This document shows positions 1-44,555 of a DNA stretch of 44,555 bases, one piece after another; the first letter of the stretch is position 1, and every line of letters starts with the position of its first letter. The notes below the pieces were generated by a model. The model saw only the letters and a program-made list of their open reading frames with translations. It had not been told where the DNA came from and searched no databases. The stretch is from Cyanobium sp. FGCU52 (lineage in GTDB: Bacteria; Cyanobacteriota; Cyanobacteriia; PCC-6307; Cyanobiaceae): the NCBI GenBank assembly GCA_024958715.1, contig JANWUS010000001.1, positions 1 to 44,555 on the forward strand. The letters are read 5' to 3'. A program made the position numbers and the translations under genes.

Positions 1-71
1 CTCACAACAGTCCCGGTGCTGCTCGGTTGCCCAAGCAGTCCTCCAACGTATCACACGCTCGCCGGGGGGTG

Positions 72-896
72 TCAACCCCCGGAGGATGAGGCGGCACTGG
101 AGCCCTCCACCAGGGCCTCGCCCCAGGGCAGAAAGCGCTCAAGGGTGCTGGGGCGGTCGGCGACCAGCAGGGGGAAGTCGGTGAGACCGAGGTCTTCGCC
201 CGGGATCAGGGTGTCCGGATGGCGGGCCAGCCAGCGAAGCGGACAATGCTGCTCCTGCAGCACCAGCCAGGCGGCGGCCAGATCCCAGATCTTGGGCGTG
301 GCCTCCAGGGCCGCCACGGTCTGCCCCATGGCGACGCTCACGAGATTGAGGCTGGCCACCCCCAGAAGACGGATCTTTCCCGGGAAGCGCTGGTGCGGAA
401 GCTTCTGCAGCACACCGATCGAACGACTGCACAGGGAAGCGCAGCCGGCGGGATTGTCATGCAGGCCGGGGGGCTGGAGTGGCTTGCCATTGCGCCAGGC
501 ACCCCTACCGCGAATGGCCACGATCCTCTGGCGCAGGGGCGGGACATCGAGAATCGCCAGCACCGGCACCCCCCGCTCGAAACGGGCCACGGAAATGGCC
601 CAGTAAGGGATCCCGGCGGCGAAGTTGGTGGTCCCATCCAGCGGATCCACCACCCAGAAGGCCTCGGTGGTGGGAACCCGCTGCTGCCCCTCCTCACTGA
701 GAACCCCTTCACCCGGACAGAGGCGAGCCAGCCCTTCGACGATGGCGGCATCGCTCCAGCGATCGCAGGCGGTGATCAGGGAACCATCCGCCTTGGCCTC
801 CGAGGCCATATGCCCGAAGTCGAGGCGCTGGCGATCCGCCACCCGGTCGATCAGCTCCGCAAGGGAGGGGTCGAGGACGGGGGGCAGGGTGCTCAT
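72..896 (-). CDS. Inositol monophosphatase family protein
   Basis: Member of the Mg2+-dependent IMPase/FIG/CysQ phosphatase fold, 274 residues, the usual length. The metal-binding residues are visible: the acidic pair in LSEEGQ (about residues 67-70), the signature DPLDGTTNF (84-92) and the third metal ligand in WDLAAAW (about 204-210). The substrate cannot be read from sequence; inositol phosphates, histidinol phosphate and PAP are all possible in this family. The ATG start overlaps the stop of the PucC-like gene by 4 nt (ATGA), so it is probably the last, translationally coupled gene of the minus-strand run. Family assignment is sure, substrate is not. Confidence 0.9.
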   Translation of the reverse strand: MSTLPPVLDPSLAELIDRVADRQRLDFGHMASEAKADGSLITACDRWSDAAIVEGLARLCPGEGVLSEEGQQRVPTTEAFWVVDPLDGTTNFAAGIPYWAISVARFERGVPVLAILDVPPLRQRIVAIRGRGAWRNGKPLQPPGLHDNPAGCASLCSRSIGVLQKLPHQRFPGKIRLLGVASLNLVSVAMGQTVAALEATPKIWDLAAAWLVLQEQHCPLRWLARHPDTLIPGEDLGLTDFPLLVADRPSTLERFLPWGEALVEGSSAASSSGG

Positions 897-2293
897 CCGA
901 TCTCCAGGGCCAGGACGCGCTCCAGGCTGCGACCGGTGTCCTGACGGAATCGATGGACGTTCACCCGCTCGAGCAACACCAGGGCAGCGAGGCTGATGAA
1001 CAGCTCGACCAGCAGCACCAGCGCGAAGGCCGGATAGGGGCCGGGGCCGAAGGGCAGGGCCTGACCGAGATCGAACAGCCCCCCCCCCAGCACCTTCCCC
1101 AGGGCCCGGGAGAGTGCCTGGGCAAGTCCCCAGACCCCGACGAAGGTGCCAGCCGCCTCGGGCAGGGTGAGATCAAGCATCAGGCACAGGGCACTGTTGG
1201 TGCCCACCCCGGCAGCCAGACCGAACAGCAGCATGACCAGCTGCAGCAGGGGAACGCTGCGGGAGAGGCCCGAAAGCAGCAGCAACAGCAGGGACCCGGC
1301 GATCAGCTGGCAGCCCAGGCGTGCCGTGGGCAGCTTTCCCAGCCTGGGAACGATCCAGAGACCGGCCACCAGCAGCCCCACCAGGGTGCCGATTCCCCAG
1401 AAGGCGTTGAGCTGAGCCGTGGCGGCGATCGGCATCCCGAAGACCTGGGCCCCGTAGCTCTCCAGGATCGGATCCTGCAGAAACAGGCCCAGTGTGAACA
1501 GGATCAGAAAGCCGAAGAAGATCAGAACCTGGCGGCTGGAGGTGATCAGGGCCCAGGACTGGCGCAGGGTGACGGAGTCGTCGCGGCTGGAGGCCTGTCC
1601 TTCCATCGAGGCGCGGGGCTCCCGGGGCCGCTCCATGCCCCAGGTGGCCACCACCGTGAGGGCGAAGACGATGAGGGCGAGGGTGGCCATGAAGCGCATC
1701 AGCGCCGGCTGCAGCACGGCCGGATCCGTCACCCCATCGAGCGAGCGCAGGCTGATGGAGATGGCGATGGCCCCGACCACGATGCCCAGGGTGAGCATGC
1801 ACCAGATCAGCCCCACGGCCCTGGGCCTCTCCACTTCGCTGGTGCGATCGATCACCAGGGCGAGGTACGGCGTGCTGGCCAGGGAGATTGACAGGCCATA
1901 AAGGGCAAACAGCCCGCAGAGGGCGGCGATGGCGAAGGCCACACGGGGCTGCTCCCCGGTGGGCAGGAGGGCCCCCACGTGAAAGATCAACGGCACGGCC
2001 ACCACGGCCAGCAGACAGAAGAGCGAAGCTCCCAGCAGCACGTAGGGAACCCGGCGACGACCCGCCAGGGGATGCCGATCGGAGACCTGGCCGAACAGAA
2101 CACGGGCGGGGGCGACGAACTGCTCGAAGGCCAGAGCACCTCCGACCAGCAGGCCGGGGAACGCCAGTTCGCTGATCATGATCCGGTTGAGCATCCCGGC
2201 AAAGACCACCGCCAGGCAACCGAGACAGGCCTGGAACAGTCCCAGACGCAGGGTCGAGACCACGGTCAGACCCGGGCGGGCGGAAGCGTTCAA
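893..2293 (-). CDS. PucC-like (BCD family) MFS transporter
   Basis: Polytopic membrane protein of 466 residues with about 12 hydrophobic segments. The N-terminal part (LRLGLFQACLGCLAVVFAGM, then NRIMISEL, and later the loop DRHPLAGRRRVPYVLLG) is typical of the PucC/LhaA family, whose members aid light-harvesting complex or chlorophyll-protein assembly in phototrophs. A role in pigment or pigment-protein handling at the membrane is inferred from the family. The start is a TTG overlapping the TolC stop (TTGA); an internal GTG is possible. It lies between tolC and the IMPase gene with 4-nt overlaps on both sides, implying coupled translation. Confidence 0.85.
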   Translation of the reverse strand: MNASARPGLTVVSTLRLGLFQACLGCLAVVFAGMLNRIMISELAFPGLLVGGALAFEQFVAPARVLFGQVSDRHPLAGRRRVPYVLLGASLFCLLAVVAVPLIFHVGALLPTGEQPRVAFAIAALCGLFALYGLSISLASTPYLALVIDRTSEVERPRAVGLIWCMLTLGIVVGAIAISISLRSLDGVTDPAVLQPALMRFMATLALIVFALTVVATWGMERPREPRASMEGQASSRDDSVTLRQSWALITSSRQVLIFFGFLILFTLGLFLQDPILESYGAQVFGMPIAATAQLNAFWGIGTLVGLLVAGLWIVPRLGKLPTARLGCQLIAGSLLLLLLSGLSRSVPLLQLVMLLFGLAAGVGTNSALCLMLDLTLPEAAGTFVGVWGLAQALSRALGKVLGGGLFDLGQALPFGPGPYPAFALVLLVELFISLAALVLLERVNVHRFRQDTGRSLERVLALEIG

Positions 2294-4029
2294 GGGGCGG
2301 AGAACGGCGATTGACGCCGGGAGTTGTCGGCGTTGCAGGCCGGCAGAAGCGGACGGGGCTCGATGGGCACATCCCCGACGCCCTCCACCCGGGGCTTGCC
2401 GGAGGGGAGCTCGGGCTGACGGCAGAGGGCGATTTGATCCAGACCGGTGCGACGACGCAGCTCGACCAGACGCAGGTTGTAGTCGGCGATGGCATCGGTA
2501 TGACGAACCTCGGCCTGGGTGAGGTCGCGCTGGGTGTCCACCACCTCCCGCTGGGTGGTGACTCCCGCCTGGAAGCGCAGACGGGCCAGACGCAAGGACT
2601 CCCGGGCGGAGACCACCTCCTGGGCGGTGGTGGTGATGTTGCGGTTGTTCTTCTCCAGTTCGTAGAAGCTGGTTTCCACCTCCCGGCGGATCGTGTCGCG
2701 GCGATCGGCGAAGCGGAAACGGTTCTCCTGGGCGACCTGCTTCTGCTGGCGATAGAGGGCACGGGCACGGCCCCCGTCGAACAGCCGCCAGGAGAAGGTC
2801 ATGCCGATGCTGTTATCGACGTTCCAGCCCTCCTCATTGGTGGGCCCCTGCTGCCCGAAGGAAGGGATTGCGTTGACGTTCTGGTAGCCGAAGGAACGGC
2901 CGGTGCTGAAGGCGTTGACGATGTTGAGGAAGGGCTGGACCTGGGCCAGCTCGGCGTTGGCCCGGCTGTTGGCGATCGAGATATCGAGCAGGGCCTGATC
3001 GAGTTCTTCGCGGAAGGCGTAGGCCGCCACGATGCTCTCCTGGAGGGAGGGGAGCCAGGTCCCGACCACGACGGAGGGATCCTTGGCGGTGGGGCTGACG
3101 TCCTGGGGCAGATCCAGCAGCGCCGCGAGGGTGCGGCGTGCCACCGACTGCTCCGCGAGATTGGTGGTGAGCAGCTGCTGGTCGCGGGAGAGCTGGGTTT
3201 CGGCCTGCAGCACTTCGAGCTTGGTGGCCACCCCGGCCTGGAAGCGGGCCCTTGCATCGCGCAGGCTCACCAGGGAGGCGCGCACCGACTCCTGACCGAT
3301 TCGCACACGCTCGTCGGCGCGCTGCAGATCGAAGTAGATCTGGGCTGCCTGCAGGCGAAGGTCGCGGAGGCCGATCAGGTACTGGTTCTTGGCCTTCTCG
3401 AACTGATCACGGGCCGCCGCGATCGTGGGCGTCCGGGTCGGGTCGATCAGGCCCCAGCGCGCCTCGAGAACCGTCTGCATCTGCCAGATGCTGGTGATGG
3501 TCCGGTTGAAGGAGGTGCCCCCCCCGGTGGTCTGGAAGTTCTCTCCTCCGGTGTAGGAGGGGAAGGAACTGCCCCGCAGGTCGAGCGTGGGGTACCAGAG
3601 GGCGATCTGGGCCCTCAGAAACGACTGGGCCTGGTCCACCTGCGTGGCCAGGGCCTTCAGGTTGGGATTGTTGACCTCGGCAAGGGTCTCCACCTCCGTG
3701 AGCCCCAGGGGGCGCAGTTCGCGGATGCGCACCTGGGCCGGCCGATTGGGAAGAGCAAGGGAACGGGGTCCCTTGAGATCGCCAAGGCCGGGAGGAAGCT
3801 CCGTGGCCGCCGGCGGCAGGACGGAAGGATCCGAACGGGGCCGCTCACCCTTGGTGACCGGCGCCAGGGGAAGGGCATCACCGGAACCGGGGGCGCGGGG
3901 AGCTCCTGGAGCAACCGGTTCAGCGGCAGGGGGAGCAGCCTGGTTGCCCTGCGCGCGCACCGGCTGGGGGAGGGCCGTGAGGGCCGGCGTCAGCACCAAG
4001 GCGGCGAGCAGAAGCTGGTGTCGCCTCAC
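2290..4029 (-). CDS. TolC family outer membrane efflux protein
   Basis: Outer membrane channel component of type I secretion or efflux systems. The 579-residue protein has a GTG start, a signal peptide (hydrophobic residues 7-20, cleavage near VRAQG), a Pro/Ala-rich linker to about residue 110, and then two related alpha-helical/beta repeats typical of OEP domains. These contain the paired motifs ARFQAGVATKLEVLQAETQL and LRFQAGVTTQREVVDTQRDL. The periplasmic adaptor and inner membrane pump are not in this window, so the exported substrate is unknown. It follows the radical SAM gene by 27 nt and overlaps the PucC-like gene by 4 nt. Confidence 0.92.
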   Translation of the reverse strand: MRRHQLLLAALVLTPALTALPQPVRAQGNQAAPPAAEPVAPGAPRAPGSGDALPLAPVTKGERPRSDPSVLPPAATELPPGLGDLKGPRSLALPNRPAQVRIRELRPLGLTEVETLAEVNNPNLKALATQVDQAQSFLRAQIALWYPTLDLRGSSFPSYTGGENFQTTGGGTSFNRTITSIWQMQTVLEARWGLIDPTRTPTIAAARDQFEKAKNQYLIGLRDLRLQAAQIYFDLQRADERVRIGQESVRASLVSLRDARARFQAGVATKLEVLQAETQLSRDQQLLTTNLAEQSVARRTLAALLDLPQDVSPTAKDPSVVVGTWLPSLQESIVAAYAFREELDQALLDISIANSRANAELAQVQPFLNIVNAFSTGRSFGYQNVNAIPSFGQQGPTNEEGWNVDNSIGMTFSWRLFDGGRARALYRQQKQVAQENRFRFADRRDTIRREVETSFYELEKNNRNITTTAQEVVSARESLRLARLRFQAGVTTQREVVDTQRDLTQAEVRHTDAIADYNLRLVELRRRTGLDQIALCRQPELPSGKPRVEGVGDVPIEPRPLLPACNADNSRRQSPFSAP

Positions 4030-4056
4030 GACTGGACCCGAACGAATCCGGAGAGC

Positions 4057-5454
4057 TTAGGCAACGCAATCGTTGGTTCCGAGACAGGCAGCCACCAGAT
4101 CGTCCGCCCCACCGACCAGCTGGATGGGGGCCGGCAGGGCGGCCTGAACCTGGGCGAGGGAGAGATCGTCCAGGAAGACATCCTCCCCCTGCCGCAGCAT
4201 CACGCGGGGCAGCAGCAACCTCTCGCCCAGGTCCCGGCCAGCCAGTCCCTCGATCAGATCAGCGCCGGTGAGCAAGCCTGTGACCACCTGATCCTGCCCC
4301 CAGTAGGGACTGGGCAGCCCGTGAAGGATCAGCTCGAGTCCCTCGACGGCATCGAGCCGGTCGACCACCGGCCGCAGCGCTCCGGCAACGAGCCCGCCCA
4401 CCACCCAGCTGAAGCGCCTGGGAACGGGAACGGACTCCGGCAGACGTCGGGTGGCCTGGTCGAGTTCCTCGAGGAAGCCGCGGATGCTGCCGACCCCGTT
4501 CTCCCGCTGGGGCAGGTCTTCGTAGTCGGGGCGGGGCGGCAGGGGACGCCCCGCCATCAGATACCACTCGTCGGACAGCCAGGCGAAGCGGCTGCCCAGG
4601 GTGAGGCGGAAGCTCTGCTGCAGCGGTTCGACCTGGTCGATCACGGCGGCGGCGATGGCGGGCGTCACCGGACGAAGCTGGTCGCCGGCAGGTCGGAAGC
4701 GGGTGAGCCCCACCGGAACGACGGCGGCCGACAGCACCGCCGGCCAGTCGCCGGATCCGAAGGCCGCCAGGTCGCGCAGAGTGCGCTCGAGGGCCGCGCC
4801 GTCGTTGAGACCGGGGCAGACGACGACCTGGGCGTGGATCTGCAGGCGGCGTTCGGCGAACCAGCGCAGCTGGTCCATCAGCTGGCCGGCCCGGGGGTTC
4901 ACGAGCAACCGGCTGCGCAGTTCCGGGTCGGTGGCATGCACCGAAACGAACAGGGGGGAGAGTCTTTGCTCCTCGATCCGCTGCCAGTCGGAGGGGGTGA
5001 GATTGGTGAGGGTGAGGTAGGAGCCGTAAAGAAAGCTGAGGCGGTAATCGTCGTCCTTGAGGTAGAGGCTGCGGCGATGACCGGGGGGCTGCTGATCGAT
5101 GAAGCAGAAGGGGCAGTGGTTGTTGCACTGACGCAGCCCGTCGAACAGGGCCTCGGTGAAGGCCAGACCGAGACCGTCGTCGGGGTCCTTCTCCAGTTCG
5201 ACGACGTGCAGGCTGCCGTCGGGGTCCTCGACCTCCAGGGTGAGCTCCTCGCCGCCCTGGAGGACCTGGAAATCGATCAGATCGCGCGGCCGGATGCCGT
5301 TGATGCTCAACAGCCGATCACCCGACTGGAAGCCGAGCTCCTCGCCGATCGAACCCGGTTCGACATGGGCGACAACGGCCGGCTGGGGAAGACGGGATCC
5401 CGATCCCAGATCCACCTGGGCCAGGGCGATGCCAGCGGACGGCTCGTTCCACAC
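4057..5454 (-). CDS. PDZ/radical SAM protein with DUF512 (TIGR03279 family)
   Basis: 465 residues with a PDZ-like module at about 25-95 (VVAHVEPGSIGEELGFQSGD, LLSING) and then a radical SAM-like cluster motif CNNHCPFC (Cys110, Cys114, Cys117), followed by FIDQQP. The C-terminal half matches DUF512. The family is characteristic of cyanobacteria, with distant relatives in clostridia; its reaction is unknown to me. The GTG start is not certain, since a GTG 14 codons in would also keep the PDZ module. It sits between uppP and tolC in a same-strand run. Confidence 0.88.
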   Translation of the reverse strand: MWNEPSAGIALAQVDLGSGSRLPQPAVVAHVEPGSIGEELGFQSGDRLLSINGIRPRDLIDFQVLQGGEELTLEVEDPDGSLHVVELEKDPDDGLGLAFTEALFDGLRQCNNHCPFCFIDQQPPGHRRSLYLKDDDYRLSFLYGSYLTLTNLTPSDWQRIEEQRLSPLFVSVHATDPELRSRLLVNPRAGQLMDQLRWFAERRLQIHAQVVVCPGLNDGAALERTLRDLAAFGSGDWPAVLSAAVVPVGLTRFRPAGDQLRPVTPAIAAAVIDQVEPLQQSFRLTLGSRFAWLSDEWYLMAGRPLPPRPDYEDLPQRENGVGSIRGFLEELDQATRRLPESVPVPRRFSWVVGGLVAGALRPVVDRLDAVEGLELILHGLPSPYWGQDQVVTGLLTGADLIEGLAGRDLGERLLLPRVMLRQGEDVFLDDLSLAQVQAALPAPIQLVGGADDLVAACLGTNDCVA

Positions 5455-5500
5455 GGGGGGCAGGCGACTGGGGGGCAGACCCCAGTGTGGCGGGCCGCCC

Positions 5501-6373
<873 letters not shown>

Positions 6374-6439
6374 GGGAGCGAAGGACGCGGACGCTGACCC
6401 TATGGCCGCGCCAGGCGCGGCGCCAACCCCCGGGCCCCT

Positions 6440-6445
6440 TAAGGT
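6440..6445 (+). promoter_or_regulatory. Candidate -10 box (TAAGGT) for the DUF3120 gene
   Basis: TAAGGT lies in the divergent gap between uppP and the DUF3120 gene. Transcription would begin near 6452, which places the in-frame TTG at 6445 before the message and favours the GTG at 6469 as start. Identified by eye only. Confidence 0.3.
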
Positions 6446-6468
6446 TGGCCAACTTTCTTCACACCCGG

Positions 6469-7191
6469 GTGATCGGCGTCCCGCCCAGCCTTTCCACGAC
6501 GGACGCCCTGCGGGCCGTGCTCCCCTCCTCGCGGAGCGAGGGCGCGTCCGTGCTGCCCGGCACAGCCGCCCTCCTGGTGGCAGGGCCGGTGTTCGTCCAG
6601 GCTCCCTGGGTGCGACAGGCTCCGATGGCCGCGGCCCTGTTCACCGTGGTGCTGCTGAGCGCCGGGATCCTGCTGGAGCGATCCGACGATGACCGGCGGC
6701 GCGGCATGGGGGCCCTGCTGGTGGGCTTCGCGGGCAGCTGGCTGGGAGGCACCCTGTTCTGGGGCTGGTTCCGACTGCATCCGCTCTGGCACCTGCCGAT
6801 CGAAGCCTTCGCCCTGCCGCTGGCCGTGGCGGGGCTCGGAGGTCGCTGGCGCCTGGCCGGGGCCTTCTACCTGGCCTCCCTGCTCGGTACGGCCGCCACC
6901 GACGGGGCCATCGCCCTGATCGGCCTGATGCCCTCGTGGGTCGCGGTGCTGCAGGCGTCGCCCGATGAGGCCGCCGGCCTGCTGCAGATCTGTGCCGATC
7001 AGGTGATGGCTCCGCTGGCCCTGAGCCTGGTGACGGGAATCGCGGTGCTGCTGCTGGCCCTCTGCCGGCGCCTGCGGGGGCGGGGCCAGGCCTCCGACGT
7101 GGCGGCCGCCACCCTGGCCACCACCCTGGCGGTGGATGGGGTCTTCCTGGCGGCGGCCCTGGTGGCTCCCCGGTTGAGCGGATTGATCTGA
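6469..7191 (+). CDS. DUF3120 family membrane protein
   Basis: Polytopic membrane protein of about 240 residues, seven or so hydrophobic segments, matching the DUF3120 family known from cyanobacteria and plastid-bearing eukaryotes (motifs GPVFVQAPWVRQAPM, GGTLFWGWFRLHPLWHLPIE, and LQICADQVMAPLALSL near the end). Function is unknown. The start is uncertain: an in-frame TTG at 6445 extends it by eight codons, but the hydrophobic family domain begins well downstream of either. It is followed directly by a GC stem-loop at 7198-7218. Confidence 0.8.
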   Translation: MIGVPPSLSTTDALRAVLPSSRSEGASVLPGTAALLVAGPVFVQAPWVRQAPMAAALFTVVLLSAGILLERSDDDRRRGMGALLVGFAGSWLGGTLFWGWFRLHPLWHLPIEAFALPLAVAGLGGRWRLAGAFYLASLLGTAATDGAIALIGLMPSWVAVLQASPDEAAGLLQICADQVMAPLALSLVTGIAVLLLALCRRLRGRGQASDVAAATLATTLAVDGVFLAAALVAPRLSGLI

Positions 7192-7197
7192 CGGCAT

Positions 7198-7218
7198 GGA
7201 CCGGCCGCCTGCCGGTCC
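7198..7218 (+). terminator. Stem-loop after the DUF3120 gene (no U-tract)
   Basis: A perfect 7-bp stem (GGACCGG/CCGGTCC, loop of 7) begins 7 nt after the stop codon. There is no T-run behind it, so it may be only an mRNA 3' stabiliser or a weak terminator. Confidence 0.35.
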
Positions 7219-7271
7219 TAAGAACTGCAAAAGGCGGAGAACCGGCCGGCGGGGGAAAGCCGGGAGGTCGG

Positions 7272-7277
7272 TAACGT
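7272..7277 (+). promoter_or_regulatory. Candidate -10 box (TAACGT) for psbU
   Basis: TAACGT in the 155-bp gap upstream of psbU would give a leader of about 60 nt. The gap contains no reading frame. No convincing -35 element is visible. Confidence 0.3.
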
Positions 7278-7346
7278 TGACTTCCGGCGCTCCTCAGGGA
7301 CCGCCTGTCCCTTGGTTTCTCTGTCCCTTCTCCTGCGGAGTTCGTG

Positions 7347-7727
7347 ATGAAGCGGCTGCTTGCCTGGCTGATGAGTGGTGTGGTGATGGTGGGTCTGCTC
7401 ATGGGCCTGGCCCTGCCGGGTGCGGCCTTCGCCGACGAGGTGCGGCGCAACGTGGCCGACGACAAGATCGCCGAGAGCGCGGGCAAGGTTGACCTGAACA
7501 ACTCCTCGGTGCGCCGCTTCCAGCAGTACCCGGGCATGTACCCCACCCTGGCCGGCAAGATCGTGCTGGGCGGTCCCTACGACAGTGTCGACGATGTCCT
7601 CAAGCTTGATCTCACTGAGCGCCAGAAGGAGCTGTTTGAGAAGTACAAGGGCAATTTCACGGTGACCCCCCCTTCCATCGCACTGAACGAGGGGTTCGAT
7701 CGCATCAACGACGGCGTCTATCGCTGA
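7347..7727 (+). CDS. psbU: Photosystem II 12 kDa extrinsic protein PsbU
   Basis: Lumenal extrinsic subunit that stabilises the oxygen-evolving cluster of photosystem II. The 126-residue precursor has a lumen-targeting signal peptide (hydrophobic residues 4-23, cleavage after GAAFA) and a mature domain with two helix-hairpin-helix-like segments, including KVDLNNSSVRRFQQYPGMYP and AGKIVLGGPYDSVDDVL, the typical PsbU signature, ending in INDGVYR. ATG at 7347 is preferred over the adjacent GTG at 7344 because the GGAG at 7337-7340 then has 6-nt spacing. It is a single-gene unit closed by a strong terminator. Confidence 0.95.
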   Translation: MKRLLAWLMSGVVMVGLLMGLALPGAAFADEVRRNVADDKIAESAGKVDLNNSSVRRFQQYPGMYPTLAGKIVLGGPYDSVDDVLKLDLTERQKELFEKYKGNFTVTPPSIALNEGFDRINDGVYR

Positions 7728-7752
7728 CCCTTCCGCCGGTTCACAAAGCCAG

Positions 7753-7780
7753 GCCGCCGTGCTTCCGCCGGCGGCTTTTT
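7753..7780 (+). terminator. Intrinsic terminator of psbU
   Basis: A 7-bp GC stem (GCCGCCG/CGGCGGC, 9-nt loop) is followed by TTTTT, 25 nt after the psbU stop. One of few canonical U-tract terminators in the window. Confidence 0.85.
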
Positions 7781-7810
7781 CATGGCTGTGTGCCTGGGCA
7801 CACGCTCCCA

Positions 7811-7816
7811 TAGGCT
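7811..7816 (+). promoter_or_regulatory. Candidate -10 box (TAGGCT) for nadB
   Basis: TAGGCT lies 24 nt before the nadB ATG and just after the psbU terminator, giving a leader of about 17 nt. Same hexamer type as other promoters in the window. Confidence 0.45.
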
Positions 7817-7839
7817 CGGCTTTCTTCCGTTCGCGCCCG

Positions 7840-9522
7840 ATGGTCGACGACGCGGCAGCTTCGCCGTCGGCAGCACCCCTTGCGTCGGACTGGGACGTGG
7901 TGGTGGTGGGCAGCGGCGCCGCCGGCCTGATGACCTGCCTGGAGTTGCCGGACGGTCTGCGGGTGCTGCTGCTGAGCAAGAGCAGCGACCCCCCCTCCGC
8001 CAGCCGCTGGGCCCAGGGTGGGATCGCGGCCGTGACCCGGGCCGACGACAGCTTCGAGAGCCACATCGCCGACACCCTGCGGGCCGGAGCAGGCCTGTGC
8101 GACCGTCCTGCGGTGGAAGCGCTGGTGCGGGAGGCTCCGGCCTGCGTCGAACGGCTGCTGGCCCTGGGCATGGCGTTCGACCGCAACGGCGAAGCGCTCA
8201 GCACCACCCTGGAGGCCGCCCACAGCCATCGGCGCGTGCTCCACGCCCAGGACCGGACCGGCGGCGCGCTCGTTGATGCCCTCGAGCGGGAGGTGCTGCA
8301 TCGCCCCGGACTGGTGCTGCGCAAGGGCATGCCGGCGCTTCAGCTGTGGATCGAGGCGGGCCGCTGCGTGGGTCTGCAGGTGCTGGACGGGGAGCATCTG
8401 CGCTGGCTGCGCTGCGGGGCCGTCGTGCTCGCCTGCGGCGGCGGCGGTCATCTTTTCGCCCACACCACCAATCCCTCCCAGGCGAGTGGGGACGGCGTGG
8501 CCATGGCCTGGGCCGCCGGCGCCCGCCTTCGCGACCTGGAGTTCGTGCAGTTCCATCCCACGGCGCTGATGCTGCCTGGAGCGCCCCACTTCCTGATCAG
8601 CGAGGCGGTGCGCGGGGAGGGAGCGCGGCTTGTGGACCACCGGGGGCTCAGTCCGGTGGCGGACCTGGCCGGCGGCGATCTGGCGCCGCGGGATCAGGTG
8701 AGCCGGGCCCTGGCGCGTCGGATGCAGGCCGAGGGGGTTGAGCACCTGTGGCTGGACATGCGGCCGGTGGGCAGCGAGCGCCTGGAGCGTCAGTTTCCGA
8801 CGATTCTCGGCCGCTGCCGGGATCTGGGGCTCGAGCCCACCACCGCTCCGATCCCGGTCGCCCCTGCCGCTCACTACTGGATGGGAGGGATCGCCACCGA
8901 CCTGGACGCCGCCACCTCCCTGCCGGGCCTTTACGCCGTGGGCGAGGTGGCCAGCACCGGGGTCCACGGCGCCAACCGTCTGGCGAGCAACTCGTTGATG
9001 GAATGCCTGGTCTTCGCCCGTCGGCTGAGACACCTGCGGCTGCAGCCCATGGCCCCGGTGCCCAGGGCCGGCACCACCCATCGCCTGGAGAGTGACGAGG
9101 CGGGATGTCCTCCCACCGACGAGGCGGTCAGCGCCCTGCGTCAGCTCTGCTGGCAGGTGGCGGGGGTGGAGCGCAGCGGATCCGCCCTCGCGGCCGCCCT
9201 TGCCCGGGTGCGCCGGCAACGGCGGGGCTGGGAACGGCAGAAGCTGTTGCGACGTGCCCTCGAGCTTGAGCCGGGGCGGGAGCTGAGCCTGGGAGGGGCG
9301 AGCGGGAATCTGATGCGCGCCCAGGACCTCCACCAGCGACTGGTGCTGGCCGAGCAACTGATCGAAGCCGCCCTGTTCCGTTGCGAAAGCCGGGGCGGCC
9401 ACTTCCGCATCGATGCCCCTGCCCCCCAGCCCTTCTGGCGCTGCCACACCCTCCAGAGCAGGGGCGGCCCACCCTGGACCGCCCCGGTGGACGATCAGGG
9501 AGGGTCAGAGGGGATCAGTTGA
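7840..9522 (+). CDS. nadB: L-aspartate oxidase
   Basis: FAD enzyme oxidising L-aspartate to iminoaspartate, the first step of de novo NAD synthesis. About 560 residues. Visible are the N-terminal dinucleotide fold [12 protein letters not shown], the flavin-loop sequence [12 protein letters not shown], the active-site block FHPTAL, and the C-terminal FAD-binding block [20 protein letters not shown] with [16 protein letters not shown] at 7840 is preferred: upstream in-frame codons run through the psbU terminator. The stop overlaps the end of the convergent VKOR gene by 8 nt. The quinolinate synthase partner nadA is not in the window. Confidence 0.92.
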
Positions 9523-10468
9523 GCTTGGGCCCGCGGTAACCGCTGAGTTCCGCGAGCTTGGCCAGGGGCTTCACGCCGGAATCGATCTTGCCGTCGATCT
9601 CCCAGGTGGGATAACCCTTCACGCCCTTGGTCTCGCAGAGCTGGGCCTGGCTCTTGTAGCCGTCGGGAGCGCACTCGATCACCGTGAGCTTCGCCGTGGC
9701 CTCCTTGCCGAAGAGCTCCTTCTGCTCGTGGCAGTGGGGGCACCAGTAGGCCGAATACATCACGGCGCCCTTGCTGGTGAGGTGTTCCGCCAGGGCCAGG
9801 GTGGCGGGGGTGCTGGGGCTGGTGACGGGAATGGGCATGCCCTTGGCCAGTCCGCCGCTGTCGGGCTGACCGACCGCACTGGCCCAGCCAAGGCCGAGCA
9901 GGGCCACCGCCAGGGCCGTGAGCACCCCGCGGAAGATCAGCGGGCCCCGGTCGCTCCATTCGCCCCCGATCAGGGAGAGCACCATCAGCGCCAGGCTGAG
10001 CACGGCGGAGAGGACGCAGAAGGCACAGAAGGCCTGGATGCGGAACACCATCACGCCCATCAGCACGAGGCTGAAGATCGCCATGCCGGTGCTGGCCAGG
10101 AACAGACCCCACCAGCTGCGCTCATGCAGGGCGCTGCGGGCATCGCCCCGCATGACCAGCGGCAGCACGGCCATCAACAGCACGGCGGTGTAGGCGAGGA
10201 AACCGAACAGCGAGAGGGGCTGACCGAAGAGGCTTCCCCAGGGGCTGTTGAGCACCTTGTCGCAGCCTTCGGCACCACCCGGACAGGTGAGCGGACCGAT
10301 CAGGCCCCAGCGCTTGAGGGTGATGGCACCGGTGTCGATGGCACCCACGGTGGCGAGCACAGCCATGGCGACGCGGGCCCAGCGGAGGCCCGGGTCGCCG
10401 CGGCGGCGGGTCTGGAGGCGACTGGCCAGACGGGTGGAGGTCACGAGCGAAGGCGACAGACGCCTCAT
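9515..10468 (-). CDS. VKOR family protein fused to a thioredoxin-like domain
   Basis: Membrane disulfide-forming enzyme: quinone-dependent VKOR domain (residues about 30-200, four to five membrane segments) followed by a periplasmic/lumenal thioredoxin-like domain (about 220-317). Redox cysteines are all visible: loop pair Cys62/Cys69, membrane CxxC Cys148/Cys151 (AFCAFC), Trx CPHC Cys243/Cys246, plus Cys266/Cys278. This architecture is established in Synechococcus, where the fusion oxidises exported proteins and PSII assembly has been linked to its homologue. The ATG is the last start before a divergent promoter with rimO. Confidence 0.93.
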
Positions 10469-10486
10469 TCTCGCAGCCGCCGGCCA

Positions 10487-10497
10487 TTGCATAGGGT
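10487..10497. promoter_or_regulatory. Overlapping divergent -10 boxes, VKOR and rimO
   Basis: Plus-strand TAGGGT (10492-10497) fits rimO and minus-strand TATGCA (10492-10487) fits the VKOR gene. Their first bases overlap, so the two polymerases would compete for the site. By eye only. Confidence 0.35.
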
Positions 10498-10528
10498 GGG
10501 TGATTGGCCCGTCGCCGGATCCGTCACC

Positions 10529-11923
10529 ATGCCCGAAGGCCCGTCCACGCCACGCCCGACGGTGGCCTTCGCGCACCTGGGCTGCGAGAAGAACCGGGTG
10601 GACACCGAACACATGCTCGGCCTGCTGGCCCAGGCGGGCTACGGCGTCAGCGCCGACGAGAGCGAGGCCAAGGTGGTGGTGGTGAACACCTGCAGCTTCA
10701 TCCAGGACGCCCGCGAGGAATCGGTGCGCACCCTGGTGGAGCTGGCGGAGCAGGGCAAGGAGCTGATCATCGCCGGCTGCCTGGCCCAGCACTTCCAGGA
10801 GGAGCTGCTTGAGTCGCTGCCTGAAGCCCGGGCGATCGTGGGCACGGGCGACTACCAGCACATCGTGAGCGTGCTGGAGCGGGTGGAGGCCGGCGAGCGG
10901 GTGAACCAGGTGAGCGCCGTCCCCACCTTCGTTGGCGATGAGCACCTGCCCCGCTACCGCACCACCAGCGAGGCGGTGGCCTACCTGAAGGTGGCGGAGG
11001 GCTGCGACTACCGCTGCGCCTTCTGCATCATTCCCCATCTGCGGGGCGACCAGCGCTCCCGCCCGATCGAGAGCATCGTGGCCGAAGCCCACCAGCTGGC
11101 GGCCCAGGGCGTGCAGGAGCTGGTGCTGATCAGCCAGATCACCACCAACTACGGCCTCGATCTCTATGGCAAGCCAAAGCTGGCGGAGCTGCTGCGGGCC
11201 CTGGGGGAGGTGGAGATCCCATGGATCCGGGTGCACTATGCCTATCCCACGGGCCTGACGTCCGAGGTGTTGGCGGCCTACCGGGAGGTGGCCAACGTGC
11301 TGCCCTATCTGGACCTGCCCCTGCAGCACAGCCACCCCGAGGTGCTGCGGGCCATGAACAGGCCCTGGCAGGCCGACGTGACCGGGGGCCTGCTGACCCG
11401 CATCCGCGAGCAGCTGCCGGAGGCGGTGCTGCGCACCACCTTCATCGTGGGCTTCCCGGGCGAAACCGAGGAACACTTCCAGCATCTGCTCGATTTCGTG
11501 GCGGAGCAGCGCTTCGACCACGTGGGTGTGTTCACCTTCTCGCCCGAGGAGGGCACGCCGGCCGCCCAGCTGCCCAACCAAGTGCCTGCCGAGGTGGCCC
11601 AGGAGCGCAAGGATCGGCTGATGGCCCTGCAGCAACCGATCGCCGCCGAGCGCAACGCCGCCTGGGTGGGCCGGATCGTGGATGTGCTGATCGAGCAGGA
11701 GAACCCCGCCACCGGCGAGATGCTCGGGCGCTGCGCCCGCTTCGCCCCCGAGGTGGATGGTGAGGTTCGGGTGCTGCCCGGCGAAGGAGGCCTCTGCGCC
11801 GCCCCCGGCACGCTTGTGCCGGTGCGCATCACCGCCGCCGACACCTACGACCTGATCGGCGAGGTGGTGGGGGCGAAGGCGATGGTGGGCGAGGCGCTCG
11901 CCGCCCGTCGGACGGGCGTTTGA
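10529..11923 (+). CDS. rimO: Ribosomal protein S12 methylthiotransferase RimO
   Basis: Radical SAM methylthiotransferase that thiomethylates an aspartate of ribosomal protein S12. It has 464 residues: N-terminal UPF0004 domain with cluster cysteines Cys19, Cys55 and Cys84 ([21 protein letters not shown]), radical SAM core with CDYRCAFC (Cys159, 163, 166), and a C-terminal TRAM domain (about 400-460). [12 protein letters not shown] and the [13 protein letters not shown] block are typical of RimO rather than MiaB. ATG at 10529 follows a -10 box at 10492. Its stop overlaps the MFS start (TTGA). Confidence 0.95.
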
Positions 11924-13161
11924 CCCCGGCCCACCAGCGACGCCTGTTCCTGCTGGTATCGGGGCTGAGCACCGCCGGATCGTTCGCCGGGCTTACGGCC
12001 AAGGGCTGGATCCTGATGCACGGCAGCGGCAGTGCCCTGCTGCTCGCCCTGCACTTCGCCGCCCTCTCGCTGCCGAGTCTGGTGGTGAGCGGACCGGCCG
12101 GCGTGCTCACCGATCGGCTGGGCTGCCGCACGGTTCTGATCCGGGCTCAGTGGGGACTGTTGACCGCCGCCGTGCTCGGGGCCCTGGCCATCCCGCTGCT
12201 CGCCGGTACCGCCCAGATGGCCGCCCTGCTGCTCAGCACCCTGCTGGTGGGTCTGGCCAGCAGCTACGAGCTCACGGCCCGCAACAAGTACGCCGCCCTG
12301 CTGGTGGAGCACTCCGATGAGCTGGCGCCCTACCTGGCCAGCTTCTCGGTGGTGTTCAACGTGGGCAAGCTCGTGGGCCCACCCCTGGGCGGCTGGCTGG
12401 TGGCACTCCAGGGACCCGCCGGAGCGCTGGCGATCGACGCCGCCACCTACCTGCTGCCGATCGTGGCGGTGCTGTGGCTGCTCCAGCCTCACGGCTCGAT
12501 GGAACGGCGCAGCGGCGGCGGGGCGGCGGCCAGCCTGGCCACCGCCTGGCGGAGCTGCGGAGCCACGTTGCGACACGTGCTGCGGTTCACGGCCCTGAGC
12601 TGCCTGGTGGGCTTCTTCCACCCCGGGCTGGCCCCGCTGATCGCGGCCCAGATCCTCGGCCCCTCGCCCCAGGCCCTGGGCTGGTTCACGAGCGTGCTGG
12701 CCACCGGCAGCATCGTTGGCGGAATCGTGCTGCAGAAGAACAGCGGCTGGCTCAGCCAGCGGCCGGGCCTGCTGATGGGGACCTGCACCGTGCTCACGGC
12801 CCTGGCCCAGCTGGGGATGGCGGCGGCCCAACCGCAGCGGCTGGGGTGGCTGGCCGTGCCCCTGGCCCTGGCGATGGCCTTCCTGATCGGGGCCGGGACG
12901 GCCAGTCTGCTGGCGGGGGTGAATCTGATCGGTCAGGTGGGGGCCCCGATGGCGATCCGGGGACGCATGGCCGGACTGGGCCAGATCGCCTTCCTCGGCG
13001 GCGGTGGACTGAGCGGGCTCATGGCGGCTGCCCTCACCGGAACCCTGGGGCTGCCGGCCTGCTTCGGCCTGCTGGGGGGAACGGGCCTGGTGATCGGGGT
13101 GGCGGAGCTCATCCGCCATGGCGGACTGCGCCTGAGGCCAGCCGAGCTCAGATCAGCTTGA
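11920..13161 (+). CDS. MFS transporter (unknown substrate)
   Basis: Major facilitator protein of 413 residues with about 10-12 hydrophobic segments; the loop [20 protein letters not shown] carries the MFS motif A pattern after TM2, and [18 protein letters not shown] resembles motif C/TM5. Resembles DHA-type or enterobactin-exporter-like permeases, but the substrate cannot be told. The TTG start overlaps the rimO stop by 4 nt (TTGA), suggesting re-initiation after rimO. Its last 14 nt are antisense to the 3' end of petL. Confidence 0.82.
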
Positions 13162-13240
13162 TGCCGCGCAGCACCACGGTGATCGCGAAGGCGGCCACCA
13201 GACCGCCGCCCACCAGAGCGAAATAGATCGCGGCGCCCAT
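13148..13240 (-). CDS. petL: Cytochrome b6f complex subunit PetL
   Basis: Thirty codons from ATG at 13240 to TGA at 13148-13150. The product has one membrane span beginning MGAAIYFALVGGGL and ends in VVLRGIKLI. The position of the span and the C-terminal basic-x-KLI ending are those of PetL (cyanobacterial and plastid PetL proteins end in IKLI, VKLI or RLI), a peripheral single-helix subunit that helps stabilise the b6f dimer. The length matches the family. It overlaps the convergent MFS gene by 14 nt and diverges from the B12-radical SAM gene. Too short for routine gene calling, hence easy to miss. Confidence 0.85.
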   Translation of the reverse strand: MGAAIYFALVGGGLVAAFAITVVLRGIKLI

Positions 13241-13264
13241 GGCCCCTCAAAGCGAAGACGGGGG

Positions 13265-13320
13265 TATTACAGCAGAAGGCAGGCCCGTTAACGGCGGACC
13301 CGGGCAGGACCACCTAGGGT
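13265..13320. promoter_or_regulatory. Divergent promoter region, petL and radical SAM gene
   Basis: On the minus strand TGTAATAC (13272-13265) is a plausible -10 for petL, about 25 nt before its ATG. On the plus strand TAGGGT (13315-13320, within CCTAGGGT) is a plausible -10 for the radical SAM gene, giving a leader of about 70 nt. Confidence 0.35.
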
Positions 13321-13395
13321 TGCCACACTCCGGATCCGGCTACGCCGACGCCGCGCAGGCTCCGTTCTCTGCCGACACGATCGCCGCCGACCCGC

Positions 13396-15006
13396 ATGCG
13401 CACCCTCTTCGTCTATCCCGAGTTCCCGAAGACCTTCTGGAGCTACGAGAAGATCCTTGAACTGGTGAACCGCAAGGTTCTGCTGCCGCCCCTCGGCATG
13501 GTCACCGTGGCCGCCCTTCTCCCCCAGACCTGGGAGATGAAGCTGGTCGACCGCAACGTGCGCGAGGTGCGCGACGACGAATGGGAGTGGGCGGAGCTGG
13601 TGGTGATCTCCGGAATGATCGTGCAGAAGGCCGACATGGCCGTGCAGATCGCCAAGGCCAAGGCCCGGGGCCTGCCCGTGGCGGTGGGCGGGCCCTTCGC
13701 CAGCTCCACCCCGGATGCCCCCGAGCTCGATCTGGCCGATTTCAAGGTGCTCGACGAGGGTGAGATCACCCTGCCCCAGTTCGTGGAGGCGATCGAACGC
13801 GGCGAGAAGACGGGCCGTTTCAGCGCCAACGGCGACAAGCCCGACGTGACGGGCACCCCGATCCCCCGCTTCGATCTGCTCGAGCTCGATGCCTACGACT
13901 CGATGAGCGTGCAGTTCTCGCGGGGCTGCCCGTTCCAGTGCGAGTTCTGCGACATCATCGTGCTCTACGGCCGCAAACCCCGCACCAAGACGCCGCAGCA
14001 GCTGATCGCCGAGCTCCAGTACCTCTACGACCTCGGCTGGCGCCGCTCGATCTTCCTGGTCGACGACAACTTCATCGGCAACAAGCGCAACGCCAAGCTG
14101 CTGCTGCCGGCCCTCAAGCAGTGGCAGATCGAGCACGGCTATCCGTTCAGCTTCGCCACCGAAGCGTCCGTGGATCTGGCCTCCGACGAGGAGCTCATGC
14201 TGATGATGGCCGAATGCCGCTTCGATTCGGTGTTCCTCGGCATCGAAACCCCCGACGAGGCGAGCCTGTCGATCGCCGGCAAGCACCAGAACACCCGCAG
14301 CTCCCTTGAGGAATCCGTCGACCGCATCACCTCCTACGGGATCCGGGTGATGGCCGGCTTCATCATCGGCTTCGACGGAGAGAAGACCGGCGCGGGCGAT
14401 CGCATCGTGACCTTCGTGAGCCGCACCGGCATTCCCGCCGCGATGATGGGCATGCTGCAGGCCCTGCCCAACACCGGCCTCTGGCACCGGCTGGAGAAGG
14501 AAGGCCGCCTGATCCAGGAGAAGACCGATGCCAAGGGCGTCAACCAGACCAACCTGCTGAACTTCGTGCCCACCCGGCCGATCCGCGACATCGCCAACGA
14601 ATACGTGGATGCCTTCTGCCGGCTGTACGAACCGAACGCCTACATTGATCGGGTCACGCACTACTACACCAAGGTGGGTAAACCCCGCTGGCAGCAGTAT
14701 GTGAAGCGGGCGGCCCTGGGCAAGGCCAGCCTCCCCACCTGGACCGACATCCGTGCCCTGGCGATCGTGATCTGGCGTCAGGGATTCGTGCGCGACACCC
14801 GTTTCCGGTTCTGGAAGTCGCTGTTCAAGATCGCCCGCCAGAACCCCGACAACTTCGAGCAGTTCGTGGTGACGCTCGCCCACAACGAGCACTTCCAGGA
14901 GTACCGCGGCGTGGTCACCCGGGAGATCCAGGAGCAGCTGGCCGCCCTGCCTCCGGACCCCCCGACCGCTCCTCGTCAGCCCGACCGCGAACTGCAGCCG
15001 GCCTGA
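13396..15006 (+). CDS. B12-binding domain radical SAM protein
   Basis: 536 residues. The N-terminal cobalamin-binding-like Rossmann domain (about 1-140) is followed by a radical SAM core with CPFQCEFC (Cys178, Cys182, Cys185), then IIVLYGRKPRTK, and a C-terminal DUF4070-type extension. The closest named relatives are class B radical SAM enzymes of the HpnJ/BchE type, often methylating or rearranging isoprenoids, tetrapyrroles or lipids; the substrate here is unknown. The classical DxHxxG corrinoid motif is not evident, so B12 dependence is unproven. It is transcribed alone and diverges from petL. Confidence 0.85.
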   Translation: MRTLFVYPEFPKTFWSYEKILELVNRKVLLPPLGMVTVAALLPQTWEMKLVDRNVREVRDDEWEWAELVVISGMIVQKADMAVQIAKAKARGLPVAVGGPFASSTPDAPELDLADFKVLDEGEITLPQFVEAIERGEKTGRFSANGDKPDVTGTPIPRFDLLELDAYDSMSVQFSRGCPFQCEFCDIIVLYGRKPRTKTPQQLIAELQYLYDLGWRRSIFLVDDNFIGNKRNAKLLLPALKQWQIEHGYPFSFATEASVDLASDEELMLMMAECRFDSVFLGIETPDEASLSIAGKHQNTRSSLEESVDRITSYGIRVMAGFIIGFDGEKTGAGDRIVTFVSRTGIPAAMMGMLQALPNTGLWHRLEKEGRLIQEKTDAKGVNQTNLLNFVPTRPIRDIANEYVDAFCRLYEPNAYIDRVTHYYTKVGKPRWQQYVKRAALGKASLPTWTDIRALAIVIWRQGFVRDTRFRFWKSLFKIARQNPDNFEQFVVTLAHNEHFQEYRGVVTREIQEQLAALPPDPPTAPRQPDRELQPA

Positions 15007-15028
15007 CGGGCAACAGGCTCAGCAGCCC

Positions 15029-15418
15029 TCAATCCTGCACATAGGGCAGCCCCTGCACCAGGCATAGCTCCGCCTTCTGGAGCTCCCGCCCCAGATAAAG
15101 GGCATGGTCGAGCCGACTGAGGGGTGGCTCCCCCTCGCCCTCGGTGAGCAGGATGCCCACCTCCTTGGCGGTGCGTCCCCTGAACACCGCCAGAGGCTTG
15201 CGGGGCCCTCCCCCGCGGCAGGCCAGGATCTCACCGGTGTCGGGGTCGGTGGCGCGGCCGCGGTCATCGATGCCGTTGCCGAAGTGCTCCACCACCAGTT
15301 CGCATGCCTCGGCATCCACCCGGATCAGGAAGTAACCGGCTGGATCGAGATGGATGAACCTTTGGGAGAGGGCGTCGTCGAGCTCCTCACGGGAGCGGGG
15401 GCTGGAGGTCTGAGCCAT
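15029..15418 (-). CDS. DUF4346 family protein
   Basis: Cytosolic protein of 129 residues matching the cyanobacterial DUF4346 family: FIHLDPAGYFLIRVD, then DPDTGEILACRGGG, FRGRTAKEVGILLTEG, and SRLDHALYLGRELQKAELCL near the end. Function is unknown. ATG at 15418 is preferred since conservation begins shortly after. TACGAT at 15430-15425 could be a -10 box; it would place the transcription start at or next to the ATG, so the message could be nearly leaderless. Confidence 0.85.
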   Translation of the reverse strand: MAQTSSPRSREELDDALSQRFIHLDPAGYFLIRVDAEACELVVEHFGNGIDDRGRATDPDTGEILACRGGGPRKPLAVFRGRTAKEVGILLTEGEGEPPLSRLDHALYLGRELQKAELCLVQGLPYVQD

Positions 15419-15487
15419 GGGCGAATCGTAGGGAGGGTGCGCCGACTCCCCGGCTCCAGGCCAGCGCCCCGAGCCCGGCAGGGGCCT

Positions 15488-15493
15488 TAGCCT
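15488..15493 (+). promoter_or_regulatory. Candidate -10 box (TAGCCT) for the Pro-rich exported protein
   Basis: TAGCCT lies 24 nt upstream of the ATG at 15517, the same spacing as seen before nadB. Confidence 0.4.
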
Positions 15494-15516
15494 GGACTGA
15501 GCGGATCCCCTGAGCC

Positions 15517-16176
15517 ATGCCGTCCCAGCCCCGGCTTCGACCGGCACCCATGATCATGGGCCTGGGGCTTTGGGTCCTGCCTGCGGCCATCGCCCAGATC
15601 CAGCCCGTTCCCTTCCCATCCCCAGGGTTGGGGTCGCCGACGACGTCCCCCCCGCCGAACGGCACACCCTCTGCCGATCCACAGGGGAACTTCGCGCCGT
15701 CAACGCCGGGTGGGCCCGGCAGCGGCGCACCCCAGGCGCCCACAGCCGCAGAACCCTCAGAGAGCCCGGCCGCTCCAGATCAGGGACTTCCCGCCGGGAG
15801 CCCTGCCGCGGGGGTGGGGGCAGGCGGAGCACCGCCATCGGCCTTCGGATCGGTGAACGATTTCTCCGCCGAACTGGGGATCAGGCAGCTGATCGATCCC
15901 AACAGCCCCGACTTCCAGCCCCTGAGCCTGAGTGAGTTCCGTCTCGTTCAGCCGGCGAGATCCAGCACCTCAAACCAGGACGGATTCGGCCTAGGGGGAG
16001 GGGCTCTCTCCCCGATCGGCCCTGCCACCAGCTACCGCGAACGCTTCGCCCGGACCCTTGTGGGTTCACCCGGGGCCTCCCTTCCCGCATCCGAGAGCGA
16101 TGGGGGGCGTGGAGGGAGTCGACAGGGGGGCGGCAGGCTGGGATGGCCGGCCATTCAGAGCTCCTCGCCCGGGTGA
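15517..16176 (+). CDS. Hypothetical exported Pro/Gly/Ser-rich protein
   Basis: 219 residues, not recognised. An N-terminal hydrophobic stretch (about residues 12-26, GLGLWVLPAAIAQ) resembles a signal peptide. Residues about 28-108 are low-complexity Pro/Ala/Gly/Ser; a more ordered part follows (FSAELGIRQLIDPNSPDFQP), and the tail is Gly/Ser-rich. It may be a cell-envelope or secreted protein. The last 22 nt overlap the 3' end of the convergent GNAT-like gene. A promoter-like hexamer at 15488 and high coding bias in this frame support it as a real gene. Confidence 0.6.
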   Translation: MPSQPRLRPAPMIMGLGLWVLPAAIAQIQPVPFPSPGLGSPTTSPPPNGTPSADPQGNFAPSTPGGPGSGAPQAPTAAEPSESPAAPDQGLPAGSPAAGVGAGGAPPSAFGSVNDFSAELGIRQLIDPNSPDFQPLSLSEFRLVQPARSSTSNQDGFGLGGGALSPIGPATSYRERFARTLVGSPGASLPASESDGGRGGSRQGGGRLGWPAIQSSSPG

Positions 16177-17363
16177 CGCGGCGCCCTGGTGGTGAGCGGC
16201 AGGTCGGCATTCACCGCCTCGATCTCCAGTTCCATCGCGCGGTTGGCCTCCGGCAGCCACTGGCGCAGGAGACCATCGAAGCGCGGGTCCATCCAGCGAT
16301 GGAGGCTCACCCGCGGCTCGGCCACGAACCCGCGGCGGCGCTTGTGGCGACCGCCGGCGCCGGGATCGAAGCAGCGGATCCCTTCGGCGATGGCCCAGGC
16401 GATCGGGGCGTAGTAACAGACCTCAAAGTGGAGATTCTCCAGATCGATGGCGCTGCCCCAGTAGCGCCCCCAGAGGGCATCCCCGCCCCGCACGCACAGC
16501 GACATCGCCAGGGGCTGGAGCGGATCGGCCCCCTGTTCATGGGCACTGAACATCACCAGCTGCCGGCGGACCGGATCCGGGGCCTCGGTGAAGAAGGGCT
16601 CGGTGAGGTACTTGCTGCCCCAGGGGCCCCAGCGGCTGCAATGACGGGCGTAGAAGGCGTGGATGCGCTCCAGCAGGGCCGTCGTGATGGCGTCCCCCGT
16701 CACCGGCGTGACGGTGAGACCGGCAGCCTCCACGGCGCGCCGCTCGCGGCGGATGTTGCGGCGCTGGTTGGCGTTAAAGCCGGCCAGGTAGTCGTCGAAG
16801 TGTGCGTAGCCGGGATTGGTCCACTGCCCCTGCTGGTTGAGCCAGGTGGCGCAACCGGCGGCCTGGGCCAGGGACCGCCAACCGGGGTCCACGTAGAGGA
16901 AGTTGCAGCTGAGGATCCGGTTCTGCCGGCAGAAGGCATCGATGGCCTCCAGCATGGCTGCGGTGAGCGCCGCCTCGTCCTCGCCCGGATCGATCAGGAA
17001 GCGGTAGCCCTCGACCGGGCTCAGCGGGCTCATGCCCAGCAGCTTGGGGTAGTAGCGCAGACCGAGCTGGTCGGCGAGCTGGGCGAACGACTGATCGAAG
17101 ACGAATTCCCCGTAGCTGTGGCCCTTGAGATAGAGCGGCGCCACCGCCACCAACCGATCCCCACGCCACATGCCGAGATGGCAGGGCTGCCAGCCCTCCC
17201 TGGGCACGATGCTGCCGCTGCGCTCGAGGTGATCCAGCCAGTCCCAGCCGAAGAAGGGCAGAGCGTCGGCGCCCGTTCCGTGGCTGAGGGCCAGCAGCTC
17301 CTGCCAGCGCTCCCGGGGAAGCGCGCCGGTGGCCCGATGCCAGCGGATGTGAAGCTCGGCCAT
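16155..17363 (-). CDS. GNAT-fold N-acetyltransferase-like protein (DUF482/PF04339)
   Basis: Protein of 402 residues of the peptidogalycan-biosynthesis-protein family (PF04339), which adopts a double GNAT/FemAB-like fold. Typical blocks are PFFGWDWLDHLE, LYLKGHSYGEFVFD, NQRRNIRRERR, and RYWGSAIDLENLHFEVCYY followed by GIRCFDPGAGGRHKRRRGF. The biochemical role is not established; related FemAB proteins transfer aminoacyl groups in the envelope. ATG at 17363 is chosen because homology starts right after it; an upstream extension would run antisense through two other genes. Confidence 0.9.
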   Translation of the reverse strand: MAELHIRWHRATGALPRERWQELLALSHGTGADALPFFGWDWLDHLERSGSIVPREGWQPCHLGMWRGDRLVAVAPLYLKGHSYGEFVFDQSFAQLADQLGLRYYPKLLGMSPLSPVEGYRFLIDPGEDEAALTAAMLEAIDAFCRQNRILSCNFLYVDPGWRSLAQAAGCATWLNQQGQWTNPGYAHFDDYLAGFNANQRRNIRRERRAVEAAGLTVTPVTGDAITTALLERIHAFYARHCSRWGPWGSKYLTEPFFTEAPDPVRRQLVMFSAHEQGADPLQPLAMSLCVRGGDALWGRYWGSAIDLENLHFEVCYYAPIAWAIAEGIRCFDPGAGGRHKRRRGFVAEPRVSLHRWMDPRFDGLLRQWLPEANRAMELEIEAVNADLPLTTRAPRHPGEEL

Positions 17364-17438
17364 GGCCGGGAACGCGGCGGGATCGGGTGCGCGCAAAACT
17401 AACGGGAACGTCCCGCTCGAGCGCCCCAGGAAACCCCG

Positions 17439-17867
17439 ATGGCCCGGCCGTTGTCCCCTTCCCTGCCGGTCCTGGCCACCCTGCTGCTGGTGCTGGGGCC
17501 GGTTTCCCCGGGCCAGGCCGGTCTGATGCGTCCGGTGCTGATGCTGATCCGGCCCCAGCTGGAGGCAAGGCTGGCCGAGATCTGCCTGGAGGCCGCCGCC
17601 GGTGGCCAGGCGGATCTGGAGCGGTCCCTGCGGGATCCGTGCCGCAAGATCGCCGGACCCACCAGCCGCTGCCTGATCGAGGAGACGGATGCCACCGGGC
17701 GGGGGCTGGGGGTGCTGACGGAGATGCTCGGGGGACACTTCGGGGATGACAGCGAGGTGGTGGTCAAGCGCTGTCTGGCCAGGATGTTCGGCCTGCCCAG
17801 CGACAGCCTGCGGGATGTGCCCCTGCGGGAGCTGGGCCGCCGTTTCGCCGCGCGGAGGACCCCCTGA
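17439..17867 (+). CDS. Hypothetical small exported cysteine-containing protein
   Basis: 142 residues, not recognised. A signal peptide is evident (residues about 8-27, VLATLLLVLGPVSPGQA). The mature part is helical and has exactly four cysteines (Cys49, Cys68, Cys78, Cys112), an even number fitting two disulfides in the periplasm or lumen. It lies between the GNAT-like gene (divergent) and the HpsJ-like gene (36 nt downstream, own -10 box). Probably a lineage-specific conserved gene; function unknown. Confidence 0.65.
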   Translation: MARPLSPSLPVLATLLLVLGPVSPGQAGLMRPVLMLIRPQLEARLAEICLEAAAGGQADLERSLRDPCRKIAGPTSRCLIEETDATGRGLGVLTEMLGGHFGDDSEVVVKRCLARMFGLPSDSLRDVPLRELGRRFAARRTP

Positions 17868-17875
17868 GGGTTCGA

Positions 17876-17881
17876 TAGGGT
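17876..17881 (+). promoter_or_regulatory. Candidate -10 box (TAGGGT) for the HpsJ-like gene
   Basis: TAGGGT begins 8 nt after the stop of the preceding gene and lies 22 nt before the ATG at 17904. Confidence 0.4.
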
Positions 17882-17903
17882 CGGGCACTACCGGCCCCTT
17901 GCG

Positions 17904-19007
17904 ATGCCCGTTTCCGAGGACCCGACCGACGCACCGCCGCTGCTGGAGCCCCGGCCCTCGAAGCCGAGTGTGGCAGCCCTGCTGACGGCCGCGGCCCTCG
18001 GTTTCTTCGTGATCTACGCCACCACGGTGTTGAGCGACGTGGTTCCGGTCCAGGCGCTCGATCCCCAGTGGCAGCGCCTGTTCGTGGGGTCCGTGCTCAA
18101 CAACGTGGGCTTCCCGCTCCTCGGCCTGGTGCTGATCCACCTGGCCCGCTACCTGCTGCCCGAGCAGCCGGGACTGGCCCGGCTCACGAGAACCGTGCAG
18201 CAGCTGGCCGTGGTTGCAGCCCTGCTGATGCTGCTGCTGATCCCACTGCACGCGGCCGCCACCCTGAACATCCTCGAAAGGCAGGCGGCTGCCCAGGCCG
18301 CACAGTTGCGGCAGGCCGAGCAGCGCTACGCCCAGCTGCGCCAGGTGATCCTGGCGGCCCGCAGCCCCGAGGAACTGCAGCGGAACCTCGCCCTCAACGA
18401 CGGTCCGCAGCTGGCCCCCTCCGACCTGGCCCGTCCGTTGCCCCAGCTCCGCGGAAATCTGCTGGAGGTTCTGTCGCAGGCCCGCACCACGGCCAGGAGG
18501 CAACTGACGGGCCGCACACCCGCCAAGATCTGGACGGGGATCGCCCAGAGCCTGAGGATCGGCATCATCGCGGCGTTCATGGCCGTCGCCTTCGCGGCCG
18601 GAGCGCGGCGTCGAGGCAACAGCCTGACCCTGCTGGGCGAATGGAGCGAGGCGCTGCGGCAGCTGCTGATGGAACGGGAGGCCCGCCGCTCGCTGCAGGC
18701 CCTGGAGCGGGAGCAGGAACTCGAGGAACGGCAGACCTTCGATCGGATCGCCCAGCTGCGGCGAGCCCAGGAGGAAGCCCGCCGCCGGGCCATGCGCGAG
18801 GAGGAGATGGAACGGCTGCAGCACCAGCGCTGGCTGGAGCAGCAGGGCCGGGAGACCCTGGACCCGGAAGCCCCGGCGCGGCAGGCCCCCCTGCGGGAGG
18901 AGCCAAGGCTCTGGACCCTCAACCAGGAGTTCGATGACTACTACCGGGAGATCGGACCTCAGGAGGAGGATCTGTCCGGGCCTGAGCCTCCAGAACCGCG
19001 CCCGTAG
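17904..19007 (+). CDS. HpsJ-like membrane protein with C-terminal coiled coil
   Basis: 367 residues: hydrophobic segments at about 24-46, 66-84, 97-116 and 205-224, an extramembrane region between TM3 and TM4 rich in Gln/Ala/Leu, and a long charged coiled coil (about 235-315, EREQELEERQTFDRIAQLRR). The layout resembles HpsJ-type proteins associated with hormogonium polysaccharide or exosortase loci in filamentous cyanobacteria, but no other hps gene is present here, so the role is open. The last 49 nt are antisense to the 3' end of the RibD-like gene. Confidence 0.65.
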   Translation: MPVSEDPTDAPPLLEPRPSKPSVAALLTAAALGFFVIYATTVLSDVVPVQALDPQWQRLFVGSVLNNVGFPLLGLVLIHLARYLLPEQPGLARLTRTVQQLAVVAALLMLLLIPLHAAATLNILERQAAAQAAQLRQAEQRYAQLRQVILAARSPEELQRNLALNDGPQLAPSDLARPLPQLRGNLLEVLSQARTTARRQLTGRTPAKIWTGIAQSLRIGIIAAFMAVAFAAGARRRGNSLTLLGEWSEALRQLLMEREARRSLQALEREQELEERQTFDRIAQLRRAQEEARRRAMREEEMERLQHQRWLEQQGRETLDPEAPARQAPLREEPRLWTLNQEFDDYYREIGPQEEDLSGPEPPEPRP

Positions 19008-19645
19008 CGCAGCAGCACCTCGTCGCCGCCGAGGGTTCTCTGCTCCAGGAGCCGCCAGGGGGAAACGCCCGCACCGGTGGCCCCCGGCGGCAGCCAGAGA
19101 TGGGTTCCGCCTAGCAGCCGGGGGCAGAGCGTGAGCTGGAGCTCATCGAGCCGATCGGCCTCCAGCAGGGAGCGGGCCAGGCGCGCCCCCCCCAGCACGG
19201 CGACCCGCTCCAGTCCGAGCCGGGCCAGCTGGGCGAGGGCCTCGGGCCAGTTGGGCAGGGGGAGGGTGCGAAGGAAGCCGAGGGGGCTCTCGGCAGGCTG
19301 CCCGGCCACCAGCAGCCAGCGCTCCAGGGGCTGACGGAAGAACGGCAGCTCCGGCGGCAGACAGCCGAGGCGGCTCACGGCGATGGCCACCGGCTGGGGG
19401 GGGCGCCCCTGCCGGGCCCGCTGCTCAAGAAGATCGGGCGCGTGGATCAGGCAGGTGGTGCCATGGCGGCGCAGGGTTTCGGCACCGATCAGACAGCCAT
19501 CGGCCCAGGCGAGGGCCTCCTCCAGCACCCTGCGGTCGCCCCTGCCCCCCAGCTGGGCCGCCCCCCCCTCAGGCGGTGCCAACCGACCATCGAGGCTGAC
19601 CGCCAGCACGAGCCTGAGGCAGGGGCGGCCAGGGGGTTGCGGCAC
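18959..19645 (-). CDS. RibD C-terminal/dihydrofolate reductase-like protein
   Basis: 228 residues of the RibD_C/DHFR fold: N-terminal RLVLAVSLDGRLAPPEGG, the substrate-loop DRRVLEEALAWADGCLIGAETLR, and GLERVAVLGGARLARSLLEADRLDELQLTLCPRLLGG in its usual order. These NADPH-dependent reductases act in riboflavin or pterin metabolism; here the deaminase half of RibD is missing, so this is either a stand-alone pyrimidine reductase or a pterin-related enzyme. The start is a GTG (19645), 14 nt after the pterin synthase stop; the gene pair suggests a linked pterin/flavin role. Confidence 0.82.
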   Translation of the reverse strand: MPQPPGRPCLRLVLAVSLDGRLAPPEGGAAQLGGRGDRRVLEEALAWADGCLIGAETLRRHGTTCLIHAPDLLEQRARQGRPPQPVAIAVSRLGCLPPELPFFRQPLERWLLVAGQPAESPLGFLRTLPLPNWPEALAQLARLGLERVAVLGGARLARSLLEADRLDELQLTLCPRLLGGTHLWLPPGATGAGVSPWRLLEQRTLGGDEVLLRYGRGSGGSGPDRSSS

Positions 19646-19659
19646 GGGGGGGAGGGGCC

Positions 19660-20640
19660 TCAGGCCCCGGCGAGGGCTTCCAGGGCCGCCGGCACCATCT
19701 CCAGGCGGGGGGTTTCGGCAAACACCTCGGCGGCGTTGTTGGGACTCTCCTGCAGCCGCACCTTGTGCAGCCGGGCACCGGTGGCGGCGATCGGCTGGGC
19801 GAGCAGGTCGGCGATGTGCAGGGCGATGTTCTCGGCCGTGGGCACGCAGTCGGCGAAGTGGGGAACGTCCTTGTTCAGGAAGGTGTGATCGAAGGGCTCC
19901 ACCACCAGGTCGTCGACCAGTTTCTGCAGCTCGGCGAGGTCGCAGACCATGCCGGTGCGGGGATCGATCGAGCCGCGCACGGTGACGTCGAGCAGGTAGT
20001 TGTGACCGTGCCCGTGGGGACGGGCGCACTTGCCGTAGATCGCCTCGTTCTCGGCCTGGCTCAGCTCGGGCCGGGCCAGCCGGTGGGCAGCGGCGAAGTG
20101 GGTGCGGATCGAGAGGAAGGCTTCCATCGGCGGATGTGAGGAGCCGACGAGCACGTCGACCCAGAGGTTGGCTTGTTCGTGGAGGCGGATCCCCATCACG
20201 GGCAGATGGGGGAGCAGGCGGTCGCGGATGGCGAGGGCCAGGGCCTCGGTGGTGGGCAGGCGGCCGGTGGAGAGGGAGAGGTCGAATTCCGGCCAGGCCT
20301 CGTTGAGGAAGCGGAAGTCGAGCGGCTCGATCACCTCGCGGCGGATGGCGTGCTTCACCTCCGAGAGGTTGAGCACCATGCCGTCGCCATCGAGGGGGCC
20401 TCCCATCGCCACGATCAGCTCGTAGTTGTGGCCGTGGCCGGGGGCCCGGCTGCAGGGCCCGAAGCGGGCCTGATTCTGCTCCTCGCTCAGTTCCGGCAAC
20501 CGGTAGAGGTGGCTGGCACTGAAGGTGGCCCGACGGGTGATCACGCAGGGGCGACCCCGGCCATGGGCGTGGAGGTGGGAATGGGCGCCGGGAGGCGCAT
20601 CGGCAGGGCGGGCGGTCGGGATCGCCCCGGTGGCGGTCAT
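19660..20640 (-). CDS. Tandem 6-pyruvoyl/6-carboxy-tetrahydropterin synthase
   Basis: 326 residues with two complete T-fold (PTPS/QueD) domains. Domain 1 (about 33-170) has FSASHLY, CSRAPGHGHNYEL and the later E/H segments; domain 2 (about 175-310) has FAAAHRL, CARPHGHGHNYLLDVTVRG. Both keep the zinc histidines and the cysteine four residues before GHGH. Substrate may be dihydroneopterin triphosphate for preQ0 (QueD) or for the pterin cofactors made by cyanobacteria; the sequence alone does not decide. The ATG at 20640 has a TAGGAT -10 box behind it. Divergent from aroK. Confidence 0.88.
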   Translation of the reverse strand: MTATGAIPTARPADAPPGAHSHLHAHGRGRPCVITRRATFSASHLYRLPELSEEQNQARFGPCSRAPGHGHNYELIVAMGGPLDGDGMVLNLSEVKHAIRREVIEPLDFRFLNEAWPEFDLSLSTGRLPTTEALALAIRDRLLPHLPVMGIRLHEQANLWVDVLVGSSHPPMEAFLSIRTHFAAAHRLARPELSQAENEAIYGKCARPHGHGHNYLLDVTVRGSIDPRTGMVCDLAELQKLVDDLVVEPFDHTFLNKDVPHFADCVPTAENIALHIADLLAQPIAATGARLHKVRLQESPNNAAEVFAETPRLEMVPAALEALAGA

Positions 20641-20663
20641 GACGGGACGGACCTGGGAGCACC

Positions 20664-20673
20664 ATCCTAGAAA
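20664..20673. promoter_or_regulatory. Overlapping divergent -10 boxes, pterin synthase and aroK
   Basis: The sequence ATCCTAGAAA gives TAGGAT on the minus strand (20669-20664) and TAGAAA on the plus strand (20668-20673). Both use the same CTAG core, so the two promoters are mutually exclusive in space. Confidence 0.4.
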
Positions 20674-20701
20674 CGGGGGCTGATGGGCCGCCGACCGCAC
20701 G

Positions 20702-21352
20702 ATGATTCCCGCCGACCAGCCCTGTGACGACCCTTCCGATCCCAGGGAGCTGGCCCGCCGGCTGCAGGGGCTGAATCTCTACCTGGTGGGGATGATGGGG
20801 ACCGGCAAGAGTGCCGTGGGGCGTCCGCTGGCCGATGCCCTGGGGTACACCTTCATCGATGCCGACGACACCCTCGAGCGGGCTGCGGGGCGCTCAATTC
20901 CGGAGGTGTTCGCCGAGGACGGCGAGGAGGGGTTCCGCCGCCTGGAGACCCAGGTGCTGAACCAGATCGCCTGCATCCAGCGGCTGGTGGTGGCCACCGG
21001 TGGGGGGGTGGTGACCCGTCCGGAGAACTGGGGGCACCTGCGCCAGGGCGTGGTGGTGTGGCTCGACGCCCCGGAGGATCTGCTGCTGGAGCGGCTGAGG
21101 AACGACCCCACCCCACGTCCCCTGCTGAACGATCCCGATCCCGCCGCCCGCCTGAGCGAGCTGCTCGGCCGGCGCCGGCCCCTCTACACCCAGGCCGACC
21201 TGACGATCCGCCAGGACGGCCGGCCCGCGGAGGACGTGGCCGCCCAGGTGCTGACCGCCCTGCCGTCGATCCTGCGGGAGTTGCCGGCCCCCCCGCAGGA
21301 GCCGGTGACCCTGGTGGATGGGGAAGGCCGCATCACCCCCTCGCTGAACTGA
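20702..21352 (+). CDS. aroK: Shikimate kinase
   Basis: Phosphorylates shikimate at O3 in the chorismate pathway. 216 residues; P-loop GMMGTGKSAVG (about 30-40), shikimate-binding DADDTLERAAG, ETQVLN, the Gly-rich ATGGGVV block, and the lid region LRNDPTPRPLL. The N-terminal 20 residues are a variable extension common in cyanobacterial AroK. ATG is 34 nt after a possible -10 box shared with the divergent pterin gene. Confidence 0.95.
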   Translation: MIPADQPCDDPSDPRELARRLQGLNLYLVGMMGTGKSAVGRPLADALGYTFIDADDTLERAAGRSIPEVFAEDGEEGFRRLETQVLNQIACIQRLVVATGGGVVTRPENWGHLRQGVVVWLDAPEDLLLERLRNDPTPRPLLNDPDPAARLSELLGRRRPLYTQADLTIRQDGRPAEDVAAQVLTALPSILRELPAPPQEPVTLVDGEGRITPSLN

Positions 21353-21371
21353 GGCGGCTCAGTGCCGGGGT

Positions 21372-21632
21372 TCAGTTGGGTGGCTCCAGCCGCACGGCGA
21401 ACCACTGGATCGCCAGGCCAGGCCCCAGATCGAGTTCGCAGGCCGTGTCCAGCAGACGGGCCGCCTGCTCACGGACATCGGCGAGAGGGGCCAGATCCCC
21501 AGGCACAACCTCAAGGGCGGCCAGGTGGCCCTCCAGCCACTCCCGGGTTTCCGCCGCCGTCAGGATGCGTTCCTGGCCGCCGGGCTCGAGCACCACGTAG
21601 TGATCGAGTTCCCGCAGGAGGGGATCGGACAT
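21372..21632 (-). CDS. Chlororespiratory reduction protein 7 (CRR7) homologue
   Basis: 86 residues. The C-terminal block CELDLGPGLAIQWFAVRLE and the start DHYVVLEPGGQERILTAAE match the CRR7 family (PF12095), whose plant member is needed for the chloroplast NDH complex. In cyanobacteria it is therefore probably an NDH-1 assembly or stability factor, which fits the presence of ndhO in the same window, though far away. ATG at 21632 is preferred over an upstream ATG since family similarity begins there. Confidence 0.85.
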   Translation of the reverse strand: MSDPLLRELDHYVVLEPGGQERILTAAETREWLEGHLAALEVVPGDLAPLADVREQAARLLDTACELDLGPGLAIQWFAVRLEPPN

Positions 21633-21675
21633 GCCAGGTTGCGGAGCGCCTCCATCCTGGCGGCGGGGGTCCGGA

Positions 21676-22395
21676 TCAGTCGATGCCCGCCTCGAGCAGG
21701 ATGCGGTCACGCCACTGGAACAGGGGGGCGAGCTCGGGGTGGTCGGCGATGCCTGGGACGCCCCGACCCGCCAGCGGTGCCCCGGCGGAGGCGGGGAAGC
21801 GGAGCAGCGACAGCTGGGCCACCACCGCCAGGTCGGCCAGGCTCAGGGCACTTCCCTCGAGGTAGGGCTGGCGGCCCACCAGAGCGGTGAGCTGCTCGAG
21901 GTTGCGGCGCAGCTGGCGGGCCTCGCTCTGGCCCAGCACCTCGCCCACCGCCTCGCCCAGGGGGGCGAGCACCCCCTGGGGCAGCCCCCCGACCAGCCGC
22001 CGCAGGGGGGCGGGGGTGGTCTCGGGCAGCAGGGCGCCCCGGAGCACCGGATCGGCGGCGGCCGCCTGCAGCAGGGCCAGACGCGCTCCCGCCGCCAGGG
22101 CGGTGTCGGCCCAGTCCTCCAGCAGCAGCACCCGGGCCCGGGCCGCCGGATCCGCCGGCAGCAGGGCCGGCAGGGGGTGGGCGTCCTCGAGGTGGAGGGC
22201 GATGGCGGTGGAATCGGCGATCACCGTGGTGCCATCCACCAGCACCGGCACCTGGCGCTGACCGGACAGGCGGAACAGCTCGAGCTGGCCGATGCCGGGC
22301 ACCACCTCCTTGAAGGTGGCCTGCAGACCCTTCACCCGCAGGATCAGGCGCACCTTTTCACAGAAGGCGGAGTGGCGGAACTGGTACAGGTCCAT
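21676..22395 (-). CDS. Glutathione S-transferase family protein
   Basis: 239 residues. The N-terminal thioredoxin-like domain reads [20 protein letters not shown], with S/C in the usual catalytic region, the cis-Pro motif QVPVLVD and the glutathione gamma-Glu contact [12 protein letters not shown]; an all-helical C-terminal domain follows ([17 protein letters not shown]). The substrate is unknown; such GSTs detoxify electrophiles or act in redox repair. It lies 43 nt downstream of nothing else on its strand except CRR7, which follows it by 43 nt and may be co-transcribed. Confidence 0.9.
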
Positions 22396-22476
22396 GGGGA
22401 GGGGAGGAGCCGATCGGCGCCGCGGGGCCTTCGGGCGGCAGAGTAGCCAGCACCACGCCGACGGAACGGAGCCGGG

Positions 22477-22683
22477 ATGAGGGACTTCTTCGTGAACGTG
22501 ACGCGCTACCCGCGTTACCTGATCGCCTTCGGCCTGGGTGTGCTCAATTCGGTGGTGGAGCCCCTGGCCCAGCGGGGCCGCAACCCGGTCACGGCGGTGG
22601 CGATGGTGGGGGCCCTGGTGAGCGGCCTGCTGAGTGTGGGCCTGGTGCTGCGTGCCATGGTGAGTCCAGCTCCCGTTGCATAG
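22477..22683 (+). CDS. DUF751 family small membrane protein
   Basis: 68 residues with two hydrophobic segments (about 14-32 and 40-62). Matches DUF751 (Ycf33-like), a small protein found across cyanobacteria and some plastids: [19 protein letters not shown], then [14 protein letters not shown]. Function unknown. The start is preceded by GGAGCCGGG. rbfA begins two bases after its stop, so the two are co-transcribed and probably coupled. Confidence 0.88.
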
Positions 22684-22685
22684 CT

Positions 22686-23156
22686 ATGGCGCAGAGCCGT
22701 CGGGTCGAGCGGGTGGCGGCCCTGATCCGCCGGGAAGTGAGTGAGCTGCTGGTGAACGGCATCCGCGACGAGCGGGTCCATCAGGGCATGGTCAGCGTCA
22801 CCAGCGTGGACGTGGCGGGGGATCTGCAGCACTGCCGCATCCGGGTGAGCGTGCTGGGCAGCGAGGAGGAGCAGCAGCAGGTGCTGGAGGGGTTGAAGGC
22901 CGCCAGCAGCTACGTGAAGGGCGAGCTCGGGCGCCGCCTGAAGATGCGCCGGACGCCAGAAGTGGTGTTCCAGATCGACCGGGGCCTGGAGCGGGGGGCG
23001 TCGGTGCTGGGCCTGCTGAACCGGCTGGAGGAGGAACGGCGCGAACGGGGCGAGATCCCGGTCGGCAGCGACCTCGGCGAGGACGCCGATGACGACGCCG
23101 AGAACGACGACGCCGAGAACGATGACGATGACGCTATCGGGGACGACGAGGCCTGA
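22686..23156 (+). CDS. rbfA: 30S ribosome-binding factor RbfA
   Basis: KH-fold factor needed for late 30S maturation and cold adaptation. 156 residues; the core (1-about 125) has [37 protein letters not shown] and the C-terminal helix/strand with [16 protein letters not shown]. The last 28 residues are an acidic tail (Asp/Glu/Asn) encoded in part by two copies of a 15-bp repeat. Downstream, the GH3 gene starts 16 nt on. Confidence 0.95.
23091..23120 (+). repeat. 15-bp tandem repeat in the rbfA tail
   Basis: Two perfect copies of GACGACGCCGAGAAC (23091-23105 and 23106-23120), each encoding DDAEN, extend the acidic C-terminus of RbfA; copy number could vary by slippage. Confidence 0.9.
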
Positions 23157-23172
23157 CCCCGGCACTGCCGCC

Positions 23173-24825
23173 ATGACGCCGCTCCAACCCCTGCCCACCG
23201 ACCTCCGCCGCCGGGTGGCCGAGCTGCTGGTGGTGCGCGCCAGCGGCCACCTGAGCGATGACCAGCGCCGCTGGCCCCGCTGGGAGCTGGACAACGCCAA
23301 CCTGCGCCGCCTGCTGGCCGACGGGGTGGGCGGGGTGATCCTGCTGGGGGCCAGCGCCGCCGAGCTGCGCCTGCGCACGGGCCAGCTGCAGGCCTGGGCC
23401 GGCGGCAGGCCGCTGCTGCTGTGCGCCGATGTGGAGGAGGGCGTGGGGCAGCGCTTCGAAGGAGCCAGCTGGCTGGTGCCGCCCCTGGCGGTGGGCCGGC
23501 TGCACGCCCGCGACCCACGGACGGCCGTGGAGGCCGCGGAGCGCTACGGGCGCTGCACCGGGCGCGAGGCGCGGGCCGTGGGCCTCAACTGGGTGCTCGG
23601 ACCGGTCTGCGACGTCAACAACAACCCGGCCAACCCGGTGATCAACGTGCGGGCCTGGGGCGAGGACCCGGCCACCGCCGGCGCCCTGGCGGCCGCCTTC
23701 TGCCGCGGCCTGCAGGCGGAGGGGGTGCTGGGCTGCGCCAAGCACTTCCCGGGCCACGGCGACACCGCCGCCGATTCCCACCTGGAGCTGCCGCTGCTGC
23801 CCCACGACCGGGCGCGGCTGGAGGCGATCGAGCTGCCGCCGTTCCGCGCGGCGATCAAAGCGGGCGTGGCCGCCGTGATGACGGCCCATCTGCTGCTGCC
23901 GGCCCTCGATCCGGAGCGGCCCGCCACCCTCTCGCCGGCGGTGCTCACGCAGCTGCTACGCGGGGAGCTGGGCTTCGGCGGCCTGTTGGTCACCGATGCC
24001 CTGGTGATGGAGGCGATCACCGGTCGCTGGGGGGCCGGCGAGGCCGCCGTGCTGGCCCTGGCGGCCGGGGCCGATCTGGTGCTGATGCCCGCCGATGCCG
24101 ACCAGGCCATCGACGCGATCGTGGCCGCCGTGGAGACGGGGCGCCTGTCCCTGGAGCGGATCGAGGCCGCCCGGGAGCGGCGGCGCCGGGCGCTGGCGAC
24201 CGTGGCGCCGCCGGAGGCCACCAGCGTGGAGGCCCCCCTGGGCCCGCTCAGTGGCGGGCCGGAGCCGGCGGATCGCCAGCTGGCCCTGCAGCTGGTGCGC
24301 ACGGGGCTGGAGCGGCGCGGCGGGCGGATCGGGGCGGCGGCTTCGGCGACGGGGGGCGTGAACCTGGTGCGGGTGGACACGGCCCTGGTCTGTCCCTTCC
24401 TCGGGGCCACCGCCCCTGCTCTGACGCTGCCGGAGGCGGCGGGCTTCCGCAGCTGCCTGCTGGAGGGGCGCAGCCCCACGCCCTGGCGGGTGGCAGGGGA
24501 GGATCCAGCCTCTCCGCTCGATCTCGAGCGTCTTGGGCCGGGGCCGGTTCTGCTGCAGTTGTTCGTGCGCGGCAATCCGTTCCGGGGCAGCGCCGGCGGC
24601 GGCGGGGAACCCTGGGCGGCCGCCGTGAGCCAGCTGCTGGCCGCGGGCCGACTGGCGGGCCTGGCCGTCTACGGCAGTCCCTATCTGTGGGAGGCGCTGA
24701 GGCCCCTGCTGCCGCCCGATCTGCCGGCGGGCTGGAGCCCGGGCCAGATGCCCCTGGCCCAGGCCGAGCTGCTCGGGGCGCTGGGGCTCGGGGGCAGCGA
24801 CGGCACCGGGGGCTTCACCGACTGA
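23173..24825 (+). CDS. Glycoside hydrolase family 3 (NagZ-like) protein
   Basis: 550 residues. The N-terminal GH3 (alpha/beta)8 domain (about 1-340) has the NagZ-type His-loop KHFPGHGDTAADSHLELP, the substrate Asp in LLLCADVEEG, and the nucleophile region GGLLVTDALVMEAI. Likely removes beta-GlcNAc from peptidoglycan fragments, as NagZ does. The C-terminal 200 residues form a second domain (GH3-C-like) that is less conserved. ATG at 23173 is preferred; the longer in-frame extension lies within rbfA. Cytosolic, as no signal peptide is seen. Confidence 0.9.
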   Translation: MTPLQPLPTDLRRRVAELLVVRASGHLSDDQRRWPRWELDNANLRRLLADGVGGVILLGASAAELRLRTGQLQAWAGGRPLLLCADVEEGVGQRFEGASWLVPPLAVGRLHARDPRTAVEAAERYGRCTGREARAVGLNWVLGPVCDVNNNPANPVINVRAWGEDPATAGALAAAFCRGLQAEGVLGCAKHFPGHGDTAADSHLELPLLPHDRARLEAIELPPFRAAIKAGVAAVMTAHLLLPALDPERPATLSPAVLTQLLRGELGFGGLLVTDALVMEAITGRWGAGEAAVLALAAGADLVLMPADADQAIDAIVAAVETGRLSLERIEAARERRRRALATVAPPEATSVEAPLGPLSGGPEPADRQLALQLVRTGLERRGGRIGAAASATGGVNLVRVDTALVCPFLGATAPALTLPEAAGFRSCLLEGRSPTPWRVAGEDPASPLDLERLGPGPVLLQLFVRGNPFRGSAGGGGEPWAAAVSQLLAAGRLAGLAVYGSPYLWEALRPLLPPDLPAGWSPGQMPLAQAELLGALGLGGSDGTGGFTD

Positions 24826-24875
24826 CCCGGGGCGCCGACGCCGGCAGGCGTTGCTTGGAGAACCGGCAGCCCGCC

Positions 24876-24881
24876 TAGGCT
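24876..24881 (+). promoter_or_regulatory. Candidate promoter (TTGCTT ... TAGGCT) of the glycosyltransferase-hemD pair
   Basis: TAGGCT (-10) is preceded by TTGCTT at 24851-24856, spaced 19 nt. Transcription would begin near 24888, 26 nt before the ATG at 24914. Confidence 0.4.
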
Positions 24882-24913
24882 CGCGCCATGCAGGTTCTGG
24901 TCGCCGCGGCGCG

Positions 24914-26113
24914 ATGCTCAGTCTCTCGATGATCGTGCGCGACGAGCAGGAGAACCTCGACGCCTGCCTGCGCTCGGTGGCGGATTTCGTGGACGAGATG
25001 GTGGTGGTGGACACCGGCTCGAGCGACGGCACGGTGGCCGTGGCCGAACGCTGGGGCGCCCGGGTGCATCACCTGAGCTGGCCAGGCGACTTCGCCCCCG
25101 CCCGCAACCATGCCCTCGCCCACACCCGGGGCGACTGGGTGCTGGTGCTGGATGCCGACGAGCGCCTGCTGCCGGAGGCCCGCGAGCCCCTGAGCCAGCT
25201 GATGGGCGAGCCGGACACCCTGCTGATCACCCTGCTGCGGCGGGAGGAGGGGGCGCGGCAATCCCCCTACTCGGCGGTGAGCCGCCTGTTCCGCCGCCAT
25301 CCCGATCTTTACTGGAGCCGGCCCTACCACGCGATGGTCGACGACAGCGTCAGCGACCTGCTGGCACGGGAACCCCACTGGCGGATCCGGCACTGCCCGA
25401 TGCCGGCCCTGACCCACGGGGGCTACCGGCCGGAGGTGCTGGCCGGCGGGGACAAGGCCCGGCGGCTGCGCGCGGCGATGGAGGCCGATCTGGCGGAACG
25501 GCCGGGGGATCCCTACATCTGCGCCAAGCTCGGCGGCCTGGAGGTGAGCGAGGGCGATCGGGCGCGCGGCATCGCCCTGCTGGAGCAGGGTCTGCGCCAC
25601 TGCCCGCCGGAGGCCCATCCGGAGCGTTACGAGCTGCTGCTGCACCTGGCGATCGCCCGGGCGCAGGAGGCTCCGGCCGCCGCGGCCGCCCTCTATCGGG
25701 AGGCCCTGGCCCTGCCCCTCGATCCGCGCCTCACCCTGGCGGCGGCGCTCAACCTGGCGGCCCTGCTGCTGCGCGGCGGCGATCTGGAGGGCGCTGCCGC
25801 CGCAGCCACCGCCGCCACCACAGCCGGGCCGGAACTGGCGCTGGGCTGGTACAACCTCGGGCTGATCGAACGGCAGCGGGGGCGGCTGGAGGCAGCGATC
25901 GCGGCCTACCGCCGGTCGGCCCAGCTGGAGCCCGATCATGCGGAAACCCACCAGAACCTGGCGGTCGCGCTGTTGCTGGGCGGCGATCTGCCGGGAGCCC
26001 GCAGCGGCTTCCGCACGGCGATCCGCCTGCTGGAACGGCACGGCCGCGGCGGTGAAGCGGCCGATCTGGCCCGGCGGGTGGGGGCACTGGTGCGGCTGGA
26101 GGCGGCCGGATGA
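24914..26113 (+). CDS. Family 2 glycosyltransferase with TPR domain
   Basis: 399 residues: GT-A glycosyltransferase domain (1-about 210; LSMIVRDEQENLDACLRSV, VVDTGSSDGT, and the DxD-like LVLDADER) followed by tetratricopeptide repeats (about 220-395; YNLGLIERQRGRLEAAIAAY, HQNLAVALLLGGDLPGA). Acceptor is unknown; proteins of this layout act on surface glycans or glycopeptides. ATG at 24914 directly precedes the conserved MLSLSMIVRDE start. A 14-codon out-of-frame ATG frame (24888-24932) overlaps it. The stop overlaps hemD (ATGA). Confidence 0.88.
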   Translation: MLSLSMIVRDEQENLDACLRSVADFVDEMVVVDTGSSDGTVAVAERWGARVHHLSWPGDFAPARNHALAHTRGDWVLVLDADERLLPEAREPLSQLMGEPDTLLITLLRREEGARQSPYSAVSRLFRRHPDLYWSRPYHAMVDDSVSDLLAREPHWRIRHCPMPALTHGGYRPEVLAGGDKARRLRAAMEADLAERPGDPYICAKLGGLEVSEGDRARGIALLEQGLRHCPPEAHPERYELLLHLAIARAQEAPAAAAALYREALALPLDPRLTLAAALNLAALLLRGGDLEGAAAAATAATTAGPELALGWYNLGLIERQRGRLEAAIAAYRRSAQLEPDHAETHQNLAVALLLGGDLPGARSGFRTAIRLLERHGRGGEAADLARRVGALVRLEAAG

Positions 26114-26907
26114 ACACGCCATTGGCCGGCCGCACCATCGCCGTGACCCGGGCCGAACAGCAGCTGGGGGAGGCGCGTCGCCTGTTCGCGGCCACCGGAG
26201 CCGCGGTGATCGACCTGCCGGCCCTGGTGATCACCCCCCCAGACCACTGGGGGCCCCTCGACGATGCCCTGGCCGAACTGGACACCTTCCACTGGATCGT
26301 GCTCTCCAGCGCCAACGGCGTGGAGGCGGTGGAGCAACGGCTGGCGCGCCGGGGCAGCGGCCTGGCCCGCAGGCCTGCGGGCCTGCGGCTGGCGGCGGTG
26401 GGCCGCAAGACAGCGCGCTGCCTCGAGGAGATCGGCGCACCCGCCGACTTCGTGCCGCCCGCCTTCGTGGCGGACAGCCTGATCGAGCACTTCCCGGTCT
26501 CGGGCTGGGGGCAGAGGCTGCTTCTGCCCCGGGTGCAGAGCGGCGGCCGCACCGTGCTGGCGGAGGCCTTCGGCGAGGCAGGCGCCCGGGTGGTGGAGGT
26601 GGCGGCCTACGAAACCCGCTGCCCCGACGGGCTGCCCAGCGACGCCCTGGCGGCCCTCAGCCAGGAGCGGCTGGATGCCCTCACCTTCAGCAGCGCCAAG
26701 ACGGTGAGCCACACCGTGCAGCTGCTGGCGCAGGCCTTCGGCGACGACTGGCCCACTTGCCTGGCGCACACCCGGGTAGTGTCGATCGGCCCTCAGACCA
26801 GCGCCCGCTGCCGGGAGCTGCTGGGTCGGGTGGATGCCGAGGCCAGCCCCCACGACCTGGAGGGACTGGTGGCCGCCTGCGTGGCGGTGCTCAGAGCTCC
26901 GCGGTGA
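26110..26907 (+). CDS. hemD: Uroporphyrinogen-III synthase
   Basis: Cyclises hydroxymethylbilane to uroporphyrinogen III, the branch point to haem, chlorophyll and phycobilins. 265 residues with the two alternating alpha/beta lobes and the diagnostic pieces GRTIAVTRAEQQ, WIVLSSANGVEAV, LTFSSAKTVSHTVQLL and VVSIGPQTSARCREL. ATGA overlap with the glycosyltransferase gene implies coupling. The last 17 nt are antisense to the 3' end of the convergent lipoprotein gene. Confidence 0.94.
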   Translation: MNTPLAGRTIAVTRAEQQLGEARRLFAATGAAVIDLPALVITPPDHWGPLDDALAELDTFHWIVLSSANGVEAVEQRLARRGSGLARRPAGLRLAAVGRKTARCLEEIGAPADFVPPAFVADSLIEHFPVSGWGQRLLLPRVQSGGRTVLAEAFGEAGARVVEVAAYETRCPDGLPSDALAALSQERLDALTFSSAKTVSHTVQLLAQAFGDDWPTCLAHTRVVSIGPQTSARCRELLGRVDAEASPHDLEGLVAACVAVLRAPR

Positions 26908-27559
26908 CACGCTGCTGGCCGCGCTGAAGGGTCACGCGGCCGAGGTTGACGTCGACGGCGGCGACGCTCCAGCCGCCCGGCAGCAGATCGGTGGTGCGGC
27001 CGCCGCGATCGCCGGGGCGAAGACTGCCGCTGTTGACGAGATTTCCGCTTGTGTCCATGATCTCGACCACCGCCTCGCTGGTGCCGCCGCTGTTGATCAG
27101 TCCCGTGACCCGGAAGCCCGGTGGCAGGGTGAGCGGCGATGGGCGCCCACCCGGGAGGGACGCTCCGGCCGCCCCCGGGACCGAACGGCCGGGAGAGCTC
27201 CCGGCCGCTCCGGCGCCGCCGGCAGACGCCGCAGCCGGAGCCCCCGGGGGCACAGGCGGCAGTGGCGGGAGCGGAGACCCGAAGGGATCGCGGCGGCCCA
27301 CAGGCAGGGCGGCGATCACCTGACGCGGCGTGGGGAGGGGGACCAGCCCCGTGGCGGCGGCGGCGGGCTGGCCCCGGGTCGGCGCTCCTGAAGGTGGTTT
27401 GCCGGTCTGGGGAGGCGGCGCGGGAGTTCCCGCCGCCGGGGCCTGCGGGGGAGGGGGCGGAGCCTGGGCCCCCGGGTCGGCGGTCGGAGACCCTGCGCAA
27501 CCACCCAGCAGCACGACGGCAAATAAGGCGGGGACTGCCTGAGGGAGGGCCTTAGCCAC
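26891..27559 (-). CDS. Hypothetical lipoprotein with RDPF-type C-terminal domain
   Basis: 222 residues from a GTG start. Signal sequence with lipobox LLGGC (Cys about residue 21), a Pro/Ala-rich linker, a motif RRDPFGSPLP near the middle, another Gly/Ala linker, and an ordered C-terminal domain (VTGLINSGGTSEAVVEIMDT ... VAAVDVNLGRVTLQR). The RDPF motif plus short beta-rich domain recalls PilP/GspC-type secretion proteins; this is only an analogy. The start overlaps the end of the SRPBCC gene by 8 nt, so it is likely the third gene of the zds unit. Confidence 0.65.
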   Translation of the reverse strand: MAKALPQAVPALFAVVLLGGCAGSPTADPGAQAPPPPPQAPAAGTPAPPPQTGKPPSGAPTRGQPAAAATGLVPLPTPRQVIAALPVGRRDPFGSPLPPLPPVPPGAPAAASAGGAGAAGSSPGRSVPGAAGASLPGGRPSPLTLPPGFRVTGLINSGGTSEAVVEIMDTSGNLVNSGSLRPGDRGGRTTDLLPGGWSVAAVDVNLGRVTLQRGQQRVTAEL

Positions 27560-27989
27560 GCTCGACCAATTCCCGGAAGCGATCAAGGTTCGCCTGCAGT
27601 TCCCTGGTGACGATGCCGCCCATGATGGTCGGTTCCATGAGGGGCGCCAGAACGGCGGGCAATTCATAACTCACCGAGAGCTTCACCGCCGTTCGCTCCG
27701 GACCCTCGGCGTAGAAGCGCACCGCCCCCTTCGTGGGCAGCCCCCCCACCGACTCCCAGTGCAGCTGCTGGGCCTCCACACGCCGTGTGATCCGGGCCTT
27801 CCAGTGGAAGCGGAACCCCTGGGCGGCCAGGGTCCAGTCGGTGAGATCCGGATCGCCGTCCACACCGATCACCGATTCGATCCAGCGCATCCAGCGCGGC
27901 ATCGCCTCGAGATCGCTCCAGACCTCCCAGACCCGCTCCACCGGAGCCTCGATCTCGGTGGTGACGCTGTGCTCGAGCCAGCGGCCCAT
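27552..27989 (-). CDS. SRPBCC (cyclase/START-like) protein
   Basis: 145 residues of the polyketide-cyclase/START-like SRPBCC fold: EHSVTTEIEAPVERVWEVWS, PRWMRWIESV, and a long C-terminal helix. Binds a hydrophobic ligand by family. It begins 1 nt after the zds stop; the same zds-SRPBCC neighbourhood is known in other cyanobacteria (slr0940-slr0941 in Synechocystis), so a role in carotenoid or other isoprenoid handling is a reasonable inference. Confidence 0.88.
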   Translation of the reverse strand: MGRWLEHSVTTEIEAPVERVWEVWSDLEAMPRWMRWIESVIGVDGDPDLTDWTLAAQGFRFHWKARITRRVEAQQLHWESVGGLPTKGAVRFYAEGPERTAVKLSVSYELPAVLAPLMEPTIMGGIVTRELQANLDRFRELVERG

Positions 27990-27990
27990 C

Positions 27991-29520
27991 TCAGGACACT
28001 CCCGCCGCCGCCACGGCCGGATAGGAAGCCAGCACGGCCGGACGCTCGAGGATGGCGGCGGCGGCGAGCCGACCGCTCATGGTGGCTCCCTCCATCGAAT
28101 CGATGTAGTCCTGGCGGGTGTAGCTGCCGGCCAGGAAGAAGTTGGCCACCGGGGTGCGCTGGGTGGGCCGGAAGGGCTCCATGCCGGGCGCTTCCCGGTA
28201 GAGCGACTGGGCCAGCTTCACCACGTTGCTCCACACCAGGTTGAGCGAGCGGGCGGAGGGGAACAGCTCCCGCACCTGGCGATCGGTGTGGGCCACGATC
28301 TCTTCGGTGCGGCGGGGGATCCAGGGATCCCCGGGGGTGAGGACGCACTGCAACAGCGAACCGAGCCCTTCGCGTCGGTAGTCCTCGGGACTGGCCAGGG
28401 CCAGGTCGGCGAAGCAGCTGAAATCGGCGTCGGCGGTGTAGAGGAGGTTGTCGAGGCCCGCGGGACGGCTGAGGTCGGTGCGGCGGGCCGCAGCCAGGGG
28501 TTCGTCGCCCAGTTCGGTCACCCAGCCGTCGTAACGGAGCTGAACCGTGGCCACGGGCACGGCCTCGAGCCGGTAGAGGTCGTTGAAGAGAGGATGGCGG
28601 CGCCAGTCCGCCGGGATCAGCCGCTGGATGCCGGGCACGTCGCAGGCGGCGAGATAGGCGTCGGCCTCCACCTCGATGGAGCCCTCGGGCGTGCCGAGCG
28701 TCAGACCGGTGACGCGGGTCTGGGTGGGGCCGCCGGGTTGCGCGGCCGGCGTGTCCTCGTAGCGCACCTCGGTGACCCGGTGGCGCAGATGCAGGCGTCC
28801 GCCGCGCGCTTCGATGTAGGCCAGGATCGGTCCGGTGAGCCAGCGATGGGGCGAGCCCTTGAGCAGGTTAAGCTTGGAGGCCTCGGTCTTCGCGGCGAAC
28901 ATCAGGAAGATCGTGAGCATGCAGCGGGCGGAAATGGCCTCACAGTCGATGAAGCCGAGGGCGTAGGCGATCGGGTTCCACATCCGCTCGATGCTGCGCC
29001 GGCTGCCGCCGTGGCCCAGGAACCACTGCTGGAAGCTGATCCGGTCGAGGTCGCGGATCACGCCCATGGCGCCCTCGTAATCCACCAGACCGCGCACGAT
29101 CGGGCTGGTGCCCAGGGCCAGGGCGTTGCGCAGCTTGTCGATCCAGTCGAGCTGGGGGGTGGTGAAGAAGGCCTTGAGGCCGTTGAAGGGGGCTCCGAGG
29201 GCGAAGCGGAAATCCAGCTCCCGCAGATCACTCCCGCGGTTCACGAACAGGTGGGTGTGGTCCTTGGGGAGCAGGTTCTCGAAGGCGCCCACCTTGCGCA
29301 GCAGGGCGAACAGGTTGGCGTAGTTGAAGAAGAACACATGCAGCCCCATCTCGATGTGGTTGCCGCCCTCATCCACCCAGCTGCCCACCTTGCCGCCCAT
29401 GAACGGCCGGGCCTCGTAGAGATCCACCTGGTGACCGGCGTCGACGAGATCCACCGCCGCCGCCAGACCGGCCAGACCTGCCCCCACGATGGCGACGCGC
29501 ACCCTGCTGCTCCCGTTCAC
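27991..29520 (-). CDS. zds: Zeta-carotene desaturase (plant type)
   Basis: FAD-dependent desaturase converting zeta-carotene to lycopene; also called crtQ. 509 residues: N-terminal dinucleotide motif [21 protein letters not shown], then [30 protein letters not shown], and the C-terminal [20 protein letters not shown] block typical of Zds/Pds. The start is GTG at 29520; a second GTG at 29502 gives the more usual MRVAIVGAG start and is equally possible. First gene of a minus-strand trio with the SRPBCC and lipoprotein genes. Confidence 0.94.
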
Positions 29521-29529
29521 GTGCGCACG

Positions 29530-29579
29530 ACTCTATGGAGACGGCCGCCCGGCCGGTGACGGCTTTCTCTCCATAGAGT
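29530..29579. promoter_or_regulatory. 12-bp inverted repeat with twin divergent -10 boxes (zds / SufA-like)
   Basis: The arms 29530-29541 (ACTCTATGGAGA) and 29568-29579 (TCTCCATAGAGT) are perfect inverted copies, 26 bp apart. Read outward, each arm has the sequence TCTCCATAGAGT, with TAGAGT in -10 position for zds (minus) and for the Fe-S carrier (plus). The symmetry suggests either duplicated promoters or a shared operator. Confidence 0.55.
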
Positions 29580-29613
29580 GCAGCCAGGTGTTCCGAAACC
29601 CGCCCTTCTCCCC

Positions 29614-30063
29614 ATGAGCAGCGACACCGCCGCGGCCCCCGCTGCCACTCCCGCCACCCTCGATCCCACGGTGCCCCCCACGGCCGACCCCGGTCCGGCC
29701 CACACCGGCGTGGACGGTAAGGGCATCCGCATCGGCGAGGCGGCGATGAAGCAGCTGGGGGTCCTGCTGCAGCAGCAGGGTCCGGAGGCGGTGCTGCGGG
29801 TGGGCGTGCGCTCGGGTGGCTGCAGCGGCATGAGCTACACCATGGATTTCGTCACCGCCGCCGACATCCGCGCCGACGATGAGGTGTATGCATACGAGCC
29901 GGAGAGCGGGCCCGCCTTCCGGGTGGTGTGCGATCCGAAGAGCCTCCTCTACATCTACGGCCTGCAGCTCGACTTCTCCACCGCCCTGATCGGCGGCGGC
30001 TTCAACTTCACCAACCCCAACGCCACCCAGACCTGCGGCTGCGGCAGCTCCTTCGCGGTCTGA
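29614..30063 (+). CDS. Iron-sulfur cluster assembly accessory protein (SufA/ErpA-like)
   Basis: A-type Fe-S carrier of 149 residues. The three ligand cysteines are visible: Cys70 in RSGGCSGMSY and Cys141/Cys143 in TCGCGSSF; Cys106 is extra. Residues 1-33 form a low-complexity Ala/Pro extension that is not part of the fold. Delivers clusters to apo-proteins, relevant here to photosystem and radical SAM enzymes. ATG at 29614 preferred. Divergent from zds across a symmetrical promoter region. Confidence 0.92.
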   Translation: MSSDTAAAPAATPATLDPTVPPTADPGPAHTGVDGKGIRIGEAAMKQLGVLLQQQGPEAVLRVGVRSGGCSGMSYTMDFVTAADIRADDEVYAYEPESGPAFRVVCDPKSLLYIYGLQLDFSTALIGGGFNFTNPNATQTCGCGSSFAV

Positions 30064-30115
30064 CCCCTCGGACGGCGTGGGATTCTGAGGTTCGCGATCC
30101 CTGCCCGCCCCCACC

Positions 30116-30583
30116 ATGACGGACGCCGCCACCGACGTCGCCAACCCCGTCGACTCCGAGGCCACTCCCGACGCTCCCGTCTCCCTGTTCGACCAGGCCA
30201 TCACCCGCTATCAGCAGGGGGCGGCTCCGGAAGAGCTGATCGACGACTTCCTCACGATCACCGCCCAGTCACCCCGCCAGTCGGCCGGCTGGACCTGTCT
30301 GGCCTGGCTGCAGCTGCTGCTCGACCAGCCCCGCACCGCCCTGCAGTCGGCCCGAAACGCCGTGCGGCTCAACCCCCAGGATCCCCAGGCCCGCATCAAC
30401 CTGAGCGTGGCCATGCTCGAGACCGGCGCCAAGGGGGTGCGCGAGCACATCGAGATGGTGCAGCGCGTGATCCAGATCGCGCCCGAGCTGGCGGCCGAAC
30501 TCAATGACTCGATCGCCGACGGCCTGCGGCGCCGGCCCGGCTGGCAGGCCCTCGAGAAAGTGAAAGCCTGGCTGGAGGCTTGA
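30116..30583 (+). CDS. Tetratricopeptide-repeat protein
   Basis: 155 residues: a variable N-terminus, then two to three TPR-like helical pairs (SAGWTCLAWLQLLLDQPRTA, ARNAVRLNPQDPQARINLSV) and a terminal helix. Conserved small TPR protein of cyanobacteria, function unknown; likely a protein-protein adaptor. It sits 52 nt after the Fe-S carrier gene and its stop overlaps the next gene by TTGA. Confidence 0.82.
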   Translation: MTDAATDVANPVDSEATPDAPVSLFDQAITRYQQGAAPEELIDDFLTITAQSPRQSAGWTCLAWLQLLLDQPRTALQSARNAVRLNPQDPQARINLSVAMLETGAKGVREHIEMVQRVIQIAPELAAELNDSIADGLRRRPGWQALEKVKAWLEA

Positions 30584-31845
30584 GCCGCGTTCTGCTGTTG
30601 AGCAACGGCCACGGGGAGGACCTCAGTGGTTCCCTGCTGGCCCGCCTGCTGCTGGAGCGGGGGGTGACCGTCGCGGCCTTGCCGCTGGTGGGGCATGGCC
30701 GCGCCTACCGGCAGGCAGGCGTGCCGGTGCTGGGAAGCACGCGCGAGTTCAGCACCGGCGGCCTTGGGTACACGAGCCTGGCGGGACGGCTCACGGAGCT
30801 GATCCAGGGACAGGTGCTCTACATGCTGGGCAAAGCCTGGCAGCTGTGGCGCCATCGGCGCCGCTTCGATCTGGTGGTGGCGGTGGGGGATGTGGTGCCG
30901 CTGGTGGGGGCCTGGCTCACTGGCCTGCCCGCGGCGGTGTATCTGGTGGCCTACTCGAGCCATTACGAGGGCCGGCTGCGGCTGCCCTGGCCCGCCGGCC
31001 CCCTGCTGCGACGTCGCCGCTGCCTGCGGGTATGGAGCCGCGACGCCCTCACAGCGAGCGATCTGAGCGAGCAGCTGAGGAGGCCTGTGACCTTCCTGGG
31101 CAACCCCTTCCTGGATCCCGTGGCGATCGAACCGAAGGCCCACCAGGCGGCTCCGGCCCAGGCCCAGGAGGCCGAGGGCGTCCCCAGCCTCGGACTGCTG
31201 CCGGGCAGCCGTCTTCCGGAGGCCGCGGCCAACCTTGAACTGATGCTGGATGTGCTGGCCCGCTTGCCCGCGCCGCTGCAGGGGCCCGGAGCCCTGCGGC
31301 TCCGGGCCGCCCTGGTGGGCGACCTGAGCGCCGAGCGGGTGGGGCAGCTGGCGGCGTCCCACCACTGGCAGCTGGAGACCCGCGCGGAACGGGCCGGCGG
31401 CACGGCCACGGTGCTGCGGCGGGGCGAGCTGGTGCTGGAGCTGGTGTGGGACGGCTTCGCCGGCATCCTCGCGGGCAGCGATCTGCTGCTGTCGATGGCC
31501 GGCACCGCCGCCGAGCAGGCGGTGGGGCTGGGGCGGCCGGTGCTGCAGCTGGCGGGACGGGGCCCCCAGTTCACCGAAGGCTTCGCGGAAGCCCAGCGAC
31601 GGTTGCTGGGCCCGGGGGTGATCTGCGCGGAAGGAGAGCCGGGGAGCGAGGCCGTGCTGACCGCCACCGCCGCCCTGGTGGCGGACCTGCTGGCCGAACT
31701 GGGGGATCCCGAGCGGGGGCCGCTCTGGCGGCGCCAGCTTGCCCGGAACGGGCAGGAACGCATCGGCCGCCCCGGCGGCAGTGCGCGGATGGCGGCGGCG
31801 ATCATGGAGCTCCTCCCCCCCGTCGAGCCGGCCACCCATGGCTGA
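30580..31845 (+). CDS. Lipid-A-disaccharide synthase-related protein (TIGR03492)
   Basis: 421 residues of a GT-B fold related to LpxB/MurG: VLLLSNGHGEDLSGSLLA at the N-terminus, LVVAVGDVVPL, VAYSSHYEG, FLGNPFLDP, and near the C-terminus SMAGTAAEQAVGLGRPVLQL (nucleotide-sugar binding). Found mostly in cyanobacteria and distinct from the LpxB of lipid A synthesis; the true substrate is unknown. The start is TTG overlapping the TPR gene stop. Ends 8 nt inside the next gene. Confidence 0.87.
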   Translation: MSRVLLLSNGHGEDLSGSLLARLLLERGVTVAALPLVGHGRAYRQAGVPVLGSTREFSTGGLGYTSLAGRLTELIQGQVLYMLGKAWQLWRHRRRFDLVVAVGDVVPLVGAWLTGLPAAVYLVAYSSHYEGRLRLPWPAGPLLRRRRCLRVWSRDALTASDLSEQLRRPVTFLGNPFLDPVAIEPKAHQAAPAQAQEAEGVPSLGLLPGSRLPEAAANLELMLDVLARLPAPLQGPGALRLRAALVGDLSAERVGQLAASHHWQLETRAERAGGTATVLRRGELVLELVWDGFAGILAGSDLLLSMAGTAAEQAVGLGRPVLQLAGRGPQFTEGFAEAQRRLLGPGVICAEGEPGSEAVLTATAALVADLLAELGDPERGPLWRRQLARNGQERIGRPGGSARMAAAIMELLPPVEPATHG

Positions 31846-32125
31846 ACCCTCACCCCCCGGATCCGCCACCGCGCCCACCTCTGCGCCTCTGGCCCGCCTC
31901 CGGGACCTGATCGATCGGATCCTGGTGGCGGATGTCTTCCTCGTGGTGGCGGGGGCCCTGTGGTTCGGCCTGGCGGTGGTGCTGCACGGTCGCGGGATCG
32001 ATGCGCCCCTCAACGTGTTCCAGCGCCTCTGGGAACCCCTGTTCACCCCCGCCATCGGCCTGTTGATGGCCGCGGCCCTGATCAGCGGGGGCCTGGGCTG
32101 GTGGCAGCGGCGAGGGCAGCGCTGA
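31838..32125 (+). CDS. Hypothetical small membrane protein
   Basis: 95 residues, not recognised. A Pro/Ala-rich N-terminus is followed by two hydrophobic segments (about 32-50 and 70-88) separated by a short loop with FQRLWEPLFTP. ATG overlaps the end of the LpxB-related gene by 8 nt. Its last 44 nt are antisense to the end of the convergent epimerase gene. Probably co-expressed with the upstream gene. Confidence 0.7.
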   Translation: MAEPSPPGSATAPTSAPLARLRDLIDRILVADVFLVVAGALWFGLAVVLHGRGIDAPLNVFQRLWEPLFTPAIGLLMAAALISGGLGWWQRRGQR

Positions 32126-33017
32126 GCTCGGGGTACTGGTAGTGGAAGCCCTTGGCCTCGAGGCGCCGCGGCAGCACCTGCTGGCCCTCGAGCACCACCC
32201 GGGCGCCGTCACCGAGCAGCAGCTGCAGGATCGGCCCGGGAACCGGCAGCAGGCTGGGACGACCGAGGGTGCGCCCGAGGGTGGAGGCGAAGGTGGCCAT
32301 GCGCACGGGGGCTGGGGCCACGGCGTTGTAGACCCCGCGGAAGGAGGTGTCCTCGAGGGCAGCGGCGATCAGCCGGCAGAGGTCGTGGCGGTGGATCCAG
32401 CTCATCCACTGCCGACCGGAGCCCAGCGGCCCGCCGAAGCCGGTGCGGAACACCGGCAGCATCTTGCCCAGGGCGCCGCCATCCGGCCCGAGCACGATGC
32501 CGATCCGCAGCTTCACCACCCGGCAGGGCGCGGGGGCGGCGTCGGCGGCCTCCTCCCAGGCCCGGCAGAGCCGGCCGAGAACGTCATCGGCCGCTGGGCT
32601 CTCCTCATCGAAGCGGGCCTCCGGATCGGTGCCGTAGAAGCCCACGGCCGAGCCGTTCACCAGCACCCCCGGGGGCTGCCGCAGCGAGGCCATCGCCTCC
32701 ACCAGCAGGCGGGTGGTCGCCACCCGACTGCCCAGCAGGAGCTGCAGATGCTGGGGCGTCCAGCGCTTCTCGGCGATCGGCTCCCCGGCCAGGTTCACCA
32801 CGCCCTCGGCCTCCGCCAGCACCCGCCGCAGATCGTCCCGCTGCCAGGAGGCGGGATCGGCGGGATCGAGGCGCAGGCCCACCAACCGATCGCCCATCAG
32901 GGAGGGGAAGGGGCGCTCCTTGCGGCTCATCAGGGTGAGGGAGTGACCGAGCTCCAGCAGAAACGGCACCAGTTCGCGGCCGACGAAGCCCGAACAGCCC
33001 AGCAGCAGCAGACGCAT
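32082..33017 (-). CDS. TIGR01777 family SDR epimerase
   Basis: 311 residues, extended SDR fold: MRLLLLGCSGFVGRELVPFL (Gly-rich cofactor motif), EGVVNLAGEPIAEKRWTPQH, NGSAVGFYG (active-site Tyr), GPLGSGRQWMSWIHRHDLCR, and a C-terminal DUF1731-type part. Often annotated SulA-like or SDR39U1; reaction unknown. ATG at 33017 is preferred over a GTG four codons upstream. TAGCCT on the minus strand at 33049-33044, inside the antiporter's end, could be its own -10 box. Confidence 0.9.
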   Translation of the reverse strand: MRLLLLGCSGFVGRELVPFLLELGHSLTLMSRKERPFPSLMGDRLVGLRLDPADPASWQRDDLRRVLAEAEGVVNLAGEPIAEKRWTPQHLQLLLGSRVATTRLLVEAMASLRQPPGVLVNGSAVGFYGTDPEARFDEESPAADDVLGRLCRAWEEAADAAPAPCRVVKLRIGIVLGPDGGALGKMLPVFRTGFGGPLGSGRQWMSWIHRHDLCRLIAAALEDTSFRGVYNAVAPAPVRMATFASTLGRTLGRPSLLPVPGPILQLLLGDGARVVLEGQQVLPRRLEAKGFHYQYPELSAALAAATSPGPR

Positions 33018-33032
33018 GCCGTTCCCCACCGA

Positions 33033-34259
33033 TCAACCGGCAGAGGCTAGGCCGAGGCGTCGGGCGAGGGGGACGAGCGCGAAGCCCTGAAGGAGCAGTC
33101 CCAGCAGCACCACACCAAGGGCCAGGGGGGGCATGGCCCGGCCCCAGGGCACCGGGCTGGCCGCGGCCTGGATCGCCAGGGCGATGGGCACGGCTCCGCG
33201 CAGTCCCGCGAAGGTGATCATCACCCTGGCGGGCCGGGCGAATCCCGAACGCACCAGGAGCACCTCCACGATCAGCCAGCGGACCAGCTGCATGGCCAGG
33301 AACAACACCACGGCCCAGCCGAGGGACGCCACCACGTGGTCGGGCCGGACCACCAGCCCCAGGCAGAGGAAGAGCATCAGTTCGGCCATCTTGGCGAAGC
33401 CGGCATGGGCCATCACCAGCACGCTGCGATCGGCCTCGGCGCCGTTGGCCAGCACCAGACCCGCGAGATAGGCCGCCAGCAGGGGGCTGCCCCCCAGGAG
33501 CTCGGTGGCTCCCACCAGCAGGAAGAGCATGGCCAGACTCACCACCGGCAGCATCGGCGGTTCGGTGAGGGAGCGCCGGCCCTCGAGCAGCTGACGGGCC
33601 AGGCTGCCGCCGAGGAAGCCCAGCAGGGCCCCCAGCAGGAACTGGCGGATCACCTCGGTGATCAGCTCGGGGCCGGTTGCGGCGGCATGGCCGGACGCCA
33701 TGGCCAGGGCCAGGCCCGCCAGCAGCACCGCCACCGGATCGTTGAACGCCGACTCACACTCGATCAGATCGGTGAGACGACGGGGCAGATGGCCGGCGAG
33801 GGGGCGCAGCAGGGCCATCACCGCCGAGGCGTCCGTGCTGCAGAGCATGGCGCCCACGAACAGGGCCACGGAGATGGAGGGATTGAGGTTCCCGACCGGC
33901 AGGGCCCCCAGCCCCACCACCAACCCCATCAGCAGCAGGGCCGTGAGCAGGGAGCCGACCGACGCCAGCCGGAAGGCTGGACGCAGCACCGGGCGCATCG
34001 AGGCCCAGTTGGTGGTGAGCCCCCCGAAGAACAGCACCAGCACCAGCGCCAGCTGGGCGATCTCGTCGGCCTGCACGAGGCTCAGCAGCCGGTGGCCGCC
34101 CCCGGGGACCGGATCGATGTCGTTCTCGCTCAGCAGGCCGAGCACCAGCACCAGCAGGATGCCGGGCATGCGCAGCCGATCGGCCATGTCATCGAGCAGC
34201 ACCGCCACCAGCAGCAGCGCCCCGAAGACGGTGAGGTAGAGGGCAAGGCTGGAACTCAC
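33033..34259 (-). CDS. CPA1-type cation/proton antiporter
   Basis: About 408 residues and 12 hydrophobic segments. The conserved CPA1 sites are present: STDASAVMALLRPL, then ECESAFNDPVAVLL (ion-binding Asp pair region), and RGAVPIALA near the C-terminus. Likely Na+ or K+/H+ exchange at the plasma or thylakoid membrane; ion not deducible. No C-terminal regulatory domain. GTG at 34259 is chosen; a TTG at 34265 adds two residues. Diverges from ndhO. Confidence 0.88.
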   Translation of the reverse strand: MSSSLALYLTVFGALLLVAVLLDDMADRLRMPGILLVLVLGLLSENDIDPVPGGGHRLLSLVQADEIAQLALVLVLFFGGLTTNWASMRPVLRPAFRLASVGSLLTALLLMGLVVGLGALPVGNLNPSISVALFVGAMLCSTDASAVMALLRPLAGHLPRRLTDLIECESAFNDPVAVLLAGLALAMASGHAAATGPELITEVIRQFLLGALLGFLGGSLARQLLEGRRSLTEPPMLPVVSLAMLFLLVGATELLGGSPLLAAYLAGLVLANGAEADRSVLVMAHAGFAKMAELMLFLCLGLVVRPDHVVASLGWAVVLFLAMQLVRWLIVEVLLVRSGFARPARVMITFAGLRGAVPIALAIQAAASPVPWGRAMPPLALGVVLLGLLLQGFALVPLARRLGLASAG

Positions 34260-34279
34260 CGGCAACCAGCGGGGAGGCG

Positions 34280-34289
34280 GTTCTAGCCT
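34280..34289. promoter_or_regulatory. Overlapping divergent -10 boxes, antiporter and ndhO
   Basis: GTTCTAGCCT carries TAGCCT (plus, 34284-34289, for ndhO) and TAGAAC (minus, 34285-34280, for the antiporter), sharing one CTAG core as at 20.67 kb. Confidence 0.4.
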
Positions 34290-34312
34290 GCCGGCCAGTC
34301 GGTGCCTCCATC

Positions 34313-34603
34313 ATGGCCGAAACTCCCGCTGCCGCGCAGATCTCCACGCCCGCAGCCGAGCCCGCGGCCAAGACCGCGGCGCCCGCAGCCCTCAAGAAGG
34401 GGGCCCTGGTGCGCGTGAGCCGGGCGGCCTACGGCGGCAGCCTGGAGGCCGCCGCCAGCGATCCGGCCCCGCCCGCCTACCTGTTCGAAGGCCCCGGCGA
34501 GATCCTGGCGGTGAAGGGCGCGTACGCCCAGCTGCGCTGGCGACGGCCCGTTCCCGACGTCTGGCTGCGGCTCGACCAGCTGGAGCCCTGGAGCGCGGCC
34601 TGA
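34313..34603 (+). CDS. ndhO: NAD(P)H-quinone oxidoreductase subunit O
   Basis: Small stromal/cytoplasmic-side subunit specific to the oxygenic-photosynthesis NDH-1 complex, in cyclic electron flow and CO2 uptake. 96 residues: an Ala/Pro-rich N-terminal extension (1-about 27), then KKGALVRVSRAAYGGSLEA, PPAYLFEGPGEILAVKGAYA and WLRLDQLEPW, the NdhO signature. Single-gene plus-strand unit facing the J-domain gene. Confidence 0.93.
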   Translation: MAETPAAAQISTPAAEPAAKTAAPAALKKGALVRVSRAAYGGSLEAAASDPAPPAYLFEGPGEILAVKGAYAQLRWRRPVPDVWLRLDQLEPWSAA

Positions 34604-34630
34604 ATCAGCGGCCCAAGCCGCGGGCCTCAG

Positions 34631-35341
34631 TCAGAGGTCGAGGCGGCGCCGCTCCTCCTTCAGCCGGCTGCGCCGCTGGCGCGCCTCCCGCAACATCTCG
34701 CGGCCATCGCGCAGATAGCCATCCACATAGCCCATCGTGTAGCGCTCCAGTTCGGTGAGGGCATCCTTCACCTGGCTGAGGCAGTGGTAGAGGCTCAGGC
34801 CGAAACCCCGGGCGGAGGCCGGACAGGTGCGGGAGCGGTAGAGCGTCTCCACCTTGTCCAGACGGGCCTGACTCTGCTGGAGGAACTGGCAGAACGCATC
34901 CATCAGCTCGTCGTCGTAGGGATCGGCCGACAGGGCCCGCAGGGCAGCGGGGAAAGGATTGATCACCTGGCCCAGCAACCGATCCACAGGCGCGTACACC
35001 TGCTGCAGCCAGGCGGCCAGGTCCTGATCGTGGTGGCTGGAGCGCCGGGCTCCGCCTGCCGCTGCCGTTGCCTGCGATGCGGAGGCAGCCGAAGGCTGCG
35101 GGGGAGCCGCTGTGATCCCGTCATAGCGGCGGCGGCGTTCGCCATCGCGAAGCACCTCCCAGGCCGCATTCAGGGCCAGGATCCGACGCTCGTCGCCGCC
35201 GGCATCGGGATGGTGACGCTTCACCAGAGAGCGGTACGCGGCCTTGATCTCAGCCGCCGTGGCCTGCCGGGTGAGACCGAGCGCGGCGTAGTGATCGGGC
35301 TCGGACGACGGCAAGGCAGGCGCTGCGGACCCCACCATCAT
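34631..35341 (-). CDS. J-domain protein
   Basis: 236 residues. N-terminal J domain (about 15-75) with the Hsp70-activating HPD motif (KRHHPDAGG) after AAEIKAAYRSLV; an Ala/Ser-rich linker; then a helical C-terminal domain (about 108-236) ending in charged residues. No Gly/Phe or zinc-finger region, so a type III co-chaperone. The first two codons are ATG ATG; a 16-bp palindrome abuts them, leaving no room for a standard ribosome site. Confidence 0.88.
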   Translation of the reverse strand: MMVGSAAPALPSSEPDHYAALGLTRQATAAEIKAAYRSLVKRHHPDAGGDERRILALNAAWEVLRDGERRRRYDGITAAPPQPSAASASQATAAAGGARRSSHHDQDLAAWLQQVYAPVDRLLGQVINPFPAALRALSADPYDDELMDAFCQFLQQSQARLDKVETLYRSRTCPASARGFGLSLYHCLSQVKDALTELERYTMGYVDGYLRDGREMLREARQRRSRLKEERRRLDL

Positions 35342-35342
35342 C

Positions 35343-35358
35343 GGCGCTGCGCAGCGCC
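35343..35358. repeat. 16-bp perfect palindrome before the J-domain gene
   Basis: GGCGCTGCGCAGCGCC lies one base upstream of the J-domain start (ATG at 35341). It could bind a dimeric regulator or form a small hairpin at the start of the message. Confidence 0.5.
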
Positions 35359-35361
35359 AAG

Positions 35362-35388
35362 AAAAAGGCCCTCCCCGCAGGGAGGGCC
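35362..35388 (-). terminator. Intrinsic terminator after the porin fragment
   Basis: Minus-strand hairpin with a perfect 9-bp stem (GGCCCTCCC/GGGAGGGCC, 4-nt loop) followed by TTTTT, 27 nt past the stop of the broken porin. A functional terminator left behind by a decayed gene. Confidence 0.85.
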
Positions 35389-35414
35389 AGGGCCATGGGA
35401 GGAGCCCGGAGGGA

Positions 35415-35666
35415 TCAGAACCGGAAGGTGGTCTGGATCAGGCCGCCGAAGGTGCCCAGGGTGTCGCCGTTGCTGATGCCGGGATCGGCGATGGCGCCAC
35501 CGGCGATGGCGCCACCGGCGGTGGCACCGGCGAAGGTGAGGGCGCCGCGGGCGCGGGAGAGCCAGAACAGCGCCGGAGTGACGGCGATGTTGTCGGTGAC
35601 CTGGAACTTTTAATAGAGCTCGAAGGCATAGTTGCCGTCGTAGACGTCAATATTCGGCCTGTCTCC
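35415..35666 (-). pseudogene. Porin remnant (C-terminal fragment, in-frame stop)
   Basis: Reading the minus strand, about 84 codons match the C-terminal end of the neighbouring porins: DGNYAFELY, then KFQVTDNIAVTPALFWLSR, and the terminal LGTFGGLIQTTFRF with its final Phe. A TAA (35612-35610) replaces the second Tyr of the conserved YYKFQVTDN. No upstream porin sequence (SLH, coiled coil, most strands) is present. A small Gly/Ala repeat (GGAIAGGAIA) sits before the last strand. It is a truncated and interrupted fourth porin gene, still followed by its terminator. Confidence 0.85.
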
Positions 35667-35903
35667 CCAGAGGCTGCAGCCAAAAAAAAGCGCCCCCTGA
35701 TGTAGAGAGCGCATAAATGGCTTGCAGCTAACCGCTGAAGGAGGACCGTGTAAGGAGCGGAGTCAAGCCACCCTTGGAGCGGGGGACTCAAGCGCATGAG
35801 GCAAAGGGCGATGCCCCATGTCCGAGCCAGAATCCTGGTAGAAGGTCCTGGTTGCTGAGGACAACCGGGACAGTGTCAGGATGTGTACAGGGTGGCAGCT
35901 GGC
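35667..35903. other. Intergenic, lower-GC segment between porin remnant and porin 1
   Basis: No convincing gene. It holds the minus-strand terminator at 35682-35712, a 10-bp palindrome GGCTGCAGCC (35672-35681) and a 10-bp stem (35845-35854 with 35862-35871, one G-U pair) shortly after the porin 1 stop. Base composition is lower in GC than most of the window. Confidence 0.6.
35682..35712 (-). terminator. Intrinsic terminator downstream of porin 1
   Basis: On the minus strand GCGCTCTC pairs with GGGGGCGC (several G-U pairs) and is followed by eight T. It would end transcription from porin 1. Confidence 0.65.
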
Positions 35904-37553
35904 TCAGAACTTGAACTGAGTCTGTACCAATCCCCCGAAGACGCTGTTAGTCTCGCCGTTGGCAGTGTACTGGCCGTTGGGGCGGCTAAGGTAAAAGAGC
36001 GCCGGGGTGATGCTGATGTTGTCAGTCACCTGGAACCTGTACCACCACTCCCAGGCGTAGTTGCCGTCGTTGGGGGCATCAAAGCCATCGTTGTTGTCGA
36101 GAGCAGTGACGAAGGTTGGCTGACCAACGGCCATGCCGAGGGAGTTGCCCTTAATGAGGACGTCACTCCACTGCAGGCCAACGGACCAGGACTGAGTCTC
36201 TGTAATGTTGGTGCGGCTTCCGTAGGCCTGGGGCACGTCGAAATCAGCCTGATTGATGGTGCTGATGCCCCAGCCCAGGCTGATCGAAGGGATCCAACCG
36301 GAACTGACGGGCTGCCAGGCGGCGGTTACAGCAAAGTTGTTGGAGTAAGCCGAGCCCGAGAAGTCATAGGCACAGTCGAGGGCCTGGCGAGCAAATTGGG
36401 TGCCGCGACGAGTCATGTTGTCGCCGCACTGGCCGTAACGCCAAGCCGCAGCGAGGGCCCACTGGCGTCCAGCCAGACCGAGCTGGGTCGTGAAGCTGGC
36501 ACGGCTGGCGTCGTTGAAGAGACCGCCTTCGTTGGGATTGCTGTTATCGCCGTTGGGAGCTACATAACTGGTGGACGCCGCGAAGTAGGGCTTACCCTTC
36601 TTCACGTTCTGCTTCCACATCAGACCGGCCGTCGCACCCGTGGCCTTGTTGTAGGTGGCAGGGGCGCCGTGCAGAGTAAAGACATCCAGAATACCGGAGT
36701 CATAGAACCATGGACGGATCGCCAGGAATTCGGTGTTCCGCGCTCTCGGACCGATGAGTGCCGTAAAGGAACTACCGATCGGGAAGCGATAGTAAAGACG
36801 ATCGATACCGATGACTTCGTTCTGGCCATTCGTGCTGTATGCACGATCCAGGGCCATCAGGTTATAAGGATTGCCGTTGAAGGCACTGTTGGCGAAGTTG
36901 CCTGCACGCAGGCGGGTGTAGAGCAGATCCTTACCCGTGAAGCTGGTATTCAGGTTCAGGCGAACGTCGTAGTTGAACGTCGTCGCGCCCCAGTTCTCGC
37001 GGTTGGTCGCCGCGTACTTGTTGCGGTTCGAGGAGCTGGCACCACTGGCCAGGGACGGAGCGTCCTGACTGCCCCCGAAGGAAGGAGCACCGAGAACGAA
37101 GACCACATCACCCTGGAGCTTGGTGGTGGTGGAGAACTGGGTGGCCTCCAGCTCGCCCACCTTGGCCTCGAGGCCATCCACGCGGCCGCGCAGCACGGCG
37201 AGTTCCTTCTCGAACTCCTTCATCAGGCGCTTGAGCTCGTCGGTCACCTCGGTGATCCGGTCGAGACAGGCGTTCAGCAGGGCGGCCGCTTCGTAGCGGG
37301 TCATCGCCTGGCCGCCCTTGTAGGTGCCGTTGGGGTAGCCGGCCACGCAGCCGTAGCGCTCGATCAGGTTGGAGAGCGCCTGGTAGGCCCAATCCGATGG
37401 GTTGACATCGGAGAACTGGCTGATGCTGGTGACCTGGTCTTTGGAGGCGTACTGATTGATGCCATCCAGGTTGAGCTCGGCGGCCGAGACCGCCATGGGA
37501 GCCACGAGGCCAAGCGCCGCGGGCGCCACCAGCAGGTGCTGGAAGATTTTCAT
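35904..37553 (-). CDS. Iron uptake porin, SomA/SomB type (porin 1)
   Basis: Outer membrane channel, 549 residues. Signal peptide 1-24 (cut near VSAAEL), SLH domain about 42-105 (ISQFSDVNPSDWAYQALSNL, GYPNGTYKGGQAMTRYEAAA) that anchors to the cell wall, a coiled coil (about 105-140), then a beta-barrel ending in Phe (VQTQFKF). Related porins conduct inorganic ions, including iron in Synechocystis. ATG at 37553 follows a GAGGA in the leader. The barrel part is distinctly lower in GC than porins 2 and 3, while the SLH part is nearly identical to theirs. Confidence 0.92.
   Translation of the reverse strand: MKIFQHLLVAPAALGLVAPMAVSAAELNLDGINQYASKDQVTSISQFSDVNPSDWAYQALSNLIERYGCVAGYPNGTYKGGQAMTRYEAAALLNACLDRITEVTDELKRLMKEFEKELAVLRGRVDGLEAKVGELEATQFSTTTKLQGDVVFVLGAPSFGGSQDAPSLASGASSSNRNKYAATNRENWGATTFNYDVRLNLNTSFTGKDLLYTRLRAGNFANSAFNGNPYNLMALDRAYSTNGQNEVIGIDRLYYRFPIGSSFTALIGPRARNTEFLAIRPWFYDSGILDVFTLHGAPATYNKATGATAGLMWKQNVKKGKPYFAASTSYVAPNGDNSNPNEGGLFNDASRASFTTQLGLAGRQWALAAAWRYGQCGDNMTRRGTQFARQALDCAYDFSGSAYSNNFAVTAAWQPVSSGWIPSISLGWGISTINQADFDVPQAYGSRTNITETQSWSVGLQWSDVLIKGNSLGMAVGQPTFVTALDNNDGFDAPNDGNYAWEWWYRFQVTDNISITPALFYLSRPNGQYTANGETNSVFGGLVQTQFKF
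37174..37391 (-). repeat. Conserved 218-bp porin block, copy 1
   Basis: Encodes the second half of the SLH domain and the coiled coil. Identical by eye to copy 3 (40807-41024) over its length and different from copy 2 (39040-39257) at one base. Confidence 0.85.
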
Positions 37554-37558
37554 TCGGA

Positions 37559-37567
37559 TCCTCACAC
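37559..37567 (-). promoter_or_regulatory. GUGUGAGGA leader element of porin 1 (possible Yfr1 target)
   Basis: The message reads GUGUGAGGAUCCGAAUG. GUGUGAGGA is the reverse complement of UCCUCACAC, the conserved unpaired core of the cyanobacterial small RNA Yfr1, and contains the Shine-Dalgarno GAGGA. Confidence 0.6.
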
Positions 37568-37579
37568 CGATAGAGGAAA

Positions 37580-37608
37580 GATTCCCAGGGGGAATCGGCG
37601 GCATTGTA
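37580..37608 (-). promoter_or_regulatory. Porin 1 promoter -10 (TACAAT) and leader hairpin
   Basis: TACAAT on the minus strand at 37608-37603 is a near-consensus -10, giving a leader of about 43 nt. The leader can fold a stem GATTCCC/GGGAATC near 37580-37596, ahead of the GUGUGAGGA site. Confidence 0.45.
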
Positions 37609-37703
37609 GTGATCCCAGGCGGTTGCCCCCCTCAGGCCTCGACACAGGCCGCTGTGCCCTGGAACACAGTTCCAGCGATCTGCGGATGAGCTCCCGCGCA
37701 AGC

Positions 37704-39443
37704 TCAGAAACGGAACGTGGCTTGCACCAGATAGCCGAGGGTGCGGAGGCTGCCGGAGTTGTCGGTGCCGGGGCCGGAGTTGAGTGTGTACTGCCCCAGA
37801 GGCCGGCTGAACCAGAACAGGGAGGGCGTGAGCGCCAGATTGTCGGTGACCTGAATGCGGTAATAGAGCTCGTAGGCGAAGCCGCCGTCGTCGGGATCGT
37901 GGAAATTGCCCTCCGGATGCACGCCCACACTGCGGCAGGCCGGCGGGAACCACACGGTGCAGACGGTGTCGCCGTCGGAGTTGGTGGTGCGGGTGGGCTG
38001 GCCAAAGGCGAAGCCCAGGCTGTTGCCCTTCACCAGCACGTCGCTCCAGACCAGGCCCACGCTCCAGGACTGACTGGCCGTCCGGAACCCGCGCTCATCC
38101 GAGGGCACCTGGGTGTCACCGCCGGTGTAATAGATGCGATTGGTGCCCCAGCCGGCGCTGATCGAGGGCAGCCAGCCACTGTTGAAGGGTTGCCAGTAGC
38201 CGGAGAGCGCGAAGGAATCGGTGTAGCCGTTGTCGATGCCGCGGGTGGGGAGAATCTCCACACTCAGGGGCGTGCCGGGGAAGCGAACGCCCTCGCCGCT
38301 GCGGGTGTAGGCGGCGGTGAGGTTCCAGTTGCGGCCGGTGTAGGCCAGCTGAACGGTGCCGGTGGCCACGGATCCATCCGTGGCCAGGCCGCCATCGGCG
38401 GGATCGGCGTTGTCACCGTTGGCCGCCACATAGGCCAGGCCCAGGCTCCAGCCGCCGGTCCGGTCCGGGCGCCCACTGGAGCGCCACCAGATGCCGCCGC
38501 CGGCGCCGAGCACCTGGCTGTAGGCCCCGGGGGCGCCGGCGTACTGGAAGAACTTGAGGATCTTGTCGCCGGTGTAGACGCTCGGCCACACCGGCAGCAG
38601 ATCGTCCTGGCGCACCCGCGGGCCGGCCACGGCCCAGAGGGTGGAGGAGAGCGGGAAGCTGTAGTAGAGGCGATTGATCGCCACCACATCGCCGCAGTCG
38701 GTTCCGGTGCCGCAATCCTCCTCGAAACCGGCATCCAGCTGGGTGATCGGTGTGGGCGGTGCGCCGAATCCACTCTGGGCGAAGTTGCCGGCCCGCAACT
38801 GGGTGCGCAGCAGGTCCTTGCCGGTGAAGCTGGTGTCGAAGTTGAGACGCACGTCGTAATTGAACGTGAGCGCTTCGGGCAGAGGCACATAACCAGGAGC
38901 CGAGCGATCGGTATAGCGGGAGGCATTCACCGTGTTGCCGCTGTAGTCGAGGCCGCCGAGCACCCAGCGCGTATCGGCGCGCAACCGGGTGGTGGTGGAG
39001 AACTGCAGGGTTTCCAGTTCCGCCACGCGCGATTCCAGCCCATCCACGCGGCCGCGCAGCACGGCGAGTTCCTTCTCGAACTCCTTCATCAGGCGCTTGA
39101 GCTCGTCGGTCACCTCGGTGATCCGGTCGAGACAGGCGTTCAGCAGGGCGGCCGCTTCGTAGCGGGTCATCGCCTGGCCGCCCTTGTAGGTGCCGTTGGG
39201 GTAGCCGGCCACGCAGCCGTAGCGCTCGATCAGGTTCGAGAGCGCCTGGTAGGCCCAGTCGGTGGGCTGAACATCCGAGAACTGGCTGATGCTGGTGACC
39301 TGGGAATCCTCAAGGCTCACCGCATAGCGGGCGAGATCATCGGGGCCCGCCTCCGCTGCCTTGGCGTCGGCTGTGCCCACATCGCAGAACATGGCCAGGG
39401 CGAGAGGTACGGCAAGGCAAACGCGACGGATCTTAACCACCAC
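37704..39443 (-). CDS. Iron uptake porin, SomA/SomB type (porin 2)
   Basis: About 579 residues from tandem GTG codons (39443 or 39440). The signal peptide ([16 protein letters not shown]) differs from porins 1 and 3; the SLH domain (ISQFSDVQPTDWAYQALSNL) and coiled coil are the same, and the barrel has an acidic, Gly-rich sequence with a loop bearing two cysteines (EEDCGTGTDCGD) shared with porin 3. Ends VQATFRF. Its start is only 28 nt behind the porin 3 terminator and lacks the GUGUGAGGA leader element, so it is probably expressed differently. Confidence 0.9.
   Translation of the reverse strand: MVVKIRRVCLAVPLALAMFCDVGTADAKAAEAGPDDLARYAVSLEDSQVTSISQFSDVQPTDWAYQALSNLIERYGCVAGYPNGTYKGGQAMTRYEAAALLNACLDRITEVTDELKRLMKEFEKELAVLRGRVDGLESRVAELETLQFSTTTRLRADTRWVLGGLDYSGNTVNASRYTDRSAPGYVPLPEALTFNYDVRLNFDTSFTGKDLLRTQLRAGNFAQSGFGAPPTPITQLDAGFEEDCGTGTDCGDVVAINRLYYSFPLSSTLWAVAGPRVRQDDLLPVWPSVYTGDKILKFFQYAGAPGAYSQVLGAGGGIWWRSSGRPDRTGGWSLGLAYVAANGDNADPADGGLATDGSVATGTVQLAYTGRNWNLTAAYTRSGEGVRFPGTPLSVEILPTRGIDNGYTDSFALSGYWQPFNSGWLPSISAGWGTNRIYYTGGDTQVPSDERGFRTASQSWSVGLVWSDVLVKGNSLGFAFGQPTRTTNSDGDTVCTVWFPPACRSVGVHPEGNFHDPDDGGFAYELYYRIQVTDNLALTPSLFWFSRPLGQYTLNSGPGTDNSGSLRTLGYLVQATFRF
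39040..39257 (-). repeat. Conserved 218-bp porin block, copy 2
   Basis: Same block in porin 2; the one difference I see is a C for G (plus-strand TTCGAG instead of TTGGAG near 39237). Confidence 0.85.
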
Positions 39444-39470
39444 CAGAAGCCGAAGTGATGGCAAGACTAA

Positions 39471-39505
39471 AGAAAAAATCCCCGACTGCACAGCAGCCGG
39501 GGATG
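39471..39505 (-). terminator. Intrinsic terminator of porin 3
   Basis: Minus-strand stem of 12 bp (ATCCCCGGCTGC / GCAGTCGGGGAT, one G-U pair, 3-nt loop) followed by TTTTTT, about 53 nt past the porin 3 stop and directly before porin 2. Confidence 0.85.
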
Positions 39506-39557
39506 AGAAGAACAGAGGCAAGATGAGGCGGAGTGCCTCGCGGCACCCCGCACACAA

Positions 39558-41186
39558 TCAGAACTTGAAGGTGGTCTTGACCAGACCGCCGAAGTTGCTG
39601 AAGGTTTCGTTGTTGACCTTCTGGTACTGACCCAGGGGAGCGCTGAGGTAGTAGATGGCCGGGGTCACGCTGATGTTGTCGGTGACCTGGAACTTGTACC
39701 ACCACTCCCAGGCGTAGTTGCCGTCGTTGGCTTCGATGTCGGACTCGCCGGTGTTGACCACGAAGGTGGGCTGACCCACGGCCATACCGAAGGAGTTGCC
39801 CTTCCAGAACACGTCGGCCCACTGGAGACCCACGTACCAGGACTGGCTGTTGCCGCCATCGAAGTTGGCGAGGTCGTCACCGCTATCGGTGTAGGAGTTG
39901 ATGCCCCAGCCGGCGCTGATGGAGGGGAACCAGCTCGCCGACATCGGCGACCAGTAGGCGCTGATGCCCACCGAGTTCACGCTGTCGGAGGCGTACCAGA
40001 GGGTGTTGGCGAAAGGAGTGCCGTTGCCGCCGTAGATGCCCGCAGCCCCGTTGGGCTGACTGAAGGTGTAAGCAGCTGCCAGGCCCCAGTTGGCGCCGGC
40101 GTAGCCCACCTGAACGGTGCCAGTTTCCTGGGCACCGGCGGTGCCGATGCCACCCTCAGAGGGATTGGAGTTGTCACCGTTGGCGGAGACGTAGTTGGCG
40201 CTGATGCTGAAGCCACCGCTCTTCCACCACAGACCACCACCAGCACCCAGGTTGAGGCTGTAGGTGCCGGGGGCACCGGCGTAGGTGAAGATGTCGAGAA
40301 CAGTGTCAGCCGGGTAGGCCGAGGGCCACATCGCCAGCATGTCGTCCTGACGGACCCGACCACCGATGGTGGCGGTGAAGGAGCTGCCGATCGGGAACTG
40401 GTAGAAGAGGCGGTTGATCGCCACCACGTCGCCACAGTCCGTACCGGTGCCGCAGCCCTCCTCAAACGCGATCTCCATCGCGTTCAGGCCCACAGGGGGA
40501 CCGCCGGACCAGGCGCTCTGGCCGAAGTTGCCGGCGCGCAGGCGGGTGCGCAGCAGGTCCTTGCCGGTGAAGCTGGTGTCGAAGTCGAGCTGGACGTCGT
40601 AGTTGAAGGTGGTGGCACCCTCGAGCGCACGGGCGCCCTCGGCGTAGTTGGTGCCGACGGGGATGCCGCTGTAGAGGGCGGTGGCCGGGGTGGAGTCGAG
40701 GTTGCCGCTGAAGCTGTTGGCCCCGATCACGAAGGTGGCCTTACCACGCAGCTTGGTGGTGGTGGAGAACTGGGTGGCTTCCAGCTCACCCACGCGGGCC
40801 TCGAGGCCATCCACGCGGCCGCGCAGCACGGCGAGTTCCTTCTCGAACTCCTTCATCAGGCGCTTGAGCTCGTCGGTCACCTCGGTGATCCGGTCGAGAC
40901 AGGCGTTCAGCAGGGCGGCCGCTTCGTAGCGGGTCATCGCCTGGCCGCCCTTGTAGGTGCCGTTGGGGTAGCCGGCCACGCAGCCGTAGCGCTCGATCAG
41001 GTTGGAGAGCGCCTGGTAGGCCCAGTCGGTGGGCTTGACGTCGGAGAACTGGCTGATGCTGGTGACTTGCTCCTCAGAGGCGTACTGATTGACGCCATCC
41101 AGGTTGAGCTCGGCGGCCGAGACGGCCACGGGAGCCAGCAGGCCGAGCGCCGCAGGCGCCAGCAGCAGTTGCTGGAAGAGTTTCAT
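39558..41186 (-). CDS. Iron uptake porin, SomA/SomB type (porin 3)
   Basis: 542 residues: signal peptide 1-24 (MKLFQQLLLAPAALGLLAPV then SAAEL), SLH domain about 42-105, coiled coil to about 140 (RITEVTDELKRLMKEFEKEL), and a barrel ending VKTTFKF. A Cys pair loop EEGCGTGTDCGD is shared with porin 2. Its codon use fits a highly expressed gene. ATG at 41186 is preceded by GUGUGAGGA. First of the minus-strand porin cluster and divergent from the GT39-like gene; followed by a strong terminator. Confidence 0.93.
   Translation of the reverse strand: MKLFQQLLLAPAALGLLAPVAVSAAELNLDGVNQYASEEQVTSISQFSDVKPTDWAYQALSNLIERYGCVAGYPNGTYKGGQAMTRYEAAALLNACLDRITEVTDELKRLMKEFEKELAVLRGRVDGLEARVGELEATQFSTTTKLRGKATFVIGANSFSGNLDSTPATALYSGIPVGTNYAEGARALEGATTFNYDVQLDFDTSFTGKDLLRTRLRAGNFGQSAWSGGPPVGLNAMEIAFEEGCGTGTDCGDVVAINRLFYQFPIGSSFTATIGGRVRQDDMLAMWPSAYPADTVLDIFTYAGAPGTYSLNLGAGGGLWWKSGGFSISANYVSANGDNSNPSEGGIGTAGAQETGTVQVGYAGANWGLAAAYTFSQPNGAAGIYGGNGTPFANTLWYASDSVNSVGISAYWSPMSASWFPSISAGWGINSYTDSGDDLANFDGGNSQSWYVGLQWADVFWKGNSFGMAVGQPTFVVNTGESDIEANDGNYAWEWWYKFQVTDNISVTPAIYYLSAPLGQYQKVNNETFSNFGGLVKTTFKF
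40807..41024 (-). repeat. Conserved 218-bp porin block, copy 3
   Basis: Encodes porin 3 residues about 55-127. Base-for-base match to copy 1 by eye. Confidence 0.85.
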
Positions 41187-41190
41187 GGGG

Positions 41191-41199
41191 TCCTCACAC
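41191..41199 (-). promoter_or_regulatory. GUGUGAGGA leader element of porin 3 (possible Yfr1 target)
   Basis: The message reads GUGUGAGGACCCCAUG, the same element at nearly the same distance from ATG as in porin 1, overlapping the Shine-Dalgarno. Confidence 0.6.
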
Positions 41200-41204
41200 G
41201 GATA

Positions 41205-41240
41205 GGCGCAATGCGCCACCCGGGAGTTTGCCCCCCTGTA
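41205..41240 (-). promoter_or_regulatory. Porin 3 promoter -10 (TACAGG) and leader hairpin
   Basis: TACAGG on the minus strand (41240-41235) lies 49 nt before the ATG, matching the 50-nt distance of TACAAT in porin 1. The leader has a GGCGCA/TGCGCC inverted repeat at 41205-41217. Confidence 0.4.
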
Positions 41241-41337
41241 GCCAAAGGCACCTGCGCTGGTGTGACAGAACGCCGAATGCACGCCCCAGGGGATGGTTCA
41301 CAGTGGACCGATCGTTCCGCTCCCCTCTCTGCCCGCC

Positions 41338-43422
41338 ATGCGACGGTTGGCCTTTCTGCGGAGCTGGTGGCTGTCCCTGGCAGGGATCTGGGCCCTGGCC
41401 ACCATCGGCGATCGCCTCTGGTTGCGGGCGGATGGAAGGGTGCCGAGCTGGGACCAGGCCGACTACCTCAACAGTGCGGTGGATCACGGCCGCGCCCTGG
41501 GCCTGCTGCCGGCGGGCGGATGGAGCAGCTGGGCCGATCTGCTTGATCTCTCGCCCAAGATCCCTCCCCTGGCCTCCCTGGTGAACGGCAGTGTGATGGC
41601 CGTGGCCGGGGATGGGGTGGATGAGGCCAGCTGGGCGCTGGCGCTCTGGCATGGCCTGCTGCTGGTGGTGGTGGCCCTGTGGGGCCGCCAGCTGCAGGGC
41701 CGGGGCTTCGGCCTGCTGGCCGCTGCGCTGGTGGCGCTGCTGCCGGCCCTGGCGGGCCTGCGGGTGGACTACACCCTCGACATCCCGTTGACGGCCACCA
41801 CGACCCTGGCCCTGTGGCGACTGGGCTGCTGGCAGGCCCCCGCCCCCCGGGGGGGGCGCTGGGTTCAGGCCCTCACGGCCGCCCTGGCGGTGGCCGCCTC
41901 CCTGCTGGTAAAGCAGAGCGCCCTGCTGGTGGTGGCCCTGCCCTGCCTGTGGGCGGCGGGCCAGGGCCTCGGCCGCAGGGGGCGGCGGCTGCAGGTGCTG
42001 GCGGCCCTGGTCCTGGTGCTGGCGCTGCTGGCGCCCTGGCTGCGGCACAACGGCATCACCACCCTGGGCGGCACCAACCGGGCCGTGGTGGAATCGGCTG
42101 CAGCGGAGGGGGATCCCACGGGACTGGCGCTCGAGGCCCTGCTTTGGTATCCCCGGCTCTGGCCCCAACAGATCGGCATCGCGCTCCTGGGGCCGGCCCT
42201 GGCCGCCGGCCTGCTGGCGCTCTGGCAGGCCAGGCGCGGGGGCCTGCGGGCCCTGGTGCGGGCGATGCGGTCGCTGCCGGCGGGCTGGCCCTGGCTGATC
42301 GGCTGCACCCTGGCGGGGCTGATCGCCACCACGCTCAGCCCCAACAAGGACGCCCGCTACATCGCTCCGGTGCTGCCGCTGCTCACCCTGCTGCTGGCCC
42401 GGGGCTGGTGGTGGATCGGCCAGCAGCTGGCGCGCCGGTGGGGTTCCCTGGTGGCCGGCGGCGCCCTGGCCGCGGGCCTGATGTCGGCCACCGCCGGCGC
42501 CACCCAGGACCGCCTGGCCGCCCTCGAGCACCCGGATCCCTCGCCGATCCCGGCGGTGATCGATCGCCTGCGCCGGGCGGAGGGCGATCGGCCCGTCACC
42601 CTGGCGATGGTGCCGGGCACCGGCGATCTGAACGAGCAGAACGTGACCTACTTCGGCCGCCTCGGCGGGGGTCGGATTGTGGGCCGGCGCGTGGGCAGGA
42701 ATCCGCGGGAGCACGACCAGATCCTTCGGCGCAGCAGCTGGATCCTGCTGGCCAGCGGCGATCAGGGGACCCGGCGCGCCTCCCATCGCCAGCTCAGCCA
42801 GCGGGTGCGCGCCGATGGGCGCTTCGAGCCTGTGGGCACCTGGCCCTGGACCGACGGGCGCAGCGTGGAACTGTGGCGCAGGCGGGGGGGGATGGGCGAC
42901 CAGGCCGGGCCCGCCGAGCCGTTCGATGCGGACTTCATCCGCCTGGCGCGGGGCATGGAGCAGGGCCCCCGCGGCATCGCCGCCATCTTCCGCCACATCG
43001 GCCCGGAGCACCTCCTTGATGGCCACTTCCTCTACCAGCGGCGGGTGCGGGACTGGGCGATGGAGCGCCTCTCCCGCAACCCGAACGATCCCGATGCGCT
43101 CTGGAGCCTCGCCCTGATCGAGGTGCTGCGCAACCGACCGGCCGAGGCGGAGGTGTGGTTCGGCCGCCTGGCGGCGAACAGCCCCTCAGATCCCTGGCCG
43201 GCCAGCTACCGGGCGGTAGTGCTACTGATCGACGGCCAGCCGGTCCGGGCCCGCCAGGCCCTGGAGACCCTGCCGGAATCGGCGCGGCGCGACCCCGTGG
43301 TGAAGGCTCTCGGGGATCTGGCCCGGGTGCTGGGGGGGCGTCTGGATGGCCTGCCGGCCGCCCGGGCCAGCGTGGAGGCGGCCATCGCCGACGTGAAGGC
43401 AGCGCTCAAGGCCCAGGACTGA
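41338..43422 (+). CDS. GT39-like membrane glycosyltransferase with C-terminal repeat region
   Basis: 694 residues. N-terminal two thirds have about ten membrane segments with the acidic first loop SWDQADYLNSAVDHG and LRVDYTLDIPLT, as in the PMT/ArnT (GT39/GT83) family that uses polyprenyl-phosphate sugars. A soluble stretch (about 390-540) follows, then TPR-like helices (NPNDPDALWSLALIEVLRNR, ARQALETLPESA). Acceptor unknown. ATG at 41338 is preferred. Overlaps the next, convergent gene by 17 nt. Confidence 0.82.
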   Translation: MRRLAFLRSWWLSLAGIWALATIGDRLWLRADGRVPSWDQADYLNSAVDHGRALGLLPAGGWSSWADLLDLSPKIPPLASLVNGSVMAVAGDGVDEASWALALWHGLLLVVVALWGRQLQGRGFGLLAAALVALLPALAGLRVDYTLDIPLTATTTLALWRLGCWQAPAPRGGRWVQALTAALAVAASLLVKQSALLVVALPCLWAAGQGLGRRGRRLQVLAALVLVLALLAPWLRHNGITTLGGTNRAVVESAAAEGDPTGLALEALLWYPRLWPQQIGIALLGPALAAGLLALWQARRGGLRALVRAMRSLPAGWPWLIGCTLAGLIATTLSPNKDARYIAPVLPLLTLLLARGWWWIGQQLARRWGSLVAGGALAAGLMSATAGATQDRLAALEHPDPSPIPAVIDRLRRAEGDRPVTLAMVPGTGDLNEQNVTYFGRLGGGRIVGRRVGRNPREHDQILRRSSWILLASGDQGTRRASHRQLSQRVRADGRFEPVGTWPWTDGRSVELWRRRGGMGDQAGPAEPFDADFIRLARGMEQGPRGIAAIFRHIGPEHLLDGHFLYQRRVRDWAMERLSRNPNDPDALWSLALIEVLRNRPAEAEVWFGRLAANSPSDPWPASYRAVVLLIDGQPVRARQALETLPESARRDPVVKALGDLARVLGGRLDGLPAARASVEAAIADVKAALKAQD

Positions 43423-44071
43423 GGGTTCGGCTGCGGCGCGCCACGGCCCAGGCGTGCAGGAACAGACCCAAGGCCATCAGCAGCTCGATCGCCTCCTGAT
43501 CGTTGCGAATCCGGTCGCCACGCGTGATCCAGGAGAGGTCGAACCAGGCGTAGAACAGAGCAACCGGGAGGAAATAGAGACTGAAGCGACGGGCGGGCAA
43601 GGCATCGATCCGCGGGAAACAGCGCCAGCCGATGTAGCCGAACAGCAGGTTGAAGAAGATGAAGGCGAAATGCATGTACCCCTGCAGCAGGGGGATGTTG
43701 TGCAGGTTCGTTTCCTCCTGGGCGTTGATCTCGCGCACGGTCTCCAGACCGAACCCCGTGATCCGCTCGCCCCAGCTGATCTCCTCGCCGGCCATCAGGA
43801 AGCAGAACAGCGCCAGGGCCACCCAACCCAGCAGGGCCATCGAAAACCCCAACCGCCGGCGGTGCCAAACCACCACCCAGGCCCCAAGGCATGCGCCGGC
43901 GTAGCCGAGGAACTGCAGCCATTCGACGGGGCCGTCCTCACCCTTGCGCCAGAACTCGAACACGCCGAACGGCAGAAACCAGACAAGGCCGTAGAGCACG
44001 ATCAGGTACACCACCGGCAGCATGTCCACCTGCGGCCGGAGCTCTCCCCAGGGCGTGGCAATCACGCGCAT
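43406..44071 (-). CDS. Conserved polytopic membrane protein of unknown function
   Basis: 221 residues and about six hydrophobic segments. The distinctive part is a central loop AGEEISWGERITGFGLETVR and INAQEETNLHNI, acidic and aromatic, between membrane spans; similar GEEISWG...E-NLHN patterns occur in unnamed bacterial membrane proteins, but I know of no function. A C-terminal helix pair follows FDLSWITRGDRIRNDQEA. ATG at 44071 chosen since the upstream part is low-complexity. Convergent with the GT39-like gene, overlapping 17 nt. Confidence 0.75.
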   Translation of the reverse strand: MRVIATPWGELRPQVDMLPVVYLIVLYGLVWFLPFGVFEFWRKGEDGPVEWLQFLGYAGACLGAWVVVWHRRRLGFSMALLGWVALALFCFLMAGEEISWGERITGFGLETVREINAQEETNLHNIPLLQGYMHFAFIFFNLLFGYIGWRCFPRIDALPARRFSLYFLPVALFYAWFDLSWITRGDRIRNDQEAIELLMALGLFLHAWAVARRSRTLSPGP

Positions 44072-44190
44072 GGGGCTCTCGGCTGACGGTGGCGGCTGGT
44101 GCAAGGCGACAGCGGCGAAGGTGTCCGAGGCTACCTCTGATCCCCGGCAACACCCGGCAGGGGGGCCTCCAACAACGCCAAAACAACGAT
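44072..44190. other. Intergenic, nothing recognised
   Basis: Upstream region of the polytopic membrane protein gene. No gene, tRNA or clear promoter hexamer was seen. Confidence 0.5.
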
Positions 44191-44221
44191 GCCCCCGGTG
44201 GGCACGGGGCTCACCGGGGGC
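44191..44221 (-). terminator. Terminator-like hairpin of the small-peptide unit
   Basis: A perfect 10-bp stem (GCCCCCGGTG/CACCGGGGGC, 11-nt loop). On the minus strand it is followed by ATCGTTGTTTT, a poor but T-rich tail. Confidence 0.5.
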
Positions 44222-44277
44222 TCTCGCCGGGTCCGCCATGGCGCGGAACCGAATGATCCGGGGAACCGGGCCGTGAA

Positions 44278-44331
44278 TCAGCCGGCGTTCTCCGCGATCA
44301 GCAGACCCTGAATGGAATGACTGTGGCTCAC
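44278..44331 (-). CDS. Possible 17-residue peptide with strong ribosome site
   Basis: GTG at 44331 to TGA at 44278 encodes MSHSHSIQGLLIAENAG. The message has AGGAGGAGG (44345-44337) ending 5 nt before the GTG, the strongest Shine-Dalgarno I saw in the window. No similarity recognised. It is preceded by two hairpins and followed by a terminator-like stem, so it looks like a short independent transcript. It might be a leader peptide, a small functional peptide, or chance within a regulatory RNA. Confidence 0.4.
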   Translation of the reverse strand: MSHSHSIQGLLIAENAG

Positions 44332-44369
44332 GGACACCTCCTCCTGGTGGGATGGTTGCCAGCCGGCGA

Positions 44370-44399
44370 TACCTTCGGAACCGGCCGTACCCGAAGGTA
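44370..44399 (-). ncRNA. Leader hairpin of the small-peptide unit
   Basis: A perfect 9-bp stem TACCTTCGG/CCGAAGGTA with a 12-nt loop lies 25 nt before the ribosome site of the 17-codon frame. Confidence 0.45.
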
Positions 44400-44418
44400 C
44401 GAGCGGCCCCGCATCACT

Positions 44419-44460
44419 GCTGACGGAACCCCGCGATCTTATCGGGATTGATCCGTCAGC
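44419..44460 (-). ncRNA. Extended inverted repeat upstream of the small-peptide unit
   Basis: Arms 44419-44427 and 44452-44460 are a perfect 9-bp inverted repeat (GCTGACGGA/TCCGTCAGC); the 24-nt interior can extend the stem with CCCG/CGGG. It also contains a minus-strand TAAGAT that could be a -10 box, so it is either a structured RNA leader or a promoter with an operator. Confidence 0.45.
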
Positions 44461-44555
44461 CGCGTCGGGCCGTCCTGCAGGGAGGACGCATGGACATCCC
44501 GCAACTTGATTAGGTAGCAAGCTCCGCGTCCCTCAGGAGGCGCTCTGGCCTCGCA

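Follow-up and report, generated by a model that had tools for sequence, protein, structure and literature searches.

A free-standing small RNA gene at the end of the window

The window, the whole 44,555-nucleotide stretch of DNA analysed here, carries near its end a free-standing small RNA gene on the minus strand that is both conserved and structured. A −10-like box (TAAGAT, 44436..44441, minus strand) precedes a predicted transcript of ~245 nt (44185..44429, minus strand), delimited as the conserved block running from a 5′ motif to the terminator; both ends are predictions, the start being placed ~7 nt past the −10 box. Relatives carry similar hexamers, such as TACGAT, TAGGAT, TAAGGT and TAGGCT, at comparable spacing ahead of the conserved 5′ motif. 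From 5′ to 3′, the transcript holds a 5′ stem-loop (44358..44424, minus strand), a Shine–Dalgarno sequence (AGGAGGAGGTG, 44335..44345, minus strand), a 17-codon open reading frame (ORF) with a GTG start and a TGA stop (MSHSHSIQGLLIAENAG, 44278..44331, minus strand), hairpin A, formed between the second half of this ORF and the region after its stop, and, directly after hairpin A, the terminator-like hairpin B (about 44228–44185, minus strand), whose stem is followed by AUCGUUGUUUU. Folding of the window RNA (44429–44184) beat 200 of 200 dinucleotide shuffles (z −3.12).

The original prediction was right that the RNA is compact and structured and holds a small frame, and the unit has promoter-like and terminator-like signals of its own. 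The predicted ribosome site (44345–44335), 17-codon frame (44331–44278) and terminator stem, with AUCGUUGUUUU after it, are all present and conserved: an alignment of the window and 29 matched loci from the same genus (A1, 30 sequences) shows long invariant blocks from the ribosome site to the 3′ end, with the full AGGAGGAGGTG in 23 sequences and GGAGGTG in all 30. Two further hairpins proposed at the 5′ side hold up in part. The 9-bp inverted repeat at 44419–44460 exists, but it would not be transcribed as a single hairpin, because the predicted start site falls downstream of its 5′ arm and the −10 box (44441–44436) sits within it; the repeat is not conserved, its arms being imperfectly complementary by eye in the closest relative, L009. 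The 9-bp repeat at 44370–44399 is a true inverted repeat, but its pairing rivals the conserved P1–P2–P3 fold of the 5′ stem-loop. The original prediction overlooked the main helix, which joins the second half of the ORF to 44251–44229.

Distribution across the class

A DNA search found the unit, at one copy per genome, in 32 of 36 other genomes of the window's genus, one of which (G005) gave only a 46-base match (E 2e-4). A covariance model built from 30 sequences of the window's genus (R1) matched 203 of the 400 Cyanobiaceae genomes sampled, covering 39 of 59 genera, as a single copy in all but a few, and an exact-pattern scan returned 52 named records, WH7803 included. Outside the Cyanobiaceae, R1 matched seven loci (E 2.7e-7 to 2.8e-14), among them S. 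elongatus-type loci at 2.8e-14 and 2.5e-13. These seven other-family sequences were the source of a second model (R2), which is therefore not independent of R1; R2 matched 245 of the 291 genomes sampled from the class, covering 120 of 130 genera, and matched the window's own genome at E 3.2e-10. The unit had been thought to have no recognised relatives; its matches are instead class-wide, and the S. elongatus form has been published as Sye_sRNA1.

Among 20 genomes listed as unmatched by R1, 15 are small (1.0–1.9 Mb) and five belong to the window's genus, yet other genomes of 1.1–1.9 Mb do carry the RNA. Searches with R1 and R2 found the RNA in none of the listed genomes of genus g40 (1.6–1.7 Mb), which we take to be high-light Prochlorococcus.

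Three structural domains in the RNA

Compensatory changes support three domains: the 5′ stem-loop, hairpin A and hairpin B. In the window, the 5′ stem-loop consists of P1 (44424–44419 with 44363–44358), which covaries, a bulged A (44418), the 7-bp P2 (44417–44411 with 44372–44366), a GAAG bulge (44376–44373) and the P3/apex region (44410–44377), all on the minus strand. The same order recurs in relatives, with P2 of exactly 7 bp, a 4-nt G-N-A-N bulge and a variable P3; it was present in the minimum free energy (MFE) structure of 55 of 89 distinct upstream regions and in 0 of 445 mononucleotide shuffles, which preserve base composition only, and in its exact form was absent from the MFE structure of the other 34. 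P1 takes the forms GUCAGC/GCUGGC, GUUAGC/GCUAAC, GGCAAU/GUUGUC, GCUGAC/GUCAGC and ACUAGC/GCUAGU, among others; the alignment A2 comprises 16 sequences picked for their short 5′ domains. Pairing of the 5′ strand of P1 with CUGCUGA in the ORF is possible in some sequences; this candidate was dropped, being absent by eye in low-light Prochlorococcus-like sequences.

Hairpin A, as drawn by RNAalifold and pair counts, joins a 5′ arm that lies inside the ORF, from the end of codon 8 to the start of codon 17 (44283..44308, minus strand), to a 3′ arm at 44229..44251 (minus strand). Hairpin B (44185..44228, minus strand) has the form GGCGA.GA.GCCCCCGGUG / CACCGGGGGC.A.UCGUU, and the two hairpins do not compete. 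In the Cyanobiaceae alignment (A3; 92 matches from chosen sources, in which the window's genus is over-represented, counted as 89 after three duplicate rows), 97.3% of cells were paired, against 40–51% in slid versions, and double-sided changes occurred in 20 of 37 pairs, against a shuffle mean of 10.1, with 0 of 500 shuffles as high. Hairpin B contributed double changes in 12 of 18 pairs, and the three helices of hairpin A in 4 of 9, 3 of 6 and 1 of 4. Across families, 96.6% of cells were paired and 23 pairs were double-changed, against 14.3 in shuffles, including 11 of 17 in hairpin B and 6 of 7 in the second helix of hairpin A, whose 5′ arm lies inside the ORF. We caution that the alignments A3 and A5 were guided by the structures of the models themselves and are therefore biased towards them. 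Compensatory changes in the stems of relatives, put forward as a check of the original prediction, are seen in both the pair counts and the RNAalifold output.

In the window RNA itself, hairpin A is missing from the MFE structure and present in the centroid. Its 3′ arm can form an alternative hairpin with itself (GGUUCCGC/GCGGACC), which was paired in 610 of 621 cells (98.2%; slid versions 14–51%); since the arms are nearly invariant, this says little about selection. In hairpin A, 79 of 89 sequences keep a U-G wobble whose G has C as its partner in the alternative fold, a weak hint of a double constraint in columns that hardly vary.

A mini-ORF running into the main hairpin

The 17-codon length is shared by 91 of the 92 aligned Cyanobiaceae sequences, the sole exception being a frameshifted, 10-codon form (L152, 1501–1652) from a 71%-complete genome. 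Starts among 74 distinct ORFs are ATG (47) or GTG (27), and stops are TGA (68), TAA (4) or TAG (2); 0 of 75 distinct ORFs have an in-frame stop, against 67 and 9 in the other frames. Across the 30-sequence alignment, the ORF is without indels and starts at a constant distance ahead of hairpin A, whereas the loop that follows it gains and loses tens of bases.

Protection of the amino acids is another matter. The synonymous bias proposed as a check fails or is weak in Cyanobiaceae, where dN/dS is 0.78–0.86 over codons 2–7 and 1.3–1.5 over codons 8–17, and the frame comparison is mixed: codons 2–7 give 0.78 in frame against 1.51 and 0.88 in the shifted frames, and codons 8–16 give 1.04 in frame against 0.74 and 0.58. 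The last residue of the 17-mer may be G, V, A, I, D, S, C or Y, while the third base of its codon is mostly constant. Because the frame stays intact while the amino acids are little protected, what selection preserves in Cyanobiaceae appears to be the frame and the RNA fold, more so than the peptide. The pairing of hairpin A freezes much of the ORF, which in part accounts for the retained frame, and the tiny frame may also be kept because ribosomes traverse the RNA.

In other families the ORF is usually longer: among 36 sequences (L125 included), 27 have 23 codons, one has 24 and eight have 17, the 17-codon forms known here being those of two S. elongatus types, L220 and the Cyanobiaceae. When sequences are aligned by motif, Cyanobiaceae differ by 2 nt from the other families seen in the distance between the conserved GGU codon and a CGGCUG motif, and the reading frame over CGGCUG is therefore changed; the stop, either at this motif or 18 nt past it, is still kept. 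In the other families, in-frame stops number 0 of 27, against 26 and 27 in the other frames. Whole-ORF dN/dS there is 0.76 in frame against 1.04 and 0.97 in shifted frames, with 1.73 over codons 2–8 and 0.48 over codons 9–23, and the 23-codon forms have a conserved C-terminal half, most ending in RLCAGAVL or a near variant. Because codons 9–23 reach 0.48 in frame, the peptide itself could matter outside the Cyanobiaceae.

Codon 4 (codons 4 and 5 are 44322–44317 in the window) reads AGT in 72 of the 74 distinct ORFs from Cyanobiaceae and in 26 of the 27 distinct 23-codon ORFs, GC-rich genomes included, with codon 5 mostly T-final. This bias points to an RNA-level motif where the ORF is unpaired.

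Relation to Sye_sRNA1 and other known RNAs

One R1 match outside the Cyanobiaceae lies directly downstream of psbD, in a genome that we take to be S. elongatus PCC 6301, and at this PCC 6301-like locus ~2714–2718 bp separate the promoter predicted for the RNA from the one predicted for the second porin downstream. In published work, the start sites of Sye_sRNA1 and somA are 2714 bp apart (PMC6091082 Table 1), and most Sye_sRNA1 homologs are downstream of psbD or cobB (PMC6091082). As psbD synteny and the 2714-bp promoter spacing agree, the matched S. elongatus locus is Sye_sRNA1, an identification that is indirect. Sye_sRNA1 is the most abundant sRNA of Synechococcus elongatus UTEX 2973 under control conditions, runs at ~200 nt on Northern blots and is described as an sRNA with conserved structure (PMC6091082). 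Its homologs TU475 in Synechocystis 6803 and TU2045 in Synechocystis 6714 are, like Sye_sRNA1, reported among the most abundant transcripts there, and the 6803 homolog was merged into sll1501 (frame +24 codons) (PMC6091082).

We assign the window RNA, with high confidence, to the Sye_sRNA1 family as its Cyanobiaceae member: covariance models match in both directions and both RNAs are free-standing, with psbD seen upstream of some of the loci. It is a clade-specific variant of the published RNA. Among the families looked at, the 5′ domain of P1, bulged A, P2, GNAN and P3 was seen only in Cyanobiaceae, whose form also differs from the Sye_sRNA1 relatives in a shorter hairpin A apex and in a 17-codon ORF read in a different frame; the predicted ~245 nt of the window RNA compares with ~200 nt for Sye_sRNA1. 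No ORF of its own is described for Sye_sRNA1 in the passages found, those of PMC6091082 among them, which likewise give no function for it. The mini-ORF and its place in the main hairpin are undescribed as far as our literature search reached.

Rfam at the curated gathering score returned 0 matches in the window and only three tRNAs in 35 relative loci. A below-threshold match to the L31-Actinobacteria leader at 44219–44274 (19.6 bits against a gathering score of 35) was taken as chance. The glutamine-sensing RNA of the original prediction is presumably the Glutamine riboswitch/Downstream-peptide motif, which resembles the present unit in its short ORF after a structured 5′ region and its occurrence in cyanobacteria; the unit differs in its fold, in being free-standing and in having no Rfam match. 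Spot 42, with SpfP, is a dual-function sRNA with a tiny ORF. Others are RNAIII/hld, SgrS/SgrT and Prochlorococcus Yfr6/Yfr9 (PMC2518516), which the present RNA resembles in having a translated-looking ORF within a structured small RNA; unlike in those, the ORF here makes up one half of the main hairpin and encodes amino acids that drift within a large clade.

A search at E up to 0.5 gave one match in the genome that we take to be CC9605, and across 29 marine-type genomes it gave a second credible match only in G092 (E 3.4e-20). We rejected identity with Yfr103, a structured RNA of 290–328 nt from marine Synechococcus and Prochlorococcus that is similar in size and overlaps in strains (MED4 is outside those listed), because seven Yfr103 paralogs are reported in CC9605 (PMC5069720). 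The second G092 match is a decayed copy (L180, ~1501–1660, minus strand) ~5.3 kb from the main copy, in which much of hairpins A and B is kept and the ribosome site and frame are lost.

Gene neighbourhood

The nearest downstream long ORF, tallied over 110 loci, is convergent in 73, co-directional in 26 and absent in 11, strand counts that are rough because antisense ORFs in GC-rich DNA are included. The downstream genes are varied and do not form one family, and outside the Cyanobiaceae the next long ORF is mostly co-directional. The 3′ end of psbD was recognised by eye upstream of at least 14 of 29 same-genus loci; psbD was upstream in 7 of 110 loci by the ORF method and in 8 of 35 in another locus set, and a cobB motif of our own marked none of 35 loci.

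At L215, L216 and several of L227–L251, and in part around the window RNA, a recurrent neighbourhood can be seen, with psbD upstream, then the RNA, a small ORF and SLH/OprB-type porins. Porins are often downstream of the RNA, which led us to consider these neighbours as possible targets of its regulation. By eye, the small ORF presumably resembles pterin-4a-carbinolamine dehydratase, and the genes downstream in the window are, we assume, glycosyltransferase-like and porin-like. The window contig ends, at a repeat, ahead of any upstream gene; other loci have other neighbours.

A proposed mechanism and its rivals

Building on the family membership, structure and conserved start, stop and frame established by computation, the explanation that we find best, and hold with moderate confidence, is that the free-standing RNA of the Sye_sRNA1 family carries a translated mini-ORF and that its activity is controlled by ribosomes opening hairpin A. 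A ribosome would start at the strong site and read the 17- to 23-codon ORF; because hairpin A takes its 5′ arm from the second half of the ORF, a translating ribosome would have to open this hairpin, and would terminate in its apex. The released 3′ arm could then refold on itself, and such toggling might set the activity of the RNA, for instance how stable it is or how accessible the 3′ arm is to other RNAs. Since the RNA has its own terminator-like hairpin and variable downstream genes, we infer that the output is exerted in trans or via the stability of the RNA rather than through a downstream gene. Selection in Cyanobiaceae would, on this proposal, keep translation more than the peptide.

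An alternative interpretation is that this is a purely non-coding, trans-acting sRNA whose exposed loops pair with target mRNAs and whose Shine–Dalgarno sequence and ORF are incidental. The published description as an sRNA with conserved structure (PMC6091082) is consistent with it, as are the drift of amino acids in Cyanobiaceae and the mostly retained third-base T of codons 4 and 5, which resembles an RNA motif in that the earlier bases of codon 5 vary; but starts confined to ATG and GTG, stops confined to TGA, TAA and TAG, the lack of in-frame stops in 75 Cyanobiaceae ORFs and in 27 from other families, where the other frames are full of them, and an ORF without indels beside a loop that changes by tens of bases all argue the other way, so that we consider it unlikely. 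Judged by these patterns of conservation, the RNA is probably not purely non-coding. The converse possibility, that the RNA is a small-protein mRNA with the 17–23-residue peptide as product and a structure that only sets translation and stability, draws on the conserved C-terminal half of the 23-codon forms and its dN/dS of 0.48; against it stand the dN/dS of 1.73 over codons 2–8 across families and 1.3–1.5 over codons 8–17 in Cyanobiaceae, the 2-nt frame shift that leaves the peptide replaced between families and the freely varying last residue of the 17-mer, and it too seems improbable to us.

The original prediction had favoured a riboswitch or attenuator in front of a downstream gene. A structured 5′ domain, a leader-like ORF and a terminator-like hairpin do follow one another in the order of such a leader, and the next long ORF is predominantly co-directional outside the Cyanobiaceae; but there is no consistent downstream gene (73 of 110 loci convergent, and the genes differ), the unit has no Rfam match, the conserved terminator-like hairpin B does not compete with hairpin A, and Northern blots show the S. 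elongatus homolog accumulating as an RNA of ~200 nt (PMC6091082). We therefore regard a leader function as very improbable indeed.

Returning to the ribosome-opened hairpin, a broader reading can be offered tentatively, as a possibility that we would not yet back: that one of the most abundant cyanobacterial small RNAs, filed as non-coding, is a translation-dependent riboregulator, with a strong ribosome site and a 17–24-codon ORF kept in all families covered here for the unzipping of hairpin A by a ribosome and the peptide largely a by-product. If this were true, the folding of the RNA would read out the translation state of the cell. New here are the covariance models, the class-wide distribution, the structure with covariation and a testable claim of translation, and an unexplained abundant RNA becomes a question that a start-codon mutant in S. 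elongatus could resolve.

Outside the RNA, the last bases of the window (44504..44555, no strand assigned) are a repeat, probably the end of an insertion sequence, that also occurs where other contigs of this genome end: a 50–57-bp version of 44555–44504 recurs at other contig ends, and a 23–27-bp version is found at further ones, the two versions possibly being the two ends of a multi-copy insertion sequence. The repeat lies ~62 bp upstream of the −10 box.
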